This document shows, piece after piece, positions 1-64,000 of a DNA stretch of 64,000 nucleotides (positions are counted from its first letter, which is position 1; each line of letters opens with the position of its first letter). Below the pieces are notes generated by a model. It saw only the letters and a list, made by a program, of their open reading frames with translations. It was not told the DNA's origin and did not search any database. The position numbers and the translations under genes are program-made. Source of the DNA: Boothiomyces macroporosus (taxonomy: Eukaryota; Chytridiomycota; Chytridiomycetes; Rhizophydiales; Terramycetaceae). Where the stretch lies: the NCBI GenBank assembly GCA_027604185.1, contig JADGKB010000008.1, forward strand, positions 62,001 to 126,000, read 5' to 3'.

Positions 1-1067
1 TTCAAGATTTTGATCAAGATCAGTACAGGAGTAATGTTGTCATAAACCACGGTAAATAGCTCCCAATAAGTTTGAAATTGAAAGGCGGTAGCATACATGT
101 AACTGTACAAGTCTTGATTGTAAATCGCAATAATTTGAAACGTGTAATAGTACGAGTTCAGACCCAAATTCAAGCAAATAATCATGATGTACATTGCGTA
201 CCGATATAGCTCGACACGAATTTGCAATAAATTCAAAAGAATGGTGGTTGAGATCAAGCTGGAACCCAATGATGCGGGAATAAGGGCTAGTACAGAGCAA
301 AAGACATAGTAAACGTACGAATTCGTAAATAGGGTATAGTTGTAGGCGAACCACATGTCAGTTTTAATCAGCCAGAGAATTTGACAGATGGTTGAGTACA
401 AATCTTCATCATTTGGTTTTCTATAGTAGCCATAAGAATAATAGACGGTAGTAATAGCAAACCCTAGGGTAGCAATAATAAAGCCCAATAACGCCAAGAT
501 ATCCAACAAGGATCTGTTGTCTGGGAGCAGCAAGTAAGATGGGGTAAAAGTAGTCCAAATGAACTCCTGGTCGCCAGTCAAAACAGTGTAGCTAATCGAG
601 ACATTTCCGATAATCGAATTGCTGATATTGGAACCAGTGTAGAAGTTAGCCAGGTTTACACAATTTGAATCAGAGTACACATTGACACCTTTGTCATTGC
701 AGATTACACCATTTACACAAGCGTCTTGCAGGTAGTACATGTACATGGATCCATTGAGAGCAACTGTATCCAAACTTGTAAGCAAGCAGTACTTATGGCC
801 AGTGGCAAGTTTTGGCACATAAGCCTGGGAATCTGCATCCATATAACTAAAAGTGAAGCTATTGTAAACTGTCAATGCAGTGTCCAACGAAGAGATACAG
901 CAGCCAATGTTCCTATCAAATGGGTCAGAGCCACAGACCCCGATGGTAAAATCATCGAGAATGTTTGTGTACAGTTGCGTAGGCTGGGTTTCATTGAAAA
1001 CTGTAATTGAAACGGGTACATCTGAACAAGTAAATGTATTAAACACTGAAGAAATCACGATTGCCAT
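1..1067 (-). CDS. Putative multi-pass membrane receptor, 3' end outside window
   Basis: The frame is open from an ATG at 1067 to the left edge, about 355 codons, with no intron. The first about 180 residues form a Cys- and Asn-rich ectodomain with several N-glycosylation sequons such as NGS, NIS and NVS. Hydrophobic segments follow: one containing LALLGFIIATLGFAI, then one near YVYYVFCSVLALIPASL, one near AMYIMIICLNLGLN and one near NITPVLILIKIL at the edge. This is the layout of a 7TM or similar receptor with an extracellular N-terminal domain, but I do not recognise the family. The N-terminal leader is short and weak. The ATG lies 39 bp from the end of the upstream gene, so its promoter must overlap that gene's 3' part. 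Confidence 0.6.
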   Translation of the reverse strand, partial: MAIVISSVFNTFTCSDVPVSITVFNETQPTQLYTNILDDFTIGVCGSDPFDRNIGCCISSLDTALTVYNSFTFSYMDADSQAYVPKLATGHKYCLLTSLDTVALNGSMYMYYLQDACVNGVICNDKGVNVYSDSNCVNLANFYTGSNISNSIIGNVSISYTVLTGDQEFIWTTFTPSYLLLPDNRSLLDILALLGFIIATLGFAITTVYYSYGYYRKPNDEDLYSTICQILWLIKTDMWFAYNYTLFTNSYVYYVFCSVLALIPASLGSSLISTTILLNLLQIRVELYRYAMYIMIICLNLGLNSYYYTFQIIAIYNQDLYSYMYATAFQFQTYWELFTVVYDNITPVLILIKIL

Positions 1068-1106
1068 TAAAAAAGGATTTTTGAAATTATGACGCGTACA
1101 AGAATT

Positions 1107-2105
1107 TCAATAAAAATTTCGTGTTATTATTATTGAGGATGGATCGATAAATCTTTTTTCTTCAATATCAATCTTTGATGTGTCAATGCATACATTGCCA
1201 TCTTTCCAATAATCGAGAAGATTGCACGCCGACAACACCAATAAAATATCGCCTTGATTTATGCTTGTTAGTACACTGAGCTCGCCCAGAGTAAAGGTAG
1301 TAGATGGATTCTGCTTTAGTATAGATAGAATAACCGTCTTCCAATACGACAGGTAGCCTTTGAAGCCTAAATCAGACAGTGGCCGTTCTGGTCCGCCAAC
1401 AACTTTTTTCAATTTACAAAGTTCATAACTGAATTCAATCAATAATCTTCCATATTTCTTGTTCTGGTATGGAGGCAAAATTAAAATACAAGACAGATTA
1501 TAACCTTCAACCGAATACTTTTCTAAATTAGAAACTTGTACCTTTAGAGAAATATCCAACAAGATTATCATCTTCAAACAGAACGTAGAACAAGAACGGA
1601 TCCAAGTCATAGAATATGGTTTTATGGTCTAGAAACAGCTTTGTCATTAAACAGAGGTTCTGGCAATACAGTTTCGTTCGTTTTCCATCCAAAGCGATTA
1701 TTTTCAGATTATCTTTTTGATAAACAATATTTTGTGGAAGTCTAAAAGTACAGTTGCGTTCGTGCGATGTGTAATAATTGTTGTATTTCAGACAGTGCTT
1801 ACACAGGTATATGGAATTTGTTTGTGAGGGGAGCGGCGAGTAGTACCATGTAGATATCTTGTACCCTTGGAAATATAAATATTCAATGTTGCGGACCTGG
1901 TTTTCGTCTGATTTATCCTCTTCTGCGGGCTCTAATATTAGTGCAGGTAACCCAAGTATACTAATTTCTCACTGCCGATCCATGTATCCTCTCTTTTATC
2001 CCCATCCAGGAAGCGGCAGTAGGCGGTTTGATTATTGATTTGAAGTACTTTGACGGTCCTGTTGTTGTATTTGTACAAGCTGTGGAGATGTAACTGCTGG
2101 ACCAT
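1107..2105 (-). CDS. MYST-family histone acetyltransferase (Esa1/Tip60-like)
   Basis: Acetylates histone lysines, typically within a NuA4-like complex in the nucleus. The three exons encode 319 aa. An N-terminal chromo-barrel (YCRFLDGDKREDTW) is followed by a C2HC finger (YLCKHCLKY...HERNC) and the MYST core with QNLCLMTKLFLDHKT, which carries the autoacetylated lysine, and the acetyl-CoA loop YQNKKYGRLLIEFSYEL. The C-terminal part SDLGFKGYLSYW also matches the family. Introns are 1932..1951 (20 nt) and 1523..1541 (19 nt); both restore the family sequence exactly. The protein is shorter than yeast Esa1 (445 aa), mainly in linkers. The start at 2105 is the first ATG before the chromo-barrel; a GTG at 2177 is less likely. 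Confidence 0.9.
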
Positions 2106-2442
2106 ATTTTTTTTCCACTCTACTGAACACAGAAAAAAAGATATTTCACAGAGTGGGCAGATATATCTACTGATCACTATCTATGCTTATTTATGTACCG
2201 CATAGGTATGGTCTATATACTTGCAAACTTGCGGTTTATAATTGTTTGTATCTGCTCAATAGATCTAGCAGTGTTTGGTGTATTGCTTGATGGGCATCAT
2301 GCTATATGAGCGGTAAGAATTATTTTGCGATTCACTCATCCAAAAAGATCAAAACGCGGTTAGTTATGGAAATGTATACTGGCGCCATCCAATTGAACCG
2401 CACAGCGATATAAAAAGCCCTACGGCTGATTATAGATTCAAA
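2106..2442. other. Intergenic promoter region between divergent genes
   Basis: This AT-rich spacer separates the MYST gene (minus strand) from the first small-protein gene (plus strand). Apart from the TATA box at 2409..2416 I see no ORF, RNA gene or clear repeat in it. Confidence 0.5.
2409..2416 (+). promoter_or_regulatory. TATA box (TATAAAAA) of small-protein gene
   Basis: TATAAAAA begins 34 bp before the ATG at 2443. With the usual TATA-to-start spacing of about 25-30 bp, the mRNA leader would be under 10 nt. Confidence 0.55.
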
Positions 2443-2733
2443 ATGACTAGACAGGTTGGAGAAACAAGAGCGATTCGCTCTACCGAACGCGGGTTCAACA
2501 TAATAAACACTCAGAAAAAGTATTCCAGCTCTGAACTGTCAAGGTGGTACATTTACGGTCTGTTTGATTCTTTACAGCTACAAGATACGGAAAAGTCAGA
2601 GTGGGATAAATTACAGTTGAAATTGGTACAGGCGAATCTTTCTACAGATCAATTGGATAGGGATAAGGTATTTATAGAGTATTGCTTGTTCCTCACTAAA
2701 CCCATTGAACTCTTTGAAAATACTATTGAATAA
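2443..2733 (+). CDS. Small uncharacterised protein, subfamily A member 1
   Basis: This intronless 96-residue protein has no recognised domain. Its C-terminal half (LQLKLVQANLSTDQ followed by LDRDKVFIEYCLFL) aligns with that of the next gene downstream (LNLRLTVANAVNNQ, VERDRVFDDYCVWL), so the two are tandem paralogues. No signal peptide or membrane segment is visible. The start is set by the TATA box 34 bp upstream. It may belong to the same broad family as the four tiny proteins further right, which share an L-x-[IL]-[RK]-[LM]-x-x-A helix start. Function unknown. Confidence 0.6.
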   Translation: MTRQVGETRAIRSTERGFNIINTQKKYSSSELSRWYIYGLFDSLQLQDTEKSEWDKLQLKLVQANLSTDQLDRDKVFIEYCLFLTKPIELFENTIE

Positions 2734-2906
2734 AAAGTACTTGACTCTTATTTTCGCCTAGATTCCGCATCCATTTAAAAGAGTGCATTTAGATCAAGGC
2801 TAGCATTTGATCAAGTATTGTTCCAAATCATATTATTTGTGGTACCCTTTGTACACTACTCCTTGTGTAACATTTCAGGGTTCAAATTGTTACCTCCTGA
2901 TTCCTA

Positions 2907-3191
2907 ATGGAAAATAGAAAGCAATTACAACAAATGTACATATTAGAGCAGCAGAAATACAGGATTAACCAACAGTTAATGATGTACCCATCTCCAACCG
3001 TAACGGAAAACTGTATTGAAACCAAATGCGAACAGGAAATCCATTCACCAAAGGACTGTTTGATTGTAAATAATTTGAATCTGAGGTTGACCGTGGCCAA
3101 TGCGGTGAATAATCAAGTAGAACGGGACAGAGTTTTTGACGATTATTGTGTATGGTTGGTTCAAGACCCGCCAAGGATTTACTACAAATAA
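2907..3191 (+). CDS. Small uncharacterised protein, subfamily A member 2
   Basis: This 94-residue intronless protein is paralogous to the gene at 2443, sharing the C-terminal motif L-x-L-x-L-x-x-A-N...RD-[KR]-VF-x-x-YC. The N-terminus is Gln-rich (KQLQQMYILEQQKYRINQQ) and probably helical. No signal peptide or catalytic motif is seen. Antisense ORFs over the same DNA have no family support. Paralogy is direct from the sequence; function is unknown. Confidence 0.6.
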   Translation: MENRKQLQQMYILEQQKYRINQQLMMYPSPTVTENCIETKCEQEIHSPKDCLIVNNLNLRLTVANAVNNQVERDRVFDDYCVWLVQDPPRIYYK

Positions 3192-3315
3192 ATACTGAAT
3201 ATCTTTAACTTGCGGATTCTCTCTTTAGCTAGGTGGTGCTTTGTTACTCTCTATTTGGAAACAATCAAACAGCTACTCGGTTGTCAATTGCCGAATTGTA
3301 GCATGAAACTTTGTA

Positions 3316-3368
3316 CTCTTCAACCTAAACTCAAGATAGTGTAAACCGCTCTTCAACCTAAACTCAAG
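3316..3368 (+). repeat. 20-bp direct repeat, two copies
   Basis: CTCTTCAACCTAAACTCAAG occurs at 3316..3335 and again at 3349..3368, a period of 33 bp. It lies in the promoter region of the small-protein gene that starts at 3462, so it could be a duplicated regulatory site or a simple slippage duplication. Confidence 0.7.
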
Positions 3369-3461
3369 CGGACTGTGTATTCTCAATCGTGGCTGATTGT
3401 TCTGGAATGCATGAATATTACTCATAACCAAGCTAAAAAGGAGCCAAATTTTTCCATTATC

Positions 3462-3701
3462 ATGACAACAGAGAGTGCTAGGCTAGCAGAATTGCGAATT
3501 AGAATGGAATATGCGACAATGAAATCCCGCTTAGGAATTGATTTGTCCGTTCAAGAGCTGATGATTAAAGAAAGTGCAAGAAAGACTGCTTACGGAGGCA
3601 ATCAAATGTTTCCCGTGATGATGCTTAACCAGCAATCCAAAGTGATTCCATATACCCCGGTAGGCGTCTCGCAAGACGTCCTAGAAGCAACGCGGTTGTA
3701 A
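3462..3701 (+). CDS. Small uncharacterised protein, subfamily B member 1
   Basis: This intronless 79-residue protein starts MTTESARLAELRIRMEYA. It shares with three minus-strand genes at 6036, 6787 and 7605 an N-terminal motif [IL]-R-[LM]-E-Y-A-x-x-K...LG[IL]...S-[VI]-x-E-L and a C-terminal motif V-S-x-D-V-[LM]-E-A-[TA]-R-[LI]. The middle varies in length and sequence. There is no signal peptide or membrane segment. An upstream GTG at 3375 would extend the frame, but the paralogues support the ATG at 3462. It converges on the kinase gene with 39 bp between stops. Function unknown. Confidence 0.65.
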   Translation: MTTESARLAELRIRMEYATMKSRLGIDLSVQELMIKESARKTAYGGNQMFPVMMLNQQSKVIPYTPVGVSQDVLEATRL

Positions 3702-3740
3702 ATAAACCATTACTGTCTATACCAAACTTTTAAAATACCT

Positions 3741-4720
3741 TTATTCAACATTAATGCTGGTTTGATTGCTTTGCTTCAACCGCTCTAAAATCGTGCAAAT
3801 CTGAACTAAATTGGGCCGGTTTTGTGGATCAACCTGTAATATTGCAGTAATTAGTTTCTGGAAATGCGAGCTGTAGTTTTCATTTGGAAAGGTGACTGTA
3901 GACCGAACACTGGTCATTGATCCATCGACTATTGTTAATATCAATTACATGGTGATTCGCCATAAGCCATTGCATATAATGTACAACCAACAGACCAAAT
4001 ATCTGTGGCTTCAGTAATTTGACATTCACTCGGTGGGTCAAACAACTCTGGAGCCCTGAATGGAGCAGTAACAGTTTCCGCACAATGCTCTTGAAGAGCT
4101 ACAGCTTCTTTTCTACTGCTGATTTTTACCCTTGCCAATGATACTGACCCCAAATCCATTAGAATGCATTTATGATTGTCACCGATTAGAATATTGGCAG
4201 GTTTTAAATCACGGAAAGCTAGTGGCGGGTTACAGCTATGGAATGCGGATAATCCATTACAGATATCAATACCAAAACTGCAGATTTGCTCCAAAGGAAG
4301 GTTTCCCTTGCTTTTTTCAATCAAGCTCTGTACAGTACCATTCTTGCAATATGGCAATAAGAGTAACCCTTCCACAATCTTTCCATTTTCTTTTTTCAAT
4401 TCAGAATCAAACAGTTTTAAAACATGATCCGAGCGAACTTTTTTATGAGCTTCGATCTCTTGTAACAGAAGCTTTTGCTGCTCTTCCAACTGGATCTTGA
4501 TTTGCTTGAGCGCAAATAGCTTTCCGTCCTTCTTGTCTTTTACGAGATACACAAAGGAGAACCCACCTTCTCCTAATGAGGACTGAATCACCAACTGTCG
4601 ATGGTTGAGGGTGATTGTTTGGGGAACAAAATAGGTATAGCAAGATAATAGCTTGGTGTATATTGACACTATAATATCCTTGATGTGTGTACTGATCCCT
4701 CCTCTTTCTCGAATATCCAT
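3741..4720 (-). CDS. stk16: STK16/Env7-type Ser/Thr protein kinase (NAK family)
   Basis: Two exons encode 319 aa, the usual size for this short single-domain family. Visible are the glycine loop GEGGFSFVYLV, VAIK-type lysine in FALKQIK, catalytic loop RDLKPANIL, DLGS in place of DFG (typical of STK16), APE in RAPELF and the DIWSVGCTLYAM helix. The intron is 3929..3948 (20 nt) and joins GESP to FDGSM. STK16 homologues are membrane-associated through acylation and act at Golgi or vacuole. The catalytic HRD triad reads FRD here, so the conserved His is replaced by Phe. An N-terminal Cys-containing segment precedes the kinase domain. Confidence 0.85.
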
Positions 4721-6035
4721 GAGATGTAAAAAACGAATTCAAAAAAACGAAACTCGAAAAATAAACTTGGAATGAACCAAAATTCTTCTTTTGACTCTTC
4801 TGTTTGGTAGAGTCTTTACAAGAACTGGGCTTTCGGAGAATTCAAAGAAAAGGATATTAGTGCATACGTGGCAGAATACCAGATCATTATTATGGATTGT
4901 GATATAAAGGCTGGTAAACAGATTATGTATTTTCACATAAAAGAATTGAAGGTCCATGTCTGTAAATATCCACGCCGTAATATCTGTTAAATATTGATTC
5001 AATTCAGCTAAATTAATGTCCTTGGTTAATCAATTGGCATGGACACTGTTTACAAGTTTTCAACGGACTCCCTTCTATGCATTCAAAGATACCAGTGTTG
5101 CGTGAAATTGAAGGAGAGTTAGAAATACAGTTTGTCGAGTTCACGTTGATGGAGCTAATTGTGTTACTCCACCAGACAATAATCTTCAATCATAAGAATA
5201 AATTTAGACCTTTGAGGTAGCTAAATTATCATTGAAAGAAATTTTTACATACTGTAAGAGATACTAGTAATGCCTGGATGCATTACAGATCATTAAAAGA
5301 ACCACCTGGATGTATTGGGCATGAAATACTCAAAGTCCTATTTTGTCATCATCTGACTTCAAAGTGGCAATGTTTTCCCTGACACTGCTATCCCCCAAGC
5401 GTTTCATTCCTTTTGGGAAGATAAGCTCTGACTGTGGCAGTTTAATTCAAGCCTTTTTGCTTACAATTTCTTTTAAAATACGAGATTTAAAAACGGTGTT
5501 TTGTGAATGAAACAGATCACTCTCTATATTACAAGTGGTTTCAGCAGTGTCATGTATTCTCATGCCCAATTGGATTTAACAATCCTCAATTACAAAGTAT
5601 TGGTGGATTCAGAACGTGTAAGGGAGACTATCTGGTATTTGACTGCACAATATCGCCAGCAAATCATTCTTGAGACAGATAAAATAAATGCAGTTAACAG
5701 TAGATCTGAATTATGCTTGTGGATCTGAATTATGCTAGTGGTGCTGAACCCTTCTTCCACTCCTCAAATAAAATGAAGGCTAACCTTAGATATCCTTCCC
5801 AACTTAAATATAAAAGAATATTCCTCTGAATGGCCGAAAGTTGAACTACGAAATTAACATTCTTTGATCCTATTTCTTGAGTTGCTCAAGAACGTTGATA
5901 TAAGCGCAAGGGATTTCCAAATATGAAGAGCAGCTCCCTGCAGTGTAAAAGTGATTCTACATGATTGTTTAAACCCAGCGATACGGCACTGTTCTTTGAA
6001 TTTTTTGAAAACGTTTCAAATGGGATATTTCTTTA
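4721..6035. other. Gene-poor interval with only weak small ORFs
   Basis: No coding region here has family support. A 47-codon ATG frame (5077..5220, plus), a TTG-started frame (4739..5002, minus) and a 73-codon ATG frame (5507..5728, plus) could be small genes like their neighbours but show no matching motif. An imperfect tandem duplication of GATCTGAATTATGCTTGTG lies near 5703..5741. Confidence 0.4.
5507..5728 (+). CDS. Possible small protein, weak
   Basis: An ATG-started frame of 73 codons. It has no similarity that I can see to the two small-protein subfamilies around it, and its 3' end runs into a short tandem duplication. It is listed only because the neighbourhood is rich in genuine genes of this size. 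Confidence 0.2.
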   Translation: MKQITLYITSGFSSVMYSHAQLDLTILNYKVLVDSERVRETIWYLTAQYRQQIILETDKINAVNSRSELCLWI

Positions 6036-6233
6036 TTAGGGTATTCTAGCAGCTTCCATAACATCAGGAGAGACTCCTACTCCACCTTTTATGTATGGAG
6101 AGTGATATAGTCCACGGAAGGGAAACCTGTGCTGTTCCATCACCATTAGTTCATTTATCGAAGTATGTTCAAGCCCAAAATATACCTTCATCATGGCATA
6201 CTCCAACCGTATTTTGAAATCCTTCAACCGCAT
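6036..6233 (-). CDS. Small uncharacterised protein, subfamily B member 2
   Basis: An intronless 65-residue protein, the shortest of its group. It carries both family motifs: IRLEYAMMKVYFGLEHTSIN-EL near the N-terminus and VGVSPDVMEAARI at the C-terminus. It lies head-to-tail with members 3 and 4 on the same strand, so the group grew by tandem duplication. Loss of the variable middle explains the short length. No targeting signal. Function unknown. Confidence 0.65.
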   Translation of the reverse strand: MRLKDFKIRLEYAMMKVYFGLEHTSINELMVMEQHRFPFRGLYHSPYIKGGVGVSPDVMEAARIP

Positions 6234-6786
6234 TTATTTGGTAAGCCAGCTGGGTACCCGCCCAACTATTTATTTGGTATCATCCGTTATAAATCATGAC
6301 TATGGATGAGTAATATTTAATATTTATCCGCACAAAAAGTTTAGGATTCGTGACTGATGCACTTATCCACATTGCAGGAAAGGCCTTGCAAGTAAACTGT
6401 ATTTATATTATGGGAATCGTTTCAAGTTTATCCGAAATTCAGGATGTTTGATCATGACCATTCCATGGAGCTTCAAATTGGCATATACCCAGTGTAATAT
6501 ATTTCTCCAAGCACTTGAATTCAAATTATTGCATATTTATCCTATCGTGGTCACTCAATTGTTGTTTTCTAGAAATCGTTATTCCTGTATTTGAAATATT
6601 TTGGTGTTGCGGCCATCTTTTGAAAAAACGTTTTTCAAACTGTATAATAATCTTGGAAACTTGACTTTTGAGCTGCTGCCCAGGCTGGTGTATGCGGATA
6701 TTGGATTATCTTGAAGTAAATAACAAGTATAAAAATCTTGTGTAAATAACATAAACATGATTTACTATTGAAATAGAAAGATTTCT
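6234..6786. other. Intergenic spacer, no gene seen
   Basis: AT-rich spacer between two tandem minus-strand paralogues. I see no ORF with support, no RNA gene and no obvious repeat. Confidence 0.5.
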
Positions 6787-6993
6787 TTATTCAAACAGTA
6801 ACCGCGTAGCTTCAAGCACATCATCAGACACTATGCAATCCTCTCCTAAGGGTGGCAATATTAGATCACTCTTTGATTGCAGTTGAGCGATGGACAGCTG
6901 GTCTAAACCAAGGTATACTTTGAACATTGCGTACTCCATTAGCAGCTTGAATCTTGTAATAGCTAAAGAATGGTTTTTAATCCCAGTTTTCAT
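6787..6993 (-). CDS. Small uncharacterised protein, subfamily B member 3
   Basis: 68 residues, no intron. The N-terminal block FKLLMEYAMFKVYLGLDQLS and the C-terminal block VSDDVLEATRL match the other subfamily B members closely. The start MKTGIKNHS resembles MKTCKK of the next member, which supports both starts. The predicted fold is helical at the N-terminus. Function unknown. Confidence 0.65.
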   Translation of the reverse strand: MKTGIKNHSLAITRFKLLMEYAMFKVYLGLDQLSIAQLQSKSDLILPPLGEDCIVSDDVLEATRLLFE

Positions 6994-7604
6994 TAGAAAA
7001 AGTTTTGAGCGGCGGTTCTGTGTTTCCTTTCGGAAGGATAAACTAATTAATCATCCGAAAAAACAAAAACAAGGTCTCAATCAACACGAGAATTCTCTAA
7101 TATAAACAAGATTAAATGTAGAGTTTATCTAGCGGTCTTAGTTTTCATCAGTAATTCAGCAACGCCAAAAGTTGAGCTTTATAACTTTATTTGATTTAGA
7201 GTGAAAGCGCATATCTAATTGTTATTCTGTAAATTTACTGCTGTTATTACAGAAATGTATACATACGGAGTGCCAACAGGTTGATAACAGATGAAACCAG
7301 GTGGACTGGTTACCGGAGCGAGGCAAACTCTATATATCACTCATAAAAGAGTCAATTATCTTGTTTTCATCCTTTTGCGAAATGATTTACGACCAAAAAA
7401 TAGTAAAATCAAATTACTCATCGTTACTCATTATTGAACACTTGCTGGAGCTAACGGAAATTCATGCCGCTAGAGTTATTTGGAAAATGATATTTTACAT
7501 AGATACAAAGTGATCTCTGATTTATATTCAAAAATATGCATTTTCCATCTTAATAACTCGAGTACATATTCGCTCCCCAATAACAAACTGAAATTACAAG
7601 AAAT
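6994..7604. other. Intergenic spacer, no convincing gene
   Basis: Contains a 70-codon plus-strand frame that begins only with GTG (7301..7513) and has no family resemblance. Nothing else is recognisable. Confidence 0.45.
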
Positions 7605-7853
7605 CTAAGTATTTATTAATCTCGTTGCTAGTAGAACATCCAAAGAGACGAGCTTATCTGATTCAAAGTCAATTGCTTTTGGTATATTCGTACTTTCGCA
7701 GTACTTTATTGGGAGCTGTTCAATATCTCTTGTCATCAAATCATTTACACTAAAGTTCTCCAGTCTGAGCGATACTTTGACTAGCGCTAATTGAAGTCGT
7801 ATCTGGAGTTGACGAGCCATATGTCTGCCATTTGTTTTCTTGCAGGTTTTCAT
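7605..7853 (-). CDS. Small uncharacterised protein, subfamily B member 4
   Basis: The most divergent subfamily member, 82 residues from the ATG at 7853. It keeps LQIRLQLALVKVSLRLENFS-x-x-DL and the ending VSLDVLLATRL. A longer frame reaches an ATG at 7904 and a GTG at 7946; the MKTCKK start is chosen because member 3 starts MKTGIK. No intron, signal peptide or known domain. Confidence 0.55.
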   Translation of the reverse strand: MKTCKKTNGRHMARQLQIRLQLALVKVSLRLENFSVNDLMTRDIEQLPIKYCESTNIPKAIDFESDKLVSLDVLLATRLINT

Positions 7854-9892
7854 TTCTGAAATATTCAAAATCTCTGCTGTTTTATACTTCAGCCACACGT
7901 CCATATTTGTTTTTTGACCAACACATGCCCAGCGTCCCACAAGCAATATTTCTTTATGATTTCAATTTAAATAAAAGATAGACGGGCGGAAGTGTTTATT
8001 TCATTCGTAGGGAGAGCTTCCGCTCTGTTTGGCTGTGCTTTTTCTTAATAAAGTTGGGTAGATATGGAGTAGGCGAAAATTGGTTCAGCGGAAAACCTCA
8101 CCCGATACTTAAAATGATTGAAGAGACCCCAGCACTGGCACCCCCAGAAAAAAAAACGCAAACAATAACCGCTTACCAATAAAAGAATACGTATTTCTAC
8201 GATTTCAAATGTAGAATGCTATTGATCCTCTTATTGTTGATCTCTTATTTATATAATCATTTTACTCTTTTACACTGACTTTTTATTCATATTAAATTTC
8301 GAGATAAGACGTCAAGTAATTTACGAAATTGAGGCGGGAAGAGTAACCATTCAACCAACAAAAGGGATCTCATTGATCTGATAACGCTAATTGTAATAGA
8401 ATGTATTAGAGTATTGAGTAATGATATCATGTGTTGTAGAGATATATGGTATATAATGAGATGCGTACCGCAACGTGAACATCAATCAGATTGTACCCTC
8501 CACAAAGGATTCAGGCTGGTGGATAACTAGAGATTAATATTAATGTATCTTTCAAGAGAGATTGAGTACTATTTTAATCTTTGGTTCCCTAATATGATGA
8601 AAAATCAATATTCAATCGATTTATTCGATGAGCAAAATCCTCCTAAAAATGTGTTTTGACATGACTGGCTAGTTGATGGCGTGCTAGAGCTTAAGCATGT
8701 ACTTTTTCTTCAATTCCTTAACATCTTATCAAATATTCCTTTGGCTTGATTCCAGGCGATTCGAAAACTGCACTGTATGGAAACATTTTGAATGATTCTG
8801 TCAACAACAGTATCGCAATTATATTTTACTAACATCGGGCATGCTTTCAAAAGAAATATAACTAACACAGACTTGGAAATAATCCTAGTGAACAGACTGA
8901 GGGACTCTATAAAGATATCTCTGAACTAGATAGTGCATGTTGGTCGATTTTCCACGGTCTTGAAAGGAAATTTGAAACCAACTCTCTCACCGCCTAATTA
9001 CTGACTGTAAACGCTACTGCCTAAATTTCACTTTTCTCTTGCTACCATGTTAGTGTCACAAGAGCTTGTGCTTGTTGCACAAATTCTGTAATCTTAACAA
9101 GAGAACAGAAACCAAAAGAGAGAATTGGGGTCAATTTATGTGACATGCAATTAGCTGCTGTTCTGGCTCATCCAGCTTCACTTCTCCTTGAAACGGCATT
9201 TTAGCGGATGATTACCATTTTTGAGACTTAGTAGAGTAAACACATGTTCTACTAGACGGAAAATTCTCGGAGATGAGCCTTTCCGAATTCCAAAAAGAAA
9301 TCGCGCACACAGACTAGTGACAGAGATGCGGTTTAGAAGTAAATCAAATAGTCCTTTGGAGCTTATTGGTAAATCGATTGTGGTTTATGAATGGATAATC
9401 ACACAATAACACATTTTCTCCTTCAGGATCTTGTCACACGTTGACACACTTGTCACATATAATCAAAACAATCACATCATCCCTTTTAGATGAGTAGAGT
9501 GCATTCCATAGTAATCTCATTGCTGCTAGTATATAAAAAACCCTGTATGGTACTAACTGCGTCTGTTTCTGCTTTCTTTGATGTTGTTCCTGAGGCTTTA
9601 CAAACATTTCTCTTTGTGTTGAATAGGCCGCTGGACCACACAGCCAAAAAACGGTCTGTATGAAAAGGACACTGATAAACCACATAATTGTTTATATACT
9701 CGTAAAAGCTCGTCGGGATGGAATATTGACACTGGAAACAGGCATCTGGGTTTGGTTATCGGCAATTTATCCTGCGTTTCTACCATTCTCCTGTTTTTTG
9801 TGCCATTGTACCAAAGTATTTTACAGTCTAAAAAGGGCGACGACAGGGGGTATCAAACAACTACACAACGACCATTTTGTGTCTGGGCTGAT
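7854..9892. other. About 2 kb without a recognisable gene
   Basis: The longest gene-free stretch of the window. It is AT-rich; the few frames of 60-90 codons start with TTG or lie in promoter-like DNA and lack any family motif. I see no tRNA, rRNA, long repeat or transposon remnant. It may hold promoters, a non-coding RNA or genes too short to recognise. Confidence 0.4.
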
Positions 9893-9900
9893 TATAAATA
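9893..9900 (+). promoter_or_regulatory. TATA box (TATAAATA)
   Basis: TATAAATA starts 37 bp before the ATG of the first GATA-like gene, again implying a leader of only a few bases. Confidence 0.55.
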
Positions 9901-9929
9901 GCGCAATTAAATCGCATGCACTTTAGAAA

Positions 9930-10607
9930 ATGGAAACAATTGAACAATATAAGGCGAAATATCTGATGGTTCTAGAAGAGCAACTACATCTTCATAGACA
10001 GTTAAAGAGCCAAGAGATGGAAATTGCACACCTCAGGAATTTGGTATACCAGAAAGACAAGGACATTGAACAATTACTGCCTAAAACGAGACCTATTCCG
10101 AGATTCCCTACTCCTTCCAAAGATCCGTCTGACAGTGAAAGTGACTCCAAGTTTATTGGCTATACTCCAGAATCTGACAGAGAGAAACCAAAACGCAAAT
10201 CCTCTCTTAATGCTGCTAAGCCTAAATTTGACACTCTTGCAGATGGAAGTACCGTGCCTAGACAATGCGGAGACTGCTTTGCTACTCATACAAGTGGACA
10301 TTGGTGTTTGGATCAGTTTGTAAAGAATGGTCACATATGCCAGAAATGCTACCGTCGTAGAAAGAAGATGGCGGTTTCTGGAATAGAGTTCACTCCTTCC
10401 CATGAATGTTCTAATTGCAATGTCAGAAAATCCTCAATGTGGTTCAAGCATCCTAATCAGGCGGGCAAATATCTCTGCAGCGGCTGTAAAGATCAAATTA
10501 AAATCACTTGTAACATACTCTCGCCTAAAGAGCCGCAATCGCCAGTATCTACCTGCTCACACGAGTCTGTTCATAGAGGGTCAAGAATCAGTGACCTGCT
10601 ATCGTAA
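9930..10607 (+). CDS. Coiled-coil double GATA-like zinc-finger protein 1
   Basis: 225 residues without introns. Residues about 10-50 form a heptad-like coiled coil (YLMVLEEQLHLHRQL, LRNLVYQKDKDIEQLL). After a Ser/Pro-rich linker come two Cys4 fingers: CGDC-x20-CQKC followed by basic YRRRKK, and CSNC-x18-CSGC with SSMWFKHPN and YLC, which is GATA-like. It is probably a dimeric DNA-binding regulator. The next gene is a tandem paralogue with the same layout. The first finger is not a standard GATA finger, so DNA specificity is unknown. Confidence 0.75.
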   Translation: METIEQYKAKYLMVLEEQLHLHRQLKSQEMEIAHLRNLVYQKDKDIEQLLPKTRPIPRFPTPSKDPSDSESDSKFIGYTPESDREKPKRKSSLNAAKPKFDTLADGSTVPRQCGDCFATHTSGHWCLDQFVKNGHICQKCYRRRKKMAVSGIEFTPSHECSNCNVRKSSMWFKHPNQAGKYLCSGCKDQIKITCNILSPKEPQSPVSTCSHESVHRGSRISDLLS

Positions 10608-10826
10608 TTTATAATAAATCCTACTTCTTTTGTATTGGCTTATCTGCGTATGCGAATAGAAGTTGCCAAAGGCCTGTACAAACGTTTTCAAAGCTGGACC
10701 AAACTATTAGTAGGCGCAGTTCGCCTCTTGATGTAGCACAGGATGATCCACATTATGATAATCTCCTCCACTCATGGCCACTGAATTTTTGACTCACCCT
10801 GTACCCGCACCACCACGTATTGTCGG

Positions 10827-10833
10827 TATAAAA
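10827..10833 (+). promoter_or_regulatory. TATA box (TATAAAA)
   Basis: TATAAAA lies 81 bp before the ATG of the second GATA-like gene, a longer spacing than for other genes in the window. Confidence 0.45.
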
Positions 10834-10907
10834 TCGGCAGAACAGTTCCGAAGAAAGAAGAAGACCAATAAAAAGTCTAAACGATTTTCTACCTTCAAAC
10901 CGCCATC

Positions 10908-11489
10908 ATGAATAAACTCGAGTATTACAGGGAGCAGTACCTTTTTCTCTTGAAAGACCAAGAGAACCTAAAGAAGCGACTTGCGGATCAAGAGAATGAA
11001 CTGTCGCTGCTGCAGGAGTTGGTCTATCACCAGGATATCCAGATATCCAACCTGCAGAATAAAGCGTCAAAGTCGCCTGTCCAAAGGTTTGTTGCATATA
11101 AAGAATCACACAAAGAACGGCAGCCAACAAACAATTACAACATGCATGACACTCTAGCCGATGGAACAACTGTCCCACGCCAATGCGGTGATTGCTTCTC
11201 TACACGCACTTCTGGCAGGTGGTGTCTAGACTCTTTTGTAAAGAAGGGGCATATCTGTCAAAAGTGTTACCGAAGGAGAAGGAAATGCGCTGCTGCTGGA
11301 ATCAATTTTATCCCATCACACAATTGCAACCACTGTAAAACGACCAATTCTAGCATATGGACCAAACATCCGAACCAAGTAGGGCTGTACCTGTGTATAG
11401 ACTGTTCCGACAAACTGAGGATTACTTGCAACATTGTGCAAGGAGAGCCTCAATCGCCTGTGTCTACAACATCAAAAGAATCTGATTAA
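10908..11489 (+). CDS. Coiled-coil double GATA-like zinc-finger protein 2
   Basis: 193 residues, intronless, tandem paralogue of the previous gene. The coiled coil (YLFLLKDQENLKKRLADQ, LLQELVYHQDIQISNL) is followed by finger 1 CGDC...CQKC with YRRRRKC and finger 2 CNHC...CIDC with NSSIWTKHPNQVG-x-YLC. The linker between coil and fingers is shorter than in its partner. Both end in the motif PQSPVST. The leucine-rich coils suggest homo- or heterodimers of the two proteins. Its stop lies 17 bp from the stop of the convergent vinculin gene. Confidence 0.75.
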   Translation: MNKLEYYREQYLFLLKDQENLKKRLADQENELSLLQELVYHQDIQISNLQNKASKSPVQRFVAYKESHKERQPTNNYNMHDTLADGTTVPRQCGDCFSTRTSGRWCLDSFVKKGHICQKCYRRRRKCAAAGINFIPSHNCNHCKTTNSSIWTKHPNQVGLYLCIDCSDKLRITCNIVQGEPQSPVSTTSKESD

Positions 11490-11506
11490 TATATTACTAA
11501 AACGTT

Positions 11507-14283
11507 TTATTTGCCTTTTGCATAAATAACTTTACGGAAACGGACCAAGTCGCTTGGGCAGTCCTTTTTCAACCTTAAACTGCAACTAATTGCGTCTCGA
11601 AGAACCATCTTTACACTCTGCACCACGTTTTGACCGCAAGAGACCAGCTGTACTGCTTTATCAGTGTCTTTTGGTGATGAGGCTTTTACTGCAGCAATCA
11701 CTTTGAGTGTTTGTGCAAGTGTGACCAACCTAGCCAGAGTGTTCTGGATTTGAGTGCACAATCGCTTATCAGCACACCACATGATCAGCACCTTAACAGT
11801 TTCTTCAAGCTTATCCGTTTCCCTCATGATATCTTGAGCAGTTTGAATAAACGATCTTTTGGCTTGTGGATCATTGTGGTGTGAAAGCTTGTTGTGGTAT
11901 TCAGACAAGTCTAAAAACTTTTGCGCGATTTTGTTTACAATCAAAACAATGTCATTTTCTTGTTGTGCCCAGTGTGATGCCTCTACAACCAGCTCTTGGC
12001 CAGCTGCCTGACATTAAAGAGATTTACCTTGATTGGATTTTGCTGAGCTTCGGTCTCGCTTAATACTTTTGGTGCTTCTTCTTGTACAATCACTAATTCT
12101 TTGATTGCAGATGTTAGAGCACGGAGATGGTCATCCTGTTGGTTTTCTGCTTCTTTTATCAACTGCTGCTTTTGTTCGTCAGTCAGTTGGTTAGGATCGG
12201 CAACAGGTTCTGGCTCCGGTGGTTGAGGCTTTGCCTTTTCGTATAAAACAACTGCTGGTAGTTGCTGTGCGTCTTTGGAAATATTGTTGTATTCACGAAC
12301 AACGTTCCCAACTGACGAAAGGCCGGCTACAATTGATTTGACAATTTTGTTCAATTCCTCCTTTTCAACTTCGGATGAAGTGTCTAAATGCTGGAACAAA
12401 TCATTGGCTCTGGAAATTAATTGAGGTAAAGCTGGATTAGTAAAGATAACCTCCTTTGATAAACGCGATTTCGGTAGCTAGCGCTTGCTTATAAGTTTGA
12501 TCTTCGGTATTCTCCATTTCCTGCTCAGTAATTCGTAATAGTTGCATCGCTGAAAGCCCAGTCAAGTTCATTTCCTTGGATGCGTTTGGCAAGTCATTCT
12601 TTGCGATTGCATCCAACAATGATTTAGAGTGATGTGAAAATGCTACATCTATTGTTACGAAATAGTTTACGGCCGGCTTGAATCAACTGTGGAGCAGCAA
12701 ATACACCTTCCTGAGATACCAATGTCTTTGTCAAATCTTTAATAGTGTCAGCGTAGGAACCAATGGTCTTGGTTGCGTAATCTTTGGCCAAAGCATTTTC
12801 TGGATGGTTCTTGTACAAGTTTACTGCTGCAATCACTGCTGGTAAAGATTTTTGACACTTTTCAAATTGAGCATTGGCAATAGGTAAAGTTTGGTTTGTT
12901 GGATCAACAGTTTTTAATGCAGCAGAGACCAACACATCAAGTTTCTTTGCTTCATCACGAAATACCAAAGCTTTCTCTCCAAGCAGTTCTGGGTTTGTTT
13001 TATCAACTTGTTCTTGCATCTGACCAATAACAGTTGAAAGGTTGGAAGGGTCTGAAAGATTGCCAAGAGTAGTAATCATTTCAGATATAACACCGTTGAT
13101 CGCATTAGATTCAAGAATATCCCCACTCTTGTCAATGGCTGCAATCAAAGAGCTTGAATCTTGGTCTAGCTGTTTTTCATCAAACAACGCATGCTGTTCT
13201 TCCAATAACCCTTTGAACGTATCTACATTTTTACCCGTAGCTTCGTTAATGCTCTTTGCTACATTGTGTACCTCTTCCTTGGCAATGTGCTCGAGAATTT
13301 CTAGTTTAATTGCCATTTACCATTTGCCTTGTCATTTCTTTTCAAAGCTTCGCTCATAAATTCTTTACATAGTTGGTCAGTATCAGCGCTAGATTTCTTC
13401 CACTGTTCGCTCAAAGGCTCACCCAACAATTTTGCTTTAATTTCAGCATACCTACATTAGTTGGATGTACTTGTTGCTCTTTTCCTCTGAACCTTGTTTT
13501 TTAGCATACTCATCATAATCCTTGCAAGTGACAATTTCATCAATCCTGATTGTATTGTTTTCAATATTTTTTCTTGAGATGGTCAAGATTTCTTTGGCGT
13601 CCCGTGCATCTGGCCATGTCAAGAACAATTTGCAAGCTTGAATGTAAGGACCGCTTTCGTTCTTTATATTCTCTATAGCATCTTTCAGATCAAGAGCAAG
13701 CTGGTCAGAAACGATATCCCCAACGCGCTTTGAACATAGCTGGCAAGTAGTGAATATTGATTGGGAAATTCGCTTGATATTTTGAATATATTGCGCTTGG
13801 TTGTTTAAATCTCCATTAAAATTCTCTAATCCCAAAAGCAGGTTTCTCAGTAATGAGGTCTGTTGTAATATTTTCAAACTGGATTAAAACAAAATACATT
13901 TCAGAGTCATCGAATACATCCAATATACGTGTAGTTCCCTCCAATATCCCTTTGACAGCTTCCAGCAAATCTTGTCTCCCTTTTGATGAAAATGGATCCC
14001 GAGCCAATAAACTGGTTGATGATACTAGTAAATTCGAAGCATCAGAAACTTGCTGACAGGCCAAAGGCATCAATTCCTTCAAAGTCAAATCAGCAGTTGG
14101 CTGGTTGGTAATCTTTTTCGCAACAACAATTAAGTTCTGGATTTGCGATTCTACTGCTTTTGATAACTGCGAGAGGTCCGGTGTAGGGGTTGAATTGATA
14201 TCGGAATCGGAAATTATAATGATTAGGGCAGATACGGCGTCTGCTAGTGGCGAGAGAACCTGTTTTGAAGTTTTCGTATGCAT
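11507..14283 (-). CDS. vcl: Vinculin-family actin-adhesion protein
   Basis: Seven exons encode 887 aa, close to animal vinculin (about 1060). The N-terminal D1 head (SPLADAVSAL, TPDLSQLSKAVESQIQNLIVVAKK, ARDPFSSKGRQDLLEAVKGILEGT) and the tail (ADKRLCTQIQNTLARL, then CGQNVVQSVKMVLRDA) match vinculin throughout. The Pro-rich linker PQPPEPEP sits before the tail as in animals. Vinculin links talin or catenin-like partners to F-actin. Introns: 13879..13897, 13452..13470, 13301..13320, 12643..12658, 12432..12450 and 12008..12027. The fourth is only 16 nt and could instead be a frameshift. No known adhesion partner is encoded nearby. Confidence 0.88.
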
Positions 14284-14402
14284 TCCGATTTACGCGAAAC
14301 TTTTTAATTGTGGGTTTACGCCATTTGTTTCTGCGAGGATATCCAAAGCCGCGATATGAAGCGAACCAAGAGAAATGTTTGAATGGTGATTAATGAGATG
14401 CT

Positions 14403-15728
14403 TTATTTTATATTCTTTTTCAAATCCTTGAAAAACTTGACAAACGTTCCTTCCTTTTCATCCTTCTTTTCCTCTTCCTTTTCAGCTGGTTTTTCAGCTG
14501 GCTTCTGAGCTTGTTTTTGTGGAGGCTTCTCTACCGGTTTTTCTGTTTTCTTTTTGTCTCCAAATGCCTCCATCAACAACTCTTTTTGTTTAGAGGTTAA
14601 GCTGGTTGGAAGCTTCACTTTGAGCGTAACTATTTGATCTCCCTTTCCTCTTTGGTTGACATTCGCGATACCGCGCTGTCGAAGTATTTTGCGGTCTCCA
14701 GGTTGGCTTCCTTGAGGGATATTTAATTCAACGTCTCCATCGATAGTTGGGATATTAATCTTTCCGCCTAGAATAGCAGTAGTCAATGGAACGTCAACAT
14801 CAAGTAAAATATTCGCACCATCTCTTTTGAATTGTGGATGTCTAGACACATTGATTTGAATCAACAAGTCACCAGGTCTTCCATTTCCTTCGATTGGTTC
14901 ATCACCCTGTCCTTGTAGCCTGACTCTCATGCCATCATCAATACCTAAATTATTTCACGCTAACCTGCAGGAATATTCACAGTGATATCTTTACGTTCTC
15001 TTACTTTGCCCTGTCCTTGGCAAGTATTACATTCATTTCCTATCGTTAATAATTAGTACCTCTGGCAATGGTCTTTCCTTTACCACCACAGGCAGGACAA
15101 GAAGTAGCCATTTGGAACCCCCCTCTATTAAAGATAACTTGTCCCGCACCACCGCATTGAACACATGTAGTTGGCTGTTTGCCCTTCTTTGCTCCACTGC
15201 CTCCGCAAGGAGTGCAAGTAACAATCTTTTGATACGATAACCCCTTTTGCGCACCATGGCAAGCTTCCATAAACGTAACATTCATTCTCTGCATAATATC
15301 TTCCCCGATATTATCCATTTGCCCTCCAAATCCTCTGAAACTTGAAAATATATCATGGAAAGGGTTACCACCGCCAAATCCGAACGGATTACCTCCTTGG
15401 AACGGATTCCCTTGGAAAGGATTTTGTCCATCTTGGTGTCCAAATTGGTCATAGTCCTGTCTCTTTTGTTCATCAGAAAGTATTTCATAGGCGGATTGAA
15501 TTTCAATGAATTTCTCTTTGGCTTTTGGATCCTTGTTGGTATCAGGATGATATTCCTTTGCGAGCTGGCATTAAATAACATTACCTGATAATATTTCTTT
15601 TTTATTTCATTCTGTGAAGCTTGTTTTCCAACCCCGAGTACCTGGTAAGGGTCCTTTTTGAAATAATTAATGGCTGAGGAATGAAAAGATTTTGTAATTC
15701 GTTTGGTTCCACTTTTGAGTATATTCAT
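14403..15728 (-). CDS. mdj1: Mitochondrial DnaJ/Hsp40 co-chaperone (Mdj1)
   Basis: Four exons encode 421 aa of a type I J-protein. A basic Ser-rich presequence ([18 protein letters not shown]) predicts mitochondrial import. The J domain follows with HPD in YHPDTNKD, then a Gly/Phe-rich region, four zinc-centre repeats ([32 protein letters not shown]) and the client-binding C-terminal domain. It stimulates mitochondrial Hsp70. Introns are all exactly 20 nt: 15565..15584, 15040..15059 and 14945..14964. The C-terminus carries a Lys/Glu/Pro-rich tail. It is divergent from SLM3 with 44 bp between start codons. Confidence 0.93.
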
Positions 15729-15772
15729 TTTTTTTAAAATTTTTTAACAGAAGGTTAAAGAAAAATCACCCG
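15729..15772. promoter_or_regulatory. 44-bp bidirectional promoter of MDJ1 and SLM3
   Basis: Only 44 bp separate the start codons of two divergent genes whose products both work in mitochondria. The spacer is T/A-rich (TTTTTTTAAAATTTTTTAAC) with no classical TATA. Core promoter elements probably extend into both coding regions. Confidence 0.6.
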
Positions 15773-16877
15773 ATGCGATTTGGAAAACAATTTTACAGAC
15801 TCCACTCTACCAATAGAGTAGTGGTGGGATTGTCTGGCGGAGTGGATTCTACTGTGTCTGCGTTGCTCCTAAAAGCAAAGGTAATAATGAATTAACCAGG
15901 GATATGACGTGCATGGAGTGTATATGAAGAATTGGGATCATAAATACGAAACTGGAAACTGCCAGGATGAATACCCAGAAATAGAGAAGATTGCAAACCG
16001 CATTGGAATTCCAATTACCAAATTTGACTTTACTAAAGAGTATTGGACATTTGTATTTGACCCGTTCTTGCAGGAACTGATGCAAAAGAATACGCCTAAT
16101 CCAGATATATCTTGTAACCAGTATATCAAGTTTGGATTGTTTTATGAAAGGGCTGTCAAAGAGTTGAACGCGGATTACATTGCATTTGGACACTATGCTT
16201 CTATCAAACGAATAAACGGCAAACCATACCTGGCAAAGGCTTTGGATAAGAACAAGGACCAAACTTATTATCTCAGCCACATCAAGTCGTCAGTGCTAGA
16301 AAAGACTATATTTCCAGTGGGAGAAATGCTGAAATCAGATGTCAAGTTATATGCCAAGAATAATGGCCTAGAAGACGTCGCATTGAAAAAAGAAAGCATG
16401 GGGATATGCTTTATAGGAAAGCGAAATTTCAACAAATTCATAATGGACTATATTCCTACCAAACAGGGGAATTTTGTGACCAAAGATGGTGACATTATAG
16501 GAACTTTTCAAGACTTGTCTTTGTATACTGTTGGTCAAGGAGCAAGGATACCGTCCTCAAAGAAATGGTTTGTTGGAAAAAAAGACATTGACAGAAACGA
16601 GATTATCGTTGTAGAACGCGGGGATGAAATGCTAAAGACAGTAAGAATCCAATGCAGCATATGGTGGATTAACAAAGCTGTTGTTGGAGAGTACTATGTA
16701 AAATATAGATATAGAATGGACCATATAAAGGCAAAGATATCTCTTTTTGATGGTTACATGGAAATACAATTCAGAGAACCCCAGGAAGGCGTTGCTGTTG
16801 GGCAAAGTGTGGCTATTTACGATGATGTTATTTGCTATGGTGGTGGAATCATTAAAAAGGTATTTCAAGTTGAGTGA
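15773..16877 (+). CDS. slm3: Mitochondrial tRNA 2-thiouridylase (MnmA/Mtu1/Slm3)
   Basis: Two exons encode 361 aa. The enzyme thiolates U34 of mitochondrial tRNAs for Lys, Glu and Gln. Seen are the ATP-binding PP-loop GLSGGVDS near residue 20, the first catalytic Cys in NPDISCNQYIKF and the persulfide Cys in SMGICFIGKRNF, and the C-terminal barrel. The intron at 15881..15899 (19 nt) joins LKAKG to YDVHG. The ATG at 15773 is the first in frame and opens a short basic leader suitable for mitochondrial import. Confidence 0.93.
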
Positions 16878-17073
16878 ATTTTTGTACGACTCAATGTTGA
16901 TTGACCGCAAGCAAAAATACTCCGCAACTGATATCGTAGATAATAGAGTGTAAATATCTGGTAAATATACCCGCATTTGCTTTAGTATTACTAGCGTCAA
17001 TGTCATTTCACTATTTTCCTTTCCTATAATTTTACATTGATTTTGAAATCAGATCCCTTTAAAAACGGTGACC

Positions 17074-19306
17074 ATGCTTCAAGTCTCCAAAAAAAATATG
17101 AACCAAGAAGTAGAATCTCTAGATACCCAAGAGAAACTAGACCAACTTACCGAAATTGCTTCCGAGCTATCCTCAGTCGCTAAAGAACTCGACACTTACT
17201 CTTCATCTGCCCCAGAAATCCAACTCGCAGCAGTTGAAGTAAGCGAAATCGCAAGCGAGTTATCACCAGATTTCGTAGATGAATCAATTGAATTGCAAAA
17301 AGTAGCAACGGAATTAATCAGTGTTGCACAAGATAGCCTAGAAATCGGGCAAATTGTTGGGGAAATTAACGACATTGTAACTGAATTGGACAATATCAAG
17401 AGTAATATTTATTAATTTAGGCGAACAAGTTGTTGTTGAAGAAACTTATCTCCAAGCAACGCAAGAAATCGAAGCTTTTGAAAATCTAAAAGCTCGCGAA
17501 TTGGGTTCAGCTCAAGTTGTTGAATCTGCCCAAGTTGCGGTTATCGAAAAAGTTGAAGTTGCTGATGAATTGGTAGAAACTAGAGATGTAGCCGTTGAAG
17601 CTACTCTGGTAGTTCCTGAACAAGAAGCTGAAGCTGCGGTATCTAAAGTTCAAGTTACTGAAGAAACTGTAGTTGAAGTTGTTACCAGACAGGTTGAACA
17701 AATTGTAGAAGAAACCGAAAAAGAGGCCGTTGTAGAAGAAACTCAAGTTGTTGAATCTAGTGAAGTAGTAAAAGTCGATGAAGCTACTGAAGTTGCAGCT
17801 GTCGTACATCCTGAAGTTGCAGCTGTCGTACATCCTGAAGTTGCAGCTGTTGAAGAACACGCTGTTGAATCTACTGTAGTTGAAGTGGTTGCAGAAGTAC
17901 CAGTTGTTGAAGCTGCTGTAGATGCTGAAGAAGTTGCAGCCGTTGAACAAGTCGAACTTGTGAATGAAGTTGAAGAAATTGCAGTTGTAACAGAGGCAGT
18001 TGCTGAAATTACGCAAGTTGCAGAAGAAACTGTTGTTGAAGAAATTAGTGAACAAACTGAAACTGTTGTTGAAGAAATTGGTGAACAAACTGAAACCGTT
18101 GTTGAAGAGATCAGTGAAGAACAAAAAGTAGTAGATGAAGTGCGAACTAGTGAATCAATTGCAATTACTGAAGAAGCTTTAGTGGTAGATGCAGTTGTTG
18201 AAACTACACATGTAGAAGAAGTTGTCGCAGAAGAGCCTGTTGTTGAAGAACAAGTCACTGAGGAAACCACTGCCGATGAATCACAAGCCATTGAAGAAAT
18301 TGCAGTTACTGAGAAAGTACAAACATCAATCGTAGAAGCTGCAGTGATTAAAGAAGTTGAACAGTCTCAATCTACTGAACTTGTACAAGATGCAGTACCT
18401 GAAGAAGCACAAACTGAAGTCGTCGTTGCCGAACAAGTACAATCGTTAGAAGAAGCACAAACTGAAGTTGCAGCCGCTGAACAACCTCGTGCAATTGAAG
18501 CAGTTGAAGTTCAAGAAGCTGTGGCTATTGAAGAAACAAAAGTCATTGAACAAGTACAAGTCTCTGAAGAAACTGAAACCGTAGAGCAAGTTCAAAGTGA
18601 AGTAATCGACAAGTTTGTTGAAGTTGCAGAAGAAAAACAAGCTACTGAAGAAAGTTCTATAGTCGAGAATGTAGAACGAGCTGCTGAACAAGTCGCAATA
18701 GTAAAAGAAAATCTTGAAGTTATCCAAGAAACTACAGTTCTTGAAGAGGTGCAACCATTGGAAGAAACGGCTGTTGCTGAAGAAGCAGAACACTATGCCA
18801 CTGAAGAAACCCAATCTATTGAAGTGGTTGCCACCAAAGAAGCTCAAACCATCCAAGCAGTTGAAGTTGAAATCAGAGAAGAATCCCCAGCTGAACAAGT
18901 TGAAGTTGCAAAGGAAATCCAAATTTCGTCGACTGAAACTGTAATTATCTCTGAAGTTTCAGAAGAGGATCAAACCACTGAAACCGTAAAAGAAGTTTAT
19001 GTATCAGAAGTTGCAGATAACAATGCTGAAACAGCTCAAATTACAGAGGATCAATTACAAGAAACTCAAATTGTTGAAGAAAAAGTTGAAGTTGAGCAAA
19101 CCGTAGTTGAAGACCAACAAGTCGAAATCGTCCTAGCAAAAGAAATTGTCCAAGAATCTCAATCTGTTACTGAGATCGCCAAACCTGAAGCAGCTGTTCT
19201 ACTAAACACCTCATCCACCTTAGATATCATAGAAGAAGTACACGCTGTCCAAGAAGAAAAACCACAAGCTCCACCTTCTTCGTATAGAAGATGCCTCATT
19301 CTTTAG
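17074..19306 (+). CDS. Acidic Glu/Val-rich repeat protein with C-terminal CaaX box
   Basis: Two exons give 737 aa, joined by the 19-nt intron 17402..17420. After a helical N-terminus of about 110 residues the protein is almost wholly degenerate repeats such as VVEE, EVAAVVHP, ETVVEEISEQT and EEAQTEV. A 24-bp unit is repeated exactly near 17803..17850 and a 33-bp unit near 18030..18110. The last four residues are CLIL, a CaaX box whose Leu favours geranylgeranylation. It probably forms an extended acidic polymer tethered to a membrane by its C-terminus. No homologous family is recognised. Large ORFs on the minus strand are mirrors of the codon repeats. Confidence 0.8.
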
Positions 19307-19723
19307 TTTCATTATTAAACCATTTTCTCATTTTTTGAGTTTCATTTTATTGTTGGTATCCATGTGACAGTTTATATGGTACAAGCTGAAATACCCAGCC
19401 AGGATGTAGTATTTGGTCAGTCAAATTCTCTAGTCGCGGTATTGGCACCGTATGCAGCCTAATAATTGTACTGATTAGAACATCATCTCCTCTCGTAAAA
19501 TCACGCAATTTTCACCTCATAAGAGAAAAGTAGATTTGAGGATGGAAAAACGAGACGAAATAGTAAACAAAGAATGAAAAACGAATTCAAGAGAGTCGAT
19601 TATTTCAAAGATCGTCTCCCGATCTAGTATAAAAAAACCTTGAATTTTTCCCGCTTTTGCTTGTACTCTTTTTTGCCAAAGAAATATCGTGTGGCTGCAA
19701 CGTAAGGCAAATCAAGCACTGAA
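19307..19723. other. Intergenic region upstream of MET3
   Basis: Contains the 3' trailer of the acidic protein and the promoter of MET3. No ORF with support. The TATA box of MET3 is at its right end. Confidence 0.5.
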
Positions 19724-19730
19724 TATAAAA
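19724..19730 (+). promoter_or_regulatory. TATA box (TATAAAA) of MET3
   Basis: TATAAAA begins 34 bp before the ATG at 19758, so the transcript leader should be only a few nucleotides. Confidence 0.6.
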
Positions 19731-19757
19731 AGCTACAAATATCCCATCCATAAAAAC

Positions 19758-21422
19758 ATGTCCAACCAACCACACGGAGGAGAACTAAAAGATTTGATCC
19801 AACGAGATGCTCCAAGGAAAGAAGAATTCATTGCCCTGGCTGCTGAATTGCCTTCATTGACTCTCAACGAAAGACAGGTGTGCGATTTGGAGCTTATTCT
19901 GAATGGTGGATTTTCTCCACTTGAAGGCTTCATGAACCAACAAGACTATGAAGGAGTACTGTTCAATCTAAGGCTGCAAAACGGATTGCTATGGTCAATG
20001 CCAATTACTTTGGATGTTAATCAACAGCAGATTGAAGATTTGGGGCTTGCTCCTGGCAAGAAGATTACTCTTCGCAACCCTCAAGATGACGAAGCACTGG
20101 CAATCTTGACTGTTCAAGATGTTTACAAGCCAAACAAATCACTTGAAGCAGAAAAGGTCTTTGGTAAAGATGACTCTGCCCATCCTGCCGTTGCATATTT
20201 ACACAATGTTGCCAAAGAGTTTTATGTTGGAGGATCTTTGGAAGCCATTAGTCTACCTGCACACTACGACTACACAGAGTTTCGTTTCACTCCTGTTGAG
20301 CTTCGCCAGAAATTCAACAAGCTTGATATGTCCAGAGTTGTAGCTTTCCAAACCAGAAACCCTATGCATCGAGCCCACCGTGAACTTACCGTTAGAGCTG
20401 CTCGTGAAAACAAGTGCCATGTTCTCATTCACCCAGTAGTTGGTATGACTAAGCCTGGTGATGTCGATCATTTCACCCGGGTTAGAGTCTACAAGACTAT
20501 TTTGCAAAAGTATCCAGAAGGCATGGCTATCTTGTCCCTTTTGCCACTAGCCATGCGTATGGGTGGTCCTAGAGAAGCCCTTTGGCATTCGATTATTAGA
20601 AAGAACTTTGGTTGCACTCATTTCATTATCGGAAGAGATCATGCTGGGCCTGGAAAAGATTCTAATGGAAAAGACTTTTACGGACCGTATGATGCGCAAG
20701 ACTTGGTCAACAAATACATTGACGAACTTGAAATTACCGTTGTTCCATTCAAGATGGTTTCGTACATTCCAGACACTGACGAATATGTCCCGGCTGATCA
20801 AGTGCCAGAAGGTGTTCAGACTTTAAATATTTCTGGAACTGAACTGCGTAGAAGACTAAAGACTGGTGGCCATATTCCAGACTGGTTCACATATCCTGAA
20901 GTACAGGCGATTTTAAGATCAGTTTATCCTGCCAGAACCAAGCAAGGGTTTGCAGTGTTATTTGTTGGACACTACAGTCAGGCGCTTTCCACCTTGGCCA
21001 ATGCTCTTGACTCTGTGTTGAATCAAGGAGGTCAACGCCCAACTACACTATTGCTTCCAAACGAAAAACAATCATCCGCCTCTGATCAAGATGTATCTAC
21101 ATTTTCCTTTGTTGCTGGCGAAGTTGCAAAGAATGGTGGTGCAGTGATTGCTGCTCCATTAATTTCCAAGCAATCTCAGCAAAACAAGTTTGTTTCTACA
21201 GTTTCAAAGAATGGCGGTGGTGTCATTCTGGTGCATGTTGCCACCCCATTAGAGTTTGTAAAAGCAATTGACAGAACTGGACATTATACCAAAGGCTCAA
21301 GTGACTTTGAAGCACCATCAAACCCTACTTTAGTGGTTGATCTTGCAACCCAGTCTATTGGACAGGTGGTCCATGAAGTTGTTCTTGAATTGGAAAAAGA
21401 AGGATATGTCGGTTCACGTTAA
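19758..21422 (+). CDS. met3: ATP sulfurylase (sulfate adenylyltransferase)
   Basis: 554 aa, no intron. Converts sulfate and ATP to adenosine 5'-phosphosulfate in sulfate assimilation. The catalytic domain shows [13 protein letters not shown] (the HxxH motif), GRDHAGPG and the [10 protein letters not shown] motif. The C-terminal about 170 residues are the APS-kinase-like domain of fungal enzymes; its P-loop is degenerate ([13 protein letters not shown]), as expected of an allosteric PAPS-binding domain. An upstream in-frame start at 19689 lies beyond the TATA box, so the ATG at 19758 ([13 protein letters not shown]) is preferred. Confidence 0.96.
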
Positions 21423-21553
21423 TAAATTGTTATTTATAAATTTCAAATTAATACTTCATGAGCAGTATATCTATTTCATTCTCGAGAGCCTGACTTCAAC
21501 GATCTTGCTGGAGCTACTTTCTGGCCACTGCTATTGCTAATTTAAATAACAAT

Positions 21554-22425
21554 TTACTTGTTACTCAATAACTGCTGTGGGGCATTAAAGCTGCCATGAA
21601 GAAAGACAAAAGTCGCGAAAATGGCACTGCTCAAAGCTGCTCCTATCATTAACGCAAAGAACCATTTCCAGACAAAAAGATGTTGTCAGGAACATAATTA
21701 TTTCTAATTGCAGCGACATATCCAACACAGCCATATATCTTTAGTCCTCCCATGATAATATAATCACAAGCAGCATATTTCATTACCAGTTCCTTAGCCA
21801 GCTTGATGTTAGGCACACCTAATTTTGAAGCGATACTGCTAATGAAAATATACGAGGCGCTTATCATTGTTACTGTCTCGTAAAACGCTGCTATAATCGC
21901 GGCAATAGATTGAGGCTGAATTAGAAAGTTATACTTTTGCCCATGGACTTTGAATCTGAGATGCAAAGGTTCCATTGATAACTCCGGCATTCAAGATTAT
22001 ACCAAGAACAATATTGACCACTTTCAGCAGCATGCCAAGCAGACAGGCACCTTTGTATATCTTGTACAACGCATTCTCTTTCTTGATTAATTTGGTTTTA
22101 CTGTAAAAACAACTTCCATGCGAATCATAATCAGGTAAAACAAAACCGCATGTACAATATGATAACAGAAACCAGCAAGAAAGTTGTAAACTGCTAGTGC
22201 TTGGACAGATAAATTGTAAGGCGAAACTGTATAATCTTGCACAACAGTCAATGATAGCAAAATTAAAAAGTTTAGCATTATACATACACCACCAATTAGA
22301 GTAAATTGAGATTTGAATTTGGCATGGTAAAAGATTATATGGATCGATTGGAAATTCTTTTGCAGTGAGAACCCAAGGGTGATAACGACTGGAACTAGAT
22401 AGGACGATATGAGTCTATCTGACAT
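21554..22425 (-). CDS. Seven-helix membrane protein, paralogue A
   Basis: Four exons encode 270 aa with about seven hydrophobic helices, starting MSDRLISSYLVPVVITLG. Introns: 22082..22101, 21916..21934 and 21643..21662 (20, 19, 20 nt). A second gene at 26298..27184 has the same start, the same exon lengths until the last exon and the same intron positions and phases. Conserved spots include CYH near helix 3, a basic IRM after it and HGSFNAP at the end. It may be a receptor-like 7TM protein, but no GPCR class signature is clear. Confidence 0.75.
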
Positions 22426-22723
22426 TGGACAAAATTAACGCGCTAGTGGATGACCTCATTCGTCGATGATTAATTTTCTTTTATCAAATTATTCATTTAT
22501 GGCCAAACAAGGTCCACAAAATCATTTTATAGCAAGCAATTATATAGTGATTTTACAAAGAAAATAATTGAAGATTTTAGTGTCTGGGTTGTAATTCAAG
22601 TCAGGTTAATCTTGACTGTTGTCTGGTTAAAAGTCTAAAGTTTCCCTTATTGAAAAGCCAGATAGATTGACTCGTACATTCGAAAATATACTCTTGAATC
22701 CAAGTAAAAGTCTCTGTTATAGT

Positions 22724-24067
22724 TTATTTCCTGATTTTCAAAGATATGGAAAACAAGACAAAGCTCACAATCAGTACAATCAAGCATATACCCCACATGT
22801 AGTAATATCCATAGAATTCATAAACAAACCCACCAATCGTGTTCCCGATTATACCACCCGCATTATTGGATAGAGAGCAAAATATACCGATAAAGGTTTG
22901 AACATACTTGGGGTGGGCTAATTGCTGTGTTAATTCAATTCCCGCTGCCCATTGGAAAGCAAACGAAGCACCATGAGTGATTTCAATCAACAATATTAAA
23001 TAATTACCGCCTGGATTAATTAAAAGAAACCTTTTTCCATTAGATCTCCCATTATATTTGGCAAGAACATGTAAATAAGCATTCTGAATATTAAGCAAAA
23101 GTGAGAAATGATGATCATGTTTCCTTTCCCGACTTTCCTGATTAAATAATCTGAATTAGGTTAATATACCTGAGTAATAAAATACTGGCAGTTCCATAAG
23201 CACAGAAAATGGAGTAGTTAGTCCTAATAATGTTGGAGAAGCTTTCCATACCAACGACAAGTAAATAAACAGGTAGGCACCAATGATTGCAAAGACAAAT
23301 CCCAAGAGTGATATGGTGGTAAAAAACAAGACTGTTTTTGGTTTAAAGACGGATGAATATAGTGTTGGGGTTGTTCCTATCAATGGCTGGGCTTCATCAG
23401 CATTAGCAGTGTCGTCACTAGCATTTACTGACTCGTCGGCATTCCCTATACTCTGCTCCTCATCCTGTCCTTCCGTAACTGTTGGTAATTGATCAGATTT
23501 GTCTTCTGCTTCTCCTTCAACGTGCAAACAGCATATTATTGATGTTTGAATAATACTGAATACAATAAATAGATAGATGGGTATCCAATAGTTGTTTGTT
23601 ATATCAATCAAGTATCCAGTTAGTAGTGAAGACAGTCCCCAAGAAACGGACGCATACAGTCTCTGCTGTCCGTATTTGTCCTTGTCCTTTCCCAACACAG
23701 AGATAGTGAGAGCGTCTTGAATTGTTCCGCAGGATGATAATGAAATAGCTGAAGCAACAACAATGGCTATAATCAAGTATATTCTAATCGGTGAGAATTG
23801 CGGAACAAACAAGTGCAGAGACCAGAATATAGTTCCAAGAATGTTACAAATCAGTAACAGGCGCTTCATTGTCAACCACTTGATGGTATCTCCCAGGTAC
23901 ATTACGCATGGTATTGCAACAAGAGAAACAAGAGGGGTAATTGAAGTAATGGTCCCGACTTGGTCTTTAGAGAGCTGGAAATACTGGAAATAGAAATACG
24001 ATGTGTACAAATAAGTGTTTGCTGCTGCTGCTGCCCCAAAGAAATTGAGGGCTTTGAGAATCAGCAT
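22724..24067 (-). CDS. Major facilitator superfamily transporter (MFSD6/LacY-like)
   Basis: Three exons encode 434 aa with about 12 membrane helices and an acidic central loop (about residues 185-235). Features resembling the MFSD6/LacY-type group are the N-terminal LKALNFFGAAAAANTYLY, the loop-2 region GDTIKWLTMKR and EITHGASFAFQWAAGIEL in the C-terminal half. Introns are 23151..23169 (19 nt) and 23011..23030 (20 nt). The ATG at 24067 directly precedes helix 1; upstream in-frame codons lack an ATG. Substrate unknown. Confidence 0.82.
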
Positions 24068-24362
24068 GTAAAACTTTTTTTTGAAAAGATATTCTTTTAC
24101 AATGCAGTGATAAAATTCATGAGGGTAAATCAATTCATTTTAATGGCAAGTCTTTCTCTTGTGAAACTTTATTCTTCATTACCACAAGATGGAGAACTTG
24201 GAAATCAGAGAGATTCTAGTTCCGGAATTATGTTCTTGGGGTATTAACATTCGGTTACTCTAATGAAATAATCTACTTGATTGCAATGTAATCTATGCGA
24301 TCTCGTGCAGATACAAGCCACAAAGCAATTTAAAAACTTCCGTCCGTATTTAATTTTACCTA

Positions 24363-25439
24363 ATGAAAAGATTTGGAACTCTGGCATCAGCTCTGTCATC
24401 AAAGGACTTGATCAAGCATGCTCTTTCCGTGCAAAAGCCAAGAAACAACTGGACATTTGAAGAGATTGAAGCCATTTACAACTCTCCCTTGATGGAGCTA
24501 TCGCACCAAGCGGCCATTCAACATCGCAGATTCCACGACCCATCAGTCATTCAACAATGCACTTTATACAACATAAAGTCTGGTGGGTGTACTGAAGATT
24601 GCTCCTACTGTGCACAATCCTCAAAGTACAAGACTGGATTAAAACCAACCAAATTAGCTCAAGTACCGGATGTAGTCGAAGCTGCCAGAATTGCCAAGCA
24701 AAATGGTAGTACTAGATTCTGTATGGGTGCTGCATGGAGAGACATGAAGGGAAGGAAAACCAATTTGAAACAAATTAAAGAAATGGTCAACGAAATCCGT
24801 AGTATGGATATGGAAGTCTGTGTCACTCTTGGAATGCTTTCAAAAGAACAGATTGAAGAATTAAAAGAGTCTGGGTTAACAGCTTATAATCACAATATCG
24901 ATACTTCACCAGAACATTACCCATCAATTATTACTACCAGGTCTTTTAGCGAACGATTAGATACAATTGCCAATGTTCAGTCCAGCGGAGTCAAAGTATG
25001 TACTGGCGGTATCCTTGGTTTAGGAGAAACACCGCGTGATCATGTATCTTTTTTGAAGACGCTATCCAACTTGAATGAACACCCTGAATCCCTTCCTATC
25101 AACACGCTTGTGCCAATCAAAGGTACTCCACTAGGCGAACAAAAACCACTGCCATTCTCCAATTTGCTACGTACAATTGCAACAGCCAGGATTATTATGC
25201 CAAAATCTATCATTAGACTAGCAGCTGGAAGAACTGAATTAAGTGAAGAAAAGCAAATATTATGTTTCAACGCGGGTGCAAATGCTATATTTACTGGAGA
25301 AAAGATGCTCACTACTGATGCTGTTGGGTGGGATGTTGATGCTGAAATGTTTAAAACTTGGGGATTGAGGCAAATGAAATCCTTTGAAAAGGTAGAGCTG
25401 AAGCAAGAAGAAATTGCCGAGCAAACTCTTTCACTTTGA
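24363..25439 (+). CDS. bio2: Biotin synthase (radical SAM)
   Basis: 358 aa without introns. Inserts sulfur into dethiobiotin in mitochondria. The radical-SAM cluster motif CTEDCSYCAQSS is complete. Further conserved parts are YNHNIDTSPEHYP, GILGLGETPRDHVSFL, IRLAAGRTELS and FNAGANAIFTGEKMLTT. The first about 25 residues (MKRFGTLASALSSKDLIKH) look like a mitochondrial presequence. A serine hydrolase gene follows 188 bp downstream on the same strand. Confidence 0.97.
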   Translation: MKRFGTLASALSSKDLIKHALSVQKPRNNWTFEEIEAIYNSPLMELSHQAAIQHRRFHDPSVIQQCTLYNIKSGGCTEDCSYCAQSSKYKTGLKPTKLAQVPDVVEAARIAKQNGSTRFCMGAAWRDMKGRKTNLKQIKEMVNEIRSMDMEVCVTLGMLSKEQIEELKESGLTAYNHNIDTSPEHYPSIITTRSFSERLDTIANVQSSGVKVCTGGILGLGETPRDHVSFLKTLSNLNEHPESLPINTLVPIKGTPLGEQKPLPFSNLLRTIATARIIMPKSIIRLAAGRTELSEEKQILCFNAGANAIFTGEKMLTTDAVGWDVDAEMFKTWGLRQMKSFEKVELKQEEIAEQTLSL

Positions 25440-25627
25440 ATAAAGTCATCCCATTAAAATCTGCATTTGGGCAGTTCATTCAAACAGTCAATCCCATTCC
25501 CCAAGGTGTTTTTAGTTGTAAATTATCAAGTAGAATTGGGAATCTGATTCTCAATTTCACTGTGTTACACCAAACATGTCATCAAAGCCACAAAAAGTCA
25601 TCAAAACCCGATATTTCTTTCCAGAAA

Positions 25628-26194
25628 ATGAAAGTACTTTGTTTACATGGTAGTAGCTCCAACAAGGATAAAATAATCCCATACCTACTGCCAATCGCAA
25701 AAGAATTGAAAACACAGGGTCTATCTCTGCATACTGTTGATGCTCCTTTTTGCATTGCTAATGAAAATACACCAGAAAGAAAGCTGTCGTGGTTACCACA
25801 AGCTTCTTTTGATTTGGAGCCTGCTTACAATAGAGTAGCAAAGGTATGGGATTCTTCATATGCCGGAATACTGGCATTTTCAATGGGGTCTTTTGTTGCT
25901 GCTACTGTTAGTTCAAGATTGAATCCATTGCCTCGCTTTATAATTGTTATAGGTGGGCTAAGCCCTGTATTTGTGAATCCTGAAGATTTACCTCTGGACC
26001 TATTTTGCTCTTTCAAGAATCCGTCATTGAACGTCGTTGGAAATGGCGACAAGACTAATAACGCTGAACACAACAAGCAAGTTGCTTTAAAGATGAACAG
26101 CACTTTGTTAGAGTTTGACGGTGGCCACGTCATTCCTAATGATGCAGAAACTGTTTTAAAAATTGCCGAGTGGGTTAAATCACTACAAGAATAA
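25628..26194 (+). CDS. FSH1-family serine hydrolase
   Basis: 188 aa from the ATG at 25628; the longer frame back to 25436 has no ATG and overlaps the BIO2 stop. It begins MKVLCLHGSSSNKD, typical of FSH1/OVCA2 alpha/beta-hydrolases. The nucleophile elbow reads AFSMGS (family GFSxGA), followed by IGGLSPVF and the catalytic His in FDGGHVIP. The Asp is likely in VGNGDKTN. Proximity to BIO2 invites a link to biotin or pimelate ester chemistry, but that is speculation. Confidence 0.82.
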   Translation: MKVLCLHGSSSNKDKIIPYLLPIAKELKTQGLSLHTVDAPFCIANENTPERKLSWLPQASFDLEPAYNRVAKVWDSSYAGILAFSMGSFVAATVSSRLNPLPRFIIVIGGLSPVFVNPEDLPLDLFCSFKNPSLNVVGNGDKTNNAEHNKQVALKMNSTLLEFDGGHVIPNDAETVLKIAEWVKSLQE

Positions 26195-26297
26195 AACTCA
26201 TTGCAAAATTTATTCGTCGTTAGAGACTGATTTGCGGGCTTTCGATTCAGCATCAGGGTTGCTGGTCTTTTTGCCACCGCTAAAATTAGAAAATATC

Positions 26298-27184
26298 CTA
26301 CCTAACAGTAATACTGTAGTCATTCAAAAGTTGTTTTGGGGCATTAAAGCTACCATGGATAAAAATATATGTAGCAAAGATTGCACTTGCAAGTCCAATA
26401 CCTTGATTAAATTAGATCAACCATTCGCGGAAAGATAAATATTGCTGACGGCAAAGTTATTCTTGATTACCCATATATACCCAACACACGCGTACAGCTT
26501 GAATCCTGCCATGATAAGATAATCAAATGCAGCGTATTTCAATGCTAGCTCTCTAACCAACTTTATACCGGGAATGCATAATTTTTCTGCAATGCTTTTG
26601 ATAAATATATAGGAAGCTGGAATCATGACAGCCGCTTCAAAAAAGGCAGCAATAATTACAACAATAGATTGGGACTAGATTAAGTTAAAATACCTTGGCC
26701 CAAGGACTAGCCAATTGAGAAGGATATGTTCCGTTAATAACACCGATATTTAGAATAAAACACAAGATAAGATTTACCACTTTCAATAACATCCCTAAAA
26801 TGCACGCTGCAACCATAGCTTTGAACGTCAGGGATTCTTTCTTTATCAATTGGAAATTACCTTGCAAACGACTGGCATTCGTATAATAATCAAGTAAAAC
26901 AATACCAGATGTACGGAATGATAGCAAACTCCAGCAAGAAATTGATAGATGGCAAAAGTACTAGCTGGCAAAGCGTAAGGCGATACTGTATAGTCCTGCA
27001 TGATAATCATAAACAAGAGCAGAAAGAAATTCAAAACCACGCATATCCATCCAACAACAGAGAATTGTGAAACGGTTTTCAAATTGTTGAGCAATATATG
27101 GACAGATTGAAAGTTCTTTTGCAGGGCTGCGCCAAGAACAATTACTACTGGAACGAGATAGGACGAGATTGATCTGTCGGACAT
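26298..27184 (-). CDS. Seven-helix membrane protein, paralogue B
   Basis: Four exons encode about 275 aa. Introns are 26841..26860, 26675..26693 and 26402..26421 (20, 19, 20 nt), at the same sites as in paralogue A. Strong shared segments are MSDRSISSYLVPVV, ACILGMLLKVVN, SPWAK before intron 2 and IFIHGSFNAP at the C-terminus. The ATG at 27184 is chosen over 27211 because it matches the start of paralogue A. The duplication is old enough that every intron sequence differs while its position and length are kept. Confidence 0.75.
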
Positions 27185-27703
27185 TTGGAAACTAAAATCA
27201 CCCGCGTTCATTTATATTACCTCATCGACATGCATTGTTTCGATGAACGATATCTATAGATATACCTAATCCATCAACGAAAATTAAACACGATTGACAC
27301 ATGTGGCAGATACGACTTGATTGGAAAACATGAGATAAAGAAATTGAGGCTCGACATCAGCAACTAAATCCGCGTTCTTTCTCATTTGGAGGACTCTTTT
27401 TCACTCACAATGCTATCAGAGACAGTTCCTCAGGACATGTACTGGAATAGACATTGAAAAGACTGATAATCCAAATTTAGTCATTCGGATTGAATTCAAT
27501 GTAGACTTTATTCTTTGACTTGCAAGATCACATCCAAATCGACTGTACTACTTCAATTCCAACAACCGAAAGCGACCATCGTCTCTCCGCCAGACATCCT
27601 AAGCAGGACAAATCTGCGGATGTCGTGAAACAAGTTTTTCAAATAAAATTCAAAACCTCATTTTGACTGTTGGTTTCTGGCGCCAAAAGTTTACAAAAAA
27701 CAA
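27185..27703. other. Intergenic region between divergent 7TM-B and RAB7
   Basis: 519 bp holding the promoters of two divergent genes. No ORF with support, no RNA gene and no clear repeat was seen. Confidence 0.5.
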
Positions 27704-28432
27704 ATGGCGAATCCAAACAAAAAAGTCTTGTTGAAAGGTAAGAGGATTTTAAACTCTGTTATTATATTAGGTGACAGCGGGTAATTTCATTTAATTCAGC
27801 GTGGGAAAAACCTCTTTAATGAATCAATACGTAAACAAGAAATTCACTGGGCAATATAAGGCGACAATAGGAGCAGATTTCTTGACAAAGGAAGTTCAGA
27901 TTGACGATCGAGTCGTTACTATGCAGATATGGTTTGTTGTTTTAATGTCAGGGATACAGCTGGCCAAGAGCGGTTTCAAAGTTTAGGTGTTGCATTTTAC
28001 AGAGGAGCGGATTGTTGCGCGCTCGTTTATGATGTAAACCATGTAAAGAGTTTTGAAGCCTTGGACGGATGGAGAGACGAATTTCTGCTTCAAGCGTCGC
28101 CTAAAGACCCGGATAACTTTCCATTCGTATTGCTTGGAAACAAAGTAGACTTGGAGGAAAGCAAACGACAGGTAATTCGTACTTAGGCAGGTTACGCAAA
28201 AGAGAGCAATGACTTGGGCACAACAAAAGGGTGGGATTCCGTATTTCGAAACATCGGCCAAAGATGCAATCAATGTAGAACAGGCATTTTATAATATTGC
28301 CAAGAATGCAATCAAGCAAGAAGCGCAAGTGGAATTATACAGGTTATTTCAATTAATGCTAGCGATTTCCCAGATCCAATCAGAATTGATGGAGAAGCTA
28401 CGAATACCAATATTAAAGGATGTGAGTGTTGA
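27704..28432 (+). CDS. ypt7: Rab7/Ypt7 small GTPase
   Basis: Five exons encode 216 aa. Controls fusion at late endosomes and vacuoles. The G motifs are GDSGVGKTS, the switch I region [34 protein letters not shown] and ETSAKDA. The end CEC is a double-Cys geranylgeranylation signal. Introns 27781..27799, 27932..27951, 28172..28190 and 28343..28362 (19, 20, 19, 20 nt) restore the family sequence. Residues 12-18 (GKRILNS) are an insertion before the first beta strand found in no Rab7 I know; it corresponds to a 21-nt segment starting GTAAG. Without it the protein is 209 aa, the normal length. Confidence 0.95.
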
Positions 28433-28446
28433 TAAATGGTAAGATG

Positions 28447-28527
28447 TAAATCAATAAACTTGCCGTATAATTGTTACTTTTGAAAATTTAAATCAATAAA
28501 CTTGCCGTATAATTGTTACTTTTGAAA
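28447..28527 (+). repeat. 42-bp tandem duplication with AATAAA signals
   Basis: The segment beginning TAAATCAATAAACTTGCCGT occurs twice with a 42-bp period. The first 39 bp of both copies are identical. It lies in the 3' space between convergent RAB7 and AP-1 gamma genes, so it duplicates an AATAAA-type polyadenylation signal. Confidence 0.85.
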
Positions 28528-28537
28528 CTAGATTATA

Positions 28538-31137
28538 TTATGCCCATAGGGAAGCGTCGAAACCAGAGAATTCGACAATTTCATCAACGTGATTTCCTCC
28601 CACTTCATAACTAATCTTAAGTCTTAACCGAATTGGCTGTCTGCCAGAGTTTTCAATCTTTAATAACTGATAAGCTGGCTCTGCTGGTGTAACGGTGGAA
28701 TTGGAACTTGGTTGCATCATTAGCTTGAAATTCTTTGGTACTGCTACTTGGAAGAGCAAGTTGTTGATTGTAGCAGTAGATGTAAAGCTGGCTTTAATCT
28801 GGGTAAGTGTAGGTGACTCCTTGTTTGGTAATAGTGTGATTAACAATCCATTCTTTTCATAACATTTGATTGGTTGATAGGAAACTGGGGCAGGAGCTGC
28901 TGGTGCAGAACCGAATAAATCTCCAAGCAAATCTACCGCATTCGAATTGGCTTTCACAGGACTGACATTAGTAACTGGAGGAACTAGACCACCCAACAGG
29001 TCCATAATATCCTAATGTTAATAATATATACATCTTGCTTTGGGGCAGTTGTAATTGGATTGATTGCCAGCCCTTCCAAATCGCCAAGCAAGTTAACTCC
29101 GGTATCTTTTTTAACAGGAGCTGCTTCTGATATTAGTTAGAGTAACCTTGAATAGCAGCACCAGTGCCTTTGAGGCTTTCCTCTTTAACCGCACTTTCCA
29201 GGACAGGCATATGTTCGAGAACTGCTTGTCTAGTACCTAAATCGAGCTGGAAGATTTCATCGTATTCCACCGCTCTTTGTTGAATTTCAACATCTAGATT
29301 AGTTCTGTTGCTTTGTATGTATTCTTTGATCGATCTTGAATTAAAAACGATTACTGAATAACAGAGTGAGTCTTGAACCTAACGGACAGTTTGATCAGAC
29401 ATGTTATGCCGTACTCTTTTACATAACTAGTGGCATATGGTCCTTTTAGAATGGCAACGACTTTTTCAACAATTTCCTGTTCAGTTGGTATAAACTCTTG
29501 TTGGTCGTCTGCATCTTCATCATGGCCAAAGGTGTTGCTGGTGCCCTCTGTAGTAAGAATATCACCATATTCTCCCAAACACCAAAGGGCGGCTTGCAAC
29601 AATCCTTCTTGTAAAAGAGTAGTGTCTTGTAACGGTTTAATCAGCAAATACAGCTTTGCAACTGCATATTGATGAACCTGATGGTCCCCAGTAGTTACTA
29701 ATTTTACAAAATGGTTAATGACAGATTGGTCTACATACGCCCCAACGACCCTTAGTACTCTAATAATAGTATCAATTTCCCACCGTTTGTTTGGTCTGTA
29801 TCTTCCAGCATATTCGCAAATCCTTGAAGATACTGAGGATTTCTGATCTGCTTCAGTTACTTCCAGGTAAGATAGTAATTCCCTAGTAAGGATTCGAATG
29901 TTGGCAGGTGTGATCAAATAAAAGGACAGGTCCAGCGCTCTTCTTCTAATGGAAACATCAGGATCTTTAAGGCAATCCAGTACAGTGGAGCGATGTCTTT
30001 GTAGCGCAGTAACATCGGTAGACTGAGCAGTTTGTGAGGTTTTTGTCAAAGTAGTTAGAGCAACGTATCTAGTATTAATATTGTTTACTTTATGTTGTTG
30101 TCCTTATTCTGTAAGAATCGGCCCAAGATGTTGATGGCCAATACTCGTAAAGATGAATCGCTTTCAATGTTCATGATGGTCAAAACCGTTTCGTACAAGA
30201 TTGCATTACCAACATTTTTCGAGGCTTCAGTAGTAGTAGCTACTTGAGCTAGAACGTCATTCATTGCTTCACTAGCCGCTTGATTTCCTTTTCCTAGAAC
30301 GCGAAGCAACCGCAAGATTTTAACTTGCAGGAATGGATCTGTGATTCCATTAACATCGTGCTCAGGGGAAGAGCCACCAGCAACCAGGGTCTTCAAGTGT
30401 CTTGCTAATACAGGGACCGATGGTCTGATTACTTGAGTGATTTCCTCATGATCAGCACACATTTGCTCCAAAAGAGTCACACCAGTCAGCAAAACACCGT
30501 GGTTCCTTTCATTCAACAGGTTTTGCGCACGTTCAACAAAATGCTCTGCCAAATCTGGCACTTTTCTGACTATTCGTAATGCAGTAAGACATGCTTTTTT
30601 TCTGATGTATGAGTTTGAACTTCCCAATAATCTCTCTACTTCACCCGACAAATCTCTAGACATTTCTGGAGAAGCAATATTGCCCAGAGTACATAATGCC
30701 AATCCTACAATATACATATTCTGATTGTTCATATCGCTGGGTTAGGATCAAACTCACTTTTTAAGGCAATTCGTAACTAGAGTCAAGGTCGCCTGATTTT
30801 CATCCAACAGTAGCATTGTTCCCAAGTACGCTAGCCGTTTATCAGTGAATTTCGGTGATGCGGCTATGGTTAGTAACTGCGTACCCAGCTTTAGACATTC
30901 AATTTGCCCAAAATGCGCAGGATATCCAAGCATATGAATGTAGAGTAATTTCTCGATATTGATGTATCTCGTTTGGTTGTTTTCTTCCTTGAAAGCTGTT
31001 CTGATATTCGCTGATTCTTTCTGAATTACTGCACGTTCATCTGCCGCAGTCTTGCATAATCTGATTAATTTAATTAGATCCTTGAGCGTCGTTTGCCCGA
31101 TGACGGGAATCATTTTGGTCAAGTTATTAAAGTCCAT
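28538..31137 (-). CDS. apl4: AP-1 complex gamma-adaptin
   Basis: Six exons encode 832 aa of the large subunit of the clathrin adaptor AP-1, acting at trans-Golgi and endosomes. The trunk matches gamma-adaptin throughout ([66 protein letters not shown]). A hinge with LLGDL-like clathrin-box repeats leads to the ear domain ([23 protein letters not shown]). Introns: 30737..30757 (21 nt), 30069..30088, 29335..29354, 29127..29146 and 29012..29031 (20 nt each). All five are needed to keep the frame. Confidence 0.95.
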
Positions 31138-31199
31138 CGAGATGGTTTTTTTGGAATTGGAAAATCTTGAAAAGTTGAAATGCGAGTTTATTACTAGAA

Positions 31200-32170
31200 T
31201 TATTTCCTTTCAGCCGACTCGTCCGCTGACGGTTTCATTGATTCCGTTACGGAACTGTCAGGGGCATGTCGCCTACGTCTGCGTCTTCTAGTGAGTGTAC
31301 TCATTCTGTCAAAGAACCACTCTTTCAAATTACTTTGGATATTGAAATCCAACCAGTAGAGGATGACGCAGTTAGTAAGCGAATTCAAAATCGCGCACAC
31401 AGTGCTGATTGCATCGAGTATCAGTATTGTTTGGTGGGTAGAGATTTCGTAAATAATTCGCACAAAGTAGGGTGTCCATAGGAGCAACTGTGTTGAACAA
31501 ATCGCAGTGGCTTTGATAATCAGCAGTCTTTCTTTTGGACTTAGCTCGTTGTTTGTCCTTCGCCTTGAAAAATACGAATACAATATTTTGTAATAGGCAT
31601 AACCAAGTGCAGTTGGGAGTATAATCAGCATGGTGATTGCCGTGATCGAAATAGGGAGTAGTAGCGGTTGGTATGTAAACCATTTAAACTGACAGTCGAT
31701 TCTGCTTTCTCCCAAAACAATCATGTCCGCATAACCACCGCACAAGTAAGGATACGCTCCAAATAGAAAAGACATTATCCATATTCCTGCTATAATCGCG
31801 GAAGTTGATTTCACCGATAGGTTAATTCCGTGTATGATGGCCAAATACCGTTCCAAAGTGATAGTAATCATAGAAAAGGTAGTAGCAACTGCTAGTCCAG
31901 TATCCATAATCGACGTTACCACGCACCCAGTCAGACCTTTATCATTAGAATTTACCAATCACAAAAGTATTTGTCTTGACATTCAGAAAACCAGCGATAC
32001 AATGCAAGACGCATATCAAAAAATCAGCTACTGAGAGGGACAATATGAATAGAAATCTAGGATGGGTTAATGGTTTAATTGAAGATAGCAATATTGGCAG
32101 ATACCCAATCGTTCCAACCAAGCCAAATACCTGAGCAAGACTATTGTACAGTAAGTTGGAATGGTGTCAT
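31200..32170 (-). CDS. Rhodopsin-family (class A) G-protein-coupled receptor
   Basis: Three exons give 310 aa. Helix 2 has [12 protein letters not shown] (the family Asp), helix 3 ends TLERYLAII (E/DRY-like) and helix 7 region is followed by a basic Arg-rich tail. Intron 31937..31955 (19 nt) is well supported. A first intron at 32131..32149 (19 nt, GT...CAG) is proposed because it joins an ATG at 32170 in frame (MTPFQLT) to helix 1; it lacks the usual branch motif, so this start is less certain. A copia LTR begins about 14 bp upstream of that ATG. Confidence 0.78.
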
Positions 32171-32518
32171 GTGACAATCTCAATGTTGAGAATGTTCAAC
32201 ATTACTCTAAGATGTGATTGGAATATTCTAGGATATATTATTACTTTATGTATGACTCATATATTTGGTATAAATAGATCACTCTATTGCTTAATAAACA
32301 TCGATCAAAATATGAAATTTAACTTGTTAAACTCTCAACGTGGTGACGACCACGAACTGGTTATGAGCCTCTCAGGGCTTACTGCTGCTGCTTATCCTAC
32401 TGCTGAATTTGTTAATTCTACTGCTGTTTCTTGTTTGGGTTATGTTCCTGGTTATTGTTTGGTTGCTCACGAGTTCGGTGGGACTGGACCTATCAAAACA
32501 AATGGAGGCATTGCACTA

Positions 32519-35500
32519 ATGGCGAAAGACGATGACCACTTCAAATTTCCAAAATTAACTGAAAACAACTATTCAACTTGGAGAATTCATATGAAACTCA
32601 GTTTGGAGTATGACGACTTATGGAAGGTGGTTTCTCCAATACTCAATGGGGGAACATTGGCATCTTACAAAGAAACTTTCAACAAGACAGAGGGGATTTC
32701 TTTCGATGACTTGGATAGGAAGGCTGGAATCAAGATTGCTCTTGCTGTTGGCAATAATCAATTATCGTATATTGCTCATTTGGAATCTGGTCTAGAAATC
32801 TGGGAAACATTGAAAGCTCATCATGAATCAAGCTCTGTTCGAAACAAATTGTTACTACTCAGAGAATTCTTTACAATGGAATATCATGGTGGAGATATGG
32901 AAGCCCATATCAACAGGGTCTGGGATTATGGACAGCAGTTGGTGCGTATTGGGTCAAAGATAGATGACTCAATGATGATTGCGGTGCTACTTAATAGTCT
33001 GACGGAAGACTATGATGCTTTGGTTATTGCGTTGGATACGCAAGGAGATGGTAATCTCAAGTTTAATGATGTTCGAACAAAGGTTATGAACATATGGAAG
33101 ACCAAGAAAGGAAAAGGTTCTACTGCGCTTCAAGTAAAAGGTGGGAAGGCGGTAGGTGGCAAGAAGGTCAAGTGTTACTCTTGTCAAAAGTTTGGACATG
33201 TAAAGAAGGACTGTCCAGGAAAACAAAAGGGCTCTTATGGTTTGGTGTCTTCTACTATCGGAGCTGGCTTGGAGTCATGGGTTATTGACTCTGGTGCAAG
33301 TCGACATATGACTGGCGTGAAAGACATGTTTAGTTCAATGCAACTATTGGACTATGAAGATTATATTACTATTGCAGATGGAAAGAGGCTGAAGGTGGTT
33401 GGCATTGGAAACATTGAAGGTTCTAGTAGTGGTGTCAATCTCTCTCTTTCAAATGTAGCTTATGTAGAAGGTTTGGAACATAGCTTGTTTAGTGTTCGCC
33501 AATTTACTTCTTTGGGGCATAGGGCTGTATTTCAAGGAAATTATTGTTTATTATACTACAAAAATGGGGACTTGGTGGCTAGGTGTGCGACTAAGGAAAA
33601 TCTATATCAGTTTACGCTACAACGGCTAAGCAGGAAGGCTCTTGTTGGTGCTGCTAATGGACAGAAGGTGGATATTAATGTTTTGCATCGGCAATTTGGA
33701 CACATTAATACAAAGAAGCTACGCGAAATGGTACGGAATGGCATGGTTGAAGGAATTTCAGATGTCATTGGAGCTGAAAAGGATTGTGAAAGCTGTATTA
33801 AAGGAAAGTTGGTGACTTTGCCTTACAATCGAATCTCGGCTAGGCGAAGGGCTGAATTACCTCTGGAACTCTTGCATGTTGACTTATTTGGGCCAACTCG
33901 ACAAGCTAGCGTGCATGGTCATCGGTACAAGCTTACTATTGTAGATGACGCTACTAATTATCAATGGAAATTGTTTCTGGTTGGAAAAAGAGATGTGAAG
34001 GGTGCCTTGAAGATATTTGTGCAGAAGATTCAAACTCAAATTGGACTACAAGTGAAGGCGATTCAATCAGACAACGGTTCAGAATTTAAGAACAAGTTTC
34101 TTGAAGATTTTGAACAGGAAAATGGAATAAGGCACATCTGGACAAATACTTACTCAAGTGAACAAAATGGAAAGGCAGAAAACTCTCATCGTTTGGACAC
34201 AAACTCTGCTATTACTCTGTTGGAAGAGACTGGTTTGCCTAGAACCCTGTGGCCTTATGCTATGGAATGGTCTTGCTACTGTCGAAATCGTTGCCTTGGG
34301 AATATTGGGGACGCGTCTCCGTTGGAATTGCTGACTGGCACAAAGCCAGTATATTGGAATATTGCCTTTGGTGATAGAATCTTCTATCAAAATCTGGATC
34401 CTAAAAGAGGAAAGCTGGATGTTCGTGCTCTAGATGGTTACTTTATTGGGTTTCCTAGTAATCACAAAGGAATATATGTATGGACTGGGTCTAAGGTGGT
34501 TGTCAGTCGTACATGGAAACTCAATAAGACTCAAAATGAAAAGAAGATCGAATCTATTGGTATGCTAGAGGAAGAGGTGGACGAGGACTGCTACTATTTT
34601 GGAGCGGATAGGTTTGCTGCTACTGCTAAGACTACTGAGAATGCTGGAATTACTGAAACTGATGAAGATGATGGAGCTGCAGGTGCTACTGGAAGAATGG
34701 ATTCTACCGAGCCTCATGATGAAATGGATTCATATGATATTGGACAAGTTAGTATGCCGCTAACTCCTATTCCTCCAAGGGTATTGCATAAAGAGGATGA
34801 AGTGGTAACTCCAAAGACCAATACCAAATGGTATACTTGGAAAGAAGTGGATGTTGATTCAAATCCACACAAGCGAAGTAACATCAACTCAGAGAACATT
34901 GTGCAAGGGAAAAGAAGGGGCAATCAATCATCAGGTTTAATTACTGGAGATTCCATGGACTCGAAAGCTGGCATCTCATCGTTTGCATTTATAGCTGCGT
35001 CTCGCTTAACATTCAAGGTTGCTATGAGAGGACCAGATGCGGAAAAATGGAAAACTGCATGCAAAGAATTGACAAGCATGGAGAAACATGGTGTGTGGGA
35101 ATTGGTTCCAAGACCTAAATTCAAGAAAGTATTAAAGAATATGTGGGTTTTCACTACAAAGACAAATCAGAAGATGGAAATTATCCGGTACAAGGCTCGC
35201 TTGGTTGTGCTGGGAAATCAACAACGTGAAGGTGTAGATTACTTCTCTATATCATCGCCCACTCTCAAGTATAGCTCATTTCGAATCTTTCTTCACTTGG
35301 CTACTTCCTATGGTTGGATTGTACTCTCTCTCGATATAAAGACTGCGTTTCTCAATGGATGGTTAAATGAAGAGATCTTTATGGAAATTCCTCAGGGTTA
35401 TGACATGATTGTTGACGTGCATGGTGCTGACTTGGTCTGTCGACTAATTAAAAGTCTGTATGGTCTCAAGCAAAGCCCTCGTAATTGGAAATCGCATTTG

Positions 35501-35912
35501 GATAGCACTATGAAGGATCTTGGGTTCACTCTGTGTTCGTTTGACTTGGGCTTATATGTCTACCAGCAAGATGGTATTATCTGCTACGTTGCGTTCTACG
35601 TTGATGATGGTTTTATTACTTCCAATGATGTCAATTTTGCTCAGGCTGTTGTTGAAAAGCTCAAACACTACTATGACATTACGGATAACGGTGAATTCGA
35701 CGGAGGAACTGCTTTGGGTATTGAATGGAACAGAGACTTTAAAGGTTCATCTAGCTTTATTACGCAACGAAAATTTTTGGACCAGTTGCTTTCTGAAGCG
35801 GGATTATTGGATGCCTATGTCGACTGGTGTCTACAAGATGTTTTTAGAAGATTCACATGCTTTGGATTTAGAAGGGGTAACACAGTATCGTTTTCTAGTG
35901 GGTTCTCTGATA
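32519..35912 (+). pseudogene. Copia gag-pol reading frame, disrupted
   Basis: The polyprotein frame runs from about the ATG at 32519 through gag, zinc knuckle, aspartic protease, integrase and most of reverse transcriptase. Near 35800 the family sequence moves to another frame (the part reading DSHALDLEGVTQYRFLVGSL), so there is a frameshift, and at 35912 it is cut by an insertion. The frame is also open upstream through the LTR to 32144, which is probably fortuitous. It is described here as a decayed copy. Confidence 0.85.
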
Positions 35913-35948
35913 GATTGCAAGAACTCTTTTTGATATCTCCAGACAGTC

Positions 35949-36130
35949 AAATTCGGAGGCATTCCAACCCTTTTTGCTGGAGATTTTAGGCAAATGCTTC
36001 CAGTAATCTCACGTGCAGAAAGAGCTGAAATTGTTGACACGACCATTAAGGGCTCTTCTTTGTGGAATGAAGTACAAGTTCTCAAGCTGACTACAAATAT
36101 GTGTGTTGCTAACTCTGATGGGAACGATAC
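35949..36130 (+). pseudogene. Pif1/Helitron-type helicase fragment
   Basis: About 60 codons read FGGIPTLFAGDFRQMLPV, then RAERAEIVDTTIKGSSLW and KLTTNM, matching helicase motifs II-III of the Pif1 domain found in Helitron transposases. Both ends are missing; the left end stops almost at the insertion boundary and the right end runs into the ATACG repeats. It is a fragment, not a gene. Confidence 0.75.
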
Positions 36131-36660
36131 GATTCGAATACGAAAATTTAATAACACTGGGGAAACGGAACGAAACGGAACGATACGATACGTATGACGG
36201 AAACGATACCTATCGTTTCGATTAGCGTCAAATGCGATAATATAAGATTAGTGCTCAAAAATTGTTAATTTTTACCTGGAATTGATTAATTAATTTTAGA
36301 TATTTTAGTACTTTCCCAATGACTAACAAAAAATTTCCAGGTTTTCTTAAAGTATAATATATTGGAACAAATAATTTACTCAAGCGACAGTAATTTGAAA
36401 TTGATCATGTAAAGTCAGGATACGAAACAGATACGATATCGTATCATATCTATGAGAACGATACGATACGATACGATACGACCTCAAATTTCAGGATACG
36501 ATACGATACGGAACCATGTCACGTGGGAACGATACGATACGAATACGAAAATTTAAAAAAAAGCAAACGATACGATACGAAAACGAAGCCACAAGGAACG
36601 ATACGATACGAAAACGACTTTTTCTGTCAGATACGAAACGATACGATACGATGGATACGC
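36121..36660 (+). repeat. Degenerate ATACG pentanucleotide repeat tract
   Basis: Clusters of (GATAC/ATACG)n such as GATACGATACGATACGATAC recur at about 36120-36215, 36418-36520 and 36526-36660, with an AT-rich spacer at about 36240-36415. The spacing suggests a composite of several short arrays. Nothing similar occurs elsewhere in the window. Confidence 0.85.
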
Positions 36661-36681
36661 GGTCACCCTAGTTCTCTGATA

Positions 36682-36895
36682 TGGTTAGCCACTATATCTC
36701 GTTTTGACATTGGTTTTGCTGTAGGAATTCTATCTAGATTCATGTCAAAGCCAACAATGGTGCATTTGAACTTGGCAAAACAGGTCTTACGCTACTTGAA
36801 AGGTACTAGGAATTATGGTCTCATTCTCTCAGGTGGATTGGACATGAAGGTTTATTCGGATGCTGATTATGCTGTTGGAAACAACACCAGATATG
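36682..36895 (+). pseudogene. Copia RT/RNase H 3' fragment
   Basis: Continues the copia polyprotein after the insertion (WLATISRFDIGFAVGILSRF, then LNLAKQVLRYLKGTRNYGL and VYSDADYA). Similarity stops after the RNase H Asp-containing motif, at about the point where an LTR-like sequence begins. Confidence 0.75.
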
Positions 36896-37227
36896 TGTTG
36901 AAACAAATACTACTCACGAGTCATTGTCAGTTGACTAACATAAAACAAAGGCTCTTTACTTAAGCCTTTAATTTTACTCAAGGGAACTTACTATAAATAC
37001 TGCTATTAATCTAATAAAAACACAGTTGAAGAGCAATTCAAAACAATTCATCACTACTTTATTATCTGCGCTAATTCATCTTCTAAATCACATAACCTTG
37101 TTTTACGTTATGATTGTTCTTTGATAAACTAGATCACAAGTGCTGTAAGTTATGAGAAAAAAATTTTGGGGAATTATCGCTTTATATCAACAAATTACCA
37201 TGAGATACATTGATCATTCATCCAACA
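36896..37227 (+). mobile_element. Possible solo LTR of a related copia element
   Basis: Starts TGTTGAAACA and ends CCAACA, so the ends have the TGTTG...CAACA form of copia LTRs. Inside are TATAAATA followed by CTATTAATCTAATAAAAACA, laid out as in the left LTR (TATAAATA...CTATTGCTTAATAAACA). No clear 5-bp target duplication was found, so the boundaries are tentative. Confidence 0.35.
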
Positions 37228-37443
37228 TATAATATGTTACTGTGAATGAAATGATTAAAATTTTTTTGGTCAATCGACTATTCCAGCCATTTACGCCAGT
37301 TAAGTATCACAGATCCTGTACTATGTCCTAACGAATGGCTGCAGATCGGTAATCACCTACCAATATCTAATTTTGACTTTTATTTTTGTGTCACCTGATT
37401 ACATATCATTTGAATTCTGACTCGATTTTTCATCCAACAACTA
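37228..37443. other. Intergenic promoter region of LRR gene
   Basis: AT-rich spacer between the retrotransposon remnants and the LRR gene. No further feature seen. Confidence 0.4.
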
Positions 37444-38571
37444 ATGAATCGATTGTGGGTATTTTCAACAAAATCACTTCAGGCACAACATTACAAAGTT
37501 GCTCTTTACAAAAATCTAATTCGACAACCACCCAAGGCAACAGAATTTGATTCAAGGAGATGGTTTACAACTACAGGTATTACCAATAAGAAATTGAAAT
37601 TGGTTGAAAATTTCAAAGCAAATAAAGAGGAGCGTTATTGTCTTGAATATTTACCTGATGCCTGGCCAATTATTGCACAGTTGATCCCTCAAAGTAAATT
37701 GAAGATATTGGAGTTAGAATTTGATTGGCCAAAGATTGATGATGTTCGAGTAATAGCAGATGCAATTCAAAAATCAAAGATACAAGTATTACATTTATGG
37801 TATGAATGTTATGATGACACCAATCTAATTCCGTTGTTGGAAGTATTACCGCATTCTGAATTGCAAGAGATGACAGGGATACAGATACGTGATCAGCAAG
37901 TTTGTGAATCATTTGTCAAATCAGTACCACAATCAAAGTTACAAAGAGTTGGAATGTCTGCACGTACTGAATATATGGAACCAATACTAGATTCAATTCT
38001 CAAATCCTCAATTACACAATTGACTTTGGGTTATGATTGTGATTGCGGGTTCACAGGGGACAAAAACGACTGTTGTTGTGTAAATGAATCCAGTTTATTG
38101 ATTTTGTCTCGTTATATCAATAGATTGCCGCTAAAATCGTTGGAAATTGATCTATATTCAGAGTCACTTGGGGCAATTTTGGGGTTCATTAAGGCAATCA
38201 ACAAGAGCAGTAACTTACAAAACCTTCAACTTATACGTAAAGTACTCAATCCTACAGAGTGGCTGGCAATAGGTAAACAATTATCAGAAACTAGTTTGAC
38301 AGGTATAAGCCTCAGGTTAAACAGCTTGACAGATAAGCACATTGCAAATGAATTTGGCCAATACATTTGTTCGTCAAAGATTAGAAAATTACACATCAAA
38401 TGTATTCAAGAAATCACTGATGATGCTTTTTTAACATTGGCAGAGTCATTAGCAAACTCAAACTTGGAAATTCTTGAATTTTACACCCCCGCTCGTTCAA
38501 ATTATTGGAAAACCCTTGAAGAGAGTATGAATTCGAAATTCAATTTTCAGGTAAAAATAAACCATTATTGA
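37444..38571 (+). CDS. RNI/LRR-like repeat protein
   Basis: 375 aa, intronless. From about residue 60 on it contains irregular leucine-rich units of the ribonuclease-inhibitor/F-box type (SKLKILELEFDWPKIDD, SKIQVLHLWYECYDD, SSITQLTLGYDCDC, LPLKSLEIDLY, SNLQNLQLI, SKIRKLHIKC, SNLEILEF). A Cys cluster (CDCGFTGDKNDCCC) sits in the middle. The N-terminus is basic and Ser/Arg-rich and could be an organelle leader. No F-box is evident. A ligand-binding scaffold is likely; partner unknown. Confidence 0.7.
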   Translation: MNRLWVFSTKSLQAQHYKVALYKNLIRQPPKATEFDSRRWFTTTGITNKKLKLVENFKANKEERYCLEYLPDAWPIIAQLIPQSKLKILELEFDWPKIDDVRVIADAIQKSKIQVLHLWYECYDDTNLIPLLEVLPHSELQEMTGIQIRDQQVCESFVKSVPQSKLQRVGMSARTEYMEPILDSILKSSITQLTLGYDCDCGFTGDKNDCCCVNESSLLILSRYINRLPLKSLEIDLYSESLGAILGFIKAINKSSNLQNLQLIRKVLNPTEWLAIGKQLSETSLTGISLRLNSLTDKHIANEFGQYICSSKIRKLHIKCIQEITDDAFLTLAESLANSNLEILEFYTPARSNYWKTLEESMNSKFNFQVKINHY

Positions 38572-38610
38572 ATTGAGGGACATGAAGCAATAAATCCGTT
38601 TGAAATTGAT

Positions 38611-39261
38611 TTATATTAAATTCAATGCACTTATAAGCATCTCCAACGTGACAGGATTTGTCCTTTGGTTGAATTCTAATATTGTATTCAAGTTACTATA
38701 TTGACAATTGACAATATCAAATAATTTCTTGTAATGGAAATAGATTTGCCAACTACGACTTTTGTTTGTAATTATGTAACAAAGGGCAATTTTGGGTTGA
38801 CCAGTGCTTTCAATGACGCAAAATGATTGTGGGGGAATTACATTGAGTGCATATACTTCATCAAAGTTTTGATTTGTTTCTTTGGTGAACTCAGTCTTGT
38901 AATTCAGTACATACTCCACAGCCCTGTTTTTCAAGATTGACTTTGACAGTTGCGGAACACTACTTGCCAGATCGATTCGATTCCTTGCTTTGGATAATTG
39001 GTCGAGAATGTAATTTAAATGGTCTTGAAGAGTTTGATTACTAAATGTGTACATGGACATCTGGAAAGTAGAGTTGACAAATTGCCACTCTTTTTGTACT
39101 AAATCGGATACTATTTGATCATCCGTCAGAATTATTCCTTCCTGGTTATAAATTCTGCAGGGAAATCCGGTTGTTTGTCGATCGATTTTATTTTGAAATC
39201 TATGTTGATTGCGTTCGACTTTTTGAATTAAATTTGACAGGCTATTCAATTTGTGATACAT
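38611..39261 (-). CDS. Uncharacterised protein
   Basis: 216 aa without introns, not recognised. The protein is mostly helical and polar, with QKVERNQHRFQNKIDRQ near the start and a more hydrophobic C-terminal part (IALCYIITN, IYFHYKKLFDIVN). No signal peptide, membrane helix or catalytic motif. It converges on the LRR gene with a 39-bp gap. It could belong to a lineage-specific family or be transposon-derived. Confidence 0.5.
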   Translation of the reverse strand: MYHKLNSLSNLIQKVERNQHRFQNKIDRQTTGFPCRIYNQEGIILTDDQIVSDLVQKEWQFVNSTFQMSMYTFSNQTLQDHLNYILDQLSKARNRIDLASSVPQLSKSILKNRAVEYVLNYKTEFTKETNQNFDEVYALNVIPPQSFCVIESTGQPKIALCYIITNKSRSWQIYFHYKKLFDIVNCQYSNLNTILEFNQRTNPVTLEMLISALNLI

Positions 39262-39403
39262 TCAAATACTATGGTTTTTCTTGTAATAAATGATAATCAA
39301 TTTGATAGCAACAAGGTAGTGAATGACGTGATCACCGACTTGAAAACAAGCACAAGAAAAGAAATCTTTTGTTCTAATGCAATAAAACATAGATTTATTA
39401 TCT

Positions 39404-40403
39404 TCAAATAGCCCATTTCCAATCTGGTTTGAATTTGTCAATCAACTGCGCTTCAGTCCATTCCCAACTCTTGTTAATCAATTTTTCATCTCTAGCCATC
39501 GCAGAGGTTTCTTCGATTTGATGGTAAGGAGTAAAGTACTTTCCTTTAATGTTTTGGGCTTCGATGGATGGATTTGTTGCTACATAAAGTTGGGTAATTG
39601 CTCCGTGTTCAGTGGAAATACCGATTATCTTGAATGACAGGTCAAAGAAAAAGCTATAGTTTGCAGGGTTACGCAGCAGGTTGGATTTAACTACACCTGG
39701 ATGGACACAATTCACGTATACCTTGCCCTCTTTGCCTTCAGCTTGAGCTTTGGCGTCTAGTTTCTCTTGGAGTTTTTTGGTGAAATGCACATTGAGCAAC
39801 TTTGAAGTACCATACTGGTCTTCAGCATTATACGATTTTTCATCACACCAAGTGTCGTAGTTGATACCGTGTTTGTATGGATTTTCATGAAGAATTGAGG
39901 TAATATTGACTATTCTTGATGGGGCAGATGCTTCGATGACACCCAGTAGCTTGTTGGTCAATACTACATGGGCAAAATGATTAGTTGCAATCTGTGACTC
40001 CATATTGTCCTTTGTCAGCTTGTAAGGTTGATGCATGATACCAGCATTGTTGATGAGAATGTGCAATGGCAGTCCTCTTTCCAAAAACTTGTCGGCTGCT
40101 TGCTCTACTTGATTCAAATCCATCAAGTCTGCTTCCAAGAATTCTACTTTATCATTTTTCGAAATAGTCTTGATTTCTTCGATGACTGGCAGGGTCTTTT
40201 CTGCTGAACGACCAAACAAAAACACATGGCAGCCCTTCTTGGCTAGTTCTAGAGCGCATGCTTTGCCAATACCTGTGTTAAATCAACGTACCTCCAGATG
40301 CACCAGTGATTAAAGCTACCTTTCCTTCCAGCGATGGAATATCTCTATCCGCATTGAATTTTGGTTTTGTAAAGATTTGACGAATAATTGAGTCCCCGCC
40401 CAT
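39404..40403 (-). CDS. Short-chain dehydrogenase/reductase, paralogue 1
   Basis: Two exons give 326 aa. Rossmann motif TGASGGIGKACALELAKKG, NNAGIM, active-site region with the Ser in NITS and Tyr/Lys in YGTSKLLNVHF, as in retinol-dehydrogenase-like SDRs. The intron 40273..40291 (19 nt) splits the Gly-rich motif. The next gene upstream is a close copy with identical exon lengths (112 and 869 nt). Stretches over 100 bp are nearly identical, so duplication is recent or conversion is active. Substrate unknown, perhaps a lipid or steroid alcohol or ketone. Confidence 0.9.
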
Positions 40404-40429
40404 TGATGAGTTCTTTTTTTTCACTGCTC

Positions 40430-40437
40430 TTTATATA
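40430..40437 (-). promoter_or_regulatory. TATA box (TATATAAA) of SDR paralogue 1
   Basis: On the minus strand TATATAAA begins 34 bp before the ATG at 40403, the same short spacing as at other genes here. Confidence 0.55.
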
Positions 40438-40686
40438 CTAGCGAGGATCCAGGACCTTTCATTGTTTCAAATTTCAGAGAGTGCGCTGATTGGATGGGGG
40501 AAATTCCTATGCTAATAATGCTCTTAGGTAGTTGGGTATTCGTCAATTAAAACGCCAATTTATTATCTGTACACTTGAGATTGATCAATTCCTGATTTGG
40601 CTGATCTGAAACATGGGCCGATTTTATGTTGATCCATTTTAGGATACAAATTTTCCGCCAAGCACTTTAGTAATGAGGTTTTTATT

Positions 40687-41687
40687 CTAAATAGTCCATT
40701 TCCAGTCTTCTCTAAACTTTGCAGCAAGCTCTTTTTGCGTCCAATCCCAAGTCTTTGCCCAGTGCTTTTCATTCGCGCCAGAGCTAGAAGTAGCAGTCAT
40801 GCTGTTGAATGGAACAAAGTATTTCCCTTTGATATTCTTTTCTTCTATTTCAGGAAAAGTGGAGACGTACAGTTGAGTGATAGCACCGTGTTCAGGTGGA
40901 ATACACATCCAGTTGTACAGTACATCAATAATTTTGAGTTTATGAGCTTGGTTTCGCAGCAAATTGGACTTTACCACACCTGGATGGACAGAGTTGACGT
41001 ATACTTTGCATTCTCGTCCTTCATCTTTTGCTTTTTGATCCAAACGCTTCTGCAATTCGTTGGTAAAGTGGATATTTAATAATTTAGAAACGCCATACTG
41101 CATTTCTGCATTATATTTCTTTTCATCGCACCAAGTGTCATAGTTGATTCCACCGAGATAAGTAGTTTGATGAAGCAAAGAAGAGATATTCACGATTCTT
41201 GATGGGGCAGATGCTTCGAGGACACAAAGTAATTTGTTGGTCAGAACCACATGGGCAAAGTGGTTAGTTGCAATCTGTGACTCCATATTGTCCTTTGTCA
41301 GCTTGAATGGTTGATACATGATACCAGCATTGTTGATGAGAATGTGCAATGGCAGCCCTCTTTCCAAAAACTTGTCGGCAGCTTGCTCTACTTGATTCAA
41401 ATCCATCAAATCTGCTTCCAAGAATTCTACTTTATCATTTTTCGAAATAGTCTTGATTTCTTCGATGACTGGCAGGGTCTTTTCTGCTGAACGACCAAAC
41501 AAAAACACATGGCAGCCCTTCTTGGCTAGTTCCAAGGCAGTAATTTTTCCGATACCTAGATTATATATCAGTTACCAGAGGAAGCACCAGTTACAATTGC
41601 CACTTTGCCTTCCAGCGATGGAATATCCTTTTCAGGATTGTATTTTGGCTTAGTAGTCATTTGACGGATTACAGATATAATTGTCAT
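40687..41687 (-). CDS. Short-chain dehydrogenase/reductase, paralogue 2
   Basis: 326 aa in two exons, with the 20-nt intron 41556..41575 at exactly the same codon as paralogue 1. NAD(P) motif TGASSGIGKITALELAKKG, NNAGIMYQPFKL, NISS and YGVSKLLNIHF are intact. The two proteins are near-identical from about residue 40 to 125 and diverge toward the C-terminus, where substrate binding is determined. So they probably act on related but different substrates. Confidence 0.9.
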
Positions 41688-41722
41688 CTTAAACGAGGTT
41701 TGATGTGATGCTTTTTCCGTTC

Positions 41723-41730
41723 TTTTTATA
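41723..41730 (-). promoter_or_regulatory. TATA box (TATAAAAA) of SDR paralogue 2
   Basis: Minus-strand TATAAAAA begins 43 bp before the ATG at 41687. Confidence 0.55.
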
Positions 41731-42146
41731 TGCTGGTGATCAAGTGCCCATCCCAATAAGGAAGCGGTCTCCTCCCAAGTGTAGCTGTCAATCGTTTATT
41801 CTTTAGGAGCTGCAAATTCGAATCAAACTGCCTTGAAAAGAATTGCTGGTCTCAGTAGCGTCTATAGTATCTTGGCAACTGGATTGGCGTTACAGTTTTT
41901 CCACACTTGTTGGTCCGTCTACTGTAATTCCTTTTATAAATGACAGACGCTTGCTTGCAATTCGTACATTCCAAACCTCTTGTTTGATTGATACACTCGA
42001 CAAATTTTTGTAGACCAAAAAATAGGATCTAGCAGGACAGTTAATCACTTGCTTTGATAGATCAGAATGGAATCGATCCCAAACAACGACCAGGGTTAAA
42101 GAACAAGCAACAATAATCAATGAAAAACCAAGCCAGTTTATTATAC
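41731..42146. other. Spacer with an unsupported minus-strand frame
   Basis: The interval between SDR 2 and the HMG gene contains an open minus-strand frame (to 41890) with one hydrophobic segment (INWLGFSLIIVACSLTLVVVW) but no ATG. It may be the HMG gene's trailer or a small membrane protein with an unusual start. Confidence 0.35.
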
Positions 42147-42493
42147 TTATTTTTCCTTTAATCAAAAGTTAAAGTACCTTATATTCAGCCATTTCAGATT
42201 CATATCTTTCCTTGTCTTTTGCTGCCTTATCAAGATATTCCTAAATTAAGAATAATTACTGCCTTGTCGTCTTCACCAAGCTCTTTCCAGGCATTTCCAA
42301 TCAATTTGCCCATTTCCCCAAATGTTGCACTTGGGTTTTCTTCCTTGATTCTTTGACGGTTTTCCTTGGAGTAAATCATGAAAGCAGATAAAGGTTTCTT
42401 TGGAGCATCAGGATCTTTTTTTGCTTTGGTTCCTTTCTTTTTCTTTCCTTCTTCTGTAGGAGATTTTGGGGCTTTGGAGGTATCTTTAGGCAT
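42147..42493 (-). CDS. nhp6: HMG-box chromatin protein (Nhp6-like)
   Basis: About 101 aa in three exons. A basic Lys-rich N-terminus (KKKKGTKAKKDPDAPKKP) leads into a single HMG box (LSAFMIYSKENRQRIKEENP, GEMGKLIGNAWKEL, AKDKERYESEMAEYK). Such proteins bend DNA and assist transcription and chromatin remodelling. Intron 42241..42259 (19 nt) is firmly supported. A second of 22 nt (42156..42177) would replace the ending KVL with KEK; either ending is plausible. Confidence 0.9.
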
Positions 42494-42836
42494 CCTTTTA
42501 TTAGAATTTGGTTTTTACCTTTTAGTGAAGAGGGATTTGCTCAGAGAAAGAAAACCTATTGCGGTGGCTTATGATCACGTTAAAGTTGTAAAAGAATTTC
42601 TAGATAAGAATCTCAAGAATCTCATTGGTTGATATTAAATAAGCTTTAGGGTTCAAATAGCGACTCACTAACGCTGTCGACTGGGCGTCCATCCATTCGG
42701 TAGATAGAAAGAGTCTACCCTGGCCAACAGCATAACGAAATCAGTCCCCGCCAAAATCGCAAAAGGTCCGACTGATCAACAAACAAACCAGAAAAAAATC
42801 AAACCTGATAGTCGTAAATTAATTATATTAAAAACG
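42494..42836. other. Intergenic region, no gene seen
   Basis: Promoter of the HMG gene and 3' flank of the phosphatase regulator. A GGTTCAAAT near 42650 resembles a tRNA T loop but no cloverleaf surrounds it. Confidence 0.4.
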
Positions 42837-43940
42837 TTATTCTTGAGCGATAATCGATAATAGTGCATCGACTCCCATGCCGCTGTCCGGTAACTGGGAG
42901 AGGACTTCTCTGGGCTGGTATAATAGGTTGGGCTCTTTGTTTAAATTAACTGCTCTAGTTACATTAGGGATGGGTTTGAGGAATATGGGTAGCTGGTACT
43001 TTTGCATTGGGAGCTCATCTTCAGGAGATGAAGACTGATCCATATTGAAATTTAATCCAGTTAAATCAGTGTGAAGCATGGGCAGCGGTGGCCGCTCAAA
43101 TTTAGTGCTGTACGACAGATGCGAAGGCTTTGATCTGCGTTTAAAAGTAACCTGTTATTAGATCTAACATACTTTGTAATTCTTTGTTCCATTATTATCC
43201 CAATATTCTTCATTATTTACATTATATCTGATTGCAAATTCCATTTCTGCTGCATCTCCTTCCAGCAGATTGTCGAGGTTGAGCGTAGCAGTAAATCTAT
43301 CCACCCCCAAGTACTCGTTGCAAGTTTCTCCAACAGAGCACTGAAAATCGCCTTTATAGTCTTTCCAGGTCTTCCAGCCATTCCAAGTTACTCTAACAGC
43401 GACCTTCTTTTCAAAAGAAATGTTTCGCACCAATACTCCAATTTTAAGCATATTGTCCTTCAGATCCAACTGATCCAATATGACGTTAAATTGATGCGAA
43501 AGATGGCAGACCGGACTCTTCGACTCTATACACCAAAAGGGAGGGATAAGGAAAGCCGAAGAGGCCGAAGTCATGTTCTCATCACCACTGTCCATAACAT
43601 ATATCTGATCTAGATTTGCTATGTTTTTCGGACTTTCAGTCTTTTGAAAGTGTCGTATAACTTCTATACTGTTTGCAAAAGACAGTGTCTTTTTAGTGTT
43701 GGAATCTTCCTTCTTTAAAATAGACTTTTTAGGAGTTCGCAGCAGCCGTTGCTTAACAGAGTTTGATCTGCAAAGCCCACGGTCAGGAGCACATTCTTTG
43801 CCTGGCGGTACTGCAGATTTGACCATTATTTGTTGTATAGAAACCATATAACAATTTGACAGAGCAAAATTTTCCTTGTTTTTATGTTTGTCAAAGTGAC
43901 AAATTGTGACACCTCTGCTTTCATCGTGTGATCGGCGCAT
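42837..43940 (-). CDS. Protein phosphatase 1 glycogen-targeting subunit (CBM21)
   Basis: Two exons encode 360 aa, with the 21-nt intron 43152..43172. A basic region is followed by KKTLSFANSIEVIRHF, which contains an RVxF-type PP1 docking motif variant. The CBM21 carbohydrate-binding domain follows (VLVRNISFEKKVAVRVTWNG, FAIRYNVNNEEYWDNN, NYKV). Homologues such as yeast Gac1/Pig2 bring PP1 to glycogen to activate glycogen synthase. The long C-terminal tail is not conserved. Confidence 0.85.
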
Positions 43941-44784
43941 AATTTAAGCCGGGAAACAGACATTTTTTTCAATGATCTGTGGTTGAAAGGGCGGAGGCTT
44001 TCCATTTTGGGTTTAATTAAAGCAACAGAAAAGACAGACTTGCAGTTATTTAAATCATAGAAAGGTTAGATAACCCATTGTTCCAAACAGTTTCATGCAT
44101 ATTTTTTTCATCCGCACATGAAAAAGTCCCACTATGAGAAAAACGTGAAAAGGATTACTCATCGTGAGCGATATAGTCAATTCCAGACCAACCAGGAAAC
44201 CGCAGTGGGGGCCGCCTATTTCCCACTATTTCAAAAGACAAATACCATTGGTTTATCCAGCGAGCTCATTCTGTCCATTCCTATTCAATTCATACTACTT
44301 GCAAGTTTAAAGCAGTGCATGCCAGCGAGTTAATTTAAGCTCCAGAATATACATGTAAAACTCATGTTGCTGTAGAGTATCACTATCACAAGCTATTTCA
44401 TTCCAGGATTGATCTCGAATGAATTGGTAGTTATGGTATACTGTCATTTACGGAGCATCAAATGAGAACCCGAAATGAAATTCGCCCATCTTGAATCAAT
44501 GTCTTCGAATTATTGAAAGGCCATTTGTACTACGTCCCATGAACAACGAGGTAGTCACTTGATCAAGGAATGCTACAGGTGATCTTGGTTTACCGATCAG
44601 ATCGCTTTAATATGCTCAATCGAAAGCTCTTTATCGATCATGTAATACATATTTTGAGAGAGTGTTTCACAAATCTATATTAAAAAGTAAGATAGAAGCC
44701 GCCCGAAGGTGGGATCTTGGCAACAGACTGTCAAAGACCCCCATTCTTTAATTAGCAATTTATAGCAACTCAAGGGAAAATTTA
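43941..44784. other. Gene-poor interval
   Basis: About 840 bp between two minus-strand genes. Apart from a weak 71-codon frame at 44118..44333 nothing is recognised. Confidence 0.4.
44118..44333 (+). CDS. Possible small protein, weak
   Basis: An ATG-started 71-codon frame with a basic start and a hydrophobic C-terminal stretch (LILSIPIQFILLASL). No paralogue or known domain in the window, so it may be spurious. Confidence 0.22.
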   Translation: MKKSHYEKNVKRITHRERYSQFQTNQETAVGAAYFPLFQKTNTIGLSSELILSIPIQFILLASLKQCMPAS

Positions 44785-45686
44785 TTAATTTCGTAGGATC
44801 TGTGAAAGAGAGTTTACGTTTCCACCACGATAGACACCATGGCTGCCGCTTCCCTTTGGAGTAGAATCTCTACCGCTTAATCCCTTTCCAACTCCATGTT
44901 CATCGAATCTGTGCTTGTGGGAGCCAGTGTATCCTTTCGAATCAGTCAATCGATCATAGACATTGGATTTTTCATTCAACTTTGGAAGAGAGCTCTTAAA
45001 GTCTGCTTTCTTTGGTTGGTTTGCAATGTTATCTATATCAACTCCCGCTTACCTAGTTTTTCAACAGACGGAGTCAATGTAGAAGTGTATCCTCGCTTTC
45101 CACTGGATGCTTGGTTTAGTTTGGAGGAGCTGCCATAGTTCTTTTGGATGCTGGCTTGGCTGTTTCTGGAAGAATCAGCTAGGTTTCCACTGCTGGTAGA
45201 TTTGGATTTTTCCATTTCCGAATGTTGTGCCTTGTGTCTTCCAGTGTATTGGGAAGGATCAGTCAATCTTGCAGTGACGTCCATTTGAACATTTGGCTAC
45301 TGTTAGGTAACTGATACATTAACGGAAGACTGGACAAGCGGTTGACGACCAGAGTTTAGAATGCTTTGGCACAACGTAACGTATGCTTCGGTTGGCGATT
45401 TGCTGCTGTACTTTTTGGCAGCAATGTGTCTTAGACATTCCTGGAACTGGTCAAAGTTGATTTTTCTTTCATTCTTTACTTTGATTTTGTTAAAGACGAT
45501 ATCACATTCGGTAGAGGTAATTGTCCTGTCCAACAATTTACAGTCGCGCGTGAACTTTGCCCATTTTGCATTGTCCATCTCTGGTCCTTTGAGGTTTTGA
45601 AGGGAGCCGCCTCCGCTGAGGTTTCTATTTGAGCCAAATTGACAGAAAGATTCAAAGAGGTGATAGAGGGATTCAATGTCAGCCAT
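44785..45686 (-). CDS. tppp: TPPP/p25-alpha family tubulin-associated protein
   Basis: Three exons encode 286 aa. The p25-alpha core ([43 protein letters not shown]) is complete. The signature C-terminal tubulin-binding motif appears as [21 protein letters not shown] followed by [10 protein letters not shown] degenerate earlier copy, [18 protein letters not shown], sits in exon 2, so the motif is duplicated. TPPP proteins bundle microtubules and in protists and fungi track the presence of a flagellum. Introns are 45297..45317 (21 nt) and 45033..45052 (20 nt). Confidence 0.9.
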
Positions 45687-46010
45687 TAGAGTTTAAATTT
45701 GCAGGAATAAGGTCGGTGTTTTATTTGGCGTGTGTAAACAATGGCGGTACCCTTCTTGTTCTCATGTTCCCGCCACGAGTCCACCCCCAAATTATAGCAA
45801 ACTATTTTATAATAGGTGACTTTAGCATCCTCGTCAGAGCTGGCGGTTGATGTAATTGTTCAGTCACTTTTGATTTTCTATTTCTCCATTAGATCATTAG
45901 CCGCAAGCCGTTACATTCCTGACTGTCAGAGTTCAATCTGCTAGCGGCCGATATTAATGCAAATCAAAGCTTTCAAACTAAATTTGGATAAAGTAGGCCC
46001 ACAATAGTCG
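45687..46010. other. Divergent promoter region
   Basis: About 320 bp between TPPP and the first secreted-protein gene; no ORF with support. Confidence 0.45.
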
Positions 46011-46018
46011 TATAAATA
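46011..46018 (+). promoter_or_regulatory. TATA box (TATAAATA)
   Basis: TATAAATA begins 35 bp before the ATG at 46046 of the first secreted-protein gene. Confidence 0.6.
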
Positions 46019-46045
46019 GATGTCGGATTTACGTATATTTACAAA

Positions 46046-46735
46046 ATGCAATTACATTCAACCTTGCTGTTGGCTTCCACCATTCTTGCAGCTGTCCAAC
46101 CACTGACCAAACGCGATTACTGCTTCTTGTACAATAATCAAGACTGCCGGGATTTCACCCTCTATGAAGTTCGCTCAGATGAAATAGAAAAGCACATGAT
46201 TATTGGCGATTCAACCAATATTCCTGCTGGGTTATCGGAATTCCACGGCATCTGGTACATGAACGGCAATCCTTTGGCTGATGAATGCCTCTCATTTGCC
46301 AATATTAAAGATAATCATGATGGCACATATACTTCCAGAGTATATGATCAAAACATCTGGTCGTGGGATCCAAGCTTTGACGGGAAAGCACTCTACGATG
46401 GAGTCCGTGATTTTGCCTTGACGTATATTATCAAGCAAACTAACGCAAACAGCTATCACGTAACCCCAACCATTTTTACGCCCAACTATTTGTTTGGCCA
46501 AAATATCACTGTCGGAGATATGCTTGCAGAATTTGATATTGTCAAAACCAATGATCCAGATTTGTGGCTGCGTCCATCCTCATTCTTTAAGCACTATGTA
46601 GGCACATACAACTTTACTCGAATTGTATATGGAAATGGAACCAGAACCAAGCGCTACTATTCTGATTATTTGCCAAATATTGGGAACTCGATTTTTTTGG
46701 GGATCAAAGGCGCTTTCACAACCGCGGGCTTGTAG
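46046..46735 (+). CDS. Secreted protein of unknown family, paralogue 1
   Basis: 229 aa, no intron. A signal peptide (MQLHSTLLLASTILAA) is followed by PLTKRDYCF, with a KR dibasic site suited to Kex2 processing. The mature part has Cys pairs (YCFLYNNQDCRDF, ADECLSF), a Trp-rich core (FHGIWYMNGNPL, NIWSWDP, LWLRPSSFF) and glycosylation sequons (NIT, NFT, NGT). The pattern G-x-W-Y plus alternating strands is faintly lipocalin-like, but I cannot assign it. Very similar to the next gene until the C-terminal 25 residues, which are unrelated. Confidence 0.75.
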   Translation: MQLHSTLLLASTILAAVQPLTKRDYCFLYNNQDCRDFTLYEVRSDEIEKHMIIGDSTNIPAGLSEFHGIWYMNGNPLADECLSFANIKDNHDGTYTSRVYDQNIWSWDPSFDGKALYDGVRDFALTYIIKQTNANSYHVTPTIFTPNYLFGQNITVGDMLAEFDIVKTNDPDLWLRPSSFFKHYVGTYNFTRIVYGNGTRTKRYYSDYLPNIGNSIFLGIKGAFTTAGL

Positions 46736-46949
46736 GCTCGTTTTCCTTTTTCAAATATTGATTGAACATGAGCCAGCATATTGTAAATGAATTCTGCATC
46801 GCAACCAAGATATTGTATTGTTGCCAAATGTTTGTTTGCAGAAGCCAAGCAAAATCACTGAGCTACTAAATATCCGGCCGCGGAACGTGAAACTAGTTTT
46901 TCCATTCCCAAGTTGGTAGTTCCCGAATACTGGACGCCAAACAACTGGC

Positions 46950-46957
46950 TATAAATA
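46950..46957 (+). promoter_or_regulatory. TATA box (TATAAATA)
   Basis: TATAAATA begins 42 bp before the ATG at 46992 of the second secreted-protein gene. Confidence 0.6.
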
Positions 46958-46991
46958 GTTGGTACCCATTAGTGATTCACATTAGATAAAA

Positions 46992-47699
46992 ATGCAGTTC
47001 CTTTCCATCCTTGCCCTAGCTTCTGCTACACTTTCTACTCCAGTTGAACCATTGACAAAGAGAAACTTTTGCTTCCTTTACAACAACCAAGATTGCAGAG
47101 ATTTCACTTTATATCAAGTGCCAACTGACCAAATTGAAAATCACATTGTTATTGGGGACGAAACTAACGTGCCAGCAGGTTTGTCTGATTTCCACGGTGT
47201 CTGGTACATGAATGGAAACCCACTGGCTGATGAATGTCTTTCATTTGCCAAGACTGTCGCCAATGCAGACGGCACATGGACTGCTAGAGTATACGACGAA
47301 AACATCTGGTCGTGGGATCCAAACTTTGATGGTAAAGTTCTTTACGACGCTGTAAGAACCTTTGCCTTGACTTATGTCTTGAAAAAAGTTACAAACGACA
47401 AGATACACGTAACTCCAACCATTTTCACTCCAAACTATTTATTAGGGCAAAAAGTCAGTATCGGCGACATGCTGGCTGAATTCGAAATTGTTAGAACTGC
47501 AGATCCAAACCTGTGGTTGCGTCCTTCTTCCTTCTTTGGCCACTATGTTGGTTCTTACAATTTTACCAGAATTGTCTATGGGAATGGCACTCGTACTGAA
47601 AGGTATTACACAGACTACTTGCCAAATGTAAACAACCCACAAAAGAAACAGGCAGTTACTTTGTTGCCTACTCAATTGTTGGCAAAAGTTGCCCAATAA
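46992..47699 (+). CDS. Secreted protein of unknown family, paralogue 2
   Basis: 235 aa, tandem paralogue of the previous gene. Signal peptide MQFLSILALASATLS, then EPLTKRNFCF with the same KR site. The segment FHGVWYMNGNPLADECLSFA and HVTPTIFTPNYL are conserved. Codon choice is more CT-rich than in paralogue 1, suggesting stronger expression. It probably acts outside the cell or at the wall; function unknown. Confidence 0.75.
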   Translation: MQFLSILALASATLSTPVEPLTKRNFCFLYNNQDCRDFTLYQVPTDQIENHIVIGDETNVPAGLSDFHGVWYMNGNPLADECLSFAKTVANADGTWTARVYDENIWSWDPNFDGKVLYDAVRTFALTYVLKKVTNDKIHVTPTIFTPNYLLGQKVSIGDMLAEFEIVRTADPNLWLRPSSFFGHYVGSYNFTRIVYGNGTRTERYYTDYLPNVNNPQKKQAVTLLPTQLLAKVAQ

Positions 47700-47727
47700 A
47701 CTATAGATTAACCTTTAAATTATTGCT

Positions 47728-49207
47728 TTATTTTATCAGAAAGAGGATTACCAAGAACACAATGGCAAGCAGACTAGCTCGTTCTTTAACTTGATTGAAT
47801 TCTTGTAAAAGCTGTTGAACAACATTTGTCGCTTGAAGTTCATCCTTTGCCCTTTCCATTATTTCCTTCTTCTACAATTAAATTTCAACAACCTTCTTTT
47901 CAAGTACTTTCTTTATATCATGCGAATGGGATTTAATCTGCTGAATTTCTCTTTTGTAGTGGCTATTTTCTTCAACTGCTTTGTGAATGTCAAATTGACA
48001 AGATGCAATCTTTTTCCTTGTTTGCTCTATTTTGTCGTCAACTTCACGTTGCTGTTTGGATAAAGATTCATTTTCTAGCTTTAGTTTATGAATTCTGTCT
48101 TCCATCTCGTTCATTTCTTTAATAGTTTTCGATCTTTGTTAATATATATTACAGTTTGCTGTTTGCAGTTTGATTATCAATCACTTCTTGTTTCTTGATT
48201 GTGTTTAGTAATATGAGTAAAGCCGCATAGTGTCGTTCTTTTGGTGAGAGTGATTGAGTGGTCTGATCTTGTTCCATACTAGCGATTTTGGCAGAAAGCT
48301 CTTCATAAAACTTGTTGATGGCTTCATTTTCATCTTGTACGGTTGGATATTCAATCTTTTCTCCATCATTATCTTGCGCTTTTCGTGAAAGAATTGGAGT
48401 CGACTTTGGAGATATTTGCAGTCTTCGTTCAGTAAGGCTTTTTCGTAAAACAGAATTTAAAGATGGATTATAATCTGGAAGAGCTTTTTGTTCGTCTGCT
48501 CTACTAGTGAATACTACGCTTTCGTTATCCGAATCAATCTTATCATCCTGTTCGCTTTCATTGTTTTCCTCACTTTGTTCAGGTGTTTTTGGCGTTTCTT
48601 CCATATCAGCTAATTTGTGACTAAATGATCCATCGGGAGTAGAAGGTTTGTTGGATTGAAATACATTTTGATCCTCCTCCTCAGCGATATCTTCCAATGA
48701 TTCAGGAATTCCGTTTATTTCAGAGATATCATCGATTGTGGTTGATCCAAACTGAATAGAAACATTGTTATCCTTTTTAAACGACACTGTGCTGATAAAA
48801 GTGCTTGGTGACCCTTGCTTGGACGGTGAGCGAGATTGTTCAGATTCGTCGTCATCTTCCGAAATAACACCAATAAGTGACTCGGGAGGTTGCTCCCCAT
48901 CAAGTTCGAATGAAATATCCCTTTCTCCAACCAAGCCTCCAATCTGGTTTTTTATTTCAGCCCGTTCCTCTTTCACAAAGGTTTTCCTAGTACCCAGACT
49001 GAAATCTGGTATTGGTATATCGCTGCGTTTACGAGAGAGTGTTTTCAATACTTTTGTTGGAGTAAAAGAGTCAACCATCCATAGCGATTTAGAAGTATCA
49101 ATCTCATGTGCATCCATCGACAGTTTTGTGAGATCGTCTTCTTGCGACTTGGACTTTTCTGCTAGTGGTGAGTCAGTGTTGTTGAATGGGCTGCTCAAGT
49201 CGGACAT
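47728..49207 (-). CDS. Tail-anchored coiled-coil protein
   Basis: Three exons encode 479 aa. The first about 280 residues are acidic, Ser-rich and likely disordered. A long coiled coil follows (MEDRIHKLKLENESLSKQQ, IEQTRKKIASCQFDIH). The C-terminus is a single hydrophobic helix (LLAIVFLVILFLIK), so the protein should be tail-anchored with the coil in the cytoplasm. Introns are 48134..48152 (19 nt) and 47872..47892 (21 nt); removing the second exposes the membrane anchor, which is otherwise lost to a stop. It may tether or scaffold at ER or nuclear membrane; family not recognised. Confidence 0.75.
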
Positions 49208-49671
49208 TCCAGATTGTCTGAAGATCAGAAATCAAAAATTTAAAGAATTCAATGTCAAAACACTGGGGCTGAATAAAGGTTCTCTGGTCTCTGTTTAATA
49301 ATTCTGGCTTCCACTGTTTGACGGAAGCTTTGGCTGATTGTGATGGTCATTGGAAAACAGAGTTCATCGGATGGCAGCCCTCATTTCAACTGCCTACTGA
49401 TTCTGTAGATTTCTTTTCATATTGAATCATTAATTACTTTAATGTGGATAGCTTTCTATACCGCTCCGTTTTCTTGTGGTGCTATCTCGGCCCGATTCAT
49501 GCCATAGTTTGCCATAGGATGCCAACTAGTGTTGATGCACTTTCAACACAACCTTGTAAGATATTGAATACCTTTGAATTGGTTACGGATTGTTTTGCAA
49601 GTTACTCTCATGATGGTGCCACTCTCCCAAATCTGGATTCAGATTCAGGTCTCTTCCTTTCCAAAAAATAA

Positions 49672-50649
49672 ATGTTGATTGCGACTGCAAACGAATCTCT
49701 TATAGCGACATACCTGTCGCTAATCCCAGAATGCTTGGGTCTGGTCCTCAATGCATTCCTATTTTACATTATCCTATCAAAGAAATCGCTTCGACAGAGT
49801 ACGTTTGACAATGCAATATTTGTGCTTATCACATGTTTCTTGCTATGGATGTTCACCAATGTTTCAGTATCAGTGATAAAGTTGGGGATGAATAGCAATT
49901 TGAAAGACCAGGTGCTGCTGTGCCAGGTATCTGCAATTGGCCAACTTATGACTGGCGGGATGGGGTTAGCGGGACACTTGATTCTTGCACTAGATAGATA
50001 CCTCGTTTTGGTTAAACGCACCGAACTCGGTCCTTTGACCTTCCGATCCATCCTCCTGTTTTTCGCATTGATGTTGGTAATAGTCTCTTTTGGACAACTC
50101 ACTTCTCCTCGATTGTTCGAACCAACCGAAAACGGAAGCGTTTGCTGGTATCCTACTGCTCCCCTGGGCGAAATTGTATTTGGAATGGTTGCATTCGCAT
50201 ATTTCATTTTTGTCCTGCTAATAGTGGTGCTGCTCTATACACTCATATACCTCCAAGTGAAGCACAAGATCCACAAAATGACCATGTTTAGCACAAAGCT
50301 GACTCCAGTGATGATCAGCAAAACAGAAGATTTCCAGAATAGACTGCTGATAAGATGCCTGACAATCACTGGTGCATTTTGCATGCTGTACATTCCAATC
50401 TTTGTTGTAATTGCTTATCGCTATGTGACTATCCAGAATGCTCCACAGATGCTGGAACTAGTTGGTGATTTTATTTTGGTTCTAGATGCCAGCTTGTGCT
50501 CTCCCCTGATTATTATATATACCAATCCGAAATATCAGAAAGAGATTGCCCGGTATCTCCCAATCAACTTTATAGAAGAGAAGAGTGAAAATACCACCGA
50601 CTTTGATTCAAACACTATGCCAACCTCTCAGGTATCCGATTTCTTTTAA
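49672..50649 (+). CDS. Rhodopsin-like seven-helix receptor
   Basis: 325 aa, no intron. Seven hydrophobic segments, the third ending LALDRYLVLVK (DRY), an Asn/Pro motif after helix 7 (LIIIYTNPKYQKEI) and a Cys pair between helix 3 and loop 2 (LLCQVSA, SVCWYPT). An N-glycosylation site lies near the N-terminus (NES). The upstream frame ends in a stop directly before this ATG. Class A GPCR, ligand unknown. It differs strongly from the other GPCR in the window. Confidence 0.8.
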   Translation: MLIATANESLIATYLSLIPECLGLVLNAFLFYIILSKKSLRQSTFDNAIFVLITCFLLWMFTNVSVSVIKLGMNSNLKDQVLLCQVSAIGQLMTGGMGLAGHLILALDRYLVLVKRTELGPLTFRSILLFFALMLVIVSFGQLTSPRLFEPTENGSVCWYPTAPLGEIVFGMVAFAYFIFVLLIVVLLYTLIYLQVKHKIHKMTMFSTKLTPVMISKTEDFQNRLLIRCLTITGAFCMLYIPIFVVIAYRYVTIQNAPQMLELVGDFILVLDASLCSPLIIIYTNPKYQKEIARYLPINFIEEKSENTTDFDSNTMPTSQVSDFF

Positions 50650-50676
50650 AAGCTTTTTATTAGCAATAAATTTAGT

Positions 50677-52036
50677 TTACAGGTCTTCATCAATGGTAAT
50701 ATAACTGTCAGAGTCTGATTCGTCCAGCGAAAGCTTTTGCCATCTGCAATCATCCAGCCCTTCCAGCTCACCATCAATCTGATATTAACCAATCTTACCA
50801 TCAGTTTAAAATAGCGTATCGTAAACTCGTCATCATCCAATTCATAAGTTTCCCTGGTGTCAAATGGAGCAAATATCCGAACTACGCGTTCTACACCAGC
50901 AGTTGCAATGTACATGTCATTAACATTCATGCAAGAGTTCACTATAGAGTAATGTCCACTTAGAACTGTAGTTGGTTTAACAATTGGAACTTGTTGTCCA
51001 TTCACCATAAACTCTGATTCTTTTGGTTTCGATAGCTTAAATCCATAGCATTTGTAATCGTCGCTTCCCATAAAAAAGTAATCTGAAAAGAAACATCCAG
51101 TTTTAATTGTACACAGCGAATTAAAGTTGTCATCGTAGCACATTAGAATTGGTTGTGGATCATTTACATCGAATATCAGCGGATAGAATTTCTGTACATT
51201 TGTCCCTATCTGTGTGCCATATTCATTCCACACTGCACAAGTCACATCACTAGGGTTAGACAACTTGGTATTTGTGTGTATTCTTGTATTGTACTTGAAT
51301 GATTGCTCTAGGTTTCTCAAGTCATATAAATACACTCCTCCTTTGTCATCACTGGAGATAAACAAATTCTGGTTTACTGGATTAAACTGGACACTGTTTT
51401 GTCTTCTCCCTATTTTAAGCTTTTTGATGACCTAGAATTAATTACACTCACCTGGCTTTGTAATCGTATGAAGGGCTTTTCTTGCTCGCAGGTCCCATAG
51501 TTTGATGGTGTAATCTTGTCCAGCTGTCAAATAAATACTGTCCTTGCAAGACAGCTTTAAACAAGCGTCCAGATGCGCTTGTTTCTTTACGGACTTGCCA
51601 GTCTCAATGTTGTAAATAATCACCAGTCCATCGTTTCCACAGCTTAGCAGGTAGTCATTCGAAAATTCAATTGAAAAAATGTTTGACAAGTGTCCTGATA
51701 TTACCGACAGTTACCTAATGGTTGGATTTACAATACCTATAATGAAATCTCGAATACCTGAAGTTAGCTTATTTATACCTAAATAAGATTAAGGTTACCT
51801 ACTGATAAGAAAGATAGCAACCTTAAATTAGTATAAAAGGGACCTGTGCCTTTGAAGACCAACTCGTTCTCTAAATCGTGCATTCTATAAACAAGGACAT
51901 CCAAATCGTCCCCACCCGTAGCAAGCAATCCATTTTTGTAACTCAGCGCATTTACACATCCTGAATGATCTTTGATTGTCTTGCTATGCCATTTACGCTT
52001 CATTAGCTTGTCAAAGTTTAATTCGGTGATTTCCAT
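50677..52036 (-). CDS. WD40-repeat protein (DCAF5/6/8-like) with intron arrays
   Basis: Four exons encode 382 aa with about six WD40 repeats (DHSGCVNALSYKNGLLATGG, GHLSNIFSIEFSNDYLLSCG, YTIKLWDLRA, SVQFNPVNQNLFISSDDKGG, VLSGHYSIVNSCMN). The pattern resembles DCAF substrate receptors of CUL4-DDB1 ligases. The tail is acidic. The intervening sequences are a 149-nt array (51695..51843), a 42-nt array (51410..51451) and one ordinary 20-nt intron (50779..50798). Complete removal joins a G to GACAC to make the WD40 Gly-His, which fixes the outer splice sites. Confidence 0.85.
51410..51451 (-). other. Tandem array of two mini-introns
   Basis: On the minus strand 51432..51451 (20 nt, GTGAGTGTAATTAATTCTAG) is followed at once by 51410..51431 (22 nt, GTCATCAAAA...AATAG). 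Removing only the first unit leaves a stop five codons on; removing both restores the WD40 repeat. Confidence 0.8.
51695..51843 (-). other. Tandem array of seven mini-introns
   Basis: The 149-nt interval divides completely into seven consecutive GT...AG units of 22, 23, 20, 21, 21, 22 and 20 nt, reading from 51843 downward (boundaries after 51822, 51799, 51779, 51758, 51737 and 51715). Every junction is AG|GT. Units include GTAACCTTAATCTTATTTAG and GTAACTGTCGGTAATATCAG, each with a branch-like TTAAT/CTAAC or similar. They differ in sequence, so this is an old array. It could also be spliced as one 149-nt intron. Confidence 0.8.
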
Positions 52037-52047
52037 CTTGAAAATTT
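52037..52047. promoter_or_regulatory. 11-bp gap between divergent start codons
   Basis: Only CTTGAAAATTT separates the ATG of the WD40 gene from that of the BRE-like gene on the other strand. Both promoters must lie inside the partner's coding region and introns, or transcripts must be leaderless. Confidence 0.7.
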
Positions 52048-53034
52048 ATGGAAGTGTTGAAGAACCATTTCGAAATTAAAAGAAATACGTTTGGGCCAAA
52101 CCCAGACTTGTATCATTTGTCATTCAAGCAATTGGAAAAGCAGTTTGAATTTTATTATTTGGAATCAACCAACGACTATATTTTGCCCTTCAGGATCAAT
52201 ATTGATCTTCCGATTCAGGATATAGTGAAAGAAATAAAGCAAGGATTCAATGAAAAGGAGATTAAAGAGTTGAAGGAATTGGGAATTGAAAGAATCAACT
52301 TTGAATTGAATGTGTTGGAGAAGAAGCAAGTAACATATTTCAAAGGCGAAGAAGGAGTGGAAGTGAACGTCGCAGTTCTATTTACTACATACGAAGGTAA
52401 TAGCAGTTAATCTAGGTAATAGCAGTTAATCTAGGTAATAGTGGCTAATCTAGGTAATAGGCAGATAGAAGATCAGCTACTGTTCAATTTCAAATTCACT
52501 GAAGATATTCAAATAGAATGCAAATCAAAACACCCCGTAAAGTATAATCAAACCTCGATATTCGATTACTTGTCCCAGATTAATGAATTTGTAAAAAAGA
52601 AAAATCAAAACACCATTCAAAGAAAGGAGCTAATTAAGCAACTCACAACTGCATTTTCAAACTATATCCTAGAATATGATGAATCATATGTTTCGTTATT
52701 TATTCATATGCCACTTGAAAATAATCCTCCTCTAGGATCTGCAGTTGTAAACATACACGTATCTATCACTTAACCTAGGTACGTCAGTATTAATCAATAG
52801 GTAATTAGTAGTAACTATAGGTAGGACCAAACTTTCCAAAGATAGCACCAGCGGTGATTCTTACATCTTCTTTATATTTTGATGGGGACTACAAACCAAA
52901 GACCACTGAATTAAAGTACAAATACAAGGAAATGCCTGTGGAACAGTTGGTCGAAACCATAAGGTAATATATTTTAATGTAGGTCCAGCATTATGGAACA
53001 GATGATTCAGTTCCAGGCATTCTTATCACAATAA
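52048..53034 (+). CDS. babam2: BRE/BABAM2-like protein with intron arrays
   Basis: Four exons encode 282 aa. The second half resembles the UEV-like fold of BRE (BRISC/BRCA1-A subunit): IQRKELIKQLTTAFSNYILE, SLFIHMPLENNPP and VGPNFPKIAPAVILTSSLYF, the last like the FPxxxP...S core of ubiquitin-conjugating folds. BRE scaffolds a K63-specific deubiquitinase. The exons are joined by two arrays (52397..52453 and 52759..52820) and a single 19-nt intron (52964..52982). The family assignment is by pattern only; the gene model is strong because each removal keeps the frame. Confidence 0.65.
52397..52453 (+). other. Tandem array of three near-identical 19-nt mini-introns
   Basis: GTAATAGCAGTTAATCTAG at 52397..52415 is repeated exactly at 52416..52434; 52435..52453 is GTAATAGTGGCTAATCTAG, differing at three bases. 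The following exon begins with the same heptamer GTAATAG. All junctions are AG|GT. Any odd unit left in shifts the frame or adds a stop. Confidence 0.88.
52759..52820 (+). other. Tandem array of three mini-introns
   Basis: Units 52759..52778 (GTATCTATCACTTAACCTAG), 52779..52800 (22 nt) and 52801..52820 (GTAATTAGTAGTAACTATAG) follow one another with AG|GT junctions. Removing all 62 nt joins NIH to VGPNFPK, the expected core of the fold. Confidence 0.82.
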
Positions 53035-53173
53035 AGTAAAGCTCAAAAATGCTATTTTTCATCCCAATACTATCCGAAGCGTCTTTAATCATTATCATTT
53101 TACGGTTGCAATCACTTGATAGTTGCAAGTTTCATTGTGTTTGGGTGACGTCAAACAATTCTTTCACATTTTC

Positions 53174-55388
53174 ATGAGCACTCAAGAACCTCCATTACCA
53201 GAAAAACCAAGAATAAAAAGTAGTAAATCAGTAGTATTTCAGAGCCCAGATTCTAATCAACAAGAACAGCCAGAATCGATAGAAGAGGAATTGGAAAATA
53301 CTGAGGAATTGGAGCGAGAAACAGGATTAGCTTCTGAAGAGTTATTTACTCAGCTTGTGCAGCTGTACACTTTGTTATCTTCAAAAGTTACCGCGTTGCA
53401 TTCGGATTCGAATACTATTCACACAGAGATTAGCAAAATCAATGAGGATATTGTACTCTTTGTTAATATAGACCAAAATCTCTACTTTCCTGCTGGACAA
53501 CCCCGTAGACCCTTATGATACGTCTATGAAAAACTCTGTGATCAACTTCAATAATCAAATCAATCTGTTCTTGCGCGATTTTGACAGGTTGAAAGTTGAC
53601 CTGTCAAATCTGGAGAATCTAAAGAATGAAATCAAACCAAAGCAGTATCTGGATTCGCTTAGAAAGTCAATGATGGACAATAAGCGGATTTCTGTCGCTC
53701 AAAACACTCCAAAATTGTTTGCAAAACTACCCAAGCAAATTGCTGAAGCCCAGCTAGAAAAACCAGAGTTAATGAGACTGTCGGCTGTTTATGAATTGAT
53801 AGAAACCGAAATTGATTATGTAAAGGATTTGAACACTATGCTTAACGTAATCGTTTCTAATGTAGTATCACAAAGTACAAATGAAAGACTCTAAATTGAT
53901 ACCTGATAAGGAAATGGATTTGATTTTCTCAAATATCGATCAATTGTTGAATGCAAACCAAGTATTGATGAACAAACTTACTGCCAGAAAAGACGAAAAC
54001 TTGTTCATCGAGTGCGTTGGTAAAAATTGTTAATTTAGGTGATTTAATTGCTGAATGCGCTGAATCGTTCCATGTGTACTGTATTTATGCTGCCAATTAC
54101 CCTGCAGCAATGAAATTAATCTACGGGTATCAAAGCAAACCAGATATTAAAGATCAATTACACAAGTGGATGAGTGCTCCTGAAGGAAGAGGCTTATCTT
54201 TAGAATCATTCCTGATCAAGCCTGTTCAAAGAATCTGCAAGTATCCGCTCTTGATACGAGAATTGGAAAAGTACTCTGAACGAGCTGGCAATTTAAAAGA
54301 CAAAGAATTACTGAGAAACGCTGCCGAAAAGATTGAAGCTGTTGTGACCAAAGTTAACGAAGCCACCAGAGCTGCAGAAGAAAAACAAAGAATATTAAAT
54401 ATAGGAAGTACAATAGATTCCCCAACAGTATTTGATTGTTAACGTAGCCGTTGGAACTGGAGGATAAGGTGCATTTGCGCGATGGCATGATGCTGCGAAT
54501 ATCAAGTGGAAAACCAAAAGAGCGATATATTGTATTATTTACAGACTTGATTCTGATTTGCAAACCCATCCCACAGGCAGTTAGAGGTCCGCCAAGGTAT
54601 GAGCTAGAAAGCGGTTACTCTCTCGCCGAATTAATATTCGTGAACTCTGGAAAAGGTAATTTCTATCCAACATAGAAACTATTAAGGGGTTTAAAGGATC
54701 AAATTTGCTTACCTTCAATATTATTTCTGAAGAAAAGGATTCCTTGGTGTTGGCTACGGCGAATACGGAAGACCTGCCAAAATGGGTAGAATCCTTCCAT
54801 ATTGCATTCAAAGATATAACAGAAGAGCACAGGGCTGCTGTTAGAAGCATGGACACACAATTGAAGCAAGTAGACCGTAGTTCCAACCAGCCTGATTTGC
54901 TCAGTTTTGGAAGAACAACTCTAAACAAGGCCAAAGTGGGAAAATCTGGACTGAGTAGCGTTGCAATGAGAAAAGTATGTTTCGCTAACACAGGTTGCAT
55001 CCCGAAAGAGTCATATGGACTCTTTAAACATCCAAGATATAAGCGAGCCTGAATTTGTAAAGATCAATGGAGAAGTACACAAACGTGCGCTTTCAGCAAC
55101 TGGGGCGTTTTATTATTAGTAATGATGTTTTAATGTAGCAATATCAATACTAGGGAATCCATGTGGAAATTGCCACCGGATTTTGTGATTATCAATGCAG
55201 ATGAAGTTAAAGCGATTGAAACTCCTCAACAAGAGCAACCTGCAACTGAGGCTGAGGAAGATTTGCAATTAGAGGTTGTTGAAGGGTTTTCAAACTGGCG
55301 AAAGGTAGATAGGGGCGATGGCCAAATGCCTTACTACTTTCACATTCAAACACAGGAAACTAGATGGGAACCACCAACCACAAACTAA
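53174..55388 (+). CDS. RhoGEF with DH-PH and two C-terminal WW domains
   Basis: Eight exons encode 692 aa. A Pro/Glu-rich N-terminus and coiled segment precede the Dbl-homology domain (AVYELIETEIDYVKDLNTML, ...SLESFLIKPVQRICKYPLLI) and a PH domain (LRDGMMLRISSGKPKERYIV, LFTDLILICK). Two WW domains close the protein: one ending GAFYYYNINTRESMW-KLPP, the other NWRKVDRGDGQMPYYFH...TRWEPP. It should activate Rho/Rac/Cdc42 and bind Pro-rich partners. Introns, 19-20 nt: 53453..53471, 53847..53865, 54020..54038, 54428..54447, 54656..54675, 54975..54993 and 55119..55138. The start is the ATG at 53174; upstream TTG is not used. Confidence 0.9.
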
Positions 55389-55439
55389 AAATTTGATTTT
55401 TCAATATAGAAATTGTATAAAAAGAGTCCTTTATTCACA

Positions 55440-57327
55440 TTATACATAGACCGAGTGCTCTGAAACAGTGGGCAAGAAAGTGTTTGTATTGGCGCCGGGA
55501 GTGGTGCCATCTATCTTAGAATATGTTACCTTCTTCGCTATAGAACGAACTAGTAGCATGGAACTGAGAATCCCCGGCAGAATTGAGAACATTTCGAGCG
55601 TAATTTGCCTCAGTTTCCAAAAAACCTGTTCTATGCTTTGATGCTTTATCCAAATCCCTGTCAACATTGCTCGCTTTCTTTTCCTGTTCGTTGGCCAAGT
55701 TAATTCCATTCATCTTGGCAAACAATATTCGTAGAATTTTTTCTTTGTCGTCCCAACTTAAGTCCTTGATATCGACCTTGGGTTTTGGAGCTGATTCAAC
55801 TTGCTTGTGGCCAAGCTTTAGAGTGTCATGAATATCAGTACCGGGAATAGGTTTCAGTGGCTTTAAATGTGGTATGGTAGTATTTTTCAAGACCTATCTC
55901 AAAAAAGGATTACGTCTCTCATGTTCTGCTTGTAGCTTTCTTGATATCTCTTCATTTGTTCAATTTTCAACTTTCGCTGTTCTTCTTTGACTGTTTCAAG
56001 TGCTTCCATGAAAAACACTTCGAGCTCTGTTCGTTGATCTAGTATATGCTGTGCTAACCTCTTTCTGTTAATAAAAAGTACTTTAATGTGCTTCATTTCG
56101 ATAGATTTGGTTTTCAAGCGGTTGGTCAAGTCGGTGACGACTTTCTTGACCTCTTCGAGCTCTTTTTTCGCCAGCTGTCCTATCAATTGTCTCTCTTGCT
56201 CGAATTCTGTTACTACATGCGTTAGGGCATGCTCCATATTTTGAATCTTTTGTTTTAATTGTTTAATCTGATTAAGTATCGATTTACTTCGATTTCTTGG
56301 TTTCGCGAATGGATTATTTTCTCTTTAACTATAACTGAGTGCAATTCCTTTTCTTGTAGAAGCTGTTTGTTTTGGTTTTCGAGGTCGGTATTGATTCTCC
56401 CCAGTTCTTGACCGTCCTGTACATGATAAAGAAGAGCCTCGGAAATTCTAATATTCTCTTTGTACACATCTTTAGTGGTATGCTTCAAGTTGCTAACGGC
56501 TTCTTTATGGGCCTTTGTTGCAAGCTCGCTTATCTTTTCGTTTGCTTCCTTTTGCAGTCGGATCTTTTCTTCAAAGAATTTCTTTTCCAGTCTCGTAATG
56601 ATTTCCTGGTGTCGTTTTTCAGTGTCTACCAATTCCGCTTTTGCGTCCTCCAATTCCTTTAACAGGTCATGCCGTTTTCGCTTCATTAAAGGATATTTAC
56701 CCTAAAATCTTTAATGACTGTAAATTCTTGCTGCATTATCTTGAATGCTGCTTCTTTTTCATTCAGAATTGCAGCCATATCTACATTAGGCTTTCCAACC
56801 TTCAACTTTTTGGGTGTATTCCTGCATGACAGCCTGTCTGGCTTTCTCTGCGTTTTCTTCTACTCTTTTTGCATTCATTAGAAGGTCCTTGATCTGACTA
56901 TCTTTTCGTTCAGTCTCCTTATGCAACGCTGCGATAACTTGCAACTGATATTAAAAATCACAATTACTGCGTCCTTCTCTTGCGAAATCAAATTTTCTTG
57001 CAAAGTTTCGTTTGTGGATACCCTAATATTACTGATATGCAGTACAGTTGCTCTAATCTGGCTTGGCAACTGTTGAGTGATTTTGTCGTTGCATTCAAAC
57101 TATTCGTCAAATGAAATTTACGTTTTCTCCAAAACATATTCCTTGACTGTAACGATTTCGCCCCTTTCATTCATTACCAAATCCTTTGGAAGCTTAATCT
57201 TTTTGCCCTTCTTCTTTTTCTTCTTTTTCTTCTTCTTTTTGTCTTTCTTTCCAGCTGGCGGATCTTCCTGAACTGTATCCATTGGAAGTAGATCTTCATC
57301 GGCACTCATGTCTGCTTCACTTTCCAT
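55440..57327 (-). CDS. bbof1: Basal body coiled-coil protein (BBOF1/CCDC176-like)
   Basis: Ten exons encode 566 aa, mostly coiled coil after a Lys-rich tract. Segments typical of BBOF1 are VIKDFRRKRHDLLKEL, KFFEEKIRLQKEANEKISEL, LKHTTKDVYKENIRISEAL and RLAQHILDQRTELEVFF. BBOF1 proteins attach to basal bodies and axonemes. Introns: 57100..57121 (22), 57023..57045 (23), 56945..56967 (23), 56781..56799 (19), 56681..56700 (20), 56268..56287 (20), 56061..56081 (21), 55894..55913 (20) and 55511..55529 (19). The 21-nt one has no stop and is called from family continuity. The stop is 51 bp from the convergent RhoGEF stop. Confidence 0.85.
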
Positions 57328-57385
57328 TTTCTAAAAAGTCAACTCATTGTGTCATTATTGACGCGTCTTCTAATACACAACAGAT

Positions 57386-59254
57386 TTATTCAATTTTAAA
57401 AATAGGATTGACTGGATAGTGAGAATTTGTGGTGGGAGGGTCTTGAATTTTGTGTTCCGCAAACTCATTGGCTATTTCCTGGAAGATTGTAGTATTCATT
57501 GGCGGAGAGAGCATTGAATCCAGCGTATTAGATGCCGGCGACAGAATATTTTCTAAAGTGTTGGGACTTGCATACATTTCAGGCATTGGAAATGGACTGG
57601 TGTATTCCATATTTGGATCTTGTCCAAGAGTGTGAATATGAATAAAGTCAAAAATAACCTTGTATGGATCAGTAATTGCCATTAAATATTCAAGTGCATC
57701 TGCAAAAGGAGGCACTCTCTGAAAAATCTGAGCATGGTGCTTCAATTAGTAATTGTATACCTTGATGAACGAAAGATGGGTTTCCAAAGCAACATTCACA
57801 AATATTTTCTCTTGTTCAGGCAGATTCAGGCATCTTCCTATTAGTAGAGGGAATGAGGTATAAAAAGCAAAAAACCCAAGGATTCCTGTTCCGTATTCAA
57901 AGTTTGCATCGTGACTGAGTAAAAATGCCAGTATTTTCGCATTCTCGATCGCAGTTGCGAGAGATTGCTGGAATATGTAGCTCTTTAAAACCTTTTCTTT
58001 ATCCTCTATTATTCTATTCATAATTAAGTGACTAAAGAGCAAAACTCGTACATAGTTGAAAGTCATAAACGTGTCAAGGACAACCCATGTTTCGTGAGGG
58101 TTCTGGACTGGCTGATCTTTGTATATCAGGGACAAGTGGTACGATAGATAGTCTGGCAAATTCGATTTCCAAACTTGCAATGCACTGTCCAAAGTAGACA
58201 TGACATAAAGTGGATTTAATGACTCTTGTTTCTGATACAAATACGAGAATTGAAGAACTTTGCCCATGATTCTCCAGAGTAATACTCTGTATGCTGGAAG
58301 GGTTTGGTTTGGCAATCCAGGGGTGAACCATTCATCCATGGCCATTATTTCCATTCCCAATACAGCCTGTTTGTCGACATCTTCCGAATTCATGGAACTT
58401 CCTGGTAGGCTTATATTACAGTCCTTGTCGCACAAGTTGTGTTTGTTCTTGTAAATCAAAAATCTGTCCCATTTGTAAATCCACCACCAAATTGAACGCA
58501 GATATTCCCTTTCGGTTTCGGTGGCCGCTAGTGTGAGCAGCTTTAGTTCCGAGTTGATACCCAAATTCTTTGCTACTGAAACGGTGAAATTGAAATACTG
58601 GAATCCTTCATTTGCTAGAATTATACTTGAAATACCTCGATCTAAACGAATATAAGAGAGCGAATTCATCAGCATGGCCATAACGCATGCAACTGTTGGA
58701 TTTGCGACTGCCTTTGTGAAATGTGCTGTTGATTTGTCCAAAAAGTAAGTAGCCAGCGTGTTGCGATCAGCATCCTTTAGCATTTCAGTATCTGCCAAAA
58801 GAGCCCCATGCGCTTGTAAAGCGAATTTCAGCATTGGCGAGATATCAGACCAAGATCTGATAAAGTCTGCATGGATAAAAATCAAATGGTGTAAACTGCG
58901 AATCGCCAATTCAAATAAATCACTCCTCTCAACATTCGGCGAGGGCGGTAGTCCAATTGGTGAATCCCCAGTAGGGACTTGAGCAACATAAAACGAGTTT
59001 TGGGGCAATAATCCTAAAGAATTGTTTCGCGCGGCAGAGATTGCGGCTTCCAATTGGATTAATCTCCTTTCCAAAAGCTTTTCCTTTTCAGTAACTGGAT
59101 GTTTGAAAGATGGTCGCTTTTCGCTGTAGTGACACACCAATTCAGATGCGATACAGGCACTGCACTTTGGTCTTGCCCGATCACACTTTTGTTTCTAATC
59201 TAAGTACCAAATTACCTTTCGTATGCACGAATCACAAGTGTTATTTTTACGCAT
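57386..59254 (-). CDS. Zn2Cys6 fungal transcription factor 1
   Basis: Three exons, 608 aa. The zinc cluster CDSCIRKKQKCDRARPKCSAC is at residues 7-27 and is split after CIRK by the 21-nt intron 59195..59215. A short coiled coil and a fungal-specific middle homology domain follow (YLRSIWWWIYKWDRFLIYK, MEIMAMDEWFTPGLPNQTLP). The second 21-nt intron 57740..57760 precedes a C-terminal SPxNT-rich region. It is the first of three adjacent paralogues on one strand. Confidence 0.93.
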
Positions 59255-59355
59255 GAAATATTTTTCAGTGAAGTTTGTCCGCAGTGATTGACCGTTTTTG
59301 GGTTTGGCTTCAACGGCGAAAGCGTGAATTTGAAACAAAAGACTAATTTCAATGT

Positions 59356-61228
59356 TTATTGCTCCAAAAAAGATTCAAGAGTGATGGTGGTATTAGTGTT
59401 TATCGAATTACTGATTTGAATAGAGTCTATCGAGCTTGAAATGGATTGGGTGATATCCGAGGAGGTAAATTGTGGGGACGCATTCTTGGTAAACTGTGGC
59501 GACGCAATGGCTGCATACTGAGGCGATGCCATTCCACTATATTGAGGGCTATCCGAAGAGGTTGGAAGGGGGAAAGGAGCAGTGTATTCTTGAGATTGAT
59601 CTTCCCCAAGGTTTTTGATGTGGACGTAATCGAGAACAATCTAGGTTCAATTGGATTTACCTGCACTGGGTTGGTGATCTGCATCAGATAGTCCAATACA
59701 TCCATAAAAGGAGGTACCTTATGATAGTACGTTTTGTGATCAAACAGGAATGTCACGACAGTATTTAGATCTTTAATGATGGATGACTTTTCTATCTGCG
59801 GAATTGGTAACTGCAAAGCTAGCACAAGCGGAATTGATGTGTGAAAGATCAGCAGAACGATTACTGCAGGCAAAAGCTGAAAGTTCTTTACTGCATGCAA
59901 AAAGTATGACAGAACTTTCGAGTTATTTTTAGCTGCCTTTAACGATTGTTTAAACGCATGGCCGCTAACTGCTTTCTCTGGATTCTCTATAATGTTCTTC
60001 AGCATGAACGGATTGTAAATCAAAACATTGATATAGTTGTAATACATCAGCATCAATAGAATCTTGGAAGTATATAATTCATCATTGATTGGCGCAAAGT
60101 TGTGCAGCGCAATGATCTTTTGGTGAATTTCGCCAGGCAAATTGTTCCACCACAAATTCAGCGAGCCTTCTAGAGCAGACATTATATAAAACGGGTTTAA
60201 TTCACATTTTGATTTGTGGTTCTTGCTGAATTTGTAGGCCTTTTTGAATATTCTGGTCAAGATTACCATTTGGGAGTCTACTCCCTGGTCAGGAATTCCT
60301 GGGGTGAACCAGTCTTCTGAAGTCATTATTTCCAATCCCAACTCTTCTTTTTGATCGATTTGTCCAAATCCGAGGTAAGAGCCTGGCAGATAGATTTGAT
60401 TGTCACTGTCATTAATTAGATAATCAAATTTCATCCCCATCCAAATGTCTATCAGATACAACCTCCACCACAGCATGCGATGAAACTCTTGATCTATAGC
60501 ATTTGTTGCAAGCTTGCTTATCTTTGATTCTACGTTTAGCCCAATCTCTTTGGCAGCATTTACGGCCAGCTGAAAGTATTTGTAGCCATCCGCCGCCCTG
60601 TCAAGTCTGGCATATGTAGGCACTAAAATGTACATTGCCATCACATGTGATATTTTGGGATTCATTATCGCCCCGGGCAAACATGAATGGCTTTTCTCCA
60701 AATACGCGGTTGCCATGGAGAACCTATTTCCATACTGTGCTGGAACCATTTCAGGTGGGGCAATTAGTGAAGCAAAAGCGTAAATGGCATACCTTGTTTA
60801 GCATAAATCTACCGAAGCATTGGCACAGTATTGTGCCAAGCAAACAGTGTTGTTTCCCCTACAAAGTCGTGAATCCTAACAGAAATAAACAAATCAAACA
60901 AATCTCTTCTATTGCAGTCGGCTGTCCATCCGAGATTATTACTGTTGTTTAAATTTTCGTAAATATCGAATCTACTACCCATTTGATTAAAGTCCGCGCT
61001 GTACCCAATTGGGTTCGTTGCCGACGACAATATAATCGCTTCCAGTTGCTTTAGCTTCTCTTGTAAGATGATTTCTTTTTCAGTTACTGCTGGCCTCCCC
61101 ATAGTTGTTCCTTTGTCGGGATATGCACAAATCAATCCATACTTTTGACAGCCAGAGCATTTTGGCTTTAATCTATCGCATTTCTGTTTCTTTCTTATGC
61201 AGTTGGTGCATGTATTATTCTTTCGCAT
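59356..61228 (-). CDS. Zn2Cys6 fungal transcription factor 2
   Basis: Three exons, 610 aa, starting MRKNNTCTNC. The cluster CTNCIRKKQKCDRLKPKCSGC is uninterrupted, unlike in both neighbours. Middle homology domain: FHRMLWWRLYLIDIWMGMK and LEIMTSEDWFTPGIPDQGVD. Introns are 60793..60812 and 59641..59660 (20 nt each); the second, at QI, is in the same place as the last intron region of paralogue 1 shifted by some codons. The C-terminal tail has SPQY/SPQF repeats, a possible activation region. Confidence 0.93.
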
Positions 61229-61394
61229 TAAACTCTGCAAATCCTGGAGGGTGGAAATATGGCTTCGCCACCGGCCTAAGATTCAGGCTCAACTGCCCAG
61301 ACTGCCAAATTTGTTTTATTTTGTGGTTTAGTTAAAACAAAAGGTTCTGGGAACGGCCTATGGAATTCGGCTTGACTTTAAAGGCAGTTGTTTA

Positions 61395-63089
61395 TTAGAG
61401 TTCGGGAAACAATTGGTTCCCTATGAAATTATCGGCGAATTGCGTCAAGGTTCTTCGTTTCTTTGTGTCTAGAGAAATGAATTTCGTGTAGTATAACGCA
61501 ATCGCACTTGGTTCTTCTAGTGATATCAAGTAGTCTAAAGTCTCCTTTAAAATCGGATCCCTGTAAAATGTTTTGGTGGCAATCTCCAGGGTTGTAGCAT
61601 AGATAGCGAGAGATTCTTCCGCTTTTGAGATTTCGAATGCAGGCAGGTTCATTTTCCTCGCGCAAATGAGCGGAATCGCCGTGTGGAAAATATACAAGCA
61701 GATAATTGCATGTGCAAATGCCATTCTGCTGGAGCTGTTCAAATAAACACTGAGCAAACGTGCATTGTGATGTGCTACCAGCAATGATTGGTTAAAGCAA
61801 TGTGAATGAATCGCTTCCTGTGGATTTTCCACGATTTGAGTCAACATGATGGGGTTGTACACCATGATTTGAACATGATAAAACTGCAATATTGTATCGA
61901 ATACTGACCATGTAATTTCAGGCTCCGTGATTGTAAAAGAGCCAGGGTTGGACAAGTATTCTATGTGGGAGAGGAAAATCGGAGGTAGGTTATTCCACCA
62001 TATTTGTAAAGACCCTTCCAGTGTAGCCATGATATACAGAGGATCTATTTTTTGATTATGGAATTGATAGAGGTAATTGAATTTCAAAGATTTCCCAAAT
62101 AATCGCATCAACAATACTTTTGACGCATGAATAGACAGATTAGGCAGACTGGGCGTGAACCATTCTGTGCTCGACATAATCTGCAGACTCAGGTGTGCCT
62201 TTTGATTAATTGGATTTGCATCTGAGGAACATCCAGGCAAAAATACTCCGTTGTCTTCGTCTTTGATGTTTGACTTGTTCTGAAAGATAAAGAATGTGTC
62301 GAAAGAGTACATGAGCCACCAAACAGCTCTGATGCTCTCTTTTTCGTATTCAGAATCAGTCAATAGCTGAATGCCCACTTCTGTGTTGATCGAAAGCCCT
62401 TTGGCCATGGATAACGAAGCATTGAAATATGCAAACCCTTCCGCTGGTTTACTCATTCCTGGATTAGCAATCACATACGAAAATAAAGAAATGATAGCTG
62501 CGTTAACCCCAATATATTCGCCATTGACGAATCTGAAATCGCACTGGGGATTAAAGGGGTACAGCTTGCTAAATATCGATTGCACAGTGCTACGCGGTCC
62601 TCCATATTTCCAATATCAGTGTTGTTCAAAAAGCATCCATGCCCTGAAAACACATATTGAAGAAACTGACTGCTGTTTAATAGTCCCTTCATGTACCCCT
62701 GATCAATGAACGAATAGCGGGCTACATCTTCCACTACCATCTGGATTAATCGTGCGTTATTGATATTTGGATTTAATTCTGTTATCCTAGCTATATTTTC
62801 TGCTTTTGGCACATGTTCCACAATTTCAAAGGGAAGTGCGTTTGAGGTGCCTGCCGCTAAAACCGCTTCCAATTTCAATAGTCTTGCCTCCAGTTGTTTT
62901 TCCACATGAGACTTTACTGTTGGGATCTGTCTGAATGCATCGTAAGAGCATTCAATCTTGGCAGAGACACATCTGGAACATTTTGGTTTCGCTTGATCAC
63001 ACTGCATTAATATATAATTACTTTTTGCTTCTAATATTAGGCTATATTACTTTTTTCGTGCAGGGAATGCAGGTATTTCGTGGTCTCAT
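61395..63089 (-). CDS. Zn2Cys6 fungal transcription factor 3 with 9-nt micro-exon
   Basis: Four exons, 544 aa. The cluster is assembled from three exons: MRPRNTCIPCTKK (63051..63089), a 9-nt exon coding KQK (63022..63030) and CDQAKPKCSRC onward. The flanking introns are 63031..63050 and 63002..63021, both 20 nt. A third 20-nt intron is 62459..62478. The regulatory domain is as in the paralogues (IRAVWWLMYSFDTFFIFQ, LQIMSSTEWFTPSLPNLS). Only the micro-exon gives the required six residues between Cys 2 and Cys 3. Confidence 0.9.
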
Positions 63090-63129
63090 TTTTATGGAAA
63101 TGGAAAAAATTTGCCTTCGAAATTACGCT

Positions 63130-64000
63130 TTATTTTTGATACAAAAACTGCGCCAAACCAGCGTTGGAGGCGGCAACGCCTTTGCCTTTGGGTCTGGATG
63201 TCATCTCTGCCAGCTTTTCCGCTACAATATTTTCGCTATCTTCATTTTCTTTTTCTTCGTCAAGCATCTTTTCCAACTCTTCTGTCTTTTCTCGTTCTTC
63301 ACCCATTTCTGGACCGTCATCTACCTTCTGGACAAACTTTTCCATCATCTCTGTACTGTTTTTAGCTGCTTCACTGCTTTCAGGTCTATCAACCTTGCGA
63401 ATCTTGCTGGCAGCTTCACTTGGTTTTTTCACAAATCCTTCCAGAGTGATTTGTTTGCGTTTCTTTGCCTCTGTTTCAACTTTTTCCGCTGCTGGAGGTC
63501 TTCCAAATGGATTCATTGGCTTCTTTGCTCTATCCAAACCAAATGGATTGAGAGGTTTTGGTTTGATCTCTTCGCTGACTGGTTTTAATATGTCATCATT
63601 ATGCTTGGCTTTTGGAATAGGTATTGGCTTGGACTTTGGAATATATGGTTTCTGGATTTCAGGTTCAGGTTCAGGTGCATCCAATGGGAAAGATAGAGAA
63701 GGATGATCATCGAAATCGCGTTGTGGGAACAATTCATAATCAGGTGCTTCAACTCTGATTTTCTTGTGCTTGACGGGAGGTTCAAAATCGTCATCAACAA
63801 GAGTATTTTCAAATCTCGATGATCGAGTATACAATTCTTCAGGTTCTTCCTTTTCTTCGCTCAAACGTTTCTAAATTAATGCTAATTACTTGTTTGATGT
63901 GGTTCATGCGTTCACCCAGGGCTGGCTGTTGATAAAACACAGCGATTTTCATTGCTCCGTCAATACTTTCAATCAGATACAACATATCACATAGATCCAG
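63130..64000 (-). CDS. ctf4: Ctf4/WDHD1-like replication protein, C-terminal part
   Basis: The 5' part lies beyond the right edge. The visible part starts in a helical segment (DLCDMLYLIESIDGAMKIAVFY, LGERMNHIKQ) like the helical bundle at the end of the SepB domain of Ctf4/Mcl1/WDHD1. The 19-nt intron 63871..63889 follows. The remainder is a disordered, charged tail with repeated NPFG motifs and a PIP-like stretch KQITLEGFVKKP. Ctf4 couples the CMG helicase to polymerase alpha. Assignment is moderate because only the C-terminus is seen. Confidence 0.6.

Follow-up and report, generated by a model that had tools for sequence, protein, structure and literature searches.

Within the window, which is the whole 64-kb stretch of DNA analysed here (positions 62001-126000 of contig C8 in a 15.2-Mb assembly of 216 contigs), a BRE/BABAM2-like gene on the forward strand (52048..53034) and a DCAF5-like WD40 gene on the reverse strand (50677..52036) are arranged head to head, their ATGs being separated by 11 nt (window 52036-52048). 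The former was assigned from homologues and from the match of its protein to PF06113 (E-value, 4.5e-9), and it comprises four predicted exons (52048-52396, 52454-52758, 52821-52963 and 52983-53034), the last two of which flank a single intron (52964-52982). Only two database matches to the BRE protein were obtained, from Boothiomyces sp. JEL0838 (98% identical) and Terramyces sp. JEL0728 (75%); both are database gene predictions, and that of JEL0838 is 16 residues shorter at its end. A single-sequence search gave no match to solved structures up to an E-value of 1, and a search of the whole assembly for a second copy of the BRE gene returned the exons of the window gene only. The DCAF5-like gene was likewise assigned from homologues; its protein has 13 matches, led by those of JEL0838 (97%), Boothiomyces JEL0866 (83%) and Terramyces JEL0728 (81%). 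The protein matches assign the genome to a Boothiomyces-like chytrid (Chytridiomycota, Rhizophydiales, Terramycetaceae) that is near JEL0838 without being identical to it; a nucleomorph, a ciliate and an orthonectid were discarded as sources on the strength of the 98% match. Elsewhere in the window, a 42-nt tandem duplication (28447-28527, 1.9 copies, 100% matches) lies between predicted genes, and two adjacent ORFs (9930-10607 and 10908-11489) have similar cysteine patterns, which by eye resemble those of GATA-type zinc fingers.

Gene structures were predicted using a model that combines codon context, splice motifs and intron length and that was trained on 264 kb (the 64-kb window and the first 100 kb of each of contigs C1 and C2). 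Training of this type sharpens motifs and lengths, and the score of the trained model includes an intron-length term.

Intron arrays of the gene pair

The first two BRE exons are separated by three back-to-back 19-nt copies at 52397-52453 (forward strand), as the original prediction stated. Units 1 (52397..52415) and 2 (52416..52434) are identical (GTAATAGCAGTTAATCTAG), and unit 3 (52435..52453, GTAATAGTGGCTAATCTAG) differs from them at three bases. Direct reading, sequence shuffling and TRF all confirmed this arrangement. When up to three mismatches were allowed, the 19-mer had exactly three matches in the 64 kb, all in this array, versus a mean of 0.01 in 100 dinucleotide shuffles, none of which contained three. 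TRF reported a single array at 52395-52460 (period 19, 3.5 copies, 93% matches), and the exact 26-mer formed by a unit and the following GTAATAG occurs at two overlapping places in the 15.2-Mb assembly, both inside the array. The exon directly 3' of unit 3 (GTAATAGG) was also correctly described as beginning with GTAATAG (52454..52460), which is the same as the first 7 nt of every unit; together with the preceding AG, it forms a direct repeat of 9 nt (AGGTAATAG) that flanks the triplet.

Reading frame and homology spanning the join were the grounds for taking the 57 nt as intronic. With all 57 nt excised, the frame stays open through the exon pair, whereas all seven other combinations of retained units introduce a stop at codon 121, and the joined protein (TYEGN|RQIED) aligns without insertion to TYEGNKQIED of JEL0838 and TYEGSKQIDE of Terramyces JEL0728. 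Every unit has its own GTA, a branch-point-like TTAAT or CTAAT and a TAG, so that GT..AG ends, a branch-point motif and a frame restored by removal are all found, as in U2-type introns; the assembly has two genes for U2 snRNA that pass the Rfam cut-off (C80:60682-60874 and C178:9607-9797). The unit length of 19 nt falls within the micro-intron class of this genome (about 19-23 nt). The joints between units are AG|GT with a zero-length exon, as for recursive splicing. The units are complete and stand directly next to one another, with no nested inner intron, which separates the triplet from stwintrons.

Three other arrays were identified in the two genes. The second array of the BRE gene (52759..52820, forward strand) consists of unlike units of 20, 22 and 20 nt (52759-52778, 52779-52800 and 52801-52820), and its junction (NIHV|GPNFP) is continuous in the homologues P0001 and P0002. 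The DCAF5-like gene contains a seven-unit array of 149 nt (51695..51843, reverse strand; 22, 23, 20, 21, 21, 22 and 20 nt), the first two units of which begin with GTC and GTT. Three of these units were called by the model; AG|GT joints and homology were used to place the remaining borders by hand. The resulting join (FKGTG|HLSNIF) is continuous in JEL0838 and of equal length in Terramyces, and the JEL0866 model has 13 extra residues there. A two-unit array in the same gene (51410..51451, reverse strand; 20 and 22 nt, with GTG and GTC starts) was set by hand from frame and homology; its join (KPG|RRQNSV) is continuous in JEL0866, Terramyces and Gaertneriomyces, and the JEL0838 model has seven extra residues. 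Most aligned homologues are thus continuous across the DCAF5 joins, and we infer that the extra residues in the JEL0866 and JEL0838 models represent introns missed by annotation. The seven residues of JEL0838 at 51410-51451 are best read as the result of a one-base indel that would place the 22-nt unit in frame by chance.

In the 264 kb, the model by itself identified four arrays, of which three are in the window; hand reading and homology added a fifth array (of two units) and extended one array from two to seven units. Four of these five arrays are clustered within 1.5 kb in the two divergent genes. The other 200 kb (C1 and C2) contains one two-unit array, the units of which have negative scores.

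Micro-introns and arrays across the genome

Introns of this genome are mostly 19-22 nt long and carry the motifs GTA, YTAAY and YAG in this order. In the last training round, 341 introns were called in 128 genes of the 264 kb, and 317 of these introns are 18-23 nt long. As a control, the same model was applied to the reversed sequence, where it called no introns in three genes, versus 317 introns of at most 24 nt in 129 genes on the real sequence. All of the 184 introns with positive scores are 19-23 nt long, although the score itself contains a length term. When intron length was left free, with GT and AG as the sole intron signals and the trained coding model retained, 125 of the 154 introns in strong genes were still 18-23 nt; the remaining 29 introns were scattered between 17 and 148 nt, 27 of them being 17 nt or at least 25 nt long and one being 24 nt long. 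Zero-length gaps were found in 6 of 211 neighbouring micro-intron pairs, versus a single pair with a gap of 1-20 nt.

The 24 model calls longer than 24 nt in the 264 kb all have negative scores, and most look like bridges over model errors. One of them (window 51377-51445) spans the second unit of the two-unit DCAF5 array and some exon sequence, and the long calls at two loci of the genome-wide sample described below (L027 and L058) represent units that were left unsplit by the model. At these two loci and in the DCAF5-like gene, where the model called a long stretch or nothing, some borders were set by hand at AG|GT (once at AG|GC).

To locate adjoining units in the whole genome, we used patterns consisting of a branch motif, YAG|GTA and a second branch motif. 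The matches exceeded those in the reversed control (32 versus 15, 43 versus 25 and 18 versus 12), with a large chance component. Identical matches were also seen in pairs (C20:38206 and C20:83273; C49 and C100), pointing to recent segmental duplications or unmerged haplotypes. A part of the match lists was sampled, namely a first set of 20 loci and a further 20. Fourteen of the 20 loci of up to 3 kb taken from the first two lists (13 distinct, since L033 repeats L032) carry arrays in a predicted gene and six do not; two of the 20 further loci of 0.6 kb repeat earlier places, and 8 of the 18 new ones carry arrays. Gene scores at the latter loci are low because the pieces are short. In addition, a search of C1, C2 and the window for tandem repeats with periods of 17-24 yielded further GT..AG units only at C1:40886-40993, where the units are about 29 nt long and no gene is predicted over the repeat.

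In total, 26 distinct arrays with 79 units separated by zero-length exons were collected. Fifteen arrays have two units, five have three, two have four, and the last four have five, six, seven and eight units, respectively. The units are 19-23 nt long, with one of 25 nt, and whole arrays measure 38-162 nt. Twelve of the 79 units, mostly in the hand-read arrays, do not start with GTA. Several of the larger arrays lie within recognisable proteins, which independently supports their removal. The array of L027 (six units, 133 nt) is in a glycogen-debranching enzyme that can be aligned without gaps to a solved structure across the join. A seven-unit reading of this array was rejected: the last 18 nt are exonic, and their retention closes a six-residue gap to the solved homologues and improves the alignment from 167 to 187 bits. 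In L028, the four-unit array is in a USP7-like protein that is continuous with USP7 at the join. The eight-unit array of L058/L066 (162 nt) interrupts a PWWP domain, which is matched with an E-value of 9.7e-21 once joined; at L066:731-892 it is the longest array, and one of its units seems to start with GC rather than GT.

Splicing and origin of the arrays

Each unit of the BRE triplet is probably removed as a separate short intron, because the units possess full splicing signals at the usual spacing and introns in this genome are about 20 nt long. The triplet would then represent three complete 19-nt spliceosomal introns placed end to end and linked by zero-length exons. The units could be taken out one after another starting at the 5' end, or in no fixed order. 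AG|GT joints would act first as acceptors and then as donors, as at a recursive-splicing ratchet point, and the copy number of the units would have no effect on the mature message. Mixed pathways of removal may also operate.

The near-identical units, together with the presence of AGGTAATAG on both sides of the triplet, suggest growth by two rounds of exact 19-nt duplication. No comparable flanking repeat was found among the 311 introns called single (one of which is in fact a DCAF5 array unit), where the largest is 7 nt versus 9 nt at the triplet, and when introns were shuffled among sites only about 0.02 flanking repeats of at least 9 nt were expected per 311. The similarity between the units of the triplet (p of about 0.001, corrected within the array and not for the 26 arrays) supports the view that they are copies of one intron, and whole-intron tandem duplication without gain of exon sequence is a well-supported and natural reading of the site. 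The extra 19-nt units could have been added by slippage during replication or by unequal exchange at the AGGTAATAG repeats. The latest round would have produced units 1 and 2, unit 3 being older or since changed, and the duplication was probably recent. The first unit may itself have had an exonic origin, the exon start having 7 nt in common with the units. Taken together, we consider it likely that the BRE triplet is a three-intron chain, split by zero-length exons, that grew via two exact 19-nt tandem duplications.

The same mature message would result if the 57 nt formed a single intron with an internal minisatellite, removed all at once between the first GT and the last AG; the splice signals inside it would then be mere passengers of the copying. 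The outer GT and AG are no worse than the inner ones. This explanation is unlikely, in that, even with length left free, only a few introns exceed 24 nt and their sizes are scattered, and in the trained model none of them has a positive score (a score that includes length). Arrays of unlike units also hold GT..AG units near 20 nt throughout, although this argument is weakened by the fact that 21 of the 26 arrays came from loci chosen by a pattern demanding one joint and that some borders were set by hand. A single assembly is the source of the triplet, yet an assembly artefact or a chance repeat is very improbable, given that 57 nt is short for a misassembly, that unit 3 carries three base differences, that further arrays of unlike units exist and that only 0.01 matches are expected in shuffled sequence.

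A different picture emerges from the other arrays. In L023, which has five units, units 3-5 are alike (p of about 0.01, corrected within the array and not for the 26 arrays), and a duplication mechanism is fairly supported there. In the remaining 24 of the 26 arrays, units resemble their neighbours no more closely than they resemble units from other arrays; the mean similarity score was 2.99 for 103 within-array pairs and 3.86 for 2965 cross-array pairs. Unit lengths within arrays show no clear likeness either: the mean difference was 1.25 versus 1.40 in random sets, with 20% of simulations as low, in a comparison that used the seven-unit reading of L027. The original prediction that whole introns multiply by tandem duplication is therefore well supported for the BRE triplet and fairly for L023, and lacks support in the other 24 arrays. 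Its proposal that such duplication offers a simple mechanism of intron gain was not supported as a general statement: these 24 arrays bear no trace of duplication, leaving it unsupported as the usual route, and the 311 single introns lack the repeat signature, with no excess over shuffled introns of bases common to the exon flanks. Duplication thus appears to be a minority signature, and the remaining arrays may be old duplicates or of other origin. Units of about twenty letters lose their resemblance fast, so an old duplication would be indistinguishable from subdivision or separate insertion.

Subdivision would mean that the arrays are former long introns that were divided at AG|GT joints when the spliceosome came to handle only about 20 nt, with the BRE triplet as a late local duplication on top. 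The unrelated units of 24 of the 26 arrays agree with this explanation, as does the position of the arrays. In many eukaryotes, the first intron of a gene tends to exceed the others in length. The median distance to the predicted start codon is 190 nt for 17 arrays and 673 nt for 335 single sites (long calls included), and 10 of the 17 arrays occupy first-intron positions, versus 91 of the 335 single sites (these 91 have a median of 226 nt). This bias is weak evidence and partly built in, because most of the sampled loci extend no further than about 1.5 kb beyond the array. Moreover, several joints must arise in each former intron, old duplicates look equally unrelated, and the triplet itself is left unexplained. 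We regard subdivision as a possible but rather doubtful origin of the arrays.

The independent insertion of new micro-introns, either next to existing ones at their AG|GT edges or into proto-splice sites, would also account for the unlike units of most arrays. It appears unlikely, because the flanks of the 311 introns called single show no repeat signature (observed about equal to shuffled), few of the 18 model-called arrays come after an exon end AG, and the two identical units are unaccounted for.

Our own general account, which we consider possible but somewhat less likely than not, is that intron length is quantised in this lineage: if the spliceosome accepts only about 19-23 nt, an intervening sequence could grow by whole introns only, resulting in chains of up to eight. 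Exact duplication would be one standing source of such growth, and the BRE triplet would be a case caught young.

Significance and comparison with known systems

The BRE triplet provides a clean instance of apparent exact intron duplication, and the wider and less expected feature is the apparent occurrence, in a fungus, of chains of complete micro-introns with zero-length exons. The origin of introns is a long-standing question for which young cases are few. Introns of about 20 nt that are sometimes chained provide small natural experiments in copy number, order of removal and unit age, and they bear on the smallest intron that a spliceosome can handle and on the interference between adjoining splice sites with no exon between them. 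They also have a practical consequence, since gene finders may misread array sites, as suggested by the extra residues in the DCAF5 models of JEL0838 and JEL0866. Tiny introns, zero-length exons and intron gain by tandem duplication are each known singly; their combination appears to be absent from the open-access literature searched, in which we found neither tandem zero-exon introns described for chytrids nor intron sizes given for Boothiomyces.

Tiny introns of uniform size have been described, according to the part of the source consulted, in mikrocytids (16-17 nt), the chlorarachniophyte nucleomorph (18-21 nt) and heterotrich ciliates (15-16 nt) (PMC10245619). The narrow size class and conserved signals are shared with the chytrid, which differs in being a fungus and in having tandem chains, a feature unmentioned in that part of the source. 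A text search of the available portion of a Stentor paper (PMC9505925) found no tandem, recursive or adjacent introns.

The joints of the arrays resemble the ratchet points of recursive splicing (PMC2773006, excerpt), in which AG|GT joints are usable both ways with zero exon. Recursive splicing subdivides very large introns, whereas the steps in the chytrid are about 20 nt and whole arrays only 38-162 nt. Fungal stwintrons (PMC8469720, excerpt) similarly involve several spliceosomal events per intervening sequence; they are nested, a splice element of the outer intron being interrupted by the inner one, whereas the chytrid units stand side by side and are complete.

With regard to intron gain, an allele of a Cryptococcus gene has been described in which repeat expansion created two introns identical to others in the gene, a gain ascribed to unequal crossing over, conversion or slippage (PMC2395259, excerpt). 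The repeats in that case contain introns, whereas in the chytrid intron follows directly upon intron with a zero-length exon. The proposed growth of the BRE triplet also resembles, in its joints and effect, the AGGT model (PMC3443670, excerpt), in which tandem duplication with AGGT joints adds intron sequence precisely and without changing the message. The AGGT model starts from an exonic segment that is copied and becomes an intron, whereas in the chytrid an existing intron appears to have been copied with no exon added.
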